A stretch of 50,705 nucleotides of DNA, taken from Bacteroidales bacterium (GTDB lineage Bacteria; Bacteroidota; Bacteroidia; Bacteroidales; VadinHA17). This document shows, piece after piece, positions 1-50,705 of the stretch (the first letter of the stretch is position 1; the number at the start of each line of letters is the position of its first letter). Where the stretch lies: the NCBI GenBank assembly GCA_025358645.1, contig JANYIW010000241.1, positions 1 through 50,705 of the forward strand, in the 5' to 3' direction. A program made the position numbers and the translations under genes. The notes under the pieces were generated by a model. The model did not search any database, had not been told where the DNA came from, and saw nothing but the letters and a program-made list of their open reading frames with translations.

Positions 1-75
1 ATATTGGTGAAAATGGATTGTTTCAAACTCGTTCTTTTTATATGCTGTATTTAATTCCAGGAATATTTCTCTCAT
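1..75 (-). CDS. Start of an unidentified gene, truncated by window edge
   Basis: An ATG at 73-75 (minus strand) opens a frame with no stop to the left edge: 25 codons, beginning MREIFLELNTAYKK. It starts 32 nt after the stop of the D12-class methyltransferase on the same strand, so the two are probably co-transcribed. By position it could be the cognate restriction endonuclease of a type II system. The 25 residues are too few to recognise any family, so that assignment is inference from context only. Confidence 0.4.
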   Translation of the reverse strand, partial: MREIFLELNTAYKKNEFETIHFHQY

Positions 76-107
76 AATTATTACTATATACTTTGCATGA
101 CAAAGTG

Positions 108-1139
108 TTATTGCTGGATTGTTGATACAAAATGTTTTTTCTTTGGTTTGCAAACGAATAAAATTTCTTGACTACCTGCGACACTTCCTTTTCCGCCTCT
201 GCCATTATGGTATGTTTTTGCTTCAACCGTTAGGTCTCTATATTTTGAAATTATTTTTTCAAATTCTTTAATTCCAGGATAGCTACGATTGTTGTAACTA
301 ATAAGCCAATTGGGAATTTCTTCTGAAAGTTCAAAGAGTTTTTCGAAAGATGTTATTACATCTCTTTTTTTATCAAACCCACTGAAACGTTGCGGTTCGT
401 ATCGTTTTATACCGTTTATAAATTCCTTTTCCTTCCAATATTCCGTGTAAGTTTCAAGTAAATGGTAAAATCCTTGATAGTCTGCATGACTGTCGCAATA
501 TGGAGGGTCAAAATAAGCTAAATCAATATTCTTAAGTGTCGGTAGTAAATCTAAAATGTTTTTATTAAAACTATGATTCTCCTGCTTGTTGTCAAAAATT
601 GCATGGTTATATTTAGGTAAAATTTCTTCAAAAATATCTTTTATTGGTCTTACCAAGCTTCTATTACGTTTTATTCTTTCTGGGTCGCTTGCATAAACTA
701 ATGCTTGAGTATGCCCGAAATGTCCCATTGTGATTTTTCTTGTCATACTACGATTAATCACGGCAAAGGCAATAGCTTGTTTAATTGAGTTATTAAGCAA
801 AAGGATGTTCGCTCTGAAATTATCCAAAAACTCAGCTTCATCTTTTTCGAAGAAAACATTTGTAAATGTATTCCCAATTAATTCAAAATCCTTTTTGTTT
901 TTAGCAGGTTGAAAAAGTAATTTCAAATCTTCATTAGTGAGTTTTATGTTTTTGTTTTCAATTAGAGCTAATCCTATTTGATTATTGAAGTTTAAAAAAT
1001 CATTTGTTATTGTTTTGTATCCCATTTGTTTAAATAGGAAAGCCACCGATTGTGAGCCCGCGAAGGCATCAATAGCAGTATTAACATTGTTAGGTATAAA
1101 TTTCTTTATCCAGGCTAAATGAGTATGTTTAGCTCCCAA
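108..1139 (-). CDS. D12-class DNA adenine-N6 methyltransferase
   Basis: Predicted to transfer a methyl group from S-adenosylmethionine to the N6 of adenine in a short DNA target. The N-terminus carries an AdoMet-binding segment (AIDAFAGSQSVAFLFKQMG, residues about 22-40) and an N-D pair near residue 46. The catalytic DPPY motif is at about residues 211-214 (AYFDPPYCDSHADYQGFYH), the order expected for the D12/Dam-like class. The start is odd. The first possible conventional start is TTG at 1137-1139, yet the frame is open back to a TAA at 1197-1199, and the codons just upstream encode PQYLGAK, which looks like the conserved YxGxK opening of this family. The real protein therefore probably starts upstream at a non-standard codon, or its 5' end has been disturbed. 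The target sequence cannot be read from the protein. It is probably half of a restriction-modification system with the gene at 1-75. Confidence 0.85.
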   Translation of the reverse strand: MGAKHTHLAWIKKFIPNNVNTAIDAFAGSQSVAFLFKQMGYKTITNDFLNFNNQIGLALIENKNIKLTNEDLKLLFQPAKNKKDFELIGNTFTNVFFEKDEAEFLDNFRANILLLNNSIKQAIAFAVINRSMTRKITMGHFGHTQALVYASDPERIKRNRSLVRPIKDIFEEILPKYNHAIFDNKQENHSFNKNILDLLPTLKNIDLAYFDPPYCDSHADYQGFYHLLETYTEYWKEKEFINGIKRYEPQRFSGFDKKRDVITSFEKLFELSEEIPNWLISYNNRSYPGIKEFEKIISKYRDLTVEAKTYHNGRGGKGSVAGSQEILFVCKPKKKHFVSTIQQ

Positions 1140-1488
1140 ATATTGAGGCTCTGGAAATTGATAGTTGAAATATATATATTCTTCAAAAAGTATTTTTTAT
1201 CTATTCTAAATTCAAACCGCTAAGTTACGTTTTTTACACTGGCGCTCAACGACTATGTAACCGCTATAGTGGAGTTTATTTTCTGACTTGGCTGTGGTGT
1301 CATTTTCGTTGTTTTCGTCCAGCTAGTAATTTACAACTATTTTGGACTCATTTGCAATAACTTTGCTTTCAATAGAAAGATTATATTGTATAAAAAAAGA
1401 GTAATATTAAAATTCCCGATGATCTGGCTTTTATTAGCTTTGATGGCAGCGATTGTTTTGATTTTTTATTCATAATAATTACTTTAAA
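1140..1488. other. Gene-free interval, 349 bp
   Basis: No convincing gene or RNA was seen. Positions 1215-1340 are less AT-rich than their flanks and contain a 12-nt near-palindrome at 1261-1272 (CCGCTATAGTGG, one G-T mismatch). The rest is AT-rich and presumably holds promoters for the lipoprotein gene (+) and the methyltransferase (-), although I found no clear TAnnTTTG element. The interval separates a probable accessory restriction-modification locus from housekeeping genes, so it could mark an insertion boundary. Confidence 0.4.
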
Positions 1489-2787
1489 ATGGAAGAGATG
1501 AAAAATGCAATAATTAAAAAGTGCAACACTGCATTATTACTGGTTTCATTGTTTTATTTGTTATCCTGTTCATCCACCTCGAATAATAAATCCAATAAGA
1601 TGAAAAACTCAGTTAACAAAATAACTTATGGTTCTGATGTAGCTTTTTTTAAAGCAAAAGGGATTAAAACTATTGAGTTAAAAGATGCTGAATCAAAAGC
1701 TTCAGTATTAATCATTCCTGGTTACCAGGGACGGGTCATGACAAGCACTGTCGGCGGGACTGACGGAATTAGTTTCGGTTGGATCAATTATAAGTTTATT
1801 GATGCTGCCATAGTCAGCAGTCAGTTTAATGCCTTTGGCGGTGAAGAACGCTTGTGGCTGGGCCCAGAAGGAGGACCATTTTCTATTTATTTTAAAAAAG
1901 GAAAGGACCAGGTTTTTTCAAATTGGGCAGTTCCAAAAGAGATCGATACTGAACCATTTGAAGTGGTTGATCAATCGCCGGAAAGCGTAAGTTTCAAAAA
2001 GGAATTTTCACTTGAAAATGCTTCCGGAACTAAGCTGGAAATTGGCATAGAGCGGACAGTCAGACTACTAAATGTCACAGCCGCAGAACGTGTCATAGGA
2101 TTAACTATTGATAAATCACTGCTTTTTGTAGGCTATGAATCGGAAAATACATTGATAAATAAAGGCAAATCAGACTGGACTGAGCAATCAGGCGCTTTAT
2201 CCGTATGGATGCTCGCCATGTTCAATCCATCAGAAAAAGGAGTTGTTTTCATACCTTTTAAAAAAGGGAGTGAAAGCGAATTTGGAAAGATCGTTACTGA
2301 TGATTATTTTGGTAAGGTTCCTTCTAACCGGCTCATCCTTAAGGATGGAATCTTATTCTTCAAAACCGATGGAAAATTCAGAAGTAAGATTGGTATATCA
2401 CCACAGCGTGCGCTGCCTTATTGTGGAAGCTATGACCCTGAAAAACAAGCATTAACCCTTCTGTGGCATTCTTCACCTGATGAACCATCAAAATATGTAA
2501 ACTCCAAATGGGGCGATCAGGAATTCCCATTTCGAGGTGATGAAGTCAACTCTTATAACGACGGACCGGTAGCTGATGGAAGTGTTATGGGACCTTTCTA
2601 TGAAATTGAGAGTTCTTCTCCTGCTGCAATGCTTTCTGCCGGAAGTAAAATTACTCATTACCAGAGGATCATTCATATAACAGGTAACGAAGATAAATTG
2701 AATTTAATTACCAAAAAACTTTTCAATTATTCAATATCGGGTATTAAAGGGGCTTTTAATCTTTTACCGGAGAACAGTGAAAAATAA
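1489..2787 (+). CDS. Conserved lipoprotein of unknown function (DUF6786-like)
   Basis: 432 residues with a lipoprotein signal peptide: a Lys-rich start, a hydrophobic stretch and a lipobox ending at Cys27 (YLLSCSS). An in-frame ATG at 1501 is an equally good start. The mature protein is rich in beta-strand patterns and in Gly/Pro/Trp motifs such as FNAFGGEERLWLGPEGG (about residues 115-131). I associate this pattern with a Bacteroidota family annotated as DUF6786, which may have an aldose-epimerase-like beta-sandwich; the family name is from memory. No catalytic residues could be assigned. It lies alone between the methyltransferase and the mechanosensitive channel. A weak hairpin follows (arms 2842-2849 and 2868-2875), with no T-tract to mark it as a terminator. 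Confidence 0.7.
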   Translation: MEEMKNAIIKKCNTALLLVSLFYLLSCSSTSNNKSNKMKNSVNKITYGSDVAFFKAKGIKTIELKDAESKASVLIIPGYQGRVMTSTVGGTDGISFGWINYKFIDAAIVSSQFNAFGGEERLWLGPEGGPFSIYFKKGKDQVFSNWAVPKEIDTEPFEVVDQSPESVSFKKEFSLENASGTKLEIGIERTVRLLNVTAAERVIGLTIDKSLLFVGYESENTLINKGKSDWTEQSGALSVWMLAMFNPSEKGVVFIPFKKGSESEFGKIVTDDYFGKVPSNRLILKDGILFFKTDGKFRSKIGISPQRALPYCGSYDPEKQALTLLWHSSPDEPSKYVNSKWGDQEFPFRGDEVNSYNDGPVADGSVMGPFYEIESSSPAAMLSAGSKITHYQRIIHITGNEDKLNLITKKLFNYSISGIKGAFNLLPENSEK

Positions 2788-2980
2788 ATGCCAAAAGGTC
2801 CGGATTATGTGTCAATGGTCTTCTTATTCGGTGGCCTCAGCCTTGTTTTGTTCTCTGATTGACAGAAAAAACAAGTAATAAATATAATAATGCGAGGACA
2901 TGCCAGGGCATGCCCCTGCTATTATAATTGTTTTCGTATAATTTTTTTTTACCAGAATAATATAAAGCTAAAAATATTCA

Positions 2981-3011
2981 TTCAGACAGATCAATAATTT
3001 ATCTATTTTTG
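2981..3011 (+). promoter_or_regulatory. Candidate Bacteroidota promoter for the MscS-type channel
   Basis: A TATTTTTG element (3004-3011) matches the TAnnTTTG -7 consensus. A TTC triplet at 2981-2983 lies 20 nt upstream in the place of the usual TTG. The element is 25 nt before the ATG at 3037. Confidence 0.4.
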
Positions 3012-3036
3012 CCACTAAATATTTAAGTTAACTGAT

Positions 3037-4302
3037 ATGCCAATAATGAATGATCCGGCAGTATGGTTTAAAGATTTATTTGTAAATGCCGGATTGAGTT
3101 ATAGCTTTTCTTCATTTCTCAGTACAATCGCACTTGTGGTGATTGTAATCCTGTTTAGCTGGGTTTCAAACCTTATTGCAAAAGCAATTATTCTTAAGAT
3201 TGTAACCAGGATTGTTAAAAAAACCACTAACACCTGGGATGATATTTTTCTGGAACAAAAGGTCTTCACCCGGTTATCTCATTTTGCTCCTTCGCTTGTT
3301 ATTTGGTTTATGGCATCGTGGGCTCTGACATCTTATCCTTCATGGCTAATTGTAATTCATAAACTCACCTATATCTATATGGTGTTTATTGGTATGGTTG
3401 TAATAAACTCATTTATAGAAGCATGGCATGAAATTTACAAAACGCTTCCTATTGCCCGGCATCGTCATATAAAAGGATATGTTCAATTGTTAAAGATATT
3501 TATAGTATTTATAACAATCCTTGCCATAATATCTGTCGTATTTAAAAAAGATATCAGCACTCTTATCGCCGGATTTGGCGCTATGGCTGCAGTTCTTATA
3601 CTTGTATTCAGAGATACTCTTCTCGGATTGGTTGCCAGTATTCAGCTTTCAGCCGACAAGATGCTTAAAATTGGTGATTGGATTTCAATACCTCGTCGTG
3701 ACGTTGATGGAGTTGTCATTGATATCACTCTTACTACTGTAAAGGTACAGAATTTCGACAAGACAATAATTACAGTTCCTACCTATTCACTTGTAAATGA
3801 CTCTTTTCAGAATTGGAAAGGGATGGAGGAAGCAGGTATCAGGCAGATTAAGAGATCAATATTTATTGATATGTCGAGTATCAGGTTTCTTGATAAAGAG
3901 TTAAAAGAAAGACTTTCAAGAGTCCCTGAATTAAAAGAGTTTATTGAATTAACAGAAAAACAAATTAATCTTTCAGGGAAAGGAAGTAACGATTTGGAGA
4001 CTCCTTTTTTCAATTCCTCACAAATAACCAATCTGGGAATTTTCAGGTTCTATGCTGAAACATATCTGAGACAGCATCCGCAGGTTGATTCCACCCAGAC
4101 AATTATTATGCGACATCGTCCATTTGAAGGGAATGGACTACCTTTACAACTATATCTCTTCACGAAAAACAATCAGTTCACTCCATTCGAAAACATGCAG
4201 TCCGGGATATTTGAACACCTTCTGGCAATAATGAATGAGTTTGGACTCAAAGTTTTTCAACAACCATCAGGTGATGACCTGCAAACCATATCGAAAAAAT
4301 GA
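3037..4302 (+). CDS. ybdG: MscS-family mechanosensitive channel, YbdG type
   Basis: Inner-membrane channel expected to open under membrane tension and release solutes during hypo-osmotic shock. At 421 residues it is close to E. coli YbdG. The N-terminal half holds about five hydrophobic segments, roughly at residues 22-45, 80-100, 108-128, 145-170 and 178-200. The pore-lining helix region (FGAMAAVLILVFRDTLLGLV) is followed by the MscS beta domain with KIGDWISIPRRDVDGVV. The stretch TTVKVQNFDKTIITVPTY leading into NDSFQNWKGM and KRSIFIDMSSIRF is very like YbdG and separates it from short MscS proteins. An alternative ATG lies at 3046. The transaldolase begins 32 nt downstream on the same strand, so the two are probably co-transcribed. 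Confidence 0.9.
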   Translation: MPIMNDPAVWFKDLFVNAGLSYSFSSFLSTIALVVIVILFSWVSNLIAKAIILKIVTRIVKKTTNTWDDIFLEQKVFTRLSHFAPSLVIWFMASWALTSYPSWLIVIHKLTYIYMVFIGMVVINSFIEAWHEIYKTLPIARHRHIKGYVQLLKIFIVFITILAIISVVFKKDISTLIAGFGAMAAVLILVFRDTLLGLVASIQLSADKMLKIGDWISIPRRDVDGVVIDITLTTVKVQNFDKTIITVPTYSLVNDSFQNWKGMEEAGIRQIKRSIFIDMSSIRFLDKELKERLSRVPELKEFIELTEKQINLSGKGSNDLETPFFNSSQITNLGIFRFYAETYLRQHPQVDSTQTIIMRHRPFEGNGLPLQLYLFTKNNQFTPFENMQSGIFEHLLAIMNEFGLKVFQQPSGDDLQTISKK

Positions 4303-4334
4303 ATTAGTTGAACTTCACATCAATACTTGAAACC

Positions 4335-5552
4335 ATGGCTGACTTAAGTACCAGAATTAGTGATTTTGTTTGGAAGAATCTTAATGAAAAACATGTTACT
4401 GGCAAAAGCGACCCCTTCTGGGAATCACTTCATAATACCGGTACAGAACTCTGGCTTGATACAGGGGATATGGACGAAGCCGAAGCAAACTGGTCGTCTG
4501 AAATGGCTGCTTTAACAACGAATAATTCCTTGTTGAACAATGAGATACAAAAGGGAATATATGATGTATTTATTTCCGAAGCTAAAGGTGTTGTAAGAGA
4601 TCTGTCACCGGACGATAGGGTTAAAGAGATTGCATTTATTTTAAATGCCCGGCATGCCCTGCGGCTGGCTTTAAAGTTTGGAGGATATGTGAGTGTCGAA
4701 CTTCACACCGATACTGCTCATGATATAAAAGCAATTCAATCTTATGGCAAAAGATTTCACGATATTTGTCCGGAACAGTTTATAGTAAAAGTTCCATTTA
4801 CTGCCGAAGGATTGATAGGAGCAAGACTTCTTAAGGATTCAGGAGTAAAAATCAATTTCACTCTTGGATTCAGCGCCCGCGAAAATGTACTTGTTACAAA
4901 AGTTTCAAGACCCGATTACGTGAATGTATTCCTCGGTAGAATCGGCGCCTATATAATCAACAACAAACTTGGTGATGGTTCAGGAGCCGGAGAGAAGGCA
5001 GTTATCTCATCGCAGAACTGGGTTACTGGTCTGTCAGCAGAGAATCCGTGGCAGACAAAACAGATAGCAGCAAGTTTGAGAAGTTATAATCAACTTGAAC
5101 TACTGGCGGGAACCGATGTATTTACTATGCCTCCAAAGGTAGCAGCTGCCGGACGAAAAGAATTAAGCGGAAAATTCTCATCACGGATTCATGAAAATTA
5201 TGACGTAAATATATTTGACAATGCAAAAGATGCTCATATTGAGAAATTCTGGGAAGTTGATAATAAAGTGATTAAGCTGGGAGATAGATTAGCGGTAAAA
5301 TTACCAGCAACTGGTTCAGAATTGATTCACATAGCTTATGATGAAGGTTGTGAAGATATGTTTCCATCCCTTACAAAAGAGGAGAAAGGTTTTATTGCTT
5401 CTGATGGAAAAATACCCCTTCACTCAAGATGGGAGAAAAAGATAAGTGAAGGCAAAATTGCCCCGGATACATTACTAACTCTGGCAGGGCTGGCTTCATT
5501 TAATGCAGATCAGCAGATGCTTGATCAGAGGATAAGAAGTATTATCGAATAA
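4335..5552 (+). CDS. Transaldolase-family protein, atypical
   Basis: Probable transaldolase of the non-oxidative pentose phosphate pathway, moving a dihydroxyacetone unit between sugar phosphates. A Schiff-base lysine is visible in FIVKVPFTAEG. Family-like strands include GTELWLDTGDMDEAE near the start and VKINFTLGFSARENVLV after the lysine. The frame could begin at a TTG (4308), but the ATG at 4335 fits the family start better and gives 405 residues. This is longer than classical TalB because of a C-terminal extension, and overall similarity to the classical enzyme looks modest, so substrate specificity may differ. The last 11 nt overlap the convergent rlmB gene. Confidence 0.82.
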   Translation: MADLSTRISDFVWKNLNEKHVTGKSDPFWESLHNTGTELWLDTGDMDEAEANWSSEMAALTTNNSLLNNEIQKGIYDVFISEAKGVVRDLSPDDRVKEIAFILNARHALRLALKFGGYVSVELHTDTAHDIKAIQSYGKRFHDICPEQFIVKVPFTAEGLIGARLLKDSGVKINFTLGFSARENVLVTKVSRPDYVNVFLGRIGAYIINNKLGDGSGAGEKAVISSQNWVTGLSAENPWQTKQIAASLRSYNQLELLAGTDVFTMPPKVAAAGRKELSGKFSSRIHENYDVNIFDNAKDAHIEKFWEVDNKVIKLGDRLAVKLPATGSELIHIAYDEGCEDMFPSLTKEEKGFIASDGKIPLHSRWEKKISEGKIAPDTLLTLAGLASFNADQQMLDQRIRSIIE

Positions 5553-6294
5553 TACAAAGTGACCTCTGTCTTACTATCTCATAAAGAAGAATACCGGCTG
5601 CTACCGATACATTAAGTGAACCTATTGTGCCTGTCATTGGTATTTTTAGCTGATGATCAGATAAAGCAATGAGCTCACGACTTATGCCTTTATCCTCAGA
5701 TCCAAGAATTAATACTGACGGTCCGGTTAATCCCACTTCTGAGGCTGACTCACCGGACTTTTCACCAGCGCAGAACACCTTGAGTCCCGATTCTTTAAGA
5801 TACTCTATGGAACGGACAATACTTTTTTCCCTGCAAACTGGGAATGAATGCAACGCTCCTGCTGATGTTTTAACTGCATCGGCAGTTATCCGGGCTGAAC
5901 CTTTTTCGGGAATAATTATAGCATGTGCTCCCAGACATTCTGCAGTTCGGACAATAGCGCCAAAATTCCTTACATCCGAGACTCCATCAAGCGCTATAAT
6001 CAGAGGATCTTCACCTTTTTCGAAAACCATAGGCAGCAGGTTGGCAATGTATTGATATTCAATCATTGATAGCCATGCCAGTACACCCTGATGGTTTTTC
6101 CTGGTTACAAGTTCTATTCGCTCAACGGGGACAATCTGATATACAATGTTATGAGCTTTGACCTCTGTCATTAATTCATGGTACAGTGATCCCTGAAGCC
6201 CCTGTTTTACCAGTAACCGATCGATCTGTTTTCCCGCTTTAATCGCCTCTATTACAGCATGCAATCCAAAAATACAATCTGTTTCTTTCTGCAT
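5542..6294 (-). CDS. rlmB: 23S rRNA (guanosine-2'-O-)-methyltransferase RlmB, TrmH/SpoU family
   Basis: Predicted to methylate the 2'-hydroxyl of a guanosine (G2251 in E. coli numbering) in the peptidyl-transferase region of 23S rRNA. The 250 residues show the small substrate-binding domain (IFGLHAVIEAIKAGKQIDRL, about 8-27). The SPOUT knot domain follows with its three motifs: NFGAIVRTAECLGA (motif 1), LILGSEDKGIS (motif 2) and IPMTGTIGSLNVSVAAGILLYE (motif 3, split around the knot). Length is normal for the family. It is the last gene of a minus-strand run, about 100 nt after the GWxTD lipoprotein gene. Another SpoU target (for example a tRNA ribose) cannot be excluded by eye. Confidence 0.92.
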   Translation of the reverse strand: MQKETDCIFGLHAVIEAIKAGKQIDRLLVKQGLQGSLYHELMTEVKAHNIVYQIVPVERIELVTRKNHQGVLAWLSMIEYQYIANLLPMVFEKGEDPLIIALDGVSDVRNFGAIVRTAECLGAHAIIIPEKGSARITADAVKTSAGALHSFPVCREKSIVRSIEYLKESGLKVFCAGEKSGESASEVGLTGPSVLILGSEDKGISRELIALSDHQLKIPMTGTIGSLNVSVAAGILLYEIVRQRSLCIIR

Positions 6295-6396
6295 AAATTA
6301 TATTATTTCAATCGAATTTTTGATTTAAAGGTTTCTGATTATTGAGAAAAAGAAACAACAAATGTTAACAATTTTGTTAAGCATTAAAGTTCCTGT

Positions 6397-7734
6397 TTAA
6401 TAATCTTTCGGATTATCGAGCCGGAAAACGATTCCTTTTCTCCAGCTGGCAATTGCCTTGTCCCAGAAAGTTACAAGAGTTTCACTTCGGCTCAGGTAAA
6501 AATCATTATCGGAGAAGTTGTTTTTTCTTTTTTTAAAGTTGAAGAAAAGATATGAATCAGTTACTGTGAATCTGCCGCCCCATCTGGATTTTATCACAGG
6601 TTTCTTATAACCCCAGCTCTCTCCTTCAGATGTTTTATAGACTTTGTCAGGCGGTCCGTAGATAATATAGATCATACCTCTTTCACTTCGCCATCCTTCT
6701 TTGTATGAGGTAAAATAGTAATTTGAATATAGTGTCCTCGTATAATAGATCCGGATTAGTTCCCGGGCTTTATCAACATTACCTCCACATTTAATCCAGA
6801 ATGCATCAAGAGCTGCTTTTGGTTTCACGGCAGACCTTAATTCAGTCATTTCATCCACGGATGCCAGGTAAGACAAAGGCGCTATCATAACCTCAGGTGT
6901 AGTCAGCTTCGGATATGTAGCACCTAAATTTAAAAATGTGAATCCATCCTTAATACTCCTGTCGACCGAGCAGAGATATATTCCTTCTCTCGGGAACATA
7001 ATTGGTAATGTATCGGAATATGGGATTGCCACTACCCGAGTTGGCTCATAATCAAGTGTCTTTTCAGGGAGAAGCATAGATGGAGGATCAGGTACTTCGA
7101 TGAATGGCTTGTAAAATGAGATAAACAGACTGTCAACATGCCCGCGGGTATAAACCAGGTTGACATATTCATCAATTCTTAACACAGGGCTGAAAAGTTC
7201 ATTTTTATCTATATGACCCTGAACTCTGAAATTGTATCTGTTGTTATACGAAAGTGTATTAAATTGAACGAAATCCTGTGCTACTATAAGTCGGAGCCTG
7301 TCGAGAATCTTTATCTCAGCAAGGTACTCAGCACTCTTTTCTACTTTCAGAGGTATACTAAAAATATATTCCTGCTTACCGGTAACTTTCACAATGCTTA
7401 AGTTTAATACAGCTGTATCAGCAAGTGTTTTACCCTGGCTTATACTATAAAGTTTAACTGTAAGTAGTACCGCAGCAGTCGGAACGCCCTGGGGATTAGC
7501 TTCAGAGAAAAAAAGATCGTTGATGGAAAACCTGACAGACAATACCGATGATTCATCTGTCTGATTAACAACAATAAATTTTGGATTAATCGGACTTTTT
7601 GTGGGATTATACAAATAGGACAGATCTTTGTAGTCAACTGCCTGTTGCGTAGTTTTACATGAACTGATAACAGAGGCAAGAAGAATACCGGATATCAGTA
7701 AACAAATGGCCCTGTTTGAAATACTTTTGATCAT
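6397..7734 (-). CDS. GWxTD-domain lipoprotein
   Basis: An upstream in-frame start at 7854 would overlap the thioesterase gene by 104 nt. The ATG at 7734 is preferred because it opens directly into a lipoprotein signal peptide (MIKSISNRAICLLISGILL) with lipobox VISSCKTT. That gives 445 residues and a 16-nt gap to the upstream gene. The C-terminal third contains YKEGWRSERGMIYIIYGPPD, the conserved core of the GWxTD family (here GWRSERG). The family is common in Bacteroidota and related phyla and is of unknown function. The N-terminal region reads as beta-sandwich-like repeats. Likely attached to a periplasm-facing or surface leaflet by its lipid anchor. Confidence 0.85.
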   Translation of the reverse strand: MIKSISNRAICLLISGILLASVISSCKTTQQAVDYKDLSYLYNPTKSPINPKFIVVNQTDESSVLSVRFSINDLFFSEANPQGVPTAAVLLTVKLYSISQGKTLADTAVLNLSIVKVTGKQEYIFSIPLKVEKSAEYLAEIKILDRLRLIVAQDFVQFNTLSYNNRYNFRVQGHIDKNELFSPVLRIDEYVNLVYTRGHVDSLFISFYKPFIEVPDPPSMLLPEKTLDYEPTRVVAIPYSDTLPIMFPREGIYLCSVDRSIKDGFTFLNLGATYPKLTTPEVMIAPLSYLASVDEMTELRSAVKPKAALDAFWIKCGGNVDKARELIRIYYTRTLYSNYYFTSYKEGWRSERGMIYIIYGPPDKVYKTSEGESWGYKKPVIKSRWGGRFTVTDSYLFFNFKKRKNNFSDNDFYLSRSETLVTFWDKAIASWRKGIVFRLDNPKDY

Positions 7735-7750
7735 GTACAAAATTAATATA

Positions 7751-8512
7751 TTATTTGTTACCTTTTTTCCATTCAATTCTAATCCTGCAAAGTTCCTTAT
7801 TATCATTAATTCTGAATATCGAATGGTTATGGAAAGTGCCATTTTCATTTTCAAAAGATGTTCTTATCATTATCTCTTCATCAAACCTGGACTCTGCAAG
7901 ATAATTAATTTCAGCAGATTGAGGATTATTATTCATTACAAAATCGAGATCGTAGCTGTCACTCACCCATTTAAGATACCTGACGTTGTTAGTATGTAGA
8001 TTTACATCAAGATCGCTTACTTTAATTCTGAAAAGTGGAGTCAGACGGCCATTTTCTGCGGCAGCATCAATTTTTGCAGCGTATCGGATGGAAGAATTTT
8101 CAGTATGCAGATTGGGGTTGTATTGCGAAAGGATAGAATCAGGTCTCTGGACTTTTTTTGTGGTACGATCAAGAATTAACCACGATGATGAACCTGATGC
8201 AATGTGTCTTCCATCTGAATATCTGACTTCATAATTTCTGAGGGCAAATAATTTATCTGTCCCGTTTGGCCATGTCTTCAGAATTATTGAGTCTGCCCAT
8301 AATGGCCATTTATTTATTTCAGCATAAATCCTTGAAAGAACCCAGAAACGGTTATCTCGCATCAGGTCGTCCCGGCCGAATCCAAGTTTAATAGCGTGAT
8401 CGGATGCAATATCCTGCATATAATTAAAAAGGGAATATAAATTAAGCTTTCCATCAGGCCCTGTTTCATAAACATGAACCCTGTATTCTTTTTCAAACTG
8501 AAGCAGATTCAT
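7751..8512 (-). CDS. Acyl-ACP thioesterase (FatA/FatB-like)
   Basis: Predicted cytosolic enzyme that hydrolyses acyl-acyl carrier protein to free fatty acid and ACP. The 253 residues form a double hotdog fold. The N-terminal hotdog starts with EKEYRVHVYETGPDGKL and includes the helix FNYMQDIASDHAIKLGFG. The second hotdog carries LDVNLHTNNVRYLKWVSDSYD, containing the Asn and His expected at the active site (DxNxHxNNxxYxxW). The start ATG at 8510-8512 lies 2 nt after the stop of the ABC-F gene, and the GWxTD gene follows after 16 nt, so all three are probably one transcript. Confidence 0.9.
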   Translation of the reverse strand: MNLLQFEKEYRVHVYETGPDGKLNLYSLFNYMQDIASDHAIKLGFGRDDLMRDNRFWVLSRIYAEINKWPLWADSIILKTWPNGTDKLFALRNYEVRYSDGRHIASGSSSWLILDRTTKKVQRPDSILSQYNPNLHTENSSIRYAAKIDAAAENGRLTPLFRIKVSDLDVNLHTNNVRYLKWVSDSYDLDFVMNNNPQSAEINYLAESRFDEEIMIRTSFENENGTFHNHSIFRINDNKELCRIRIEWKKGNK

Positions 8513-8514
8513 TT

Positions 8515-10458
8515 TTAATCGTTATTTTTTAAAAATTCTTCAACCTCCTGGCTATACTGAGCCCAGCTATTCATCTCCTCGTTAAGTCGTTCCTTGAGAT
8601 CCTGATATTTTTTGTAATCAATTTCATGTTCTTCTGAAGAATTTCCCGGCTCCATGAATGATTTATCAACTGCAATTATTTCAGCTTCTATCTTCTCTAT
8701 AGCTTTTTCGGATTCCTCTAGTCTCTTTCTCATCTTTCTCAGATTACGTTCAAACTCCTTTTTATTGAGGTATTTCTGTTTGTTGGATGATACATTTTCC
8801 TGTACGGACTCGTTTTTGATTTTATCTTTTCTCTCAATATCTTTTAAATTTTCAATCTTTTTCTTCCTGAGAAAATCATAGATGCCACCTATATTTTCCT
8901 TAATCTTATTATGTTTGAATTCAAATACTTTATCTACAATCCCATCCAGAAAATCTCTGTCGTGAGATACCACAATTAGTGTGCCATCATATCTTATAAG
9001 AGCCTGTTTCAGGATATCCTTTGAACGCATATCAAGATGATTTGTCGGCTCGTCAAGAACGAGAAGATTACTTGGGTCAAGGAGAAGTTTTACCAGAGCG
9101 AGCCTTGCCCTTTCACCTCCGGACAGGACTTTAACCTTTTTCTCGACATCATCTCCCCTGAATAAGAATGCTCCAAGCATATTACGGATCTTTGTTCTTA
9201 TATCGCCTTTTGCAATATCATCAATAGTCTGGAGGACAGTTCTATTTTCATCGAGCAGTACATCCTGATTCTGAGCAAAATATCCTATTTTAACATTATG
9301 ACCTATTGTAAGATTACCAACCCAATCGAGTTCTCCATTAATAATCTTTGACAGAGTGGTTTTTCCTTCTCCGTTACGGCCAACGAATGCAACTTTTTCT
9401 CCTCTCGATATTTTGAAATCAATCTTGTTAAGAACGGTCACGGATCCGTATTTTTTTGATAGTCCGCCTGCTTCCACAACAACTGTTCCAGACCGCGGAG
9501 CTGGAGGAAATCTAAGGTTTATGGCACTTTTATCTTCTTCATCAACTTCAAGTCTTTCAACCTTAGCCAGCTGTTTAATCTTCGACTGAACCTGAACGGC
9601 TTTTGTAGCTTTATACCTGAACCGCTCAATAAACAATTCAGTGTCTTCAATCATCTTCTGCTGATTCCTGTATGAGGCGATCTGTTGTTCTCTTCTTTCC
9701 TCTCTCAGTACAAGATATTTCGACCAGGAAGCTTTGTAGTCGTAAATTTTACCAAGGGAGATTTCAATTGTCCTCCTTGTTACAGCATCAAGAAATGCAC
9801 GGTCATGAGATACAAGAACTACCGCACCGGAATAAACTGAGAGAAATGATTCAAGCCATTGGATTGATTCAATATCAAGATGGTTAGTAGGCTCATCAAG
9901 AAGAAACAGAGAAGGCTTTCTCAGGAGGATCTTGGCCAGTTCAATACGCATCCTCCAGCCACCACTTAACTCGCTGGTTGGTCTGTCAAAATCTTTTCGT
10001 TCAAAACCCAACCCAAGGAGAGTCACTTCAGCTTCTGCCATATAGTTTGTCCCTCCCAACATCCTGTACCTCTCCTCAACTACAGTAAGATGATCGCAAA
10101 GTTTGAGATATTCAGATGATTCATAATCTTCTCTTCTTGCAATCTCAGAACTGCAGTATTCTATTTCCTCAGAGAGTCCGATTAGTTCAGAAAATGCTGT
10201 TATTGTTTCATTTATTACAGTTGTTGTGTCATCAACTTTCATCTGCTGAGGGAGGTAACCTATAGAAACATCTTTCGACATATCAATCTGACCCGAACCC
10301 GGGCTCTGATGACCCGAAATAATTTTGAGTAAGGTTGATTTTCCTGCACCATTCTTCCCGGCCAGACCAATCCTGTCCTGATCATTAATCAGGAAGGAGA
10401 TATTAGTTAATAAATCGAAACTGCCAAATGAAACTGAGATATCCTGAACCGAAACCAT
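8515..10458 (-). CDS. ABC-F family ATPase (ribosome-associated type)
   Basis: Soluble twin-ATPase protein of the ABC-F family, which acts on ribosomes rather than in transport. In order it shows Walker A GKNGAGKST (about 34-42), signature LSGGWRMR, Walker B with DEPTNHLD, a charged interdomain linker, a second Walker A (GRNGEGKTT), signature LSGGERAR and a second DEPTNHLD. A C-terminal charged coiled-coil follows, as in Uup/YdiF-like members. A longer frame begins at 10545, but its extra 29 residues are hydrophobic and unlike the family. ATG 10458 gives 647 residues starting MVSVQDISVSFG, and a promoter element sits between the two possible starts. First gene of the minus-strand run leading to the thioesterase. 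The exact subfamily was not determined. Confidence 0.93.
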   Translation of the reverse strand: MVSVQDISVSFGSFDLLTNISFLINDQDRIGLAGKNGAGKSTLLKIISGHQSPGSGQIDMSKDVSIGYLPQQMKVDDTTTVINETITAFSELIGLSEEIEYCSSEIARREDYESSEYLKLCDHLTVVEERYRMLGGTNYMAEAEVTLLGLGFERKDFDRPTSELSGGWRMRIELAKILLRKPSLFLLDEPTNHLDIESIQWLESFLSVYSGAVVLVSHDRAFLDAVTRRTIEISLGKIYDYKASWSKYLVLREERREQQIASYRNQQKMIEDTELFIERFRYKATKAVQVQSKIKQLAKVERLEVDEEDKSAINLRFPPAPRSGTVVVEAGGLSKKYGSVTVLNKIDFKISRGEKVAFVGRNGEGKTTLSKIINGELDWVGNLTIGHNVKIGYFAQNQDVLLDENRTVLQTIDDIAKGDIRTKIRNMLGAFLFRGDDVEKKVKVLSGGERARLALVKLLLDPSNLLVLDEPTNHLDMRSKDILKQALIRYDGTLIVVSHDRDFLDGIVDKVFEFKHNKIKENIGGIYDFLRKKKIENLKDIERKDKIKNESVQENVSSNKQKYLNKKEFERNLRKMRKRLEESEKAIEKIEAEIIAVDKSFMEPGNSSEEHEIDYKKYQDLKERLNEEMNSWAQYSQEVEEFLKNND

Positions 10459-10477
10459 ATAAAAATTTAAATGTCTG

Positions 10478-10507
10478 CAAATATAGGAAAAGTATGGCAG
10501 CCATGAA
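10478..10507 (-). promoter_or_regulatory. Candidate promoter of the ABC-F/thioesterase/GWxTD run
   Basis: Read on the minus strand, positions 10485-10478 are TATATTTG, a full match to TAnnTTTG. A TTC triplet (10507-10505) lies 19 nt upstream. The element is about 20 nt before the ATG at 10458 and downstream of the longer possible start at 10545, which argues for the shorter ABC-F protein. Confidence 0.45.
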
Positions 10508-10546
10508 AAGAGAAGCATAGTGAAGAGAAATTCTCTCAGGAACACT

Positions 10547-10554
10547 TACATTTG
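10547..10554 (+). promoter_or_regulatory. Candidate -7 element for rlmD
   Basis: TACATTTG matches TAnnTTTG exactly and lies 45 nt before the GTG start of rlmD. No good TTG was found at the expected -33 distance, so support is partial. Confidence 0.3.
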
Positions 10555-10599
10555 CGCCTATTAAGAGAGTGTCATTTTAATAAATGAAAGGTTAGGAAA

Positions 10600-12012
10600 G
10601 TGGGAAGAAAAAAAGAACTCCCTTTATTGGAAAAGGTTAGAATAACAGATATCGGCGCTGAAGGAAATGCACTGGCGCGGGTCGATAATCTCGTGGTATT
10701 TGTGCCAATGCTCATACCCGGAGATGTGGTTGATATAAAGGTTATTAAGAAAAGGAAGAAATATCTCGAAGGCAGAGTTATAAAGTTTCATGAATACTCG
10801 CCTGACAGGATTGAGCCCCGATGTATCCATTTCGGAATATGTGGCGGTTGCAAGTGGCAACACCTGCCATACAAACTCCAACTTCAGTATAAAGAAAAAC
10901 AGGTCAGGGATAACCTGACAAGGATCGGGAAGACCGATCTGCCTGATATAAAACCTATTATAGGATCGTCTGAGATATACCTGTACAGAAATAAACTGGA
11001 ATACACTTTTTCTGACAAACGATGGCTTACTAAGGAGGAGGTTGTTTCAGATAAAAAATTTGAAAAAGAAGATGCTCTCGGATTTCATATTCCAGGCCTG
11101 TTTGACAAAGTTCTTGATATTAAAGAGTGCCATCTTCAGCCTGAACCTTCAAATTCAATAAAAAATGCAGTCAGGCAATATGCGCATAAGAATGACCTGC
11201 AATTTTTTGACCTGCGGGAGCAGAAAGGATTTCTTAGAAATATTGTGATCCGAAATTCTCTTGAAGGTAAAGTAATGGTCATTGTGGTCTTCTTCTATGA
11301 TGATGTTGAAAAAAGAAATGGGTTGCTTGATTTCCTTTCTTCAGAATTTCCTCAGATCACATCCCTGATGTTTGTTATTAATTCAAAAAGGAACGATTCT
11401 CTGAATGATCAGAATCCCATACTTTATAAAGGAGAGGATCACTTAGTTGAAGAGATGGAAGGACTTAGGTTCAGAATCGGACCAAAGTCTTTTTATCAGA
11501 CCAATACCAGGCAGGCGCTCGAACTTTATCGTGTTGCCAAAGATTTTGCAGGACTTTCAGGGAAAGAAACCGTGTATGATCTTTATACCGGAACCGGAAC
11601 TATTGCAAATTATATTGCAGCTTATGCCGGCAAGGTGGTCGGTATTGAGTATGTTGCTGAAGCAGTAGAGGATGCAAAAATTAATTCGGAAATTAATGGT
11701 ATTCGTAATAGTTGCTTCTTTGCCGGCGACATGAAAGATATACTTTCTGAATCGTTTTTTAAAACACATGGGAAACCGGATGTTATAATTACTGATCCAC
11801 CCAGAGCAGGTATGCATGAAGAAGTGGTTAAAATAATTGCAGGCGCTGCACCAGAAAAAATTGTCTATATAAGTTGTAATCCATCTACTCAATCGCGTGA
11901 TATACAGTTGCTTTCGGATAGTTACTATATTGCGGCAGTACAACCTGTGGATATGTTCCCACATACTCATCACGTCGAAAATGTCGTCCTTCTGAAAAGG
12001 AGAGGACGTTAA
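10600..12012 (+). CDS. rlmD: 23S rRNA (uracil-C5-)-methyltransferase, RlmD/RumA family
   Basis: Predicted to methylate C5 of a uridine in 23S rRNA (U1939 in E. coli) using AdoMet. The 470-residue frame starts at GTG 10600. It shows an N-terminal TRAM domain (VRITDIGAEGNALARVDNLV), then the iron-sulfur cysteines in CIHFGICGGCKW. The methyltransferase domain has the AdoMet-binding segment VYDLYTGTGTIANYIA, the DPPRAGMH motif and the catalytic cysteine in YISCNPSTQSRD. Several uracil methyltransferases (RlmD, RlmC, TrmA-like) share this layout. The TRAM domain and Fe-S cysteines favour RlmD, but the exact target uridine is inferred. Confidence 0.9.
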   Translation: MGRKKELPLLEKVRITDIGAEGNALARVDNLVVFVPMLIPGDVVDIKVIKKRKKYLEGRVIKFHEYSPDRIEPRCIHFGICGGCKWQHLPYKLQLQYKEKQVRDNLTRIGKTDLPDIKPIIGSSEIYLYRNKLEYTFSDKRWLTKEEVVSDKKFEKEDALGFHIPGLFDKVLDIKECHLQPEPSNSIKNAVRQYAHKNDLQFFDLREQKGFLRNIVIRNSLEGKVMVIVVFFYDDVEKRNGLLDFLSSEFPQITSLMFVINSKRNDSLNDQNPILYKGEDHLVEEMEGLRFRIGPKSFYQTNTRQALELYRVAKDFAGLSGKETVYDLYTGTGTIANYIAAYAGKVVGIEYVAEAVEDAKINSEINGIRNSCFFAGDMKDILSESFFKTHGKPDVIITDPPRAGMHEEVVKIIAGAAPEKIVYISCNPSTQSRDIQLLSDSYYIAAVQPVDMFPHTHHVENVVLLKRRGR

Positions 12013-12083
12013 AATGTACCTGAGCAGGTGTAATAGGCTTAAAAATAATGTATATTTATTGTTCGTATTAATTATATACGCGT

Positions 12084-12899
12084 ATGAGCGTCGAAAAACA
12101 AGATAACCCGGGCCTGCTTTCATTGCTCCCTGATAAGGAAATGAAAGATCATATTGCCAGCCTGCGTTATGCCAAGATGATACAACATGCATTAATGCCT
12201 AATCCGGCAATGCTAAAAGGAATGCTAAAAGATTATTTTATTCTTTTTCTTCCACGCGACATTGTAAGTGGCGATTTCTATTATGCTTATTGTACCAGGC
12301 AGAAAATGTGTATTGCCGCGGGAGATTGTACCGGACATGGTGTACCCGGAGCGCTTATGAGTATTCTTGGAATAAGTTTTCTGAATGAGATAATGCAATC
12401 GGATGTGAATTTGAATGCCAATAGAATACTTAACCTGATGCGGGAGAAAATTATGAAGGCTCTTCACCAGACAGGTGACTATCGTGATGCTCAGGACAGT
12501 ATTGATATTGGGATATGTATTATCGACTGTCCTACTGGAAAATTGCAGTATTCCGGGGCAAACAGGCCTCTGATTATGATAAGAAACGGGGAATTATCTG
12601 AATTCAAACCGGATAAGATGACCTTAGGTGTTGCACCAATAAGGGAAGCTTCATTTACAAATCTTTGCATTGAGACAAAACCCGGTGATTCCTTTTATCT
12701 GTTTTCAGATGGTTTCTCCGATCAGTTTGGAGAAATAACGGATAAGAAATTTAAATACAAACATTTCAAAAGGATAATTCACTCATTTGAAGAGCTTCCT
12801 ATGGAGCAGCAAAAACAACGCCTTGAATGTGCGTTTAACGAATGGAAAGGAAATACACAGCAGACCGATGACGTCCTGATTGTTGGTTTTCAATTATAA
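12084..12899 (+). CDS. SpoIIE/PP2C-type serine phosphatase
   Basis: Predicted metal-dependent Ser/Thr phosphatase of the SpoIIE/RsbU class, which typically acts in partner-switching or stress signalling. The metal-binding acidic motifs are present in order: VSGDFYYAY, AAGDCTGHGVPGALMS, FSDGFSDQFGE and QTDDVLIVGF at the C-terminus. The lead-in helix (YAKMIQHALMPNP) is typical for bacterial members. At 271 residues it is almost only the catalytic domain; no PAS, GAF, HAMP or membrane sensor is fused, so any input must come from a partner. No anti-sigma or STAS gene is nearby. The OLD-like ATPase gene starts 11 nt downstream, so the two are probably co-transcribed. Confidence 0.88.
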   Translation: MSVEKQDNPGLLSLLPDKEMKDHIASLRYAKMIQHALMPNPAMLKGMLKDYFILFLPRDIVSGDFYYAYCTRQKMCIAAGDCTGHGVPGALMSILGISFLNEIMQSDVNLNANRILNLMREKIMKALHQTGDYRDAQDSIDIGICIIDCPTGKLQYSGANRPLIMIRNGELSEFKPDKMTLGVAPIREASFTNLCIETKPGDSFYLFSDGFSDQFGEITDKKFKYKHFKRIIHSFEELPMEQQKQRLECAFNEWKGNTQQTDDVLIVGFQL

Positions 12900-12910
12900 T
12901 TATTATTATT

Positions 12911-15202
12911 ATGATGAAGCTTAAAGCTTTCAGAATAAGGAATTTCAGATCAATTGTTGATACAGGGTGGCAGAATATTTCTCCTGATAATATTACATGC
13001 CTGATCGGTCAGAATGAATCGGGAAAAACATCAGTTCTGGAGAGTTTAAAAGTTTTTTATTCCGGAATTATCTCTGAAGACGTACTACGAAGTGACCTTT
13101 CCCTGCCTGAGGTTAGCTGCCGTTTTACGATTCCTAAAGGGTGGCTGATTAATATTACCGATAATCCAGGTACAGAATTGAAAGAATTACTTTCAGGTCT
13201 GACACAGCTTGAGCTTACCAGGAGTTGGATTGCCGATCTTTCATCAGTTATCAATGTCAGTGGAGAAATAAGTCAGTACCTCGATTCACTTGAAGATGCC
13301 TGGAGAATATATCTGAATGACGTTACCATAAAGTTGGATGAAGAGATGATATCTATCAGGGATCTGGAAACAACATTCTCCGGACTTATCGAAGAAGAGT
13401 CTGATATAAGGTCGAAACTTTCAGAGAATGAAGGGGCAAAATCCGGGTTCTGGTTATTCTGGAAGAAACCTGCAGAAGTGGGGAATCAGAAAAATAGTCA
13501 CTTCCCGGGGCTGAAAAATAAACTAAATGAAATTAAGAAACAAAAGGAAGAGATAAATGAAATTCTTCTGAAGAAACAATTGATTAAAAGAGCTGGTGAA
13601 AAGTGGAAAAAACTTGAGGAAAAATGTACCCAGGCTGACAATCATCTTAAGAATATTTCAGTTAAATTGGAAGAACGTCATCAGAAGATGACTCTTCTGA
13701 TGCGACCTGTCGAAGATGAAGAAGACTATGAATGGAAAGAAGTTCTGTATGATTTCAGAAAAACAAGATCTGATCGTGAAATCAGGATGGCAGAGATTGA
13801 AAGTCATATAGCGTTTTCAGGGTATATAATCGACGGCAGCACTGAGGAAGAGGCAGAGAAAATGGTTGAAGAGGTCATTCAATCCTATAGGTCACATTTA
13901 AATAGCGCTATTTTAGGTAAAAAATATTTTGATTACAGTCCTGTCTTTGAGTTGTTTGAAGACTTTGGGAGCCTATTGCCAAACAGGATTGACATGGAAG
14001 ATATAATAAGCGGCAATGTGAATGTTGAAGGTTACAAAGCTGCCAGAAATTTCCTTTCTCTGGCTCAGGTCGATTATTCTTTTTTCCAACAACCGTCGAG
14101 TCGAATCCTGAAACAGAAAATTGAAAATCTTAATCATACCCTTACACATAATTTCCATGATTTCTGGCAGCAGTCAATTGGAAGAAATAATAAAATTCAA
14201 ATACAGTTTGAACTCGACCACTACAATGCTTCTTATGAAGGTAAAGCCGGTAAACCGTATCTTGAATTCTGGATTAAGGATGAAGGAGAACGGCTCTATC
14301 CTAAGCAAAGAAGCAGGGGTGTCAGATGGTTCTTATCATTTTATATGGAGCTAATGGCTTCGGCCAATATAAGGGACAAGCAGATAGTACTTCTGGTTGA
14401 TGAGCCAGGTGTGAGCCTTCATGCCAGAGCACAGGAGGATGTTCTGAAAGTCTTTGAAAAAATTAAGGATAAAATCCAGATCATTTATACTACCCATTCC
14501 CCACATCTTGTCGAGATCAACAAATTACACAGGGTTCTGGCTGTTCAGAGGGATGATCTTGATAGCCGGAGAAGCGCTTCACGGATATTAGATCCTTTGC
14601 AGTTATCTCTGGCTTCGCCCGATACACTCACTCCACTGCAAAGCATTCTTGGTAACCCAATGGGAGGTGAAGAATTCTCTTCAAAGAGATTTAACCTTAT
14701 TGTAAATGATACCGGATCGTTCTACATGCTTAATGCGATTATTCTTTTAATGGGATTTACAGGTAAAGTTTGTGTAATACCTTCAACTAATGTCTCTTCC
14801 ATTCCATTATTGTGTAACATTATGATGGGATGGGGTTTGGATTTTTCAGTCCTTCTTTTTGAGAATGATGATGAGATACAAATAGCTGAACTTTTGAAAA
14901 ATTCAGTTTTCAAAACTGATACTAATAATAAAACTGAACTTATTATCAGAATGCCGGAGAATTTTTTAAACTCCGAAGATCTTTTATCGACTCTTGATTT
15001 CAAGAACCATCTATTGCAATCAAGAGAGGGAATCACCGTACCGAATTCAGTATATATCAGGGAGAAGGAACTTCCCCGGAATTTCATCTTAAGCAGATTC
15101 CTTTCAAATGTAAAAGAGGGAAAGATTAAAGCCACTGATTTTGATGAGGAGACTCTTGAAAATTTTAAGCTGATTACCGGTGTATTTGGAGAGTTAAAAT
15201 AA
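12911..15202 (+). CDS. OLD-like ABC/SMC-type ATPase with degenerate TOPRIM region
   Basis: 763 residues with an SMC/RecF-like ATPase split by a coiled coil. The N-terminus has KLKAFRIRNFRSI and Walker A GQNESGKTS (about 37-45). A charged coiled-coil spans about 150-300. The C-terminal half has a signature-like RSRGVRWFLSF, Walker B IVLLVDEPGVSLHA and the H-loop IIYTTHSPHLV. After this the protein aligns by eye with the TOPRIM domain of OLD nucleases, but the expected VEGxxD reads VNDTGS and the expected DxD reads ENDD. The metal-binding residues therefore seem lost, and nuclease activity is doubtful. ATG 12914 is an alternative start. The protein follows the phosphatase by 11 nt across a short (TTA)n repeat, and tRNA-Ser lies downstream. 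A DNA-repair or defence role is inference. Confidence 0.85.
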   Translation: MMKLKAFRIRNFRSIVDTGWQNISPDNITCLIGQNESGKTSVLESLKVFYSGIISEDVLRSDLSLPEVSCRFTIPKGWLINITDNPGTELKELLSGLTQLELTRSWIADLSSVINVSGEISQYLDSLEDAWRIYLNDVTIKLDEEMISIRDLETTFSGLIEEESDIRSKLSENEGAKSGFWLFWKKPAEVGNQKNSHFPGLKNKLNEIKKQKEEINEILLKKQLIKRAGEKWKKLEEKCTQADNHLKNISVKLEERHQKMTLLMRPVEDEEDYEWKEVLYDFRKTRSDREIRMAEIESHIAFSGYIIDGSTEEEAEKMVEEVIQSYRSHLNSAILGKKYFDYSPVFELFEDFGSLLPNRIDMEDIISGNVNVEGYKAARNFLSLAQVDYSFFQQPSSRILKQKIENLNHTLTHNFHDFWQQSIGRNNKIQIQFELDHYNASYEGKAGKPYLEFWIKDEGERLYPKQRSRGVRWFLSFYMELMASANIRDKQIVLLVDEPGVSLHARAQEDVLKVFEKIKDKIQIIYTTHSPHLVEINKLHRVLAVQRDDLDSRRSASRILDPLQLSLASPDTLTPLQSILGNPMGGEEFSSKRFNLIVNDTGSFYMLNAIILLMGFTGKVCVIPSTNVSSIPLLCNIMMGWGLDFSVLLFENDDEIQIAELLKNSVFKTDTNNKTELIIRMPENFLNSEDLLSTLDFKNHLLQSREGITVPNSVYIREKELPRNFILSRFLSNVKEGKIKATDFDEETLENFKLITGVFGELK

Positions 15203-15216
15203 ATTTCTGATTTATT

Positions 15217-15246
15217 TTGCACTTTATGCTTGTTTTCCTACTTTTG
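15217..15246 (+). promoter_or_regulatory. Promoter of tRNA-Ser(GCU)
   Basis: TTG (15217-15219), a 19-nt spacer and TACTTTTG (15239-15246) match the Bacteroidota consensus in sequence and spacing. Transcription would begin near 15252, about 26 nt before the tRNA. One of the two clearest promoters in the window. Confidence 0.65.
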
Positions 15247-15277
15247 TCGCGCTCCGTAAATCGGGGCACACGATTTT

Positions 15278-15497
<220 letters not shown>

Positions 15498-15685
15498 CAG
15501 GATTCTCCATTGAAGATTTTTCCAAAAAGCCGGATATAAATTACTTTTTTAAAAGGAATTGATAATCAGATTATTATCCATTGTCAGACAAAATAAGAAT
15601 TTTTCATTGAGAAAGTGAAATTTACTTCAACTTATTCCCTCAGAAGTTGTTATTTATTTATCTTTGATAAAAATGGATCTGACTT
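15498..15685. other. Remainder of the 321-bp gap between tRNA-Ser and susC
   Basis: AT-rich sequence with no gene or RNA recognised. Its right end carries the probable susC promoter. Together with the inverted repeat it makes up the 15365-15685 interval. Confidence 0.4.
15635..15666 (+). promoter_or_regulatory. Candidate promoter of the polysaccharide utilisation locus
   Basis: TATCTTTG (15659-15666) matches TAnnTTTG. A TTC triplet at 15635-15637 lies 21 nt upstream in the -33 position. The element ends 19 nt before the susC ATG, implying a very short leader. Confidence 0.4.
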
Positions 15686-18670
15686 ATGAAAAAATTAGTC
15701 CTGTTTTTTATTTCACAGGTTATTCTTTTGCCTGTGTTTTCTCAACAATCAGTTAAAGGGAAGATCACGGATGATAAGAATGTTCCGGTTGCTGGTGCAT
15801 CAGTACAGGTTAAAAATACATTACGAGGCACTTTCAGCGAAATTGATGGCGGCTTCATCATTGTTGCTTCTTCAAATGACACGTTGGTATTCTCCATGTT
15901 AGGCATGGCGACTCAGAAGATTCCTGTTTCCGACAGAACGACCATAAACGTAAAGATGCTCGAAGAATCAAAGGAACTTAACGAGGTAGTTGTGATTGGT
16001 TATGGAACTGTTAAAAAAAGTGATCTGACCGGATCCGTTGCCTCTATAAAATCAGTTGATCTTACGAAAATCACATCCTTGAACCCTGAACAGGGATTGC
16101 AGGGAAAAGTAGCCGGCGTTCAAGTGACCAGTTCCTCCGGAGCACCCGGAGCTATTCCTTCAATTCTTATCCGTGGAGTGGGTACCTTTAACAATAGCGC
16201 TCCCATCTTTGTAGTTGATGGAATCATCCTGGATAACATTTCCTTTCTTAACTCACAGGATATTGAGTCCATGAATATTCTCAAAGATGCCTCAGCCACG
16301 GCCATCTATGGTTCCCGGGGAGCCAACGGTGTCATCCTGGTGACCACCAAAACGGGACAAAAAGGACAGGGGAAAGCCACCTTTAATTATTCAGGAGAAT
16401 ACAGCAGGCAGATATTGCAAAAGAAAATTGATTTGCTCTCGGGCAGGGATTATGCTACTGTGGTTAATGAAATTACACCCACCTATAATAATGTTGATCT
16501 GGTTCCAAACACAAACTGGCAGTCGCTTGTTTTTCATCCAGCCTCAATTCAGAGCCACCAGTTGTCTGCTTCCGGCGCTACAGACTTAACCCAGTATTAT
16601 GTAAGTTTGGGTTATTTCAAACAGGATGGAATAGTAGATAAATCAAACTATGAGAGGGTCACATTCAAATTGAATAATACTTATTTCTTAACAAAAAATA
16701 TTAAGGTAAGTAATTTTCTGAGCATCACTCCCTATAAGCAGCAAAATGCACCCAATGTAACCTATTCAGCCTATAGAGCCCGACCCGATCTGGTCCCATA
16801 TAATCAGGATGGAGGTTTTGCAGAAGTTCTTAATGTGGGAAATCCCCTGGCCGATCTGGCATATTCCAATGATTATAACAAAGGGGTTCGCGGTGTAGGC
16901 AATATTTTTGCCGAGGCAACGATACTGAAAAGCTTTAAGGTTAAAACAAGTTACGGTATTGATGCCGGCTATAATCAGGCAACCAGCTTTACGCCTGCAT
17001 ATTTCGTTTCCCCGCAGCAACAAAACCTTCTGAACACACTTAACAAGGGAAACAGCCACAGCATAGCCTGGCTCTGGGAAAATACCCTTTCTTTTAGTAA
17101 GCAATCAGGTCTTCATTTCCTTGATGTCGTTGCAGGTTATACCATGCAGAAGACTTCCTCGGAGAATTTCTCAGTTACAGGGAAAAATATAATCCGGACC
17201 TCCCCGGATTTCTGGTATCTCAACCAAAGTTATATATACGATCCTACTAATGGAGTAAATACTCTTAACAGCATTTCCAATGGGGTAGATGCCAATCTAA
17301 ATTTTTCTATGGTCTCATACCTTTTCAGGGCTAACTATACATACAATTCAAAATATATTTTAACAGCAACATTTCGCCGGGACGGATCATCCAAATTCAG
17401 TTCCACCAACAGGTATGGAAATTTCCCATCATTTGCTGCAGGCTGGGTTGTTTCAAGAGAACATTTTATGGAGAAATTTCCATTAATTTCGAATTTAAAG
17501 GTGCGTGGAAGCTGGGGAATGACAGGTAATGATAAAATAGGATATCTTAGCCAGTATTCAATTACTCAGAATCTTGTAACAGTTCTGGGAAACCCTGCAT
17601 CAGCAAATTCAGCCATCACATACTCTGTTTCCGGTAACCCAAACCTGAAATGGGAAAGCACCACTCAGACTGACGCCGGACTTGAAATTGGTCTGATTAA
17701 AAACAAACTAACAGGAGAATTCGACTATTATAACCGTCTAACTAAAGATATTCTGATCGCATTATCGACCCCCGATTACCTTGGAAATGGTCAAGGCGCC
17801 CAAGAATCTTTCAACGCTGCCTCGGTTAAAAACACAGGCTTTGAGGGCAAATTAACATGGAAAGACAAAATCGGACAAGTGGGGTACTCAGTTTCTATTT
17901 TAGGTTCGTCTATCCGGAACAGAGTTTTGAAAGTAGGAGGAAGCAGCGGAATCGATTCTATCTTGTATGGTGGATTCCTTTCCAGCGGGATTCCTGTAAC
18001 CCAAAGCAGGGTGGGGCTGCCTATCGGTGCTTTCTATGGATACAAAACCAATGGAGTGTTTCAGAGTACAGACGAACTTAATGCAAATCCCCATCTGTCA
18101 ACTGCAGTTCCCGGCGACTTACGGCTGGTTGATGTCAACAATGACGGAAAGATTGACGGGAATGACCGAACCTATTTAGGATCACCTATTCCCAAGTATA
18201 CTCTGGGGTTCAATATCGGGGCTGATTATAAAGGATTCGATCTTTCCATAGATATCCAGGGTGTATACGGTAATAAAATATTCAATGCCAAAGAAATTGT
18301 CAGACCTGATCCCTACAACTGGGAAAAACATGTTTTAGGTGCATGGACAGGCCCTGGTACAAGTAATTCGGAACCAAGAGCCACCTATGGCGGAAACAAT
18401 TACTTGCCCTCCGATAAATTTGTTCAGGACGGATCGTTTACCAGGCTGCGAAATGTAACCCTGGGCTTTACCCTTCCATCCAGTATTACCAATAAAATAG
18501 CTATCAGTCAATTGAGATTCTATGTTAAAGGATCTAATATATATACTATTTCCAGGTTTACGGGTTACACGCCCGAAATTGGAGGTTCCAACGTTATTTC
18601 CAACAATATTGATTTTGGAACGTATCCGGTCAGTTCGGTTTATTCCTTTGGTATTAATCTAACATTCTGA
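15686..18670 (+). CDS. SusC/RagA-family TonB-dependent outer-membrane transporter
   Basis: Outer-membrane transporter that imports oligosaccharides bound by its SusD partner, powered by TonB. 994 residues: Sec signal peptide (about 1-19, ending VFSQQ), carboxypeptidase-regulatory-like domain (QSVKGKITDDKNVPVAGASV onward), SusC plug with NEVVVIGYGTVKKSDLTGSV and ILKDASATAIYGSRGANGVI, then a large beta-barrel ending in a C-terminal aromatic strand (YSFGINLTF). There is no N-terminal STN domain, so it is unlikely to signal directly to an anti-sigma factor. susD follows after 5 nt. Hand-sampled GC is somewhat above that of housekeeping genes in the window. Confidence 0.96.
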   Translation: MKKLVLFFISQVILLPVFSQQSVKGKITDDKNVPVAGASVQVKNTLRGTFSEIDGGFIIVASSNDTLVFSMLGMATQKIPVSDRTTINVKMLEESKELNEVVVIGYGTVKKSDLTGSVASIKSVDLTKITSLNPEQGLQGKVAGVQVTSSSGAPGAIPSILIRGVGTFNNSAPIFVVDGIILDNISFLNSQDIESMNILKDASATAIYGSRGANGVILVTTKTGQKGQGKATFNYSGEYSRQILQKKIDLLSGRDYATVVNEITPTYNNVDLVPNTNWQSLVFHPASIQSHQLSASGATDLTQYYVSLGYFKQDGIVDKSNYERVTFKLNNTYFLTKNIKVSNFLSITPYKQQNAPNVTYSAYRARPDLVPYNQDGGFAEVLNVGNPLADLAYSNDYNKGVRGVGNIFAEATILKSFKVKTSYGIDAGYNQATSFTPAYFVSPQQQNLLNTLNKGNSHSIAWLWENTLSFSKQSGLHFLDVVAGYTMQKTSSENFSVTGKNIIRTSPDFWYLNQSYIYDPTNGVNTLNSISNGVDANLNFSMVSYLFRANYTYNSKYILTATFRRDGSSKFSSTNRYGNFPSFAAGWVVSREHFMEKFPLISNLKVRGSWGMTGNDKIGYLSQYSITQNLVTVLGNPASANSAITYSVSGNPNLKWESTTQTDAGLEIGLIKNKLTGEFDYYNRLTKDILIALSTPDYLGNGQGAQESFNAASVKNTGFEGKLTWKDKIGQVGYSVSILGSSIRNRVLKVGGSSGIDSILYGGFLSSGIPVTQSRVGLPIGAFYGYKTNGVFQSTDELNANPHLSTAVPGDLRLVDVNNDGKIDGNDRTYLGSPIPKYTLGFNIGADYKGFDLSIDIQGVYGNKIFNAKEIVRPDPYNWEKHVLGAWTGPGTSNSEPRATYGGNNYLPSDKFVQDGSFTRLRNVTLGFTLPSSITNKIAISQLRFYVKGSNIYTISRFTGYTPEIGGSNVISNNIDFGTYPVSSVYSFGINLTF

Positions 18671-18675
18671 ATGTC

Positions 18676-20163
18676 ATGAAAACAAGAATTATACTTTTTT
18701 TCTCTGTTATCATTCTACTTACAGGATGTACCGACTTTTTAAAGACTGATCCACAGGGACAATTAATAGAAGCTTCTTTTCCCGTTTCTTCTTCTGATGC
18801 TTTGCTGGCAACAACTGCTGTATATGCTGCTGTGAGAAACTGGTACTATAATTCGGGTGGATACCCTATTCTGGATATCATGTCGGACGATGCCTATAAG
18901 GGAAGTAATAAGAATGACCAACTGGCAACTGTAGGAGCCTATGATAACTTCACGTTCAACACAACCGGTGATGGACTCGACCGCTGGTGGGCCACTCTAT
19001 ACCAGGGAATCAAATGGGCTAATGTCGTCATAGAAAAGGTACCAGACATATCGATGGATACAACTTTAAGAAACCGATACCTAGGTGAGGCAAGATTCAT
19101 GCGGGGACTATTCTATTTCGATCTGGTACGCGCATGGGGCGGCGTACCCAAAGTGACCGCATCAATTCCACCCTTGCATCTTGGCAGGGCCAATAGCAAA
19201 GAAATCTACAGTCTCATCGTCTCAGATTTGCAATATGCAGAGACCCATCTTACAAAAAAAAGTGAACTTATATCCTCTGATAAGGGAAGAGCAACAGCCG
19301 GTGCCGCGGAAGCCTTACTGGCAAAAGTTTACCTTTTTCAAAAGGATTTTGTAAATGCGGAAAAATACGCCCTGAAAGTCATCCAATCCAATGAATATTC
19401 TCTGGAACCCTGGTTCATAGACGCTAACGGAGTGAACGGTAATAACGGGGTCGAATCTATTTTTGAAGTGGGTGCTCTTGGAGTAGAAGATTATAATGGG
19501 GGAGGAGCCCAATATGCTAACACGCAGGGAGTAAGGGGTTCGCCTAACCGGGGGTGGGGATTCAACCGCCCTTCCATCGATTTAAGAAAGTCCTTTGAAC
19601 CGGGGGACACTCGTCTGAAAGGTACGATCATCGATCTGGGTGATACTATAGATGGCGTGTTTATCAAGGGCGATCCTGATCCAGCCAACGATCCGGTTAT
19701 TACACTTAATCAAAATGGCGATACCATCAATATTCAATGTTATAATCGAAAAGTATGGACCCCTGGAAACGATACCCCCACGCAATGGGCGCATCATAGA
19801 AGGTTGATTCGATATGCCGATGTATTGTTGATGGCCGCTGAAGCACTGAACGAAAATGGGAAACAGACAGATGCATTGACCTATCTGAACCAGGTTAGAA
19901 AAAGAGCCAGAGGAGGAAACATTTTAATCTTGCCAGATGTTACTATCACAGATAAAAATTTACTCAGGGATAAAATATTGCTTGAACGACGACATGAACT
20001 TGCTCTGGAGGGAGAACGGTTCTGGGATCTGGTTCGAACCGGTAAGGCGGCCACAGTCCTGGGACCCTTGGGATTTGTCCCTGGCAAACATGAATTGTTG
20101 CCCATCCACCAGAGTGAAATCGATATTTCACAGGGATCATTAACACAAAACCCTGATTATTAA
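18676..20163 (+). CDS. SusD/RagB-family surface glycan-binding lipoprotein
   Basis: Surface lipoprotein that caps its SusC transporter and binds the glycan. 495 residues with signal peptide and lipobox ILLTGCTDFL (Cys about residue 18). The helical TPR-like body is recognisable from LRNRYLGEARFMRGLFYFDLVRAWGGVP, and the C-terminal region has RYADVLLMAAEALNENG and LLERRHELALEGERFWDLVRTG, all family hallmarks. It starts 5 nt after susC and is certainly co-transcribed. Ligand specificity is inferred from the GH144 genes downstream. Confidence 0.96.
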   Translation: MKTRIILFFSVIILLTGCTDFLKTDPQGQLIEASFPVSSSDALLATTAVYAAVRNWYYNSGGYPILDIMSDDAYKGSNKNDQLATVGAYDNFTFNTTGDGLDRWWATLYQGIKWANVVIEKVPDISMDTTLRNRYLGEARFMRGLFYFDLVRAWGGVPKVTASIPPLHLGRANSKEIYSLIVSDLQYAETHLTKKSELISSDKGRATAGAAEALLAKVYLFQKDFVNAEKYALKVIQSNEYSLEPWFIDANGVNGNNGVESIFEVGALGVEDYNGGGAQYANTQGVRGSPNRGWGFNRPSIDLRKSFEPGDTRLKGTIIDLGDTIDGVFIKGDPDPANDPVITLNQNGDTINIQCYNRKVWTPGNDTPTQWAHHRRLIRYADVLLMAAEALNENGKQTDALTYLNQVRKRARGGNILILPDVTITDKNLLRDKILLERRHELALEGERFWDLVRTGKAATVLGPLGFVPGKHELLPIHQSEIDISQGSLTQNPDY

Positions 20164-20209
20164 TATAATTCAATCCCATTCGATATGTATAATTAAATAA
20201 TTGACAATT

Positions 20210-21475
20210 ATGAAAAGAAAAATCCTTATTCTCAGTGTTTTAATGATGATGACAGCTATCGTCGCAATAGATAGTTGTAAGAAAAGTAATCCTGCTCCAC
20301 TTAGTCTGGGAACATTGATGGTTGGTACTATTGATTTAAATGCCGCCACAGCTCCCACGAACGTGCCTGTTAAACCCGCCATTACTGCCACTTTTACCAC
20401 GGATGTTGATATGGCGTCCGCGACAGCCAGTAACATTACCCTTACTGAGGATTATGATGCTGTTTCCATTCCTTTGACCATTTCGGCCTCCGGGAAAGTT
20501 GTTACCATCACTCCTACCACCAACCTGGCCAATGGGGCGCTTTATAAACTTGCCATCACAACAGGGTTAAAAGCTTCCGATGGTCAGACGCTCACAGCAA
20601 TCAACCGTTCGTTTACTACCATGGGTTCATTCCTTCCGGCAGGTGTATTCGCCTACTGGAACTTTGACGGAAACGCCAATGACCAGACTGGAGCCTATAA
20701 CGCTTCAGCAAGTGGGGTCATCGGCATTACCTATGTAACGGGTCGTAATGCAGCCTCCGGTCAGGCTGCAAGCTTTAACGGAACCACCTCTCTGATTGAA
20801 ATTCCTAATGGGGATGTACTTGAAAATTCTGCCGACTTCTCTTTAAGTTTCTGGATGAAAGATGACACTACTGCAAAGCGTGATCAGTTTGTCATGGGAC
20901 TGGCCGGATGGAATGGGTTCCAGTTCGAGTACAATAGCAATGTATATGGCGTTGGCAATAGAGCCCAGATAGGACAGTGCAAATTGGCCGCACAATACAG
21001 CTACACTGGCGGAAATACCTCACAAGATTTGTGGTTTGATGGTGTTGGTGATACCAAGGACAACGGTGGATGGCAGGGATGGACCTTCAGCAAAAATCTG
21101 GTTGCAAATAGCGGAACAGGTGTAAATGGTCTGTTAGCTCAGCAATGGGCTCATATTGTGTGCACTTATGACCATACTACCAAGATCGGTACCCTCTATA
21201 TCAATGGTCTGCAAATGAAGGCTCAGGACTTTAATTTATATCCAACTCCATTACTAAACGCAACAGGATTGAAATTTGCAGGAAACGCTGCCAATAACTC
21301 ATTGGTCTTTGGCTTTATCCAGGATAAAGTTAGTCCTACTATTTCAGATGGATGGGCCGACTATTCGGTTCCTGGAAATAACCATTTTAAGGGTCTTCTG
21401 GATGATGTTGCCATCTATCATTCGGCGTTGACACCTGCTCTGATCACACTCATGTACAACTCAGGAAAACCATAA
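20210..21475 (+). CDS. Surface lipoprotein with Ig-like (SbsA/Big_5) and LamG domains
   Basis: 421 residues from ATG 20210 (an in-frame TTG at 20201 is less likely). Signal peptide with a lipobox-like IDSCKKS. An Ig-like domain of the SbsA/Big_5 type follows (PVKPAITATFTTDVDMASA to NRSFTTMG, about 30-140). A LamG/concanavalin-A-like domain runs from about 145 to the end (FAYWNFDGNANDQTG, AASFNGTTSLIEIPNG, FSLSFWMKDD, WAHIVCTYD, GLLDDVAIYHSAL). It sits where SusE/SGBP genes usually sit, so a glycan-binding role at the cell surface is likely; LamG can also be catalytic, but no active-site motif was seen. Confidence 0.85.
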   Translation: MKRKILILSVLMMMTAIVAIDSCKKSNPAPLSLGTLMVGTIDLNAATAPTNVPVKPAITATFTTDVDMASATASNITLTEDYDAVSIPLTISASGKVVTITPTTNLANGALYKLAITTGLKASDGQTLTAINRSFTTMGSFLPAGVFAYWNFDGNANDQTGAYNASASGVIGITYVTGRNAASGQAASFNGTTSLIEIPNGDVLENSADFSLSFWMKDDTTAKRDQFVMGLAGWNGFQFEYNSNVYGVGNRAQIGQCKLAAQYSYTGGNTSQDLWFDGVGDTKDNGGWQGWTFSKNLVANSGTGVNGLLAQQWAHIVCTYDHTTKIGTLYINGLQMKAQDFNLYPTPLLNATGLKFAGNAANNSLVFGFIQDKVSPTISDGWADYSVPGNNHFKGLLDDVAIYHSALTPALITLMYNSGKP

Positions 21476-21548
21476 TTAATTTTCCAATCAGGTGAAAAGG
21501 GAGGGCAACGCGGTCCTTCCTTTTCTTTTTATTCATTATCTTGTGGTT

Positions 21549-23510
21549 ATGAAATATAAAATATCCCCGCTCTCTTATTTCATATTTTTCTTAGGTATCC
21601 TGTCATGTGGGAAAGATTCCCCCCAGAATAAGAATGGGGGAATGATCCAGCTAATAAGCGTTAAGATTGGTACTTCCACTCTGAACGTCAATAGCACAAT
21701 AAATAACGTACCCAATGATCAACCCTTTCAGATTGCGTTCGCTGGTGCGGTGGATACCAATTCCATTATTAAGGGGATTACCCTTCAAAATTTTAAAGGG
21801 ACCGCGATTGCTTATTCCTATGCTTCGATAAACAATTCCACTGCTCTCACCTTGACTACAACAGCCAGCCTGCAGTATTCCACCGATTATACCCTGGCAA
21901 TTTCCTCCGCGTTACGAGGTTTGAACGGGGAGACTTTTCCAGGAATCCAATTTAAGTTTACAACTCTTGCAGGTTCTATGGTGATTGATTCAATCAGTCT
22001 CAATGGAAAAACTATGTCAACTTCCCCGTTACAAAACATTGACCCTAAAAAAATCAACATAAGGATAAACTTTTCCCAGGCCCTGGATCCCGCCAATTAC
22101 AAATCGTTATTTTCATTCACAGGACCTCTCTTATCCTTTACTCTATCTAACGACAACAAAACACTTCTGGTTAACAATACCGTAAAGGCAAAAGGTCTTG
22201 TCAGGTATTCATTTTCCATTTCCTCTGCGTTGACCTCGGCTGGAGGGTTTTCCTTCGGAGGTTTTTCTTCTGATTTTTATACAGCGATCGATACCACCTA
22301 TCAATACACAAAGATATCGGATGATGATCTTTTAACACTGATACAGCGACAAACCTTTAAATATTTCTGGGATTTTGGCCATCCTTCGTGCGGTATGGCG
22401 CGTGAACGGAATTCTTCGGGCGATATCGTTACCACGGGAGGCTCAGGATTTGGCATTATGGCCATGATTGTGGCCATAGAAAGAGGATTCATTTCAAGGA
22501 CGGATGGCATTACCCGGTTAAAGAAAATCCTTGGCTTTTTAGAAACTTGCGATCGTTTTCGTGGTGTCTGGCCACACTGGTTAAACGGCGTAACGGGAAA
22601 AACGCAGCCGTTTAGTGCAAAAGACAACGGAGGAGACATCGTGGAAACCTCCTTTATGATCCAGGGTCTGCTTTGCATGAGACAATACCTTGATCCCACC
22701 GTACCAATAGAGAAAACAGAAATCGATCGAATCAATAAATTATATAATTCTATCGAATTTGATTGGTTTACAAATGGTGAAAAAACACTCTACTGGGGAT
22801 GGTCGCCTGATTTTGGGTACAACCTTAAAATTCAGGGCTACAACGAGACACTGATCACATACCTCATAGCCGCTTCTTCTCCGACACATTCCATTACAGC
22901 GGATGTCTATACGAACGGATATGCAAATAACGGAGGAATAAGAAACGGAAGAAGCTATTATGGATATCTCTTACCTTTAGGAGCAGACTATGGAGGACCT
23001 TTGTTTTTTACCCAATATTCATTTATGGGACTTGATCCCCGGCGCCTCAAAGACCAATATGCTGATTATTGGGAACAAAATGTGAATCAATCTCTGATAA
23101 ATTGGAACTATTGTATTGCAAATCCTAAAAAATATCCGGGTTATAGTTCCGCGGTCTGGGGGTTGACTGCTTCCGACAATCCATGGGGATATAATGCACA
23201 CTCTCCAACCAATGACCTTGGAGTGATCACACCTACAGCTGCCATTTCTTCTATTGCCTATACACCCACACAATCGTTGAACGCATTGAAAACGGATTAC
23301 TATTTTCTTGGTGATCGTCTATGGGGAGATTATGGCTTTTACGATGCTTTTGATGTAACAGCAGGCTGGTGGGCAAACTCTACCCTGGCCATCGACCAGG
23401 GGCCAATTATTTGCATGATTGAAAACTACAGAACAGGTCTGCTATGGAATTTATTTATGTCAGCTCCTGAAATACGTACCGGCTTAACAAAACTTGGCTT
23501 CACCTATTGA
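21549..23510 (+). CDS. Ig-like domains plus GH144/glycoamylase-like (PF10091) lipoprotein enzyme
   Basis: 653 residues from ATG 21549. The frame opens at 21492, but the later ATG leads directly into a lipoprotein signal (FFLGILSCGKD). Two SbsA-like Ig domains (about 30-140 and 143-245) precede the catalytic domain starting near KISDDDLLTLIQRQTFKYFW. Family motifs include SGFGIMAMIVAIERGFI, FRGVWPHWLNGVTGKT, KDNGGDIVETSFMIQGLL, YGFYDAFD and AIDQGPIICMIENYRTGLLW. The family contains endo-beta-1,2-glucanases (GH144), so cleavage of beta-1,2-glucan at the surface is the best guess. It is paralogous to the next gene, which lacks the Ig domains. Confidence 0.88.
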   Translation: MKYKISPLSYFIFFLGILSCGKDSPQNKNGGMIQLISVKIGTSTLNVNSTINNVPNDQPFQIAFAGAVDTNSIIKGITLQNFKGTAIAYSYASINNSTALTLTTTASLQYSTDYTLAISSALRGLNGETFPGIQFKFTTLAGSMVIDSISLNGKTMSTSPLQNIDPKKINIRINFSQALDPANYKSLFSFTGPLLSFTLSNDNKTLLVNNTVKAKGLVRYSFSISSALTSAGGFSFGGFSSDFYTAIDTTYQYTKISDDDLLTLIQRQTFKYFWDFGHPSCGMARERNSSGDIVTTGGSGFGIMAMIVAIERGFISRTDGITRLKKILGFLETCDRFRGVWPHWLNGVTGKTQPFSAKDNGGDIVETSFMIQGLLCMRQYLDPTVPIEKTEIDRINKLYNSIEFDWFTNGEKTLYWGWSPDFGYNLKIQGYNETLITYLIAASSPTHSITADVYTNGYANNGGIRNGRSYYGYLLPLGADYGGPLFFTQYSFMGLDPRRLKDQYADYWEQNVNQSLINWNYCIANPKKYPGYSSAVWGLTASDNPWGYNAHSPTNDLGVITPTAAISSIAYTPTQSLNALKTDYYFLGDRLWGDYGFYDAFDVTAGWWANSTLAIDQGPIICMIENYRTGLLWNLFMSAPEIRTGLTKLGFTY

Positions 23511-23515
23511 AAACA

Positions 23516-24880
23516 ATGAAAAATCTCAGGTTATATACTCTGTTCGCTCTGATTGTATTTAGTGTTAACTGTTGTGTCGGTAACAAGGATAAAACAACAG
23601 GTAAAAATAGTTTATCAGAGTTTAAAAAGATATCAGATGATTCACTGCTCACACTGGTTCAATACAGAACATTCCAGTACTTCTGGGATGGAGCTGAACC
23701 TAATTCAGGGATGGCTCGCGAACGATTTCATGTTGATGGAATATATCCTGAAAATGACATGAACGTTGTTACATCGGGAGGCAGCGGTTTTGGTCTGATG
23801 GCAATTCTTGTAGGTATTGAAAGAGGTTTCATTACGCGGGACGAAGCAGCTGATCGTTTTTCAAGAATTATAGAATTCCTTAAACATGCCGACAGGTTTC
23901 ATGGCGCCTGGCCGCATTGGATTTATGGTGAAACCGGGAAAGTAAAACCCTTTAGTCCAAAAGATAATGGTGCAGATATTGTTGAGACAGCCTACCTGAT
24001 GCAGGGTTTGCTCACTGTAAGACAGTATTTTATAAATGGATCTGAACAGGAAAAGTTACTCGCGTCAGAAATAGAAAAATTATGGAAAGAAGTTGAATGG
24101 ACCTGGTTTACAAAAGGCGGAGAGAATGTATTGTACTGGCACTGGTCGCCCAATTATAGATGGGAAATGAATTTTGCAGTCAAAGGTTATAACGAATGTC
24201 TTATACTATATATATTAGCTGCATCTTCACCAACCTATCCTATCCGGCCAGAAGTTTATCATGAGGGGTGGGCAAGATCGGGTGCAATAAGTACTCACAG
24301 CAGTAAATATGGGTATAGCCTTGCTCTCAAACATAATGATGCGGAGGATTATGGCGGACCACTATTCTGGGCTCATTATTCATATCTTGGATTAGATCCC
24401 CGTTTCCTGAAGGACAAATATGCAGACTATTGGCAGGAGAATAAAAATCAGACTTTCATTAACTGGAAATGGTGTGCGCAGAATCCCAAGAAATTTGCTG
24501 GTTACAGTGAGGATTGCTGGGGACTTTCTGCAAGCTATTCAATGAAAGGTTATGCAGCTCATGCTCCCGGTGAAACCAACGACCTGGGAGTCATCACTCC
24601 GTCAGCTGCTCTCTCGTCCTTCCCGTATACCCCGGAGCAATCAATGAATGCCATGAAACATTTTTATTATAATCTTGGAAACAAAATATGGGGCGAATAT
24701 GGATTCTATGATGCTTTCAGTGATCAGAATAATTGGTATCCACAGAGATACCTGGCTATTGATCAGGGTCCGGTTGTTATTATGATAGAAAATTACAGAA
24801 CGGGATTACTCTGGAATCTGTTTATGTCCTGTGATGATATTCAAAATGGATTGAAACTTCTTGGTTTTATATCCGATTGA
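23516..24880 (+). CDS. GH144/glycoamylase-like (PF10091) lipoprotein enzyme, second copy
   Basis: 454 residues from ATG 23516; the frame also opens at a TTG (23507) overlapping the previous stop. Signal peptide with lipobox-like SVNCCVGNK. The catalytic domain spans almost the whole protein with the same motifs as its neighbour: FQYFWDGAEPNSGMARERF, GSGFGLMAILVGIERGFI, FHGAWPHWIYGETGKV, KDNGADIVETAYLMQGLL, YGFYDAFSDQNNW and AIDQGPVVIMIENYRTGLLW. Probably a beta-1,2-glucan hydrolase of GH144. The 5-nt gap puts it in the same operon. Different anchoring or domain dress may place the two copies on different sides of the outer membrane. Confidence 0.88.
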   Translation: MKNLRLYTLFALIVFSVNCCVGNKDKTTGKNSLSEFKKISDDSLLTLVQYRTFQYFWDGAEPNSGMARERFHVDGIYPENDMNVVTSGGSGFGLMAILVGIERGFITRDEAADRFSRIIEFLKHADRFHGAWPHWIYGETGKVKPFSPKDNGADIVETAYLMQGLLTVRQYFINGSEQEKLLASEIEKLWKEVEWTWFTKGGENVLYWHWSPNYRWEMNFAVKGYNECLILYILAASSPTYPIRPEVYHEGWARSGAISTHSSKYGYSLALKHNDAEDYGGPLFWAHYSYLGLDPRFLKDKYADYWQENKNQTFINWKWCAQNPKKFAGYSEDCWGLSASYSMKGYAAHAPGETNDLGVITPSAALSSFPYTPEQSMNAMKHFYYNLGNKIWGEYGFYDAFSDQNNWYPQRYLAIDQGPVVIMIENYRTGLLWNLFMSCDDIQNGLKLLGFISD

Positions 24881-24974
24881 AAAAAATATACAATTTGAAA
24901 TACCCGGTCGGGTCGGTAATTATGTGTTTTTCAACATATTTAATACCGGACAAGAAGATTATTTGATTTTTATA

Positions 24975-25004
24975 TTGTTATGTTCCATAATTTTAATATA
25001 TTCG
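24975..25004 (+). promoter_or_regulatory. Candidate promoter of the AAKP-tail lipoprotein
   Basis: TTG (24975-24977), 19-nt spacer and TATATTCG (24997-25004, 7 of 8 to TAnnTTTG). It would give a leader of about 75 nt before the ATG at 25086. Confidence 0.4.
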
Positions 25005-25085
25005 CACCATAATTTTAAAGTTGAAACGATTAAACTAAATAGATCGAAATTGTTAATTAAACAAAGTATTAAAAAGGTTAGAAAA

Positions 25086-25796
25086 ATGAAGAACAAAGTT
25101 TTAATGGGATTAGCAGCTATAGCTATGGTTGCCGTCCTTTCTAGTTGTGGTAAAAAACCACAAGTTGAAATTGATGCAACAAATGCAGCTATCGCATCTG
25201 CCCAGACTGCTGAAGCAGCTGTTTATGTACCCGCTGAATTTGCAGCTGTACAGGATTCAATGAAAGCTATAATGGCTGACGTTACGACTCAGGAATCAAA
25301 ATTATTTAAGAAATTTGGCCCTGCAAAAGCTAAACTTGCTACTACCTTAACTCTTGCAAACAAGGTAGCTAGTGATGCTATCGCTAAGAAAGAAGAAGTT
25401 AAAAAAGAGTTTGAAACTACAATGTCAGCTGTTAAAGCAGTTATTGTAGAAAACAAAACCCTTATTACAAAAGCTCCAAGGGGAAAAGAAGGAGCAGCTG
25501 TTCTTGAGCAGATTAAAACTGAAATGGCCACGACTGAAACTTCTGTTGCTGAAGCACAAGGTCTGTATGATAAAGGTTCATTCATGGAAGCTCTTAATAA
25601 AGTTAAAGCTGCAAATGCAAGTGCAACCGGTATCAATACCGAACTTAAAGATGCTATCGCTAAAGTAAAAGGAAAAGGCAAAGCAGTAGCTGCACCAGCA
25701 GCTAAACCAGCAGCTAAACCGGCAGCTAAAGCAGCAGTTAAACCAGCAGCTAAACCAGCAGCTAAACCAGCCGCCGCAGCTCCTAAGAAAAAATAA
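25086..25796 (+). CDS. Coiled-coil lipoprotein with AAKP-repeat, lysine-terminated tail
   Basis: The frame is open from 24861, but ATG 25086 opens directly into a lipoprotein signal peptide (MKNKVLMGLAAIAMVAVLSSCGKK, Cys about 20), giving 236 residues. The mature body (about 25-195) is almost wholly helical, rich in Ala, Lys and Glu, and looks like a coiled coil. The last about 35 residues are a low-complexity tail of AAKP units ending PKKK, resembling a histone H1 tail and also a Braun-lipoprotein-style lysine end. A strong terminator follows, then a run of L,D-transpeptidase genes. The family is not recognised. A structural link between outer membrane and peptidoglycan is an inference discussed in the findings. 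Confidence 0.8.
   Translation: MKNKVLMGLAAIAMVAVLSSCGKKPQVEIDATNAAIASAQTAEAAVYVPAEFAAVQDSMKAIMADVTTQESKLFKKFGPAKAKLATTLTLANKVASDAIAKKEEVKKEFETTMSAVKAVIVENKTLITKAPRGKEGAAVLEQIKTEMATTETSVAEAQGLYDKGSFMEALNKVKAANASATGINTELKDAIAKVKGKGKAVAAPAAKPAAKPAAKAAVKPAAKPAAKPAAAAPKKK
25698..25769 (+). repeat. Six in-frame 12-bp repeats (AAKP units)
   Basis: Unit GCAGCTAAACCA occurs six times head to tail within the lipoprotein gene: three perfect copies and three with single- or double-base changes (CCG at 25719-25721, GCA at 25731-25733, GTT at 25737-25739). Because units are 12 bp, slippage would change tail length by four residues without a frameshift. Confidence 0.9.
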
Positions 25797-25821
25797 TTAA
25801 TAAGTATTAGCTTATTTATAT

Positions 25822-25853
25822 AAAACCCCCGGGAATTTCCCGGGGTTTTTTTT
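25822..25853 (+). terminator. Intrinsic terminator after the lipoprotein gene
   Basis: CCCCGGG (25827-25833), loop AATTT, CCCGGGG (25839-25845), followed by eight T. It separates the lipoprotein gene from the L,D-transpeptidase run, so the latter depends on read-through or on its own promoter. Confidence 0.92.
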
Positions 25854-25872
25854 AAAGTCATCACAGGTTTAC

Positions 25873-26985
25873 ATGAGAAAGGTTTGGAGAGATGTGCTGA
25901 TTTTTTCTGCAATTGCAGTTTCTATTCCATTAGTTATCTTATTATTAATCCGTTTTACACCTCAACCACCTACTGGGGAAATGGAACATGCCAGGGAAAC
26001 TCTTTCTAAGGCAGGAAAAAATAAAGCCGATACATATTCTAAAAAGCTCTTTACTGAAGCAAAGATCTTCTATGATTCTGCTATGGTAAACTGGGAGAAA
26101 GAAAATTATAGATTTCTTTATTTCAGACATTATGACAGGGTTGTCATGTTTGCAAATCTCTCTGTGAAAAAAGCAAACCAGGCTGATGATAACTCAGTCA
26201 GCAGTTCATCGAACCTTAAAATTAAACTCCTTCAAAAAATTGAGTTTCTTAACGATCTGGTAAAGCAGATTGATAAACTTTTCACTACTTATCCTTTAAC
26301 TTCAGAAGTACGTAACCGCATATCGAAAGGAAAGATTTTGTTAATAGAGGCTGAGATAATATATAATAAGGGTCAGTATCTCCAGGCTAACAGAAAAATT
26401 ACTGATTCCGAGTATCTGCTAACAGGATCATACGAAAATGCATCTGCCAACCTTAAAAACTATTTCAAATCATTTCCAGTATGGAAAAGATGGGTTGACT
26501 TAACTTTAAATAATTCGAAAAAAAGTCGTGATTATTCAATAATTATTGATAAATTTTCAAGAAAATGTTTTATTTATCTTAATGGGACCAGAAAATATGA
26601 ATTTGAAGCCGAACTGGGGAAAAACTGGGTCGGAGACAAAAGAGTAAAAGGTGACATGGCTACTCCGGAAGGCATGTATAAGATTACGAGAAAGTTCGAC
26701 GGAGGTAAAACTAAGTACTACAAAGCTCTTTTACTCGACTATCCGAATGATGAAGATAGAGCAAAATTCAGATCTGACATAGAACATGGTTCTCTTCCCG
26801 CATCGTCGCAAATTGGAGGGTTAATAGAAATCCATGGTAACGGCGGGAAAGGAATTGACTGGACAGAAGGGTGTATTGCTCTTACTGATAGCGAGATGGA
26901 TGTTGTATTCAAGATTGTGAAAGTTGGTACTCCAGTCACTATCATCGGATCTATGGTCGACCTGAAAGATGTTGTGGACAAGTAA
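25873..26985 (+). CDS. L,D-transpeptidase (YkuD), membrane-anchored
   Basis: 370 residues. An N-terminal membrane segment (about 11-29, IAVSIPLVILLLIRF) is followed by a helical periplasmic region (about 35-215) and a C-terminal YkuD domain (about 220-365). The catalytic motif is present: IEIHGNGGKGIDWTEGCIAL, with His and the nucleophilic Cys. The family makes 3-3 crosslinks in peptidoglycan or attaches proteins to diaminopimelate through a lysine amine. It lies 20 nt after the terminator of the lysine-tailed lipoprotein gene and 10 nt before the second YkuD gene. No signal cleavage site was seen, so it probably stays in the inner membrane facing the periplasm. Confidence 0.92.
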   Translation: MRKVWRDVLIFSAIAVSIPLVILLLIRFTPQPPTGEMEHARETLSKAGKNKADTYSKKLFTEAKIFYDSAMVNWEKENYRFLYFRHYDRVVMFANLSVKKANQADDNSVSSSSNLKIKLLQKIEFLNDLVKQIDKLFTTYPLTSEVRNRISKGKILLIEAEIIYNKGQYLQANRKITDSEYLLTGSYENASANLKNYFKSFPVWKRWVDLTLNNSKKSRDYSIIIDKFSRKCFIYLNGTRKYEFEAELGKNWVGDKRVKGDMATPEGMYKITRKFDGGKTKYYKALLLDYPNDEDRAKFRSDIEHGSLPASSQIGGLIEIHGNGGKGIDWTEGCIALTDSEMDVVFKIVKVGTPVTIIGSMVDLKDVVDK

Positions 26986-26995
26986 ATTATCTGAT

Positions 26996-27763
26996 ATGAA
27001 AAACAAGAAGATAATACATGATGGTGCACAGCCTGAGATTGAAAAACCTACAGCTGAAGCTAATCGCATTAATAATGAGAGCAAACCATTTCTTAAGGTT
27101 GTCAGGATTTTATTTATAATCATTTGTTCAATTCTGGTTCCTCTATCCTTGATTCTTTTTATCCTTTTAGTTGTTCCGGTTCTGAAGGAGTTTGCACCCC
27201 TGCAAAAAACCGGAATTGCAAATATTAAAGATTTAAAGAAAGATCAGAACTACAAAAAGCAAATAGGTCTGCTAACGAAAGATATTCAACGACTCTCTCT
27301 GAAAGTTAATGCTTATACTTCAGGCCAATCTTATATTGTAGTCAATACAACTGAAAACAAGTTCTACCTTTACACAAATAAAAAGCTTGTAAGAGAAGGA
27401 TTTTGCAGTTCAGGGAGCTATACGATGCTTCAGACATCAGGCAATAAAAAATGGGTTTTTAAAACACCCAAAGGTAAATACTGGATACGCGGCAAAACAA
27501 CAAATCCGGTCTGGAAAAGACCAGACTGGTCATTCGTTGAAGAGGGTTCCCCTATTCCACCTAAAGATGACTTTTCAAGATATGAGTATGGCGTGTTAGG
27601 CGATTACGCACTTGCAATAGGAGATGGATACCTGATTCATGGTACTATTTATAAGCGCTTTCTTGGTATGCCTGTCACACATGGCTGTGTCAGGTTGAAT
27701 GATGAAGATCTGAAAGTGATCTTCAATACACTGAATATTGGTTCTAAAGTTTATATTTTCTGA
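26996..27763 (+). CDS. L,D-transpeptidase (YkuD), second copy
   Basis: 255 residues from ATG 26996; a frame opening at 26969 would overlap the previous gene. A cytoplasmic N-terminus of about 35 residues precedes one membrane helix (VRILFIIICSILVPLSLILF). The YkuD domain starts at SYIVVNTTENKFYLYTNKK and has a conserved FKTPKGKYWI segment. The catalytic motifs are YLIHGTIYKRF and PVTHGCVRLNDEDL, with His and Cys intact. The insertion between them (WKRPDWSFVEEGSPIPPKDD) is typical of the ErfK-like branch. Part of a three-gene run with short gaps. Confidence 0.93.
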   Translation: MKNKKIIHDGAQPEIEKPTAEANRINNESKPFLKVVRILFIIICSILVPLSLILFILLVVPVLKEFAPLQKTGIANIKDLKKDQNYKKQIGLLTKDIQRLSLKVNAYTSGQSYIVVNTTENKFYLYTNKKLVREGFCSSGSYTMLQTSGNKKWVFKTPKGKYWIRGKTTNPVWKRPDWSFVEEGSPIPPKDDFSRYEYGVLGDYALAIGDGYLIHGTIYKRFLGMPVTHGCVRLNDEDLKVIFNTLNIGSKVYIF

Positions 27764-27781
27764 TCTGATCGAAAAAGTAAT

Positions 27782-28579
27782 ATGGAAACCGAAATTAAGA
27801 ATAAACCTCACCGGAAAATTACTTTCGTAATACTAATCAGCCTGATATCGGTGTTCCTTATTTATTATTCCGTAATGTGTATGATTAGCCCTATTCGGAA
27901 ACTGGAAGAGATAAAAAATGAATACAGAGCTAAAACCTCTAAGAAAAGTGATGTTGACCAACGGATATTGATGGATACAGCCTACCTTAAGTTATTGAAA
28001 GATAAGGCTACTCTTCAGTCAAGAATTGTGATGGCAGAAACTGATTCAATTTACCTCACTATAAATATGGCGGACAATTCTGCTAATCTTGAAATAAGCG
28101 GGGTAGTTGTTCATAAAGCAAAAATGAGCAAAGTGCAAACCAGCAAGATTCTTTTGGAAGGAGATGATAATACAATATTATCAATACTTGCAACTCCGCT
28201 TACTATATCTCATGCCTTTGCTACAATAAAGAAGGAACCTCTGATGATCAAGATGGCGCCTAAAGATACTTCGGAGTATAAACCTGATATTATGCCGGAT
28301 ACATCAATTGCTGAGCCTGTTAATTATATTCTTGAAACGAGCGGGGGAATAAGAATCTATGTATATCAGGATGAAAATGCGCGAATCAATGAAAAGACAA
28401 GTCAATTCCGTTTTGATATAAATGATCGTATTAGAGATACCTGGAGTGCATTAAAAAGAGTTGCTGTATTAAAAGTACCTGAATATCATCCATTTATAAA
28501 AATCAGACTTCCACGTACCGATGCCAAAATCATATTCAGAGCTCTTCCAAAGAATGGACAGATAGCGGTTTTCAGCTAA
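27782..28579 (+). CDS. Membrane protein, probable inactive L,D-transpeptidase paralogue
   Basis: 265 residues: cytoplasmic N-terminus, one membrane helix (ITFVILISLISVFLIYYSV) and a periplasmic domain. By eye it follows the order of the preceding YkuD protein. DSIYLTINMADNSANLEISG matches QSYIVVNTTENKFYLYTNKK, MAPKDTSEYK matches IPPKDDFSRYE, and IKIRLPRTDAKIIFRAL matches HGCVRLNDEDLKVIFNTL. The catalytic His and Cys motifs are replaced (IYVYQD and IKIRL), so it appears to be a pseudoenzyme. The gap to the previous gene is 18 nt. It could be a regulator, scaffold or partner of the two active enzymes; this is inference. Confidence 0.7.
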   Translation: METEIKNKPHRKITFVILISLISVFLIYYSVMCMISPIRKLEEIKNEYRAKTSKKSDVDQRILMDTAYLKLLKDKATLQSRIVMAETDSIYLTINMADNSANLEISGVVVHKAKMSKVQTSKILLEGDDNTILSILATPLTISHAFATIKKEPLMIKMAPKDTSEYKPDIMPDTSIAEPVNYILETSGGIRIYVYQDENARINEKTSQFRFDINDRIRDTWSALKRVAVLKVPEYHPFIKIRLPRTDAKIIFRALPKNGQIAVFS

Positions 28580-28671
28580 TAGATCAGGAAGTATCTCCGT
28601 AACTATGCCACTCAAGCAATGGAGGATTAATGTAGGTTTGAAGAAGACTCAATTATTTAATTTAAGAGGAT

Positions 28672-29949
28672 ATGGGAAGATTTACTGGTGTTATAGGGAT
28701 CATTATTATTCTCGGACTTGCATTTTTATGGTCTAATAACCGAAAGAAAATTAATTACCGTCTGGTTGTTACAGGACTTCTTCTGCAAGTTGCTCTGGCA
28801 ATCTTTATACTGAAAGTTCCAATCGGCCAGGACATTTTCTTCTGGCTCGGAAAAGCAATAAATAAGCTACTTGATTTCTCTAAAGCAGGAGGTCTTTTCG
28901 TTTTTGGTGATCTTACAAAAGTAACTCAGATTCTTCCGGAAGGAATTGTAAAAAGCGGTATATTTCTCTTCATATTGTTACCGACAATCATTTTCGTCTG
29001 CGTTCTTGTTGCAATTGCCTATCATATTGGTCTGATGCAAAGAGTTATAGCCGTAATTGCACGTTTTGTTCATTGGGCAATGAGAGTCAGCGGGAGCGAA
29101 GCTTTATCGAATGTTGCCAGCGCTTTTGTAGGTCAGGTTGAAGCACAAATTATGATAAGACCTTATCTTTCAGGAATGACAATGTCGGAACTGCTTGCAT
29201 CTATGACAGGAAGTATGGCTTGTATTGCAGGTGGTGTAATGGCAGTTTATATATCAATGGGTGTGCCTGCCTCATACCTTCTCGCAGCCAGCCTGATGGC
29301 AGCACCCGGGGCATTGGTCATTGCGAAAATAGTCTATCCCGAAACTGAAGAGTCAGAAACCCAGGGAACTGTAAAACTTGAAGTAAAAAAAGAACATTCT
29401 AATATCATGGATGCTATATCGCATGGCGCCAGCGACGGGATGAAGATTTCAATTAATGTTATCGCCATGCTCATAGGTGTTATAGCACTGATAGCTCTTC
29501 TGGATGCTCTCCTGGGATATTTCGGACATCTTCTTTCATGGATAGGTTTGTCTCTTAATGCATTGGGCCTGAATGTTGATAATCTTCGCCTGAAGGATGT
29601 AGTTGGAGCATTCTTCAGCCTCTTTGCAATAGTTATGGGAGTTCCCCCAGCTGAGTCACTTCATGTTGGATCATTGATGGGAACAAAAATGGTTATAAAC
29701 GAATTTGTTGCATATTCCGACCTTACACCAATGATTCAGCAGGGTTTACTAAGCGCAAAATCAGTTGTAATTGCAAGTTTCGCTCTATGCGGATTTGCAA
29801 ATTTCAGCTCAATCGCTATTCAGCTCGGAGGAATAGGAGTACTCGTGCCAAATCGTAAAGCCGACCTTGCCAGACTGGGATTTAAGGCAATGCTCTGCGG
29901 TACAATGGCTTCTTATATTTCGGCATCGCTTGCCGGAATCCTACTCTGA
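28672..29949 (+). CDS. CNT-family concentrative nucleoside transporter (NupC-like)
   Basis: Inner-membrane symporter taking up nucleosides with Na+ or H+. 425 residues, almost all hydrophobic segments. Family hallmarks are FVGQVEAQIMIRPYLSGM, the re-entrant region CIAGGVMAVYISMGVPASYL, GTKMVINEFVAY (matching GxKxxxNEFVA) and CGFANFSSIAIQLGGIGVL. It follows the YkuD run by 92 nt on the same strand. A GC hairpin (29952-29971) lies directly after its stop and is shared with the tail of the convergent tRNA-Ser gene. Ion and nucleoside preference cannot be decided by eye. Confidence 0.94.
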   Translation: MGRFTGVIGIIIILGLAFLWSNNRKKINYRLVVTGLLLQVALAIFILKVPIGQDIFFWLGKAINKLLDFSKAGGLFVFGDLTKVTQILPEGIVKSGIFLFILLPTIIFVCVLVAIAYHIGLMQRVIAVIARFVHWAMRVSGSEALSNVASAFVGQVEAQIMIRPYLSGMTMSELLASMTGSMACIAGGVMAVYISMGVPASYLLAASLMAAPGALVIAKIVYPETEESETQGTVKLEVKKEHSNIMDAISHGASDGMKISINVIAMLIGVIALIALLDALLGYFGHLLSWIGLSLNALGLNVDNLRLKDVVGAFFSLFAIVMGVPPAESLHVGSLMGTKMVINEFVAYSDLTPMIQQGLLSAKSVVIASFALCGFANFSSIAIQLGGIGVLVPNRKADLARLGFKAMLCGTMASYISASLAGILL

Positions 29950-29951
29950 TA

Positions 29952-29971
29952 ATCCCCGCTGATGCGGGGAT
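29952..29971 (-). terminator. GC hairpin after tRNA-Ser(CGA), also after the CNT gene
   Basis: ATCCCCGC (29952-29959) and GCGGGGAT (29964-29971) form a perfect 8-bp stem with a TGAT loop. It closely matches the terminator stem of the other tRNA-Ser but lacks a clear T-tract on either side. Its position between convergent genes suggests a bidirectional end signal. Confidence 0.55.
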
Positions 29972-29984
29972 CATTTAAGCTTAG

Positions 29985-30073
29985 CGGAGAGAAAGGGATT
30001 CGAACCCCCGGTTCACCGGAAGGCGAACAACGGTTTTCGAGACCGCCGCATTTGACCACTCTGCCATCTCTCC
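29985..30073 (-). tRNA. tRNA-Ser, anticodon CGA (codon UCG)
   Basis: 89 nt on the minus strand. Acceptor GGAGAGA (30073-30067) pairs with TCTCTCC (29992-29986), discriminator G at 29985. The anticodon arm reads GCGGT-CTCGAAA-ACCGT, giving anticodon CGA. A long variable arm (serine type) and a T-loop TTCGAAT are present, though one T-stem pair looks weak. CCA is not encoded. The 33-nt tail after it closely resembles the tail of tRNA-Ser(GCU) at 15364. Confidence 0.95.
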
Positions 30074-30091
30074 TTTTTTAATAGAGGTTGA

Positions 30092-30099
30092 CAAAAATA
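30092..30099 (-). promoter_or_regulatory. Candidate -7 element for tRNA-Ser(CGA)
   Basis: On the minus strand 30099-30092 reads TATTTTTG, a full match to TAnnTTTG, about 19 nt upstream of the tRNA. No TTG was found at the -33 distance. Confidence 0.35.
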
Positions 30100-30251
30100 G
30101 TAAATATTTGTCTTCATATCATCCTTTATAAATATTATGGTACTCATTCAAAGTTACATTCCCTTAAGTAGTCTGTTAAATTCGTCAAGTTTCTTTTGAT
30201 TCCACCTTTAATAGCCTTATTTTGTAATTATATCACTTTTAATTTCTGATT

Positions 30252-32366
30252 ATGAAAAATTCTTATAAAATGTTGTTGATATCCGGATTCCTAAGCATAG
30301 CTATAGCAGGTTGTAAAAATAACCAGGTAGCTGAAATCGATACAACAAATCCATTCTTTACTGCATATAATACTCCTTTCAATGTCCCTCCATTTGAAAA
30401 GATTATGGCAAAACATTACATGCCTGCTTTTATAAAAGGAATGGCTGATGGCAGAGTAGAAATTGATAATCTTGCCAAAAGTAATAGCAAGCCAACATTC
30501 CAAAACACAATCGAATCATTTGATAAAGCTGGATTTCTTTTAACTAATGTCTCCTCTGTTTTCTCTTCCCAGTCTTCTGCGAATACTAATGATTCGCTAC
30601 AGAAGATTGAAATGGAAGTCTCACCATTACTATCCGCATACCGTGATGAGATATTACTTAATTCAGCACTTTTTAAAAGGATAAAATCAGTATATGAAAA
30701 CCAGTCAGATTTAAAACTTAATCCTGAACAACAATTTCTGCTTGAAAATCTTTATAAAAGTTTTATCAGGAATGGGGCGAACCTTAACAAACAGGATCAG
30801 GATACTCTGAAAAGACAAAACCAGAGGTTATCCGTGCTGACGGTTAAGTTCAGCCAGAATGTACTTGCAGAAACAAATTCTTTTAAATTGTTTGTTAACA
30901 AAGAAGACCTCAAAGGACTTCCGGAATCTGTAATCGCCACCGCTGCTGAAACGGCAAAAGAAGCAGGACAGGAAGGTAAGTGGGCATTCACGACACAAAG
31001 ACCCAGTATTTTCCCTTTTATTCAGTATTCCCCAAACAGAAGTCTTCGTGAAAAACTTTTTAATGCCTACACCAACAGAGGCAATAATGGTAATGCATTT
31101 GATAATAACAAGATACTCGCTGAGATAGTTAAGCTCAGAGCAGATAGAGCAAAACTGCTTGGGTATAAAACTCATGCACATTTTGTTCTTGAACCACGAA
31201 TGGCTAAAGTTCCTGAGAATGTCTTTAATCTTCTGAATAACCTTTGGGAGAAAGCAATTCCTGTAGCAAGGAATGAAGTGGAGGAGATGCAGAAAATAAT
31301 CACAAAGGAAGGTGGTAAATTTAAACTAGAGCCATCCGACTGGTGGTATTATTCTGAGAAGCTCAGAAAAGAAAAATATAATCTGAATGATAGCGAGCTG
31401 AGACCATACTTTAAGCTCGAAAATGTACGTGATGGTCTTTTTACAGTTGCCAATAAATTATTTGGAATTACTCTCACTCCACTTACCGGAATTCCTTGTC
31501 CTCATCCCGACGCCCTTGCTTATGAGGTTAAAGATGCCGATGGATCTCATTTGGGTGTTCTGTATATGGATTTTTTCCCAAGAGCCAGTAAACAACAAGG
31601 AGCATGGTGTGGAAATTACCGCAGTTATCATCTGATCAATAAAAAAGGGGTTACTCCGATTGTAACAGTTGTCTATAATTTTACTCGTCCCAGCGGCGAT
31701 ATACCGGCTCTGCTAAGTGTGGAGGAAGCCAGCACAATGTATCATGAATTTGGGCATGCTCTGGACGCTCTTTTCAATAAAAGTACTTACAATCAGACAA
31801 ATATAGCCTGGGACTTTGTGGAACTTCCTTCTCAGCTGATGGAACATTGGACAACAGAGCCTGAAGTTCTGAATATTTATGCAAAAAACTATAAAACCGG
31901 AGAACCTATTCCATCCGTATTGGTTGAAAAAATAAAAAATAGCGGTTACTTTAATCAGGGATTTCAAAATGTTGAAATTATGGCTGCCTCATTGCTCGAT
32001 ATGTCATACCATTCATTAGAGGCTCCTGTGACTATTGATATTCAGAGTTTTGAGAAGGAGTACTTTAAAAAAATCGGACTCATACCAGAGATTGTTTCCA
32101 GGTACAGGAGTACTTATTTCACACATATTATAGGCGGATATGATGCAGGTTATTATTGTTATACGTGGGCGGCAGTTCTTGACAATGATGCGTTTGAAGC
32201 CTTTAAAGAAAAGGGAATCTTCGACACTTCGGTTGCCACTTCCTATCGCAAGAATATTCTTGAGAAAAACGGTACAATGGATGCAATGAAGATGTTTGTA
32301 AACTTTCGTGGGCGGGAACCTGTAATTGAACCTCTTCTTAAAAACAGAGGGCTTATAAAAGATTGA
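30252..32366 (+). CDS. M3-family zinc metallopeptidase lipoprotein (Dcp-like)
   Basis: Peptidase related to peptidyl-dipeptidase Dcp and oligopeptidase A, trimming short peptides. 704 residues, normal for the family. A lipoprotein signal (IAIAGCKNNQ, Cys about 20) places it in the periplasm or at the outer membrane rather than the cytosol. The long helical N-terminal part is followed by the zinc site TMYHEFGHALDALFN (HExxH) and the third-ligand region WDFVELPSQLMEHW downstream. Conserved GYDAGYYCYTWAAVLDNDAF closes the active site. rlmN starts 33 nt downstream on the same strand. Lipidated M3 peptidases are common in Bacteroidota. Confidence 0.93.
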   Translation: MKNSYKMLLISGFLSIAIAGCKNNQVAEIDTTNPFFTAYNTPFNVPPFEKIMAKHYMPAFIKGMADGRVEIDNLAKSNSKPTFQNTIESFDKAGFLLTNVSSVFSSQSSANTNDSLQKIEMEVSPLLSAYRDEILLNSALFKRIKSVYENQSDLKLNPEQQFLLENLYKSFIRNGANLNKQDQDTLKRQNQRLSVLTVKFSQNVLAETNSFKLFVNKEDLKGLPESVIATAAETAKEAGQEGKWAFTTQRPSIFPFIQYSPNRSLREKLFNAYTNRGNNGNAFDNNKILAEIVKLRADRAKLLGYKTHAHFVLEPRMAKVPENVFNLLNNLWEKAIPVARNEVEEMQKIITKEGGKFKLEPSDWWYYSEKLRKEKYNLNDSELRPYFKLENVRDGLFTVANKLFGITLTPLTGIPCPHPDALAYEVKDADGSHLGVLYMDFFPRASKQQGAWCGNYRSYHLINKKGVTPIVTVVYNFTRPSGDIPALLSVEEASTMYHEFGHALDALFNKSTYNQTNIAWDFVELPSQLMEHWTTEPEVLNIYAKNYKTGEPIPSVLVEKIKNSGYFNQGFQNVEIMAASLLDMSYHSLEAPVTIDIQSFEKEYFKKIGLIPEIVSRYRSTYFTHIIGGYDAGYYCYTWAAVLDNDAFEAFKEKGIFDTSVATSYRKNILEKNGTMDAMKMFVNFRGREPVIEPLLKNRGLIKD

Positions 32367-32399
32367 TAACCCTTCAATTTTTGAAAAGATCAAGTGTAT

Positions 32400-33422
32400 A
32401 TGGTTAAGAAGAGTCTTTGTGGTTTAACTGCTGATGAAATATTTGATCTGATAGGACCTTCAGGGTTTACTGCTGCACATGCAGTTTCAATCACAAATAG
32501 TATTTATAAAAAAAGTATTTCCGATATTTCACAAATCCTGAAAATTCCAAAGAGACTTAAAGAAGAACTTTTTAATATTGCAGTCAGTGGCGTTTTTTTA
32601 CCTCTGGCTTCAGAAACTTCAACTGATAAATCGGTTAAATATCTCTTCAGAACCGATTCTGGGAAAAAGTTTGAAACTGTTTATATACCCGATAATAAAA
32701 GAAATACCGTATGTGTTTCAACCCAGTCGGGTTGCAGAATGGGATGTTCATTCTGTGTCACTGGCAGGTATGGTTACAAGGGTAATCTTACTGCCGGGGA
32801 GATAATAAACCAGATTATTGCTCTTCCTCAGGCAAAAAAAGTTACACATGTTGTATTTATGGGTATGGGAGAACCGATGGATAACCTGGAAAACGTTCTG
32901 AAGGCCTGCAGTATTATTACCTCAGAATGGGGTCTTGCAATCAGTTCAAGAAATGTAACTGTCTCAACAGTAGGACTGATGCCAGGAGTTGAGCAATTCC
33001 TAAAAAGATCCGTATGCAATCTTGCATTAAGTCTTTATTCACCATTCCCGGAGGAAAGGGGAAAATCTATCCCGGTTGAAACTCAGTATCCCGTAAAGAA
33101 GATAATAGAGATAATGAAAAGTTTCCCGGTGAAAAAGAAGAGGACGTTAAGCCTTGCTTATGTCATGGTAAAAGATATAAATGATACTTATCGCCATCTG
33201 GTCGGACTTAAGGCAATTCTTAAAGGCTCAGCAATCAGGGTTAATCTGCTTCCATATCATTCTGTATTGAACGATCAAAACTGTTCATCTTCCGACGAGA
33301 GAATGCAGTTTTACAAACATAATCTGATAATTTCCGGGATCTCTGCTTCAATCCGTAAATCACGTGGGAAAGATATTTCAGCGGCTTGTGGCCTTCTTGC
33401 TACAGGATTCCAAAAATATTAA
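32400..33422 (+). CDS. rlmN: Radical-SAM 23S rRNA (adenine2503-C2)-methyltransferase, RlmN family
   Basis: Predicted to methylate C2 of A2503 in 23S rRNA (and possibly some tRNAs) by a radical-SAM mechanism. ATG 32400 gives 340 residues; a GTG six nt upstream is possible. A small N-terminal domain is followed by the cluster-binding motif GCRMGCSFCVTGRYG (CxxxCxxC), then GMGEPMDNLENV and the AdoMet region SSRNVTVSTVG. The second catalytic cysteine is present near the C-terminus in GKDISAACGLLA. It is slightly shorter and more divergent than typical RlmN, so it may be a second family member. The next gene is convergent, 12 nt away. Confidence 0.9.
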   Translation: MVKKSLCGLTADEIFDLIGPSGFTAAHAVSITNSIYKKSISDISQILKIPKRLKEELFNIAVSGVFLPLASETSTDKSVKYLFRTDSGKKFETVYIPDNKRNTVCVSTQSGCRMGCSFCVTGRYGYKGNLTAGEIINQIIALPQAKKVTHVVFMGMGEPMDNLENVLKACSIITSEWGLAISSRNVTVSTVGLMPGVEQFLKRSVCNLALSLYSPFPEERGKSIPVETQYPVKKIIEIMKSFPVKKKRTLSLAYVMVKDINDTYRHLVGLKAILKGSAIRVNLLPYHSVLNDQNCSSSDERMQFYKHNLIISGISASIRKSRGKDISAACGLLATGFQKY

Positions 33423-33434
33423 TATTGCCTGTCA

Positions 33435-33953
33435 TTATGAATTAATCAACTGGAAAATAGATACATCCACGTATCCGTTATCTGTCTGGATCCACTCTTT
33501 CTTGCTTCCCGTCTGAACAAATCCCTGCTTCTTAAACAAATCCATACTTACAAAATTATTTGCCAGTATATTACAGTACAATTGATGCAGCTGAAGTGTT
33601 TTAAAACAATATTTTATCAGGCAGGTAAGGGCCATAGACGCATATCCTTTTCTCCTGTAAGATTCATTTGCAATAAGTATTCCTATACCGGCTCTCTTGT
33701 GAAAAGGATCAAACTCAAAAACATCTATTGTTCCGATAGTTATTTTATCTTCAACGTGGTCAATCATAAGCCTTAGCTGACCTGTTTCATAGATATTCTT
33801 ATGAGAATTCTCTATATATCTTTTTAATGTATATCGTGAAAATGGAGAAACCGTATTACTTATTGCCCAATAACTGTTGTTATTTTCCCACTCATAGAGA
33901 AGCTCAAGATCTTCAGGTTCCAGAGCTCTGAGCTTTATATTTTTATACTTCAT
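33435..33953 (-). CDS. GNAT-family N-acetyltransferase (RimL/SpeG-like)
   Basis: 172-residue acetyl-CoA-dependent acetyltransferase. The N-terminus KNIKLRALEPEDLELLYEWEN and the acetyl-CoA motif ESYRRKGYASMALTCLIKYCF (R/QxxGxG/A pattern at about 103-108) are clear, followed by LQLHQLYCNILANNFVSMDLFKKQGF. The substrate is unknown; RimJ/RimL-like and polyamine acetyltransferases share this architecture. It lies 15 nt upstream of nothing on its strand and 15 nt after the start-side of the TPR-PD40 group ends, so it may be the last gene of that minus-strand run. Confidence 0.88.
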   Translation of the reverse strand: MKYKNIKLRALEPEDLELLYEWENNNSYWAISNTVSPFSRYTLKRYIENSHKNIYETGQLRLMIDHVEDKITIGTIDVFEFDPFHKRAGIGILIANESYRRKGYASMALTCLIKYCFKTLQLHQLYCNILANNFVSMDLFKKQGFVQTGSKKEWIQTDNGYVDVSIFQLINS

Positions 33954-33968
33954 GAGGGTTTCTGATTA

Positions 33969-36488
33969 CTATTGAGTCATCAAAAGGTAAAGGTTTCTGA
34001 TAAAAGCATCTTCAAATCCCAACTTCTTTATTGATGCTAAAGCTTTTTTTGCCTCTAAAAGAGTATGGAATTCGCCATAATAATATTTATAAAGTCCGTC
34101 TGTGCCCCTTATTTCATTCACTCCTTCAAGTCCACTGAAGATTATTTTAAAATTCAATGAATTTTTTGAGGCTCTAAGTTGTATTGTGAGTGCTTTCTGA
34201 TCAATCCGTGTTAGTGCTGTTTTTTTTTGTTTCGGATTTATTATAGTCTTTGATTCATTCTCCAGTTCATACTGGTTCAATAGATAAGCTTTATCAAATC
34301 CTTTTTCTATGACATACCCGAGATACTTCATCGCGTCAAATTTGTTATAAAAAACACCGAGTGCATACATGGAAATTGAATCAGCTTTAATCGTTCTTAT
34401 AAAGAATAAATCATCTTTGGTTAATGCGGAAAAATAGCCCGGTTTAAGTTTCTTACTTGTTTTTAACAGGACAATGCTGTATCTCATTGAAAATGGCTGT
34501 CTGAGGTGTTCCGGTGTATAGGTTTCTTTTCGGATAACTATTCCCGTTTTAGGATCAACAATCCCAAATGTAACCCTTCTGTTATATTTTCTTCCTTCAG
34601 GGTTATCAGAACCGTCATGGTTACTGTTAACTGCAACAAAATCAGATTTCCCGAATGCTCTCTTCACAAATCTTGAAGGTGCAGTTCCAGCTGTTGAAAG
34701 GTAATTTATTACAGTTTGAGCCCTTTTGTCAGCCAGCGCCCTGTTATATTCTTTACCACCTTTTCCATCAGTATAGCCTGCAACTTCAACATTCAATTCA
34801 GGATAAGATATAAGGATGGATTTTAGATTTTCCAGCTCTGATTTAGCCTGTTCATTGAGTTCATAATTATCGAAATCAAACAATACATTATTTATTGATA
34901 AAAATTCACCACCGGAAACCTTATCAGGTAACAGGGTGGAACTAACGGATATATAGTTTCCTGAATAATACAAAGGAATACTCAGGTTAATCGTATCGGT
35001 TTTATATCCGGTATGGTTAACAAAAAGCCGATAGTCTCCAGGTTTAATTTCGAATTTATATGTTACTGAATCGACCAGGGATATATTTTTCAGAATAATA
35101 CTGTCCTTAAGGTTGACGAGCCGAATCTGGATTTGTGTAGGATCAATTGCCATTCCATCAAGCAGGGCAATTGTGCCTATGGCTAAAGTTATCTTATCAG
35201 CCGGGTTTTCTGCGACTATTGAATAAATGTTTCGTGATTTGCTGTTTTCGTCATACAGACTGGTAATAAATCCGGGTTTATTGTTGTTAAGAATAAAGAA
35301 AGTGTTTTCTAAAGCATTGTTAAAAGCATAAGGCATACCTATGGGGTTGGTCCAGGACCCATTTTTCTTTATTGATCTGAATACATCATAACCCCCCATA
35401 CTGGTGTGTCCTACTGAGCTGAAAAGTAAAGCGCCGGTTTCCTGATCAAAGAAAGGCGTATCCTCGTTGTAAGGTGTATTAATAATATTCCCGCAATTTA
35501 TTGGTTCACCCCATTTACCAGCAACAGTCTTTTCCGAATACCAGATATCAAGTTGACCCTCACCACCTGGTTTATTACTGGAAAAGTACATCGTCTTACC
35601 ATCAGGTGTTATAAAACCATGCGACTGCCAATAAATAGAATTTATGGGTTTCCCTACACTTTTTATCTTTGACCATACTGAATCTTTTCTCTGACTGTAA
35701 TACAGGTTTCCGTCACCGCCATCATCCATATAGATTATCAATAATTTTCCATCTCCTGTAATCGAGTTTGAATAGAACCTGTTAAATCCTCCAAGTTGCC
35801 TGGTAATATCTACAGGTTTTTTCCATGTACCTGATTTATAAGAGCAAAATATATGTGTTTTTTCGTTTTCTTTTTGAGTGAAGATAAAAACGGAATCATT
35901 TTTTGATAGAACCGGATTACATGCTCCGGGATAATTGATGAGCCAGTCTGCGAAAAGGTTCAAGATCAGGGTCAAAGGTTTCTTCTTCATTACAATTGCA
36001 TACATGCAATCTCTTATCTGGGTATCAATATATTCATCCTTGAAGATCTTAGTGCCACTCAATCTTTTCTTTGCATCATAATAAAGTGTAATGGCTTTTT
36101 CCAGGCTATCGCTATGATGATATGCTATAGCGAGGTAGAGATATGTATCCAAAGGCGCTCGTTCTCCGTATTCCAGGTATTCCTTGTCATTGCTTACTAC
36201 ATTCAGGGATGCTTTTGTTAATAGTTGCAGGGCCTCAGTCTTTTTCCCATCAAGATTCAGGTAGCATATTCCCAACTTTGCATTTAGATTGGAGTTTTCA
36301 GGATATTTATTAAGAAGGGACTTGTACAGGTCGGAAGCCTTCGCATAATTCTGATCATAATAGTAATAAATATCAGCTTCCTGAACTTCTTTAATAAATG
36401 CCTTTTTGGTAATTACTTGTGAAGACAGAGTAAGGAAGCAAAAAAAAAGTAAAGTGAGTATGGTGGTTTTTCTGATTACCTTTTTCAT
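33969..36488 (-). CDS. TPR + PD40 propeller + carboxypeptidase-regulatory-like + OmpA_C + SPOR-like protein (PorE-like)
   Basis: 839 residues: signal peptide (1-23); TPR region (about 30-170); PD40/WD40-like propeller (about 185-420; YFSSNKPGGEGQLDIWYS, FSSVGHTSMGGYDVFRS); carboxypeptidase-regulatory-like beta domain (about 435-510); and OmpA C-terminal domain (about 530-645; NVLFDFDNYELNEQAK, VEVAGYTDGKGG, ADKRAQTVINYL) with the Asp and Arg expected to bind diaminopimelate. Two SPOR-like repeats end the protein. The first four modules match P. gingivalis PorE, a type IX secretion accessory that anchors to peptidoglycan; the SPOR-like ends are additional. The start overlaps the upstream gene's stop by 1 nt, so translation is probably coupled. 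Periplasmic, likely outer-membrane-associated. Confidence 0.88.
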   Translation of the reverse strand: MKKVIRKTTILTLLFFCFLTLSSQVITKKAFIKEVQEADIYYYYDQNYAKASDLYKSLLNKYPENSNLNAKLGICYLNLDGKKTEALQLLTKASLNVVSNDKEYLEYGERAPLDTYLYLAIAYHHSDSLEKAITLYYDAKKRLSGTKIFKDEYIDTQIRDCMYAIVMKKKPLTLILNLFADWLINYPGACNPVLSKNDSVFIFTQKENEKTHIFCSYKSGTWKKPVDITRQLGGFNRFYSNSITGDGKLLIIYMDDGGDGNLYYSQRKDSVWSKIKSVGKPINSIYWQSHGFITPDGKTMYFSSNKPGGEGQLDIWYSEKTVAGKWGEPINCGNIINTPYNEDTPFFDQETGALLFSSVGHTSMGGYDVFRSIKKNGSWTNPIGMPYAFNNALENTFFILNNNKPGFITSLYDENSKSRNIYSIVAENPADKITLAIGTIALLDGMAIDPTQIQIRLVNLKDSIILKNISLVDSVTYKFEIKPGDYRLFVNHTGYKTDTINLSIPLYYSGNYISVSSTLLPDKVSGGEFLSINNVLFDFDNYELNEQAKSELENLKSILISYPELNVEVAGYTDGKGGKEYNRALADKRAQTVINYLSTAGTAPSRFVKRAFGKSDFVAVNSNHDGSDNPEGRKYNRRVTFGIVDPKTGIVIRKETYTPEHLRQPFSMRYSIVLLKTSKKLKPGYFSALTKDDLFFIRTIKADSISMYALGVFYNKFDAMKYLGYVIEKGFDKAYLLNQYELENESKTIINPKQKKTALTRIDQKALTIQLRASKNSLNFKIIFSGLEGVNEIRGTDGLYKYYYGEFHTLLEAKKALASIKKLGFEDAFIRNLYLLMTQ

Positions 36489-38443
36489 TATTTGGAAACT
36501 TTCTTGATAAAGATTTCTTCCGGATATCCTTTTCTTATCAATTCAAGTCTTAATGAATAAGCATCTTCTCTTGTTGGAAATCTGCCTGATGTATATCGGT
36601 AAAAGTTATCGATGTCATTAAACATGACTTTTATGTCAGCAATGTACTTAAAATAGGTAATATCGACTGGATTATGTAGTGCCATAACCTGAACTGTATA
36701 ATAGAGCACATCTGAATCCTTAATATTTAAATCCCCCACATCACTCACATTCAAGTTTCTTAAGAGCATGCTTGTATCAATAGAAGCAATAGTAGGTATC
36801 AGAGCAAGATTGATTTTTTCGTACACGATTGTTGGCATAAATATTCTCTCTATAGTAGTATCTCTCTCAAGGGATACATCTATATTGAATATCAGGTTCG
36901 GGTCGTTATGTAAAATTGCAGTATCAATTACGTGTGTTATATATCCAAGACCTTTATAAAATAATCTGAATTTTCCCGGGGTAACAGTAAAACTGTAAAG
37001 ACCAGAATATTTATTTGGGAATCCAACATCTACAGTATCTCCTGATGTTTTGTTAATAAGATGTATTGAATAATTTTTATTAAATGTTATAATAGTATCC
37101 CGGAGGCTGAATTTACCTTTAATTTCGAATAGCTCATTAACATTTGTATTCCCCATTCCCAGGTAAAAAATTTCTTTCTTTTTGTAATCCGTTGTCATTG
37201 AATAATAAGCATTTTGCCCATTATTTATGGGTTGGAAAAACTTATCATCGTCAGTAGTGTTAAGTGGGAATCCTATATTGACAGGTGTATTCCAGGCTGT
37301 TCCTGTTTTCCGACTTTTGAAATTATCAAATCCGCCCATCGAACTATGTCCTTCGGAACAAAAGTAGAGTATAGAATCATTCGCGGTTATATAAGGAGTA
37401 TCCTCATTAAATGGCGTATTGATTGCTGCTCCCAGGTTAACTGCCAGACCCCAGTCACCTGTAGCATCTTTTTCGGAAACATAAATATCGAGGTTCCCCT
37501 GGCCGCCATCTCTGTTACTGGTGAAATATAATTTTTTCCCATCAGATGAAATAGAAGCATGGGATTCATAAAACTTAGTATTTATATTCTTATTTAATTT
37601 TTTTATTGGAGTCCAGGCCCCATCTACAAAATTTGATGAATAAATAGCTCCGTCATAATTATCCGTTTTATAGAGAAACAGTTCTGTACCATCACTGTTA
37701 AGTGAAGATGATGAACAATCTTCTCCGGCGTTGAGTGCAGCTGTAATTTCAATAGGTGACTGCCATTTTCCTCTTTCCTTTTTCGAATAGAAGATAGCGT
37801 TGACTATACCTCTGTGTTCGGTATAAACTATAGTATTTCCATCAAAGCTTACAGCAGGGTTATCGTTAATGGAGCCCTGACTGAAATCACTTCCCATACT
37901 TTTTTTACTAAAAACGACTGGATTTTCCTTAAACTGAATTGCGTTCTTGCAAGCTTGAATCTGTTGTTCGATGTATTCGAGGTTCTTCATTCCTCCTTTG
38001 CGGGTAGTTTCCCGGGCGAGCTTATTAAATGTTTGAAGAGTATTGAGAGCTTTCTCCAACTGATTAGTAATCAAATAGGCTTTAGCAAGGGAAAAATAGG
38101 CATCAAGAGGAGCGTTCTTCTCTTTAAATGACTCAGTTTTTGAATCATAACTGGCAGTTTTAATAGCATCCTCGAGGTAAGGAATTGATTTCTCTTTTTC
38201 ACCTGGAATATTCAGATAGCAGTTCCCTATTTTATATTTAATATTCAGATTGCTTGCAGAATCAAGCAGAAGGTATAGTTGATTTGCAAGTTCATATTCT
38301 TCAAAGAGATAGTAGGACTCCGCCTTTGCAAATATTTGTTTCATCTCGCTAACTGATTGAGCGGAAACTGCAACTGGAATTACAACCAGAGATAATAGCT
38401 GAAGTAGAAAACTTAGGATTTTTACTCTGAATTTTACCATCAA
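36488..38443 (-). CDS. TPR + PD40 propeller + SPOR-like protein
   Basis: 651 residues: signal peptide ending near VAVSAQS; TPR region (about 30-170); PD40 propeller (about 180-430; YFTSNRDGGQGNLDIYVSE, FCSEGHSSMGGFDNFKS); a beta domain (about 440-520) like the carboxypeptidase-regulatory module of its neighbour; and a C-terminal SPOR-like domain (VLYYTVQVMALHN to the end). It lacks the OmpA domain. Its last nucleotide pair overlaps the start of the OmpA-bearing paralogue (TAATG). SPOR domains usually bind glycan strands lacking stem peptides at septa, so a peptidoglycan link is inferred. A second ATG three nt in is equally possible. Confidence 0.85.
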   Translation of the reverse strand: MMVKFRVKILSFLLQLLSLVVIPVAVSAQSVSEMKQIFAKAESYYLFEEYELANQLYLLLDSASNLNIKYKIGNCYLNIPGEKEKSIPYLEDAIKTASYDSKTESFKEKNAPLDAYFSLAKAYLITNQLEKALNTLQTFNKLARETTRKGGMKNLEYIEQQIQACKNAIQFKENPVVFSKKSMGSDFSQGSINDNPAVSFDGNTIVYTEHRGIVNAIFYSKKERGKWQSPIEITAALNAGEDCSSSSLNSDGTELFLYKTDNYDGAIYSSNFVDGAWTPIKKLNKNINTKFYESHASISSDGKKLYFTSNRDGGQGNLDIYVSEKDATGDWGLAVNLGAAINTPFNEDTPYITANDSILYFCSEGHSSMGGFDNFKSRKTGTAWNTPVNIGFPLNTTDDDKFFQPINNGQNAYYSMTTDYKKKEIFYLGMGNTNVNELFEIKGKFSLRDTIITFNKNYSIHLINKTSGDTVDVGFPNKYSGLYSFTVTPGKFRLFYKGLGYITHVIDTAILHNDPNLIFNIDVSLERDTTIERIFMPTIVYEKINLALIPTIASIDTSMLLRNLNVSDVGDLNIKDSDVLYYTVQVMALHNPVDITYFKYIADIKVMFNDIDNFYRYTSGRFPTREDAYSLRLELIRKGYPEEIFIKKVSK

Positions 38444-38493
38444 AACAAATATAGCAATAATTCTAAAGGAATATAATAATAAGTGGCCATTTT

Positions 38494-39768
38494 TTATTTA
38501 AATGTTATCTTATAGATATCGACTTTTCCAGAACCTCCCGTCTCTTTAAACCTGGAATAATAACCTGATTTACCATCACCAACCGGCATAAAGAAAATAT
38601 CATCATCGGGTGTATTAATCGGATATCCAAGGTTTTTAGGTTTACTCCATAGCCCGTTTGATTGAAGATCGGATCTGAACAGATCATAACCTCCGATATT
38701 TTCATGCCCCTGTGAAGCGAAGAAGAGAGTCTTTCCATTATTAATTAGAAATGGTCTGTCCTCATTGAATTGAGTGTTAATTTCCGGACCAATGTTTACT
38801 GCAGGACCCCAGTCCCCATTTGTTTTATGGGCGATATAGAGATCCAGTCCGCCAAAACCGCCCGGTCTGTCTGAAGCGAAAACTAGTTGATTGCCATCTT
38901 CAGAAATAAAGCCATGTGATTCCCAATATTTTGTATTTATATTTTTGTTTAGTTTAACAGTCTTACTCCAGCGACCTCCTTCAAATGAACTCACAAATAT
39001 ATCGCTATTAATATTATCATCTTTGGATAGGAATAATAATTTCCCATCGGCCGAAAGGCAGGAAATATAGAAATCTCCATCCGACTTGAGTTCAGGAGTA
39101 ATATTAATGGGAGCAGTCCATTTTCCATTAACAAGCTTCGAAAACATTACAGCGTCATAGAATTTGAGAGAAACCATATAGGCAAAAGATTTTCCATCAG
39201 CTGAAATCAAGGGATTGAAATTATCTTTTTCATCATTGAAGAGTTCTCCCATATTTTCTTCTGAATATGATACTGGCTTTGATATCAGATCTTTCGCCGT
39301 ATCACATACCTCTATTTCATGTTTAATGAAATCGATGTTCTCATGATCGTCAGGAAGTAGTGTTGCCAGGTATTTCGTGAAGGTTTCTTTTGCTTTATCA
39401 AATCTGAAATTAATGCGGTATGCTTTTCCCAGTTCAAATAATGCATCGTATGGAGCCGCTATCTGGGTAATTGAACCCTCCTTGTGCTTTGCCGACATGT
39501 TTTTTATTGCATTTTCAAGAAAATCAACTGAGAGATTCTTTTTAGAAGGAATATGCAGGTAACATACACCTATACAATAAGCCAGGTTTGCATTATCAGG
39601 CAGTTTTTCATACAATTGCAAATAGTAGGTTAGCGCATCGGTGTAATCTTCATTCATCAGAAAATACTCAGCCTCAAGAAATGATTCCTGAAACTCTTTA
39701 TTTTCCTGACCGTATGTCGGAATGATTAACACTAATGTAAAAAACAGACAAACTGCTCTTTTGCTCAT
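38494..39768 (-). CDS. TPR + PD40 propeller protein, shortest of four paralogues
   Basis: 424 residues from ATG 39768, which opens into a clean signal peptide (MSKRAVCLFFTLVLIIPTYG); the frame is open to 39825 but the extra 19 residues disturb the signal. TPR region (about 20-150) and PD40 propeller (about 160-420; FASDRPGGFGGLDLYIAHK, FASQGHENIGGYDLFRS). The protein ends where the propeller ends, with no C-terminal peptidoglycan or membrane module. It may be a soluble periplasmic partner of its neighbours. The gap to the next gene downstream is 50 nt. Confidence 0.85.
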   Translation of the reverse strand: MSKRAVCLFFTLVLIIPTYGQENKEFQESFLEAEYFLMNEDYTDALTYYLQLYEKLPDNANLAYCIGVCYLHIPSKKNLSVDFLENAIKNMSAKHKEGSITQIAAPYDALFELGKAYRINFRFDKAKETFTKYLATLLPDDHENIDFIKHEIEVCDTAKDLISKPVSYSEENMGELFNDEKDNFNPLISADGKSFAYMVSLKFYDAVMFSKLVNGKWTAPINITPELKSDGDFYISCLSADGKLLFLSKDDNINSDIFVSSFEGGRWSKTVKLNKNINTKYWESHGFISEDGNQLVFASDRPGGFGGLDLYIAHKTNGDWGPAVNIGPEINTQFNEDRPFLINNGKTLFFASQGHENIGGYDLFRSDLQSNGLWSKPKNLGYPINTPDDDIFFMPVGDGKSGYYSRFKETGGSGKVDIYKITFK

Positions 39769-39845
39769 AAACAGATTTTTGGAAAACAAATTTATTAAAA
39801 AAAAAGTGAAAGAATTGTTAATCATCTATTTTTTTATAAATAATA

Positions 39846-39857
39846 CCGGCAAAAGCC
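39846..39857 (-). terminator. Weak hairpin between TPR-PD40 genes
   Basis: CGGC-AAAA-GCCG forms a 4-bp stem just after the end of the 822-residue gene (minus strand). The downstream minus-strand sequence is AT-rich but lacks a continuous T-tract, so termination or attenuation is only possible. Confidence 0.25.
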
Positions 39858-39875
39858 GCTCATATTAGTGTATTT

Positions 39876-42344
39876 CTATTTCTTATTGTTCCTTTTTCGT
39901 TTCCACATTATCAGGAACAAGCCAAAAAGGCCCGCACCGATTAGAACCCATAGGATCCATAGATTGACTTTCCCGGAAGTTCCTGCAGCTGAGGTTTCAT
40001 TAAATGCCAATATTTTCTTTTTCATGGATTCAATGGATGGATCTGTTTCAGCTAAGACTGCTGCTACAATCCTGTTCAGATCCGCAGGGCCTGTTTTGCC
40101 GCCGGTCTTAACATTTACATAATCTTGTAACTCAGTCCAGTTCTTGAGATCGGAATCATAAATATCAAGATCTCTGAGAATTTTGTTCAAGTCTCCATCT
40201 GTATGATTTGCCAAATAATCAACTGCAGCCTGTGTAAGGATATTATCCATAACAGCAACTTTTAAAGCAAGTTTATCAATTTCTTCAGAACGAATTCCTT
40301 TTTTATTGGCTTCTTCTTTAAGATATGAAATATATTCATCAATTCTCCCAAACTGACGGTTTCCAATATTTGCCTCTGTTATGACCTTTAAAAGATCATC
40401 TTTAGCCCTGTTCTTCATCATTGTAGAGAGCGAGGCTATCTGTTTCTCAGAGATGACCCGGCTGTATTCAGGTCGGGTTATTGGTTGTCCTATAATGTTA
40501 TTCTGCCTGGTAATTAAAACTTCAGTTTCAGTTGTGTTATTAAACCTGTCTGTCAATTTAAAGACAACTCGGTTATTTCCACGATCAGGAGCCATCTTAT
40601 AGTTGAAAGTTGAATCCCGTATTGTGAAATGTTCGACTGATTTCAATGAGTCTCCAATCCAATGTTCAACAGTAAGGAAAGAATTTGGCTCTACCTTTAT
40701 AGGAAACAGTATTGAATCACCTTTTGTAACTGCGATTGTTTTATTAGTTTCAACCTTTAAATCTGCAACAAAATCAGTTTTTGGCAGTACTGTTCCTGGA
40801 AGTACAAAACTGTCGGAAGGGTTTAAAAGAGGCAAATCCAGATTTCTGACGACTTTTTCGCCTCCGTCTCCTTCATAGGTGATTTGATAGTCCCCCTGGG
40901 GAAGCTGGAACTCATATTCACCTGTTACAGGATTCGAATAGACAATCATAGTCTGATTTGAGTTTTTGATATTCATAGCGCTTATCTTCACACTATCATT
41001 CATACTACTGATAAGGTCAGCTACTTTTACCATTCCTCTTACAAAGAATTTTCGGGGATGATTGTTAGAAAAAATCTCGACCCGGTAAATATCCTGTTTC
41101 CCATAACCTCCGGGAAGTTCTTTGGCGATGTATCCTTCATAACCTTGATTCAGAGGCTTAAAAAACACATCATCGTCGGTTGTATTAAATGGATAACCAA
41201 CATTCAGTGGAACTGACCACTCACCATTATCCAGAAGTGTTGAATAGAAAATATCATAACCGCCCATATTAAAATGGCCCCTTGAGCTAAAAAAAAGTGT
41301 TTTATCATCATCACTCAAAAAAGGGGATTCTTCATTATAAGGTGTATTTATTACAGGTCCAAGATTTTTTGCCGGTCCCCAGTCGCCTGTACTGTCACGA
41401 TTCGAAACATAGATATCAAGACCTCCATAAGTCCCTTTTCGATTACTCGTGAAGTATAGTTTTTTATTGTCGTGGGAGATAGTTGCATGCGATTCCCAAT
41501 ATTTGGTATTGATGTTTTCATTGAGCTTTACAATTGGAGACCAGGAGCCATTTTCAAATCTCGATCTATAAATAATTCCATCATAATCTGCAGAACTGTA
41601 GAGGTATAAATCTTTATCGTCTTTTGAAATGGAAGTTGGAAAAAGATCTTTGTCAACTTTCAACAACTCATTCATATTTAGTGGTTCAGACCATACTCCA
41701 TTAACTTTACGGGAATAAAGAAGCGCATCATAAAATGCCTGACTTCTCGAAAATACAAGAAGGTCTTCTTTGTCAGATACAACAGGGTTAAAGTCATTGT
41801 TAGCTCCATTTATTATCTTCCCAAGGTTATTGAATTTTACATATAGTGGCATCCTCATCAGTTCCTTAGCATTCCGACATGATTGTATCTGTAGATTCAC
41901 TACTGTAGTATCATATACATCAGAATTAAGGTTCTTCCTGAATTGTTCATAAGTTTTAAGAGCTTTATCAATCTGGTTATTGATCCGGTAAGCATTTGCA
42001 AGGTAATAGAGAGCATCATAGGGCGCTCCGGTCTCCTTGAATTTTCCCTCTTTGTACTTTGGATCAATGTTTTTAACAGCATCCTCAAGATAGCTGACAG
42101 CCCTGATTTTCTCACCTGAGATATTCATATAGCACTGGCCAATCCTGTATTTTAAATTTGAATTATCAGGGTACCTTTTTAATAACTGCTGGTAAAGAGG
42201 CAAAGCATCTTTGTAGGCTTCAAATAAGATCCAGCTTTCTGCATCATAAAAATTATTTCTCATACTTTCTTTTGTCTGAGAAATTAAATCAGGATTAATA
42301 AATGTAGCCAACAGCCACGTTAAGAGAACTAAACGTTTCATCAT
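39876..42344 (-). CDS. TPR + PD40 propeller protein with C-terminal membrane anchor
   Basis: 822 residues: signal peptide (MMKRLVLLTWLLATFINP); TPR region (about 25-160); PD40 propeller (about 170-420; YFTSNRKGTYGGLDIYVSN, FFSSRGHFNMGGYDIFYS); carboxypeptidase-regulatory-like domain (about 430-515); beta-rich region; helical region (about 610-770); and a C-terminal transmembrane helix (LWILWVLIGAGLFGLFLIMW) followed by KRKRNNKK. The signal peptide plus C-terminal helix and basic tail predict a single-pass inner-membrane protein with its domains in the periplasm, unlike the other three paralogues. It is the first gene of the minus-strand run. ATG 42341 is an alternative start. Confidence 0.86.
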   Translation of the reverse strand: MMKRLVLLTWLLATFINPDLISQTKESMRNNFYDAESWILFEAYKDALPLYQQLLKRYPDNSNLKYRIGQCYMNISGEKIRAVSYLEDAVKNIDPKYKEGKFKETGAPYDALYYLANAYRINNQIDKALKTYEQFRKNLNSDVYDTTVVNLQIQSCRNAKELMRMPLYVKFNNLGKIINGANNDFNPVVSDKEDLLVFSRSQAFYDALLYSRKVNGVWSEPLNMNELLKVDKDLFPTSISKDDKDLYLYSSADYDGIIYRSRFENGSWSPIVKLNENINTKYWESHATISHDNKKLYFTSNRKGTYGGLDIYVSNRDSTGDWGPAKNLGPVINTPYNEESPFLSDDDKTLFFSSRGHFNMGGYDIFYSTLLDNGEWSVPLNVGYPFNTTDDDVFFKPLNQGYEGYIAKELPGGYGKQDIYRVEIFSNNHPRKFFVRGMVKVADLISSMNDSVKISAMNIKNSNQTMIVYSNPVTGEYEFQLPQGDYQITYEGDGGEKVVRNLDLPLLNPSDSFVLPGTVLPKTDFVADLKVETNKTIAVTKGDSILFPIKVEPNSFLTVEHWIGDSLKSVEHFTIRDSTFNYKMAPDRGNNRVVFKLTDRFNNTTETEVLITRQNNIIGQPITRPEYSRVISEKQIASLSTMMKNRAKDDLLKVITEANIGNRQFGRIDEYISYLKEEANKKGIRSEEIDKLALKVAVMDNILTQAAVDYLANHTDGDLNKILRDLDIYDSDLKNWTELQDYVNVKTGGKTGPADLNRIVAAVLAETDPSIESMKKKILAFNETSAAGTSGKVNLWILWVLIGAGLFGLFLIMWKRKRNNKK

Positions 42345-42591
42345 AATAAAATTAAATCTAAATGGACTGCAGGCACATAAAACATTTGTGAAAATTATAA
42401 TCCTTGGTTTCTGCTTTTTGGAATGGAAGAACTCAATGTGTCAATTCTCTACTTAAGGCTACTAATATAGTATAAATATTAGAAAAAAGGACTATTAATG
42501 GAAGTCCTTTTTACCAAATCAATACTTTTATTTCTAAATCAATCTGTTATTGAATGAAAATCACGGTCAGGATCTGAATCGATATGCCAGA

Positions 42592-43917
42592 TCAGATCTC
42601 GCCAGGAGAATAGTCTTCAAGGATCTCTTTCACTTTATGCAGGAATTTCCCGGCCAGCGCACCATCGATAACTCTGTGGTCATAACTTAATGAAAGTATC
42701 ATTACCTGCCGGATAGCTATCATGTCTCCATCAGGGGTTTCTATAACTACCGGAGTTTTTCTAACAACTCCTGTTCCCAGTATTGCAGCCTGCGGCTGAT
42801 TAATTATAGGCGTTCCTGCAAGATTATTATAGCTCCCAAAATTTGTGATGGTAAAGGTACCTCCGGTAATTTCATCAGGCTTTAATTTATTGGTTCTGGC
42901 TCTTTCTGCAAGATCATTGACAGTTTTTGCCAGTCCCGTAAGGCTCTTCTCGTTTGCATTTTTTATTACCGGGACAATCAGGTTACCATTGGGCAACGCG
43001 GTGGCCATGCCGATATTAATGTTTTTCTTTTTAATGATATTGTCCCCGTCAACTGATATATTAACCATTGGGAATTCATAAAGAGCTTTAGCAACAGCAT
43101 CAATAAAAATAGGGGTGAGAGTGAGTTTTTGTCCTTCAACAGCCAGAAACTTATCCTTGTTCGCATTTCTCCAGTTTACCAGGCGAGTCACATCAGCATC
43201 AATAAATGATGTAACATGTGGTGATGTTCTTTTTGACATAACCATGTGTTCTGCAATAATCTTACGGATCCTGTCCATCGGGATTATTTCATCCCCTTGC
43301 GACCTTGAAACAGGCATTGTCTCCTTCTTTGCGGGCTTTACTATATTTGAAGCTTCCACAACTTCTTCAATATCAGGAGATTTTAATGTTTCTTTTTCAG
43401 AATTCCTCTCTTCAAGGATTTTTAAGATATCATCTTTCGTTATCCTTCCATCCATTCCTGTTCCTGTTGTTTTGTCAAGATCTGTGTAACTTATTCCTTC
43501 GCGTGCGGCAATACTTCTGACAAGTGGTGATACAAATTTTCCGGAAGGTGTCCGACTTTTCATCTCATGCGATAAAACTTCAATCTCAGTTTTTTCCTTT
43601 TTTACCGAATCAATAGTTTCACGGACTCTCTCAACCTCTTTGTCAACCTTTTTCAGGTCCTCACGGGTCGGTACAATTTCATTTTCAATCACAGCCAATA
43701 TGTCGCCAATTTTTGCAATTGAACCCTCTTTCGCTAAAATTGAGACTATTGTACCTGCTATAGGCGCCGGGACTTCAGAATCCACTTTATCTGTTGCTAC
43801 CTCAACCAGCGGATCATCTTCTTTAACCTGTGCACCTACTGTAACCAGCCATTTATTAATTGTTGCTTCAATTACTCCTTCTCCCATTGCAGGTAATGTG
43901 ATATTCAACTTTGCCAT
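42592..43917 (-). CDS. Dihydrolipoyllysine acyltransferase, E2 of a 2-oxo-acid dehydrogenase complex
   Basis: 441-residue core subunit that carries acyl groups on lipoate and transfers them to CoA. In order: one lipoyl domain (about 1-75, lipoylated Lys in EVATDKVDSEVPAP), a linker, the E3/E1-binding domain (FVSPLVRSIAAREGISYTDL, about 125-160) and the catalytic domain (about 205-440). The active-site motif LSYDHRVIDGALAGKF has the catalytic His. The E1 and E3 genes are not adjacent. Pyruvate, branched-chain or 2-oxoglutarate specificity cannot be decided, though the single lipoyl domain and general sequence suit a branched-chain or pyruvate-type complex. Confidence 0.92.
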   Translation of the reverse strand: MAKLNITLPAMGEGVIEATINKWLVTVGAQVKEDDPLVEVATDKVDSEVPAPIAGTIVSILAKEGSIAKIGDILAVIENEIVPTREDLKKVDKEVERVRETIDSVKKEKTEIEVLSHEMKSRTPSGKFVSPLVRSIAAREGISYTDLDKTTGTGMDGRITKDDILKILEERNSEKETLKSPDIEEVVEASNIVKPAKKETMPVSRSQGDEIIPMDRIRKIIAEHMVMSKRTSPHVTSFIDADVTRLVNWRNANKDKFLAVEGQKLTLTPIFIDAVAKALYEFPMVNISVDGDNIIKKKNINIGMATALPNGNLIVPVIKNANEKSLTGLAKTVNDLAERARTNKLKPDEITGGTFTITNFGSYNNLAGTPIINQPQAAILGTGVVRKTPVVIETPDGDMIAIRQVMILSLSYDHRVIDGALAGKFLHKVKEILEDYSPGEI

Positions 43918-44028
43918 ATAATTTACATATAAATTTTCTTACTTATTAAACAACCGGATTGACGAAATGTTTCAGATTTCCGTTTCATGGTGAAACAATT
44001 AAATTCGAAAGAAATTTTTTAACTGAGG

Positions 44029-44646
44029 TTAACATTGCTGGTATGGATTTCTGTTATTGATCGCTCGTCCCAGGGTAATCTCATCAGTATATTCAAGTTC
44101 ATCTCCAATAGCAACGCCTCTGGCAAGTGTTGTCATGGGTATATTATATTTGTTCAACCTTTTAAACAGATAATAGTTGGTAGTGTCTCCCTCCATCGTA
44201 GTGCTCAATGCAAGAATTATCTCACTTATACCACCAGACATTACTTTTTCTTCAAGATTGTTAATTTTCAGATCAGCTGGACCTATTCCATCTATTGGTG
44301 ATATTATACCCCCGAGAACATGATACAATCCCTTAAACTGCCTTGTGTTTTCAATTGCCATCACGTCCTGAATGTTTTCCACTACACAGATTACTGATCT
44401 CTCCCTCTTGTTATCTTTGCAGATATTGCATATCTCAGTATCTGAAATGTTGTTGCAGATCTTGCAATAGTGAATCTCTTCATGAAGTTTGATAATGCTC
44501 TGCCCAAACTTTCTTACTTCTTCAGAATCTCTCCTTAACAGATTCATAACCAACCTGAAGGCTGTCTTTCTTCCCACTCCCGGAAGAGAAGCAAATTCAT
44601 TGACTGCATTTTCCAGGAGCCTGGAAGGAAATTCAGTAAAACTCAT
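44029..44646 (-). CDS. recR: Recombination mediator RecR
   Basis: 205-residue partner of RecF/RecO that helps load RecA at gaps. The N-terminal helix-hairpin-helix region ([22 protein letters not shown]) is followed by the four-cysteine zinc finger ([17 protein letters not shown]). The TOPRIM domain ([33 protein letters not shown]) and the C-terminal Walker-like/conserved end ([22 protein letters not shown]) follow. Length is normal for the family. It lies 111 nt upstream of the E2 gene on the same strand and is divergent from the symporter gene. Confidence 0.96.
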
Positions 44647-44757
44647 GACAAAAATATTTTAGACAAAATTAGTTCATTTTTCCGGTGTTATTAAACTGGC
44701 AGAGAATTTTTTGTCTTCCTTTGTTTTTGTTATTCTTGTAAAATAATTGACTCTGAA

Positions 44758-46212
44758 ATGTCGCCTATCTTAATACTTGGATTATTTCTGATCTATACAT
44801 TGGTTTTATTTGCAGTTACCTGGTTCACTGCGCGGAAAGCCGACAGCCAGTCATTTTTTATTGGTAACAAAGTATCTCCATGGTTTGTGGTTGCGTATGG
44901 AATGATAGGCGCTTCACTTTCAGGGGTTACATTCATGTCGGTGCCAGGATGGGTAAAAGATACTCAGTTCAGTTATATGGTTGTTGTTTTAGGCTACCTG
45001 TTCGGTTACTTTGTTATTGCACTTGTCTTACTCCCTTTATATTACAGGTTAAAACTGACATCTATTTATTCCTATCTGGAACAAAGGTTTGGATACTGGT
45101 CATATAAAACAGGCGCAGGGTTTTTTATATTATCCAGGACTCTTGGCGCCTCATTGCGTATGTTTCTGGTCATAAACGTTCTTCAGATTTTTGTTTTTGA
45201 CGCGTGGAATGTACCATTCTGGATTAATGTTCTTATATTCATCATTCTAATCATTCTTTATACCTTAAAAGGAGGAATCAGGACAATAATATGGACTGAT
45301 ACTTTGCAGACGACTTTTATGCTTCTGGCTGTGGTACTATCAGTAATTTACATTGGAAAAAATCTGCATACGCCTCTTATTAAACTGGTTTCCATCGTAA
45401 AAGAGAGTTCCATGTCGAATATGTTCATAACTGACTGGCATCATCCAAGATTTTTTCTGAAACAATTTTTTAGCGGAATGTTTATTACGATTGTTATGAC
45501 AGGTCTGGACCAGGAGATGATGCAAAAAAATCTCAGTTGCAGAAATATAAAAGAGGCACAGAAGAATATGTTTACATTCAGTGGGATATTGGTTGTAGTA
45601 AATCTGCTATTCCTGTTCCTTGGAGCCCTTCTGCTTATCTTTATCCAGAATAAGGGCTTGACAATAACTTCAAGTGACGATATATTTCCAACAGTTGCAA
45701 TCAGGTATCTTGGTCCGGTAGCCGGTGTAGTATTTCTCATAGGACTTATCTCCGCGGCATTCCCAAGTGCAGATGGGGCATTGACTTCTCTCACGACTTG
45801 TGTGAGTATCGATTTTTTGGGTCTAGAACGAAGAGAAGGTATTTCAGAAAAGACAAAGACAAGGATAAGATACGCTGTTCACCTGACTATTGCACTGGTG
45901 TTTTTTATTAGTGTGTTGATGTTCAGCGCTTTGAATGACAGGGCAGTAATTGATAAGCTTTTTACAATTGCAGGATATACTTATGGCCCATTACTGGGAT
46001 TATATTCCTTCGGATTGTTTACAAAAAGAATAGTAAATGATAGGATAACACCGGCTATAGCGATTTTTTCACCTGTTGTCTGTTTCTTTCTCAGTAAATA
46101 TTCAATAGAGTTGTTTAACGGGTATGAATTCGGATTTGAATTGCTTCTCCTTAACGGGCTACTGACTTTTGTCGGGTTATATTTTTTCAGCAAAAAACCA
46201 CGCAGGGCTTAA
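44758..46212 (+). CDS. Sodium:solute symporter family transporter
   Basis: 484-residue inner-membrane protein of the SSS family with about 13 hydrophobic segments. Hallmarks are FFIGNKVSPWFVVAYGMIGASLSGVTFMSVPGW near the N-terminus, GGIRTIIWTDTLQTTFML, a sodium-site region LISAAFPSADGALTSLTTCVSIDFL and FTIAGYTYGPLLGLYSFGLF. The substrate is not predictable by eye; family members carry sugars, amino acids, sialic acid or short acids. Its 3' end meets the convergent DUF6048 gene 39 nt away, across a GC-rich low-complexity stretch. Confidence 0.92.
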   Translation: MSPILILGLFLIYTLVLFAVTWFTARKADSQSFFIGNKVSPWFVVAYGMIGASLSGVTFMSVPGWVKDTQFSYMVVVLGYLFGYFVIALVLLPLYYRLKLTSIYSYLEQRFGYWSYKTGAGFFILSRTLGASLRMFLVINVLQIFVFDAWNVPFWINVLIFIILIILYTLKGGIRTIIWTDTLQTTFMLLAVVLSVIYIGKNLHTPLIKLVSIVKESSMSNMFITDWHHPRFFLKQFFSGMFITIVMTGLDQEMMQKNLSCRNIKEAQKNMFTFSGILVVVNLLFLFLGALLLIFIQNKGLTITSSDDIFPTVAIRYLGPVAGVVFLIGLISAAFPSADGALTSLTTCVSIDFLGLERREGISEKTKTRIRYAVHLTIALVFFISVLMFSALNDRAVIDKLFTIAGYTYGPLLGLYSFGLFTKRIVNDRITPAIAIFSPVVCFFLSKYSIELFNGYEFGFELLLLNGLLTFVGLYFFSKKPRRA

Positions 46213-46300
46213 TTCTCCGGTTCGCGGCTTGCGGCTTTCGGTACGCGGCGTCTATTGCCTGATACCTGATCCCTGTTGCTTGTTGTCTGTAGTACCAGTA
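46213..46300. repeat. Low-complexity element between convergent genes, reaching into the DUF6048 3' end
   Basis: 46217-46247 is built of CGG/GCGG-type units (CGGTTCGCGGCTTGCGGC, CGGTACGCGG), unlike the AT-rich surroundings. It runs on into CTGATACCTGATCCCTG and TTGCTTGTTGTCTG, which have the look of simple-sequence intergenic repeats. The second half encodes the last residues of the DUF6048 protein. Confidence 0.5.
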
Positions 46301-47013
46301 TCATTGGTATCATCAGTTTCTACAGGAACCTCTTTTTTCATTATTGCCTTTATCTTTTTATATGGGATGTTCCAGACAATATAATAGTTCATGGCCGCAC
46401 TGATTGTTTTTGTGCCATCGCCGAACCCCGGGAAATATACTGGCTTGAGGTCTTTACCAGTACCGGTATAAAGCAACATCCTGAGACTTATTGACCATCC
46501 CATACTGAAATTTTTGAAAATTTCTGCCCTCACGCCGGGTGATACTTCGATGAAATGTCCCCAGTAATTTTTTTTGGGGATATAAGAAGATGTTGTACCC
46601 CAGTAGTTTGTCTTTTCAAAGAATGGAACTTCGGAAGTGAACCGGCTTAAACCGTATCTCAACCCAATTCCTGTATAATACTTACCTAACGACTTATCAG
46701 GTTTTAGCAGGTTAAAGTCCATACCTAAACGGACAAAACTTCCTTTATTCAAATAAGCATAATTATACTGGTTGTATTTGTAATTGAGGTAGCCCGCGGC
46801 AAACACGACTGATCGCTTTTCATCAAGATCTACAGAAATATATCCTTCAGCATTCAAAATATTTTTATCAGAGTAATGTATTGCAGGGCCAGATATCTCT
46901 ATTCCAATCTTAATTTTAAGCGTAATAGGGATTGTGTCCTGGGCCTGAAGCTGAATCAAACTGCAAATCAGGAAAAGCAGGAGGTTAATAAAATATGCGA
47001 ATGTTCTCCACAT
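46252..47013 (-). CDS. DUF6048 family outer-membrane beta-barrel protein
   Basis: 253 residues with a Sec signal peptide (ending QLQAQD) and a pattern of alternating beta-strands: RSVVFAAGYLNYKYNQYN, YYTGIGLRYGLSRFTSE, FSMGWSISLRMLL. I recognise it as the DUF6048 family, usually next to DUF6452 in Bacteroidota, from memory. The C-terminal about 25 residues (rich in D, T, G, Q) lie in the simple-sequence element and are unlikely to be part of the fold. The start overlaps the upstream DUF6452 gene by 29 nt, so the two are probably translated together. Function unknown. Confidence 0.82.
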   Translation of the reverse strand: MWRTFAYFINLLLFLICSLIQLQAQDTIPITLKIKIGIEISGPAIHYSDKNILNAEGYISVDLDEKRSVVFAAGYLNYKYNQYNYAYLNKGSFVRLGMDFNLLKPDKSLGKYYTGIGLRYGLSRFTSEVPFFEKTNYWGTTSSYIPKKNYWGHFIEVSPGVRAEIFKNFSMGWSISLRMLLYTGTGKDLKPVYFPGFGDGTKTISAAMNYYIVWNIPYKKIKAIMKKEVPVETDDTNDTGTTDNKQQGSGIRQ

Positions 47014-47452
47014 TTAAATTTGTTATAGTCTGGTTACTGATATATATGCCTTTGATGAAGTTTTTAGAATATACAAGTGCTGTGTCGAGTTGATGATAAA
47101 ATGTATATCCACATTCTTTGGAAACAAAATGAGGGTAGCTGCTATATCGGAATTCAATAGTATCAGCGACTCCTTTTATTTTAATAATAAATATGCAACT
47201 TTGCGAGGAGGAATTCAATGGCATAAGTGCAGGTTGTACTTTTGGTTTTTGATTATAAATAATTGAATCCCTGTTTATCCCATAAAGAGTCAGAGTATCG
47301 GGAGGAAGAAGTTTCTTTGTTGTATTATCGTAAAACGAGGCTTTCAGATATGATTCTGTCTCCTCCAGACATGATCCTGCTGTACATGAAAGCAATAACA
47401 GAATAATTACTGGCACGATAATAAAAAGGCTTCCCGGAATAAATTTTCTCAT
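46985..47452 (-). CDS. DUF6452 family lipoprotein
   Basis: 155 residues with a lipoprotein-like signal (IILLLLSCTAGSCLEE) and a compact beta-rich domain: LKASFYDNTTKKLLPPDTLTLYG, SCIFIIKIKGVADTIEFRYSSYPHFVSKECGY. The pairing with the overlapping DUF6048 gene supports the assignment to DUF6452, which is from memory. No function is known. alaS lies 58 nt downstream of its start on the same strand, reading in from the right. Confidence 0.82.
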   Translation of the reverse strand: MRKFIPGSLFIIVPVIILLLLSCTAGSCLEETESYLKASFYDNTTKKLLPPDTLTLYGINRDSIIYNQKPKVQPALMPLNSSSQSCIFIIKIKGVADTIEFRYSSYPHFVSKECGYTFYHQLDTALVYSKNFIKGIYISNQTITNLNVENIRIFY

Positions 47453-47510
47453 TGTTAGTTTGAAAGCCTCAAAATTATAAAAATTTTAGTGTGATCTGCA
47501 ATGACAGTGT

Positions 47511-50168
47511 CTATTGGATTAAAAAATTGTTGGAACTCAGGTAGATTCTTAAGTACTCCGCTGCTTTTGCAAGGGCAAGTTGAATCCCTTCAGGATTTTT
47601 TCCTCCTGCAGTAGCCAATGAGTCTTGTCCTCCACCACCTCCGTTAATTTCACCGGAGATTTCCTTTATTATTGCAACTGCACTAATGTTCCTGCTTTTA
47701 ATAAGATCGTCGCTTACCATCACCAGCAAATTCGCTTTTCCACCGTTCTCTGATCCGATAACCAGGATAGTGTTTTCTGAAGAAGTTCTGATCTTATATG
47801 CTACATTCTTCAATATATCAACTGAACCGGCTTCGATCTGCCCGGATACAAATCTTATATTATTAAAATTAACAGCTTTGTCAACCAGTTCTTTCATTCT
47901 GGTTGTAACTGATTGAATCTGGAATTTCTCTACGCTCTTCTTAAGTGAATTATATTCTGTTATTAACTTTTCAACACTCTCGGTTATTCTACCTGTACTT
48001 TTTAGTAGTGTGGCAACCTCATCAACTATTTTCAACTTCTCATTAATATATTCATCAGCTTTTGAGGCAGTTACCGCTTCAATTCTTCTTATACCGGCTG
48101 CAATAGCGCCTTCTGATACAATTTTTACTATTCCGATACTTCCGGTAGCCTTAACATGCGTTCCCCCACACAGTTCTATCGATTTTCCAAATTCAACAAC
48201 TCTCACCCGATCACCGTACTTTTCTCCAAAAAGAGCCATCGCACCCATTGACCTGGCTTTTTCCATAGAAACTCCCTCGGTTATCTTACTGACATAATTA
48301 TCTCTTACCATCTGGTTTACTTTTTCTTCAACCTTTGATAATTCCTCTGTACTCAATTTGCTGAAATGGCTAAAGTCAAAACGTAGACGATCAGGAGTTA
48401 CAAGGGAGCCTTTTTGTTCAACATGATTTCCCAAAACAGAGCGTAACGCAAAATGAATCAAGTGAGTAGCAGTATGGTTATTAGCAGTCATCAGCCGTTT
48501 TTCAAGATCGACAGTTGCATTGAAAACTACTGTTAGCTCAGAAGGCAATCTGCTTGCAATATGTAGTATAAGGTTATTCTCTTTAATAGTATCTGTGATA
48601 GCAATTTTTTCTTTTACTGATGCTATAAACCCTGTATCGCCGGTCTGTCCACCTGACTCAGCATAAAATGGAGTTTTATTAAAGACAAATTGGAAATTCT
48701 CTTTTCCTTTTACCTTAACGCTACGGTATTTTGTTATGAACACTTCATCCTCGGTCTTGGTATAACCTGTGAATTCAGTTCCGTCAGTTTCTTTTACAAC
48801 TATCCAGTCAGCTGCTTCAACTGAAGCATCTTCGCGCGAGCGGCGCTTCTGGTTCTTCATCTCTTCTTCAAAACCTTGCATATCAAGATGCATATCGTTC
48901 TCTTTAAGAATAAGCTGCGTAAGGTCAACAGGAAACCCGAAAGTATCGTACATCTCAAAAGCTACTTTTCCCGGGAGTACATTCTTATGTTCTTTTCTGA
49001 GATCGGTAATCATCTTTTCTATCATTTTCAAACCTTTTCCAAGAGTCTTCAAAAAGGCAGTCTCTTCTTCAAAGATTATTTTCGCGATCTGATCTTTCCC
49101 TGATTGTAGTTCAGGATATTGATTCCCCATGTTGGCAGCAAGCACAGGTACGAGACGGTACATAAATGGTTCCTCGATACCCAGATTATTGTATCCATAT
49201 CTGACTGCACGCCGGAGTATTCTTCTTATAACATAACCAGCTTTATTATTTGAAGGAAGCTGGCCGTCAGCTATTGAGAATGCAACAGCTCTAAGATGAT
49301 CTGCAACGACACGGAGTGCAATATCCCATTTTTCATTAGCCCCGTATTCTTTGCTGGTAATCGAAGATATTTCCTTCATAATATCCTGGAAAATATCAGT
49401 CTCATAATTCGATTTTTTGCCCTGCACAACCATGCAGAGTCTCTCGAAGCCCATACCTGTATCTACATGTTTAGAGGGAAGTTGTTCGAGTACACCATCG
49501 CTCATCCGGTTATATTGGATAAAGACAAGGTTCCAGATTTCAATTACCTGTGGATGACCTTTATTAACCAGATCTTTCCCTGGTATTTTTTTTCTCTCAT
49601 CATCGTCCCGGATATCTACATGGATTTCAGAACATGGACCACATGGACCTGTTTCACCCATCTCCCAGAAGTTATCCTTTTTTGATCCCTCAATAATCCT
49701 GCCTTCCGGTTTTGCAAAACACTTTTCCCAATATTTGAAGGCTTCATTATCCCGCGGTACATTATCTTCTTTACTCCCTTCAAATATTGTTGCATACAAT
49801 CGGTCTTCAGATATCCCCAGCTTTTTCACAAGCAATTCCCATCCCCATTCAATCGCCTCTTTTTTAAAATAATCGCCAAACGACCAGTTACCAAGCATTT
49901 CAAACATTGTATGGTGGTAGGTATCGTGTCCAACCTCTTCCAGATCATTATGTTTTCCGGATACTCTTAAACATTTCTGTGAGTTAGCAACTCTTTTGTT
50001 CACAGCCAGCCGGTTCCCAAGGAATATGTCTTTGAACTGATTCATCCCTGCATTTGTAAACATAAGGGTGGGATCATTCTTAACCACCATTGGCGCTGAT
50101 GGTACAATAAGATGACCTTTGGACTCGAAAAAATCAAAAAATAATTGTCTGAGTTTCTGTGAATTCAT
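47511..50168 (-). CDS. alaS: Alanyl-tRNA synthetase
   Basis: Charges tRNA-Ala with alanine and edits mischarged Ser/Gly. The frame opens at 50189, but ATG 50168 (MNSQKLRQLFFDFFESKGH) matches the family start and gives 885 residues. Class II aminoacylation domain (PSAPMVVKNDPTLMFTNAGM, HHTMFEMLGNWSFGDYF, GETGPCGPCSEIH, ADHLRAVAFSIADG), editing domain with zinc/active-site motifs HTATH and CGGTH, and the C-terminal glycine-rich DHHA1 domain (NGGGGGQDSLATAGGK). All expected parts are present and intact. The M23 peptidase gene is divergent, 191 nt upstream. Confidence 0.97.
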   Translation of the reverse strand: MNSQKLRQLFFDFFESKGHLIVPSAPMVVKNDPTLMFTNAGMNQFKDIFLGNRLAVNKRVANSQKCLRVSGKHNDLEEVGHDTYHHTMFEMLGNWSFGDYFKKEAIEWGWELLVKKLGISEDRLYATIFEGSKEDNVPRDNEAFKYWEKCFAKPEGRIIEGSKKDNFWEMGETGPCGPCSEIHVDIRDDDERKKIPGKDLVNKGHPQVIEIWNLVFIQYNRMSDGVLEQLPSKHVDTGMGFERLCMVVQGKKSNYETDIFQDIMKEISSITSKEYGANEKWDIALRVVADHLRAVAFSIADGQLPSNNKAGYVIRRILRRAVRYGYNNLGIEEPFMYRLVPVLAANMGNQYPELQSGKDQIAKIIFEEETAFLKTLGKGLKMIEKMITDLRKEHKNVLPGKVAFEMYDTFGFPVDLTQLILKENDMHLDMQGFEEEMKNQKRRSREDASVEAADWIVVKETDGTEFTGYTKTEDEVFITKYRSVKVKGKENFQFVFNKTPFYAESGGQTGDTGFIASVKEKIAITDTIKENNLILHIASRLPSELTVVFNATVDLEKRLMTANNHTATHLIHFALRSVLGNHVEQKGSLVTPDRLRFDFSHFSKLSTEELSKVEEKVNQMVRDNYVSKITEGVSMEKARSMGAMALFGEKYGDRVRVVEFGKSIELCGGTHVKATGSIGIVKIVSEGAIAAGIRRIEAVTASKADEYINEKLKIVDEVATLLKSTGRITESVEKLITEYNSLKKSVEKFQIQSVTTRMKELVDKAVNFNNIRFVSGQIEAGSVDILKNVAYKIRTSSENTILVIGSENGGKANLLVMVSDDLIKSRNISAVAIIKEISGEINGGGGGQDSLATAGGKNPEGIQLALAKAAEYLRIYLSSNNFLIQ

Positions 50169-50291
50169 ATTCATTAAGTTATTCATCAAAAAAATAAGTT
50201 TAAAAAATCATTTTTTAAAAAATGTAACATTTATAACTGATATTCGTTAAATACCTATCGGTTTGTCAAATATTCACACTTAAAAATTAGC

Positions 50292-50322
50292 TTGTAAAAT
50301 TAGTTTATTTGGTTTAGATTTG
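50292..50322 (+). promoter_or_regulatory. Promoter of the M23 peptidase gene
   Basis: TTG (50292-50294), a 20-nt spacer and TAGATTTG (50315-50322) match the Bacteroidota consensus in sequence and spacing. Start of transcription is expected near 50329, about 31 nt before the TTG start codon. Confidence 0.65.
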
Positions 50323-50359
50323 TCAAATGCGAAAATAAAAATTCAAAAACAGTCTGCCT

Positions 50360-50705
50360 TTGCCCAGAAATCGCGACAAATACATCCTTGACTTATCCGA
50401 TCTGCAATATAAGCGGATCAGGTTGCCATGGAAAGTGAAGTTTTTACGGATCTTATTGTGGTTTTCCCTTTCGATAGCAGTTACCTTGCTGTATAGTGCT
50501 GCGTTCAGAAGCCTGTTTGGTTCACCGAAGGAAAAACTCCTGACCAGGCAGATTGAAAATCTTAAACTTCAGTATTCGCTTATAGGCAGGCAGTTGGATA
50601 ACTCCTTCAGCACCCTTGACGGATTAAGGCTTTCAGATGACAAGCGTTACAGACCAATACTCGACATGGATAGTATTCCTGAATCCTACAGAAAAGCAGG
50701 ATACG
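50360..50705 (+). CDS. M23-family peptidase (membrane-anchored), N-terminal part, cut by window edge
   Basis: The frame is open from just after a TAA at 50336-50338 to the window end and contains no early ATG; TTG 50360 is the best start (CTG 50354 is possible). 115 codons are visible. After a short cytoplasmic part comes one membrane helix (ILLWFSLSIAVTLLYSAAF), then SPKEKLLTRQIENLKLQYSL (coiled coil) and MDSIPESYRKAGY. This layout and the IPES-RKAG motif are typical of the Bacteroidota M23 peptidases that lie beside alaS. The catalytic LytM domain itself is outside the window. Confidence 0.8.
   Translation, partial: MPRNRDKYILDLSDLQYKRIRLPWKVKFLRILLWFSLSIAVTLLYSAAFRSLFGSPKEKLLTRQIENLKLQYSLIGRQLDNSFSTLDGLRLSDDKRYRPILDMDSIPESYRKAGY

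Follow-up and report, generated by a model that had tools for sequence, protein, structure and literature searches.

Four consecutive genes on the forward strand of a Bacteroidales contig encode a lipoprotein (LP), two YkuD proteins (LDT1 and LDT2) and a third related protein (P3). They lie in a stretch of 50,705 nucleotides, referred to here as the window (Table 1). This confirms the inventory of the initial annotation, which had listed a lipoprotein ending in PKKK, a terminator and, on the same strand, two YkuD proteins with intact His/Cys motifs and a third related protein. LP begins with MKNKVLMGLAAIAMVAVLSSCGKK, containing a lipobox with Cys21, and ends in AAAPKKK-TAA.

Table 1. Genes and sequence features of the LP-LDT1-LDT2-P3 locus (positions in the window).
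Feature	Position	Strand	Remark
LP (lipoprotein, 236 aa)	25086..25796	+	signal peptide residues 1-20 and lipid site Cys21, both read from lipobox
Promoter-like site TTG-N19-TATATTCG	24975..25004	+	upstream of LP; pattern found in window
LP loop A-P131-R-G133-K134-E-G136	25473..25493	+	joins helices 78-129 and 134-162
12-bp tandem repeat, 6.5 copies	25694..25771	+	encodes most of the LP Pro-Ala-Lys tail
Intrinsic terminator CCCCGGGA-ATT-TCCCGGGG-T8	25827..25853	+	between LP and LDT1
LDT1 (membrane-anchored YkuD protein, 370 aa)	25873..26985	+	catalytic domain YafK/DpaA/Csd6-like
LDT1 residues 33-204, helical domain	25969..26484	+	homologous to LP rod by profile comparison
LDT2 (membrane-anchored, L,D-transpeptidase-type YkuD)	26996..27763	+	alternative start 26969
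P3 (membrane-anchored, probable YkuD-fold pseudoenzyme, no active-site motif)	27782..28579	+	predicted structure and fold comparison

The four genes travel together, and their association is tighter than the initial annotation had supposed. Among 76 named loci with LP, LDT1 follows on the same strand in 75, LDT2 in 74 and P3 in 73, the gaps being contig ends, and the order LP-LDT1-LDT2-P3 is kept in the loci read except at contig ends or where a gene copy is broken. All four genes are present in 19 of 20 further fetched stretches, the exception (L180) having no LP. In a survey of the order, LP was found in 27 of 247 genomes (the window's own included) and full-length LDT1 (E ≤5.5e-112) in the same 27, adjacent to LP in every case; the four-gene order was read in 16 of these genomes and LP-LDT1 adjacency in the other 11. 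In a relatives set of 60 genomes, own included, LP and a strong LDT1 likewise coincide in 36, with LP fragmentary in three (G019, G021, G034), on another contig end in G031, and missed together with LDT1 in G030 and G032 (77-78% complete). The four-gene order is present in 7 of 7 genomes from outside the window's class, which form one group on the LP tree, whether of one class or several. The phylum survey sought LDT1 rather than LP, and genome-wide LDT1 searches scored the best 8 (order survey) or best 6 (phylum survey) first-look candidates per genome. LP occurring without YkuD neighbours in most relatives would have spoken against the initial annotation; instead, LP has such neighbours in all 27 LP-bearing genomes of the order. 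The genes flanking the cassette differ between loci: upstream neighbours from 51 loci fall into 23 clusters, downstream neighbours from 46 loci into 14. The association of the four genes exceeds chance. As LP was not found in 220 of the 247 genomes, the set is not needed in general. Our literature search returned no description of this cassette.

Comparison of orthologs indicates a rod of nearly constant length. The LP alignment comprises the window and 71 of the 76 named loci (L135, L149, L155, L161 and L165 were omitted as incomplete or split), and 90-row counts add 18 of the 20 further loci (omitting L180, which is not LP, and the partial L186). Rows in our alignments are partly non-independent, some being near-identical and several named loci representing the same contigs as other rows. 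The AlphaFold model of LP has a mean pLDDT of 81, with ten-residue block means of 83-98 for residues 21-190. Its helices fall within residues 26-196, the longest being 52 residues, and the tail is predicted to be disordered from residue 199. The pTM is 0.66 and rod geometry was taken from helix lengths, giving a predicted rod of about 173 residues. Counted from Cys21 to K193, 78 of 90 orthologs have 173 residues and the other 12 have 174-175; the LDT1 stalk measures 172 in 71 of 73 rows. The lipobox suggests that LP faces the periplasm from the outer membrane. Sequence comparison of LP with solved structures gave nothing better than E 0.086, and family matches in Pfam and NCBIfam all fell under the cut-off.

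By profile comparison, LP and the helical stalk of LDT1 are homologous: LP aligns with LDT1 residues 33-204 over 160 columns (hhalign probability 96.5, E 9.1e-10), and of the 27 cassette genomes, 19 have an LP gene that an LDT1 profile detects (best E 1.6e-16), the window's own LP not being among these. Away from any cassette, a relative of this stalk turned up once, as a 121-aa membrane protein beside a sensor-kinase gene (G257).

LDT1 and LDT2 carry distinct active-site signatures. The YkuD domain (PF03734) is matched above the curated cut-off in 25873-26985 (E 1.5e-16) and 26969-27763 (E 5.7e-21), with no third match in the window's genome. LDT1 has an N-terminal membrane helix, as read from sequence, and the motif H321...W-T-E-G-C334, its H and C present in 73 of 73 aligned rows (the window and 72 of the 76 loci; L098, L117, L121 and L149 omitted). 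This motif is of the YafK type, the classical SHGC type being that of LDT2. In YafK/DpaA/Csd6-type hydrolases, Ala or Asn replaces the Arg two residues past the catalytic Cys, according to excerpts of PMC8263019. LDT1 follows this rule with Ala in 72 of 73 rows and Ser in one, and Ala is found in 19 of 19 further cassettes. LDT2 shows the motif H215...T-H-G-C231 (numbered from the 26996 start) in all 38 rows aligned (the window and a chosen 37 of 73), with H229, G230, C231 and R233 in 38 of 38 and the Arg likewise in 19 of 19 further cassettes, and thus a YkuD domain with an HGC-x-R active site. Because LDT1 has the DpaA-like Ala signature without the transpeptidase Arg, LDT2 alone resembles a transpeptidase. 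ElsL, an LD-carboxypeptidase model of NCBIfam, matches LDT2 too (E 6.1e-6), so that the transpeptidase label rests on the Arg signature. Its start is probably 26996 and not 26969, since many relatives begin 9-10 nt past the LDT1 stop.

The best NCBIfam model for LDT1 is LdtF/DpaA (E 1.4e-9); the score of 37.4 bits, with the equivalog cut-off at 365, indicates an enzyme of that type that is distinct from LdtF/DpaA itself. The nearest solved relatives of its catalytic domain are 7o21 (Bd1075), 6xj6/6xj7 (Pgp2), 8ikr, which we take to be DpaA, and 4xzz (Csd6); LDT1 shares the Ala at Cys+2 with DpaA and differs from these enzymes in its N-terminal membrane anchor and helical stalk. LDT1 may be an amidase or a carboxypeptidase.

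P3 has no Pfam match above cut-off and only sub-cut-off NCBIfam matches. Its predicted structure (pLDDT 84) matched B. subtilis YkuD in Foldseek with probability 1.00, L,D-transpeptidases making up nearly all listed rows; the best E was 1.9e-3, with none at 0.001 or better, and the top TM values were 0.27-0.43. Using hhalign, P3 matched LDT2 with probability 54.8 (E 1.2e-4) and LDT1 with probability 8.5. No H...GC motif occurs among 72 rows (the window and 71 others), and some Cys after residue 85 is present in 28 of them. P3 is probably a YkuD-fold pseudoenzyme without an active site, the likeness of its model to YkuD being modest.

Predicted transcription signals set LP apart from the genes that follow. 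The terminator is a perfect 8-bp stem (7 G-C pairs) followed by T8 (stem and T8 at 25827-25845). Of 71 loci, 47 have a terminator-like hairpin in the 120 nt that follow LP, the strict scan missing the other 24, compared to 0/72 after LDT1, 0/72 after LDT2 and 1/70 after P3. TTG-N17-24-TANNTT[TC]G, presumably the Bacteroidota promoter consensus, is present in the 250 nt preceding LP at 43 of 70 loci versus 4 of 70 mononucleotide shuffles. The pattern occurs in 0 of 59 LP-LDT1 spacers, which with a median of 76 nt are a shorter target, so this comparison is not length-matched. The terminator had earlier been held against a link between LP and the YkuD genes; it is conserved, and the objection is weakened by this distribution of the promoter-like pattern. 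With a conserved terminator and a promoter-like site only before LP, the terminator probably sets LP in excess. Codon usage does not point to an abundant LP (rank 9 of 33); the measure is uninformative here, as ribosomal genes do not stand out either.

The C-terminus of LP is variable. The last residue among 90 orthologs is K in 42, R in 22, F in 15, S in 6 and I in 5, and four orthologs have no Lys within the last ten residues. On a quick LP tree the terminal residue changes at least 13 times, 7 of these changes being forced by starred branches. The tail before PKKK is encoded by the 12-bp tandem repeat, its PAAK repeat is lineage-specific, and a long Pro-Ala-Lys tail is missing from most orthologs listed. 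The initial annotation proposed, by analogy with the C-terminal lysine of Lpp, that LP may be the substrate of the neighbouring enzymes. This interpretation is partly supported: LP does form a gene unit with the YkuD genes, and the terminal lysine, found in fewer than half of the orthologs, fails as the basis of the analogy; its lack of conservation had been named there as a refuting outcome. We reject a terminal-lysine tether as a general mechanism. P131, G133 and K134 are invariant in the alignment (90/90), and Lys134 is kept also in 7 arginine-rich orthologs that have 4-7 lysines. Other lysines are also kept, K102 in 89 of 90 and K193 in 94%. A covalent link of LP through another lysine is possible, Lys134 being invariant; with Lys134 in place of the C-terminal lysine as the candidate, an experimenter knows which peptide to seek.

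To our knowledge, little is known of how the outer membrane stays attached to the wall in Bacteroidota, where Braun's lipoprotein is missing. We propose, as an explanation that has about an even chance of being correct, that the four genes work together as a single cassette, in which LP is a dedicated spacer between membrane and wall, accompanied by a writer, an eraser and a pseudoenzyme; LP would be Lpp-like in use and not in sequence. LP would be a periplasm-facing rod with lipid at one end; its other end would carry the invariant loop PRG-Lys134-EG together with a tail that varies and is mostly basic. The LDT1 stalk would keep the catalytic domain away from the inner membrane; as LP is a cousin of this stalk, the working ends of both proteins would come to lie at the peptidoglycan layer. 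LP would be in excess because the terminator after it is only partly obeyed, with LDT1, LDT2 and P3 made by read-through. LDT2 (transpeptidase type) and LDT1 (hydrolase type) would build and edit peptide bonds at the wall, the LP tip would be joined to or rest on those bonds by a route other than the C-terminal lysine, and P3, a dead YkuD, would hold or regulate the complex. A more specific version, which we consider unlikely, is a reversible wall-tether of Bacteroidota in which LP is joined via Lys134 by LDT2 and released by LDT1, with the exchange controlled by P3 as a dead copy of the YkuD fold; if true, LDT1 would combine this rod with a YkuD hydrolase in one protein. Since the genes for candidate substrate, writer, eraser and pseudoenzyme are neighbours, in named hosts such as Maribellus luteus as well, the membrane-wall question is directly testable. 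The window's genome has 9 OmpA-domain matches above cut-off, indicating that other wall anchors exist.

LP may instead be a pure scaffold, an explanation that we find plausible but would not bet on. In this view LP would serve the YkuD enzymes non-covalently, as scaffold or activator: across the periplasm, its rod would pair with the LDT1 stalk and gather LDT1, LDT2 and P3 to make or trim 3-3 cross-links, and at no time would LP be attached to the wall. Such pairing fits the homology of LP and stalk, the probable pseudo-YkuD suggests a regulated complex, and NlpI, in source excerpts a known outer-membrane lipoprotein, gathers wall enzymes. However, the conserved terminator would make LP more abundant than its partners, which does not suit a one-to-one complex, and the invariant tip lysine would need another role. 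That LP is a true Lpp analogue, joined via its C-terminal lysine by the neighbouring L,D-transpeptidases as the initial annotation had it, seems very unlikely. The linkage to YkuD genes and the KKK end of the window protein agree with it, as does Dickeya OutB, for which a single C-terminal Lys is necessary and sufficient for attachment in the text excerpted from PMC12274547, but the terminal residue changes repeatedly among orthologs, some orthologs have no Lys within the last ten residues, LDT1 is without the transpeptidase Arg, and the window LP has no LPP (PF04728) match at E up to 1. LPP was likewise absent from its own genome in a search in which E. coli was positive, and not among the 25 families listed of 109 for the 72 LP orthologs. 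Least probable of all is that the YkuD genes serve 3-3 cross-links alone, making and trimming them, and that LP is an unrelated lipoprotein kept upstream for its promoter. In favour of this, a terminator separates LP from these genes, and 3-3 cross-links are the most common products of L,D-transpeptidases in the excerpted review (PMC12729407); against it, LP is a homologue of the LDT1 stalk by profile, was not found without LDT1 where both were sought (among named loci, only at contig ends), and stays with its three partners while outer neighbours change.

The membrane-to-wall spacer that we favor resembles E. coli Lpp with LdtA/B/C and DpaA in combining a helical-rod lipoprotein, here with a basic end, with transpeptidase-type and DpaA-like YkuD enzymes in one organism. 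It differs in that mature LP has about 216 aa versus 58 for Lpp, that LP has neither an LPP-family match nor a conserved terminal Lys, and that its genes are clustered, include a probable pseudo-YkuD and encode a rod common to LP and LDT1. A link through Lys134 would have a precedent in LimB (Coxiella) and Lpg1810 (Legionella), outer-membrane proteins joined to diaminopimelate by a lysine other than the last residue; the excerpts of both sources mention no dedicated enzyme cassette (PMC8263019, PMC11841132). The best Foldseek match to the LP model, the N-terminal domain of Borrelia BB0323 (probability 0.98), a protein of outer-membrane stability and cell fission in the excerpted source (PMC5462797), is only a lead, as its E of 0.27 is not significant. 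Weak matches to DUF4398 (PF14346) occur in 12 of 72 LP members (best E 8.9e-4), and a search with the window LP that allowed E up to 1 listed none. Among the LPs of genomes beyond the class, two match at E 0.0025 and 7.9e-5 (18.7 and 23.5 bits versus a curated cut-off of 27.9).

The LP-LDT1-LDT2-P3 cassette is a real genomic unit. It encodes the rod-like lipoprotein LP, the YkuD proteins LDT1 and LDT2 and the third, related protein P3. The positions given in the initial annotation are borne out for LP, for the terminator and for the three genes downstream, all of them on the plus strand. In a set of 60 relatives' genomes, an LP query found 36 (the window's own counted) and strong LDT1 matches (E <= 9.1e-78) occurred in the same 36, with nothing beyond weak catalytic matches in two further genomes. 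Across 247 genomes of the order, LP is present in 27, full-length LDT1 in the same 27 and the two are adjacent by coordinates in 27/27. With eight candidates scored per genome, the LDT1 profile found in the other order genomes catalytic-domain matches only, plus one stalk match (genome G257). The 76 named loci with LP, mostly from Bacteroidales metagenome genomes, contain same-strand LDT1 in 75, LDT2 in 74 and P3 in 73 cases, and the loci with missing genes (L098, L149, L152) represent contig ends. Three loci (L168, L171, L172) belong to Maribellus, in records that carry no metagenome-assembly label. An LDT1 search across 296 genomes of the phylum gave long matches (E <= 7.8e-57) in seven besides the window's own. 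None of the seven belongs to the window's class, and each has the four genes in unchanged order, with a weak P3 in two of them.

Features of the window in and around the cassette
Feature	Positions	Strand	Description
Two adjacent secreted proteins	21492-24880		tandem, immediately upstream of LP
Promoter-like pattern	24975-25004
LP	25086-25796	+	236 aa; lipobox SSC-GKK; tail AAAPKKK
12-bp tandem repeat	25694-25771		6.5 copies, within LP
Intrinsic terminator	25827-25853	+	between LP and LDT1
LDT1	25873-26985	+	YkuD domain above curated cut-off
LDT2	26996-27763	+	YkuD domain above curated cut-off; longest frame from 26969
P3	27782-28579	+	without family match above cut-off
OmpA-domain match	34611-34883	-	within an 857-aa frame

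The surroundings of the cassette vary, with 23 clusters among 51 upstream and 14 among 46 downstream neighbours, the commonest downstream neighbour being a transporter, as in the window (25/46). The two secreted proteins upstream of LP are visibly similar in sequence and have homologs in the upstream flanks of 11 of 51 relatives. A few cassette gene copies at the named loci are partial or split over frames: LDT1 in L117 and L121, LP in L161 and L165 and LDT2 in L116 are each split over two frames or give a partial match in single assemblies, reflecting either sequencing error or decay. At L104 the gap between LDT1 and LDT2 is 485 nt; most other loci show about 10 nt or an overlap.

Sequence comparisons indicate that LP and LDT1 possess a common rod. 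LP residues 13-179 align with LDT1 residues 21-182 in a profile comparison (probability 96.5, E 9.1e-10; 94.3 with the first alignments), as against a probability of 0.8 for LP versus LDT2. In whole-genome searches the LDT1 profile matches LP genes directly (best E 1.6e-16). In the order, twenty matches cover no more than the N-terminal part of the profile; 19 are cassette LPs (19 of 27 cassettes, the window's LP not among them) and one lies in G257. In the phylum survey such N-terminal-only matches are LP in 7/7. In the reverse direction, the LP profile matches the LDT1 stalk in two genomes, G172 (E 6.5e-11) and G029 (E 5.3e-9). The stalk, residues 33-204 of LDT1, is 172 residues long in 71/73 sequences. 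The two proteins thus contain related spacers, one carrying a lipid and the other a catalytic domain. The G257 match (locus L180, 4999-5364, minus strand; E 2.2e-10) is a stand-alone 121-aa membrane protein that adjoins a sensor-kinase gene; the fetched stretch contains no YkuD or LP match.

In a 90-row LP set comprising the window, 71 named loci and 18 further sequences, Cys21, Pro25, Pro131, Gly133 and Lys134 are, Met1 aside, invariant, followed by K102 (89/90) and K193 (94%). The seven LPs outside the window's class are arginine-rich with 4-7 lysines each and all keep Lys134. The stretch from Cys21 to K193 measures 173 residues in 78/90 rows and 174 or 175 in the others, while the part beyond K193 is variable. 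The AlphaFold model (mean pLDDT 81, pTM 0.66) contains five helices, at 26-41, 49-70, 78-129, 134-162 and 166-196, followed by a tail that is disordered. Judging from the modelled helix lengths, LP would form a rod some 8 nm long, taking 52 residues with a rise of 1.5 Å each, and the end opposite the lipid would carry the tail together with loop 130-133.

The C-terminal lysine, proposed in the initial annotation as the attachment site of an Lpp-like tether, is not a conserved feature of LP. The last residue is K in 42, R in 22, F in 15, S in 6 and I in 5 of the 90 rows (K or R in 64), and K in 35, R in 19, F in 16 and I in 4 of the 74 complete genes at the 76 named loci. A quick tree requires at least 13 changes between K and not-K, seven of them forced by starred branches. 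Four of the 90 rows lack lysine in the last ten residues. The Pro-Ala-Lys tail of the window's LP is encoded by the 12-bp tandem repeat, nearly all of which is absent from a close relative (G017, 96% identical over LP residues 1-203). Since the terminal lysine is not retained throughout the LP family, attachment in the manner of Lpp cannot be the general mechanism there. Its loss is compatible with tethering as such, since LimB and Lpg1810 are attached via lysines other than the last residue, according to passages of PMC8263019 and PMC11841132.

The arrangement of expression signals suggests that the four genes form one transcription unit, with the terminator setting LP in excess. Terminator-like hairpins follow LP at 47/71 loci, LDT1 at 0/72, LDT2 at 0/72 and P3 at 1/70, compared with zero in one mononucleotide shuffle of each set. 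The pattern TTG-N17-24-TANNTT[TC]G occurs within 250 nt upstream of LP at 43/70 loci (4/70 when shuffled) and in 0/59 LP-LDT1 spacers under 100 nt, a comparison that represents support and not proof because target lengths differ and the loci are related. The second box alone is found upstream of LP at 42/70 loci (17 shuffled) and in 5/59 spacers, and a stricter promoter pattern upstream of LP at 3/70. Codon usage speaks neither for nor against LP excess.

LDT1 and LDT2 differ at a diagnostic position. Two residues after the catalytic Cys, LDT1 carries Ala in 72/73 and Ser in 1/73 sequences and LDT2 carries Arg in 38/38, a rule that also holds in 19/19 further cassettes. The nearest solved relatives of LDT1 are 7o21, Pgp2 (6xj6, 6xj7), 8ikr, which we take to be DpaA, and Csd6 (4xzz). 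7o21 is Bd1075, as named in PMC10653827. Passages of PMC8263019 and PMC10653827 describe the transpeptidase Arg as absent from DpaA-like proteins and LD-carboxypeptidases, with mostly Ala or Asn at this position in the former. A firm transpeptidase label for LDT2 is weakened by its additional match to the LD-carboxypeptidase model ElsL (E 6.1e-6). The top matches of the P3 model (pLDDT 84) are YkuD enzymes, yet with a best E of 1.9e-3 and low TM, and hhalign relates P3 to LDT2 with a probability of 54.8 and to LDT1 with 8.5. No H...GC motif was found in 72 P3 rows, 28 of which contain some Cys after residue 85.

We favour a reading in which the cassette would provide a dedicated membrane-to-wall spacer together with a writer, an eraser and a pseudoenzyme. 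The main rival is that LP serves purely as a scaffold. The open-access literature searched yielded no recognised description of the LP-LDT1-LDT2-P3 cassette. In the window's genome, which is 98% complete and consists of 414 contigs, the YkuD domain was matched twice, each time inside the cassette, and a search for the LPP family gave no match. Exactly two YkuD matches are present in 14 of the 27 cassette genomes of the order and three to five in 13; at least one is found in 84 of the remaining 220 genomes, for a total of 111/247. The window's genome also contains ten OmpA-domain matches, nine above cut-off, one of the ten being located in the window.
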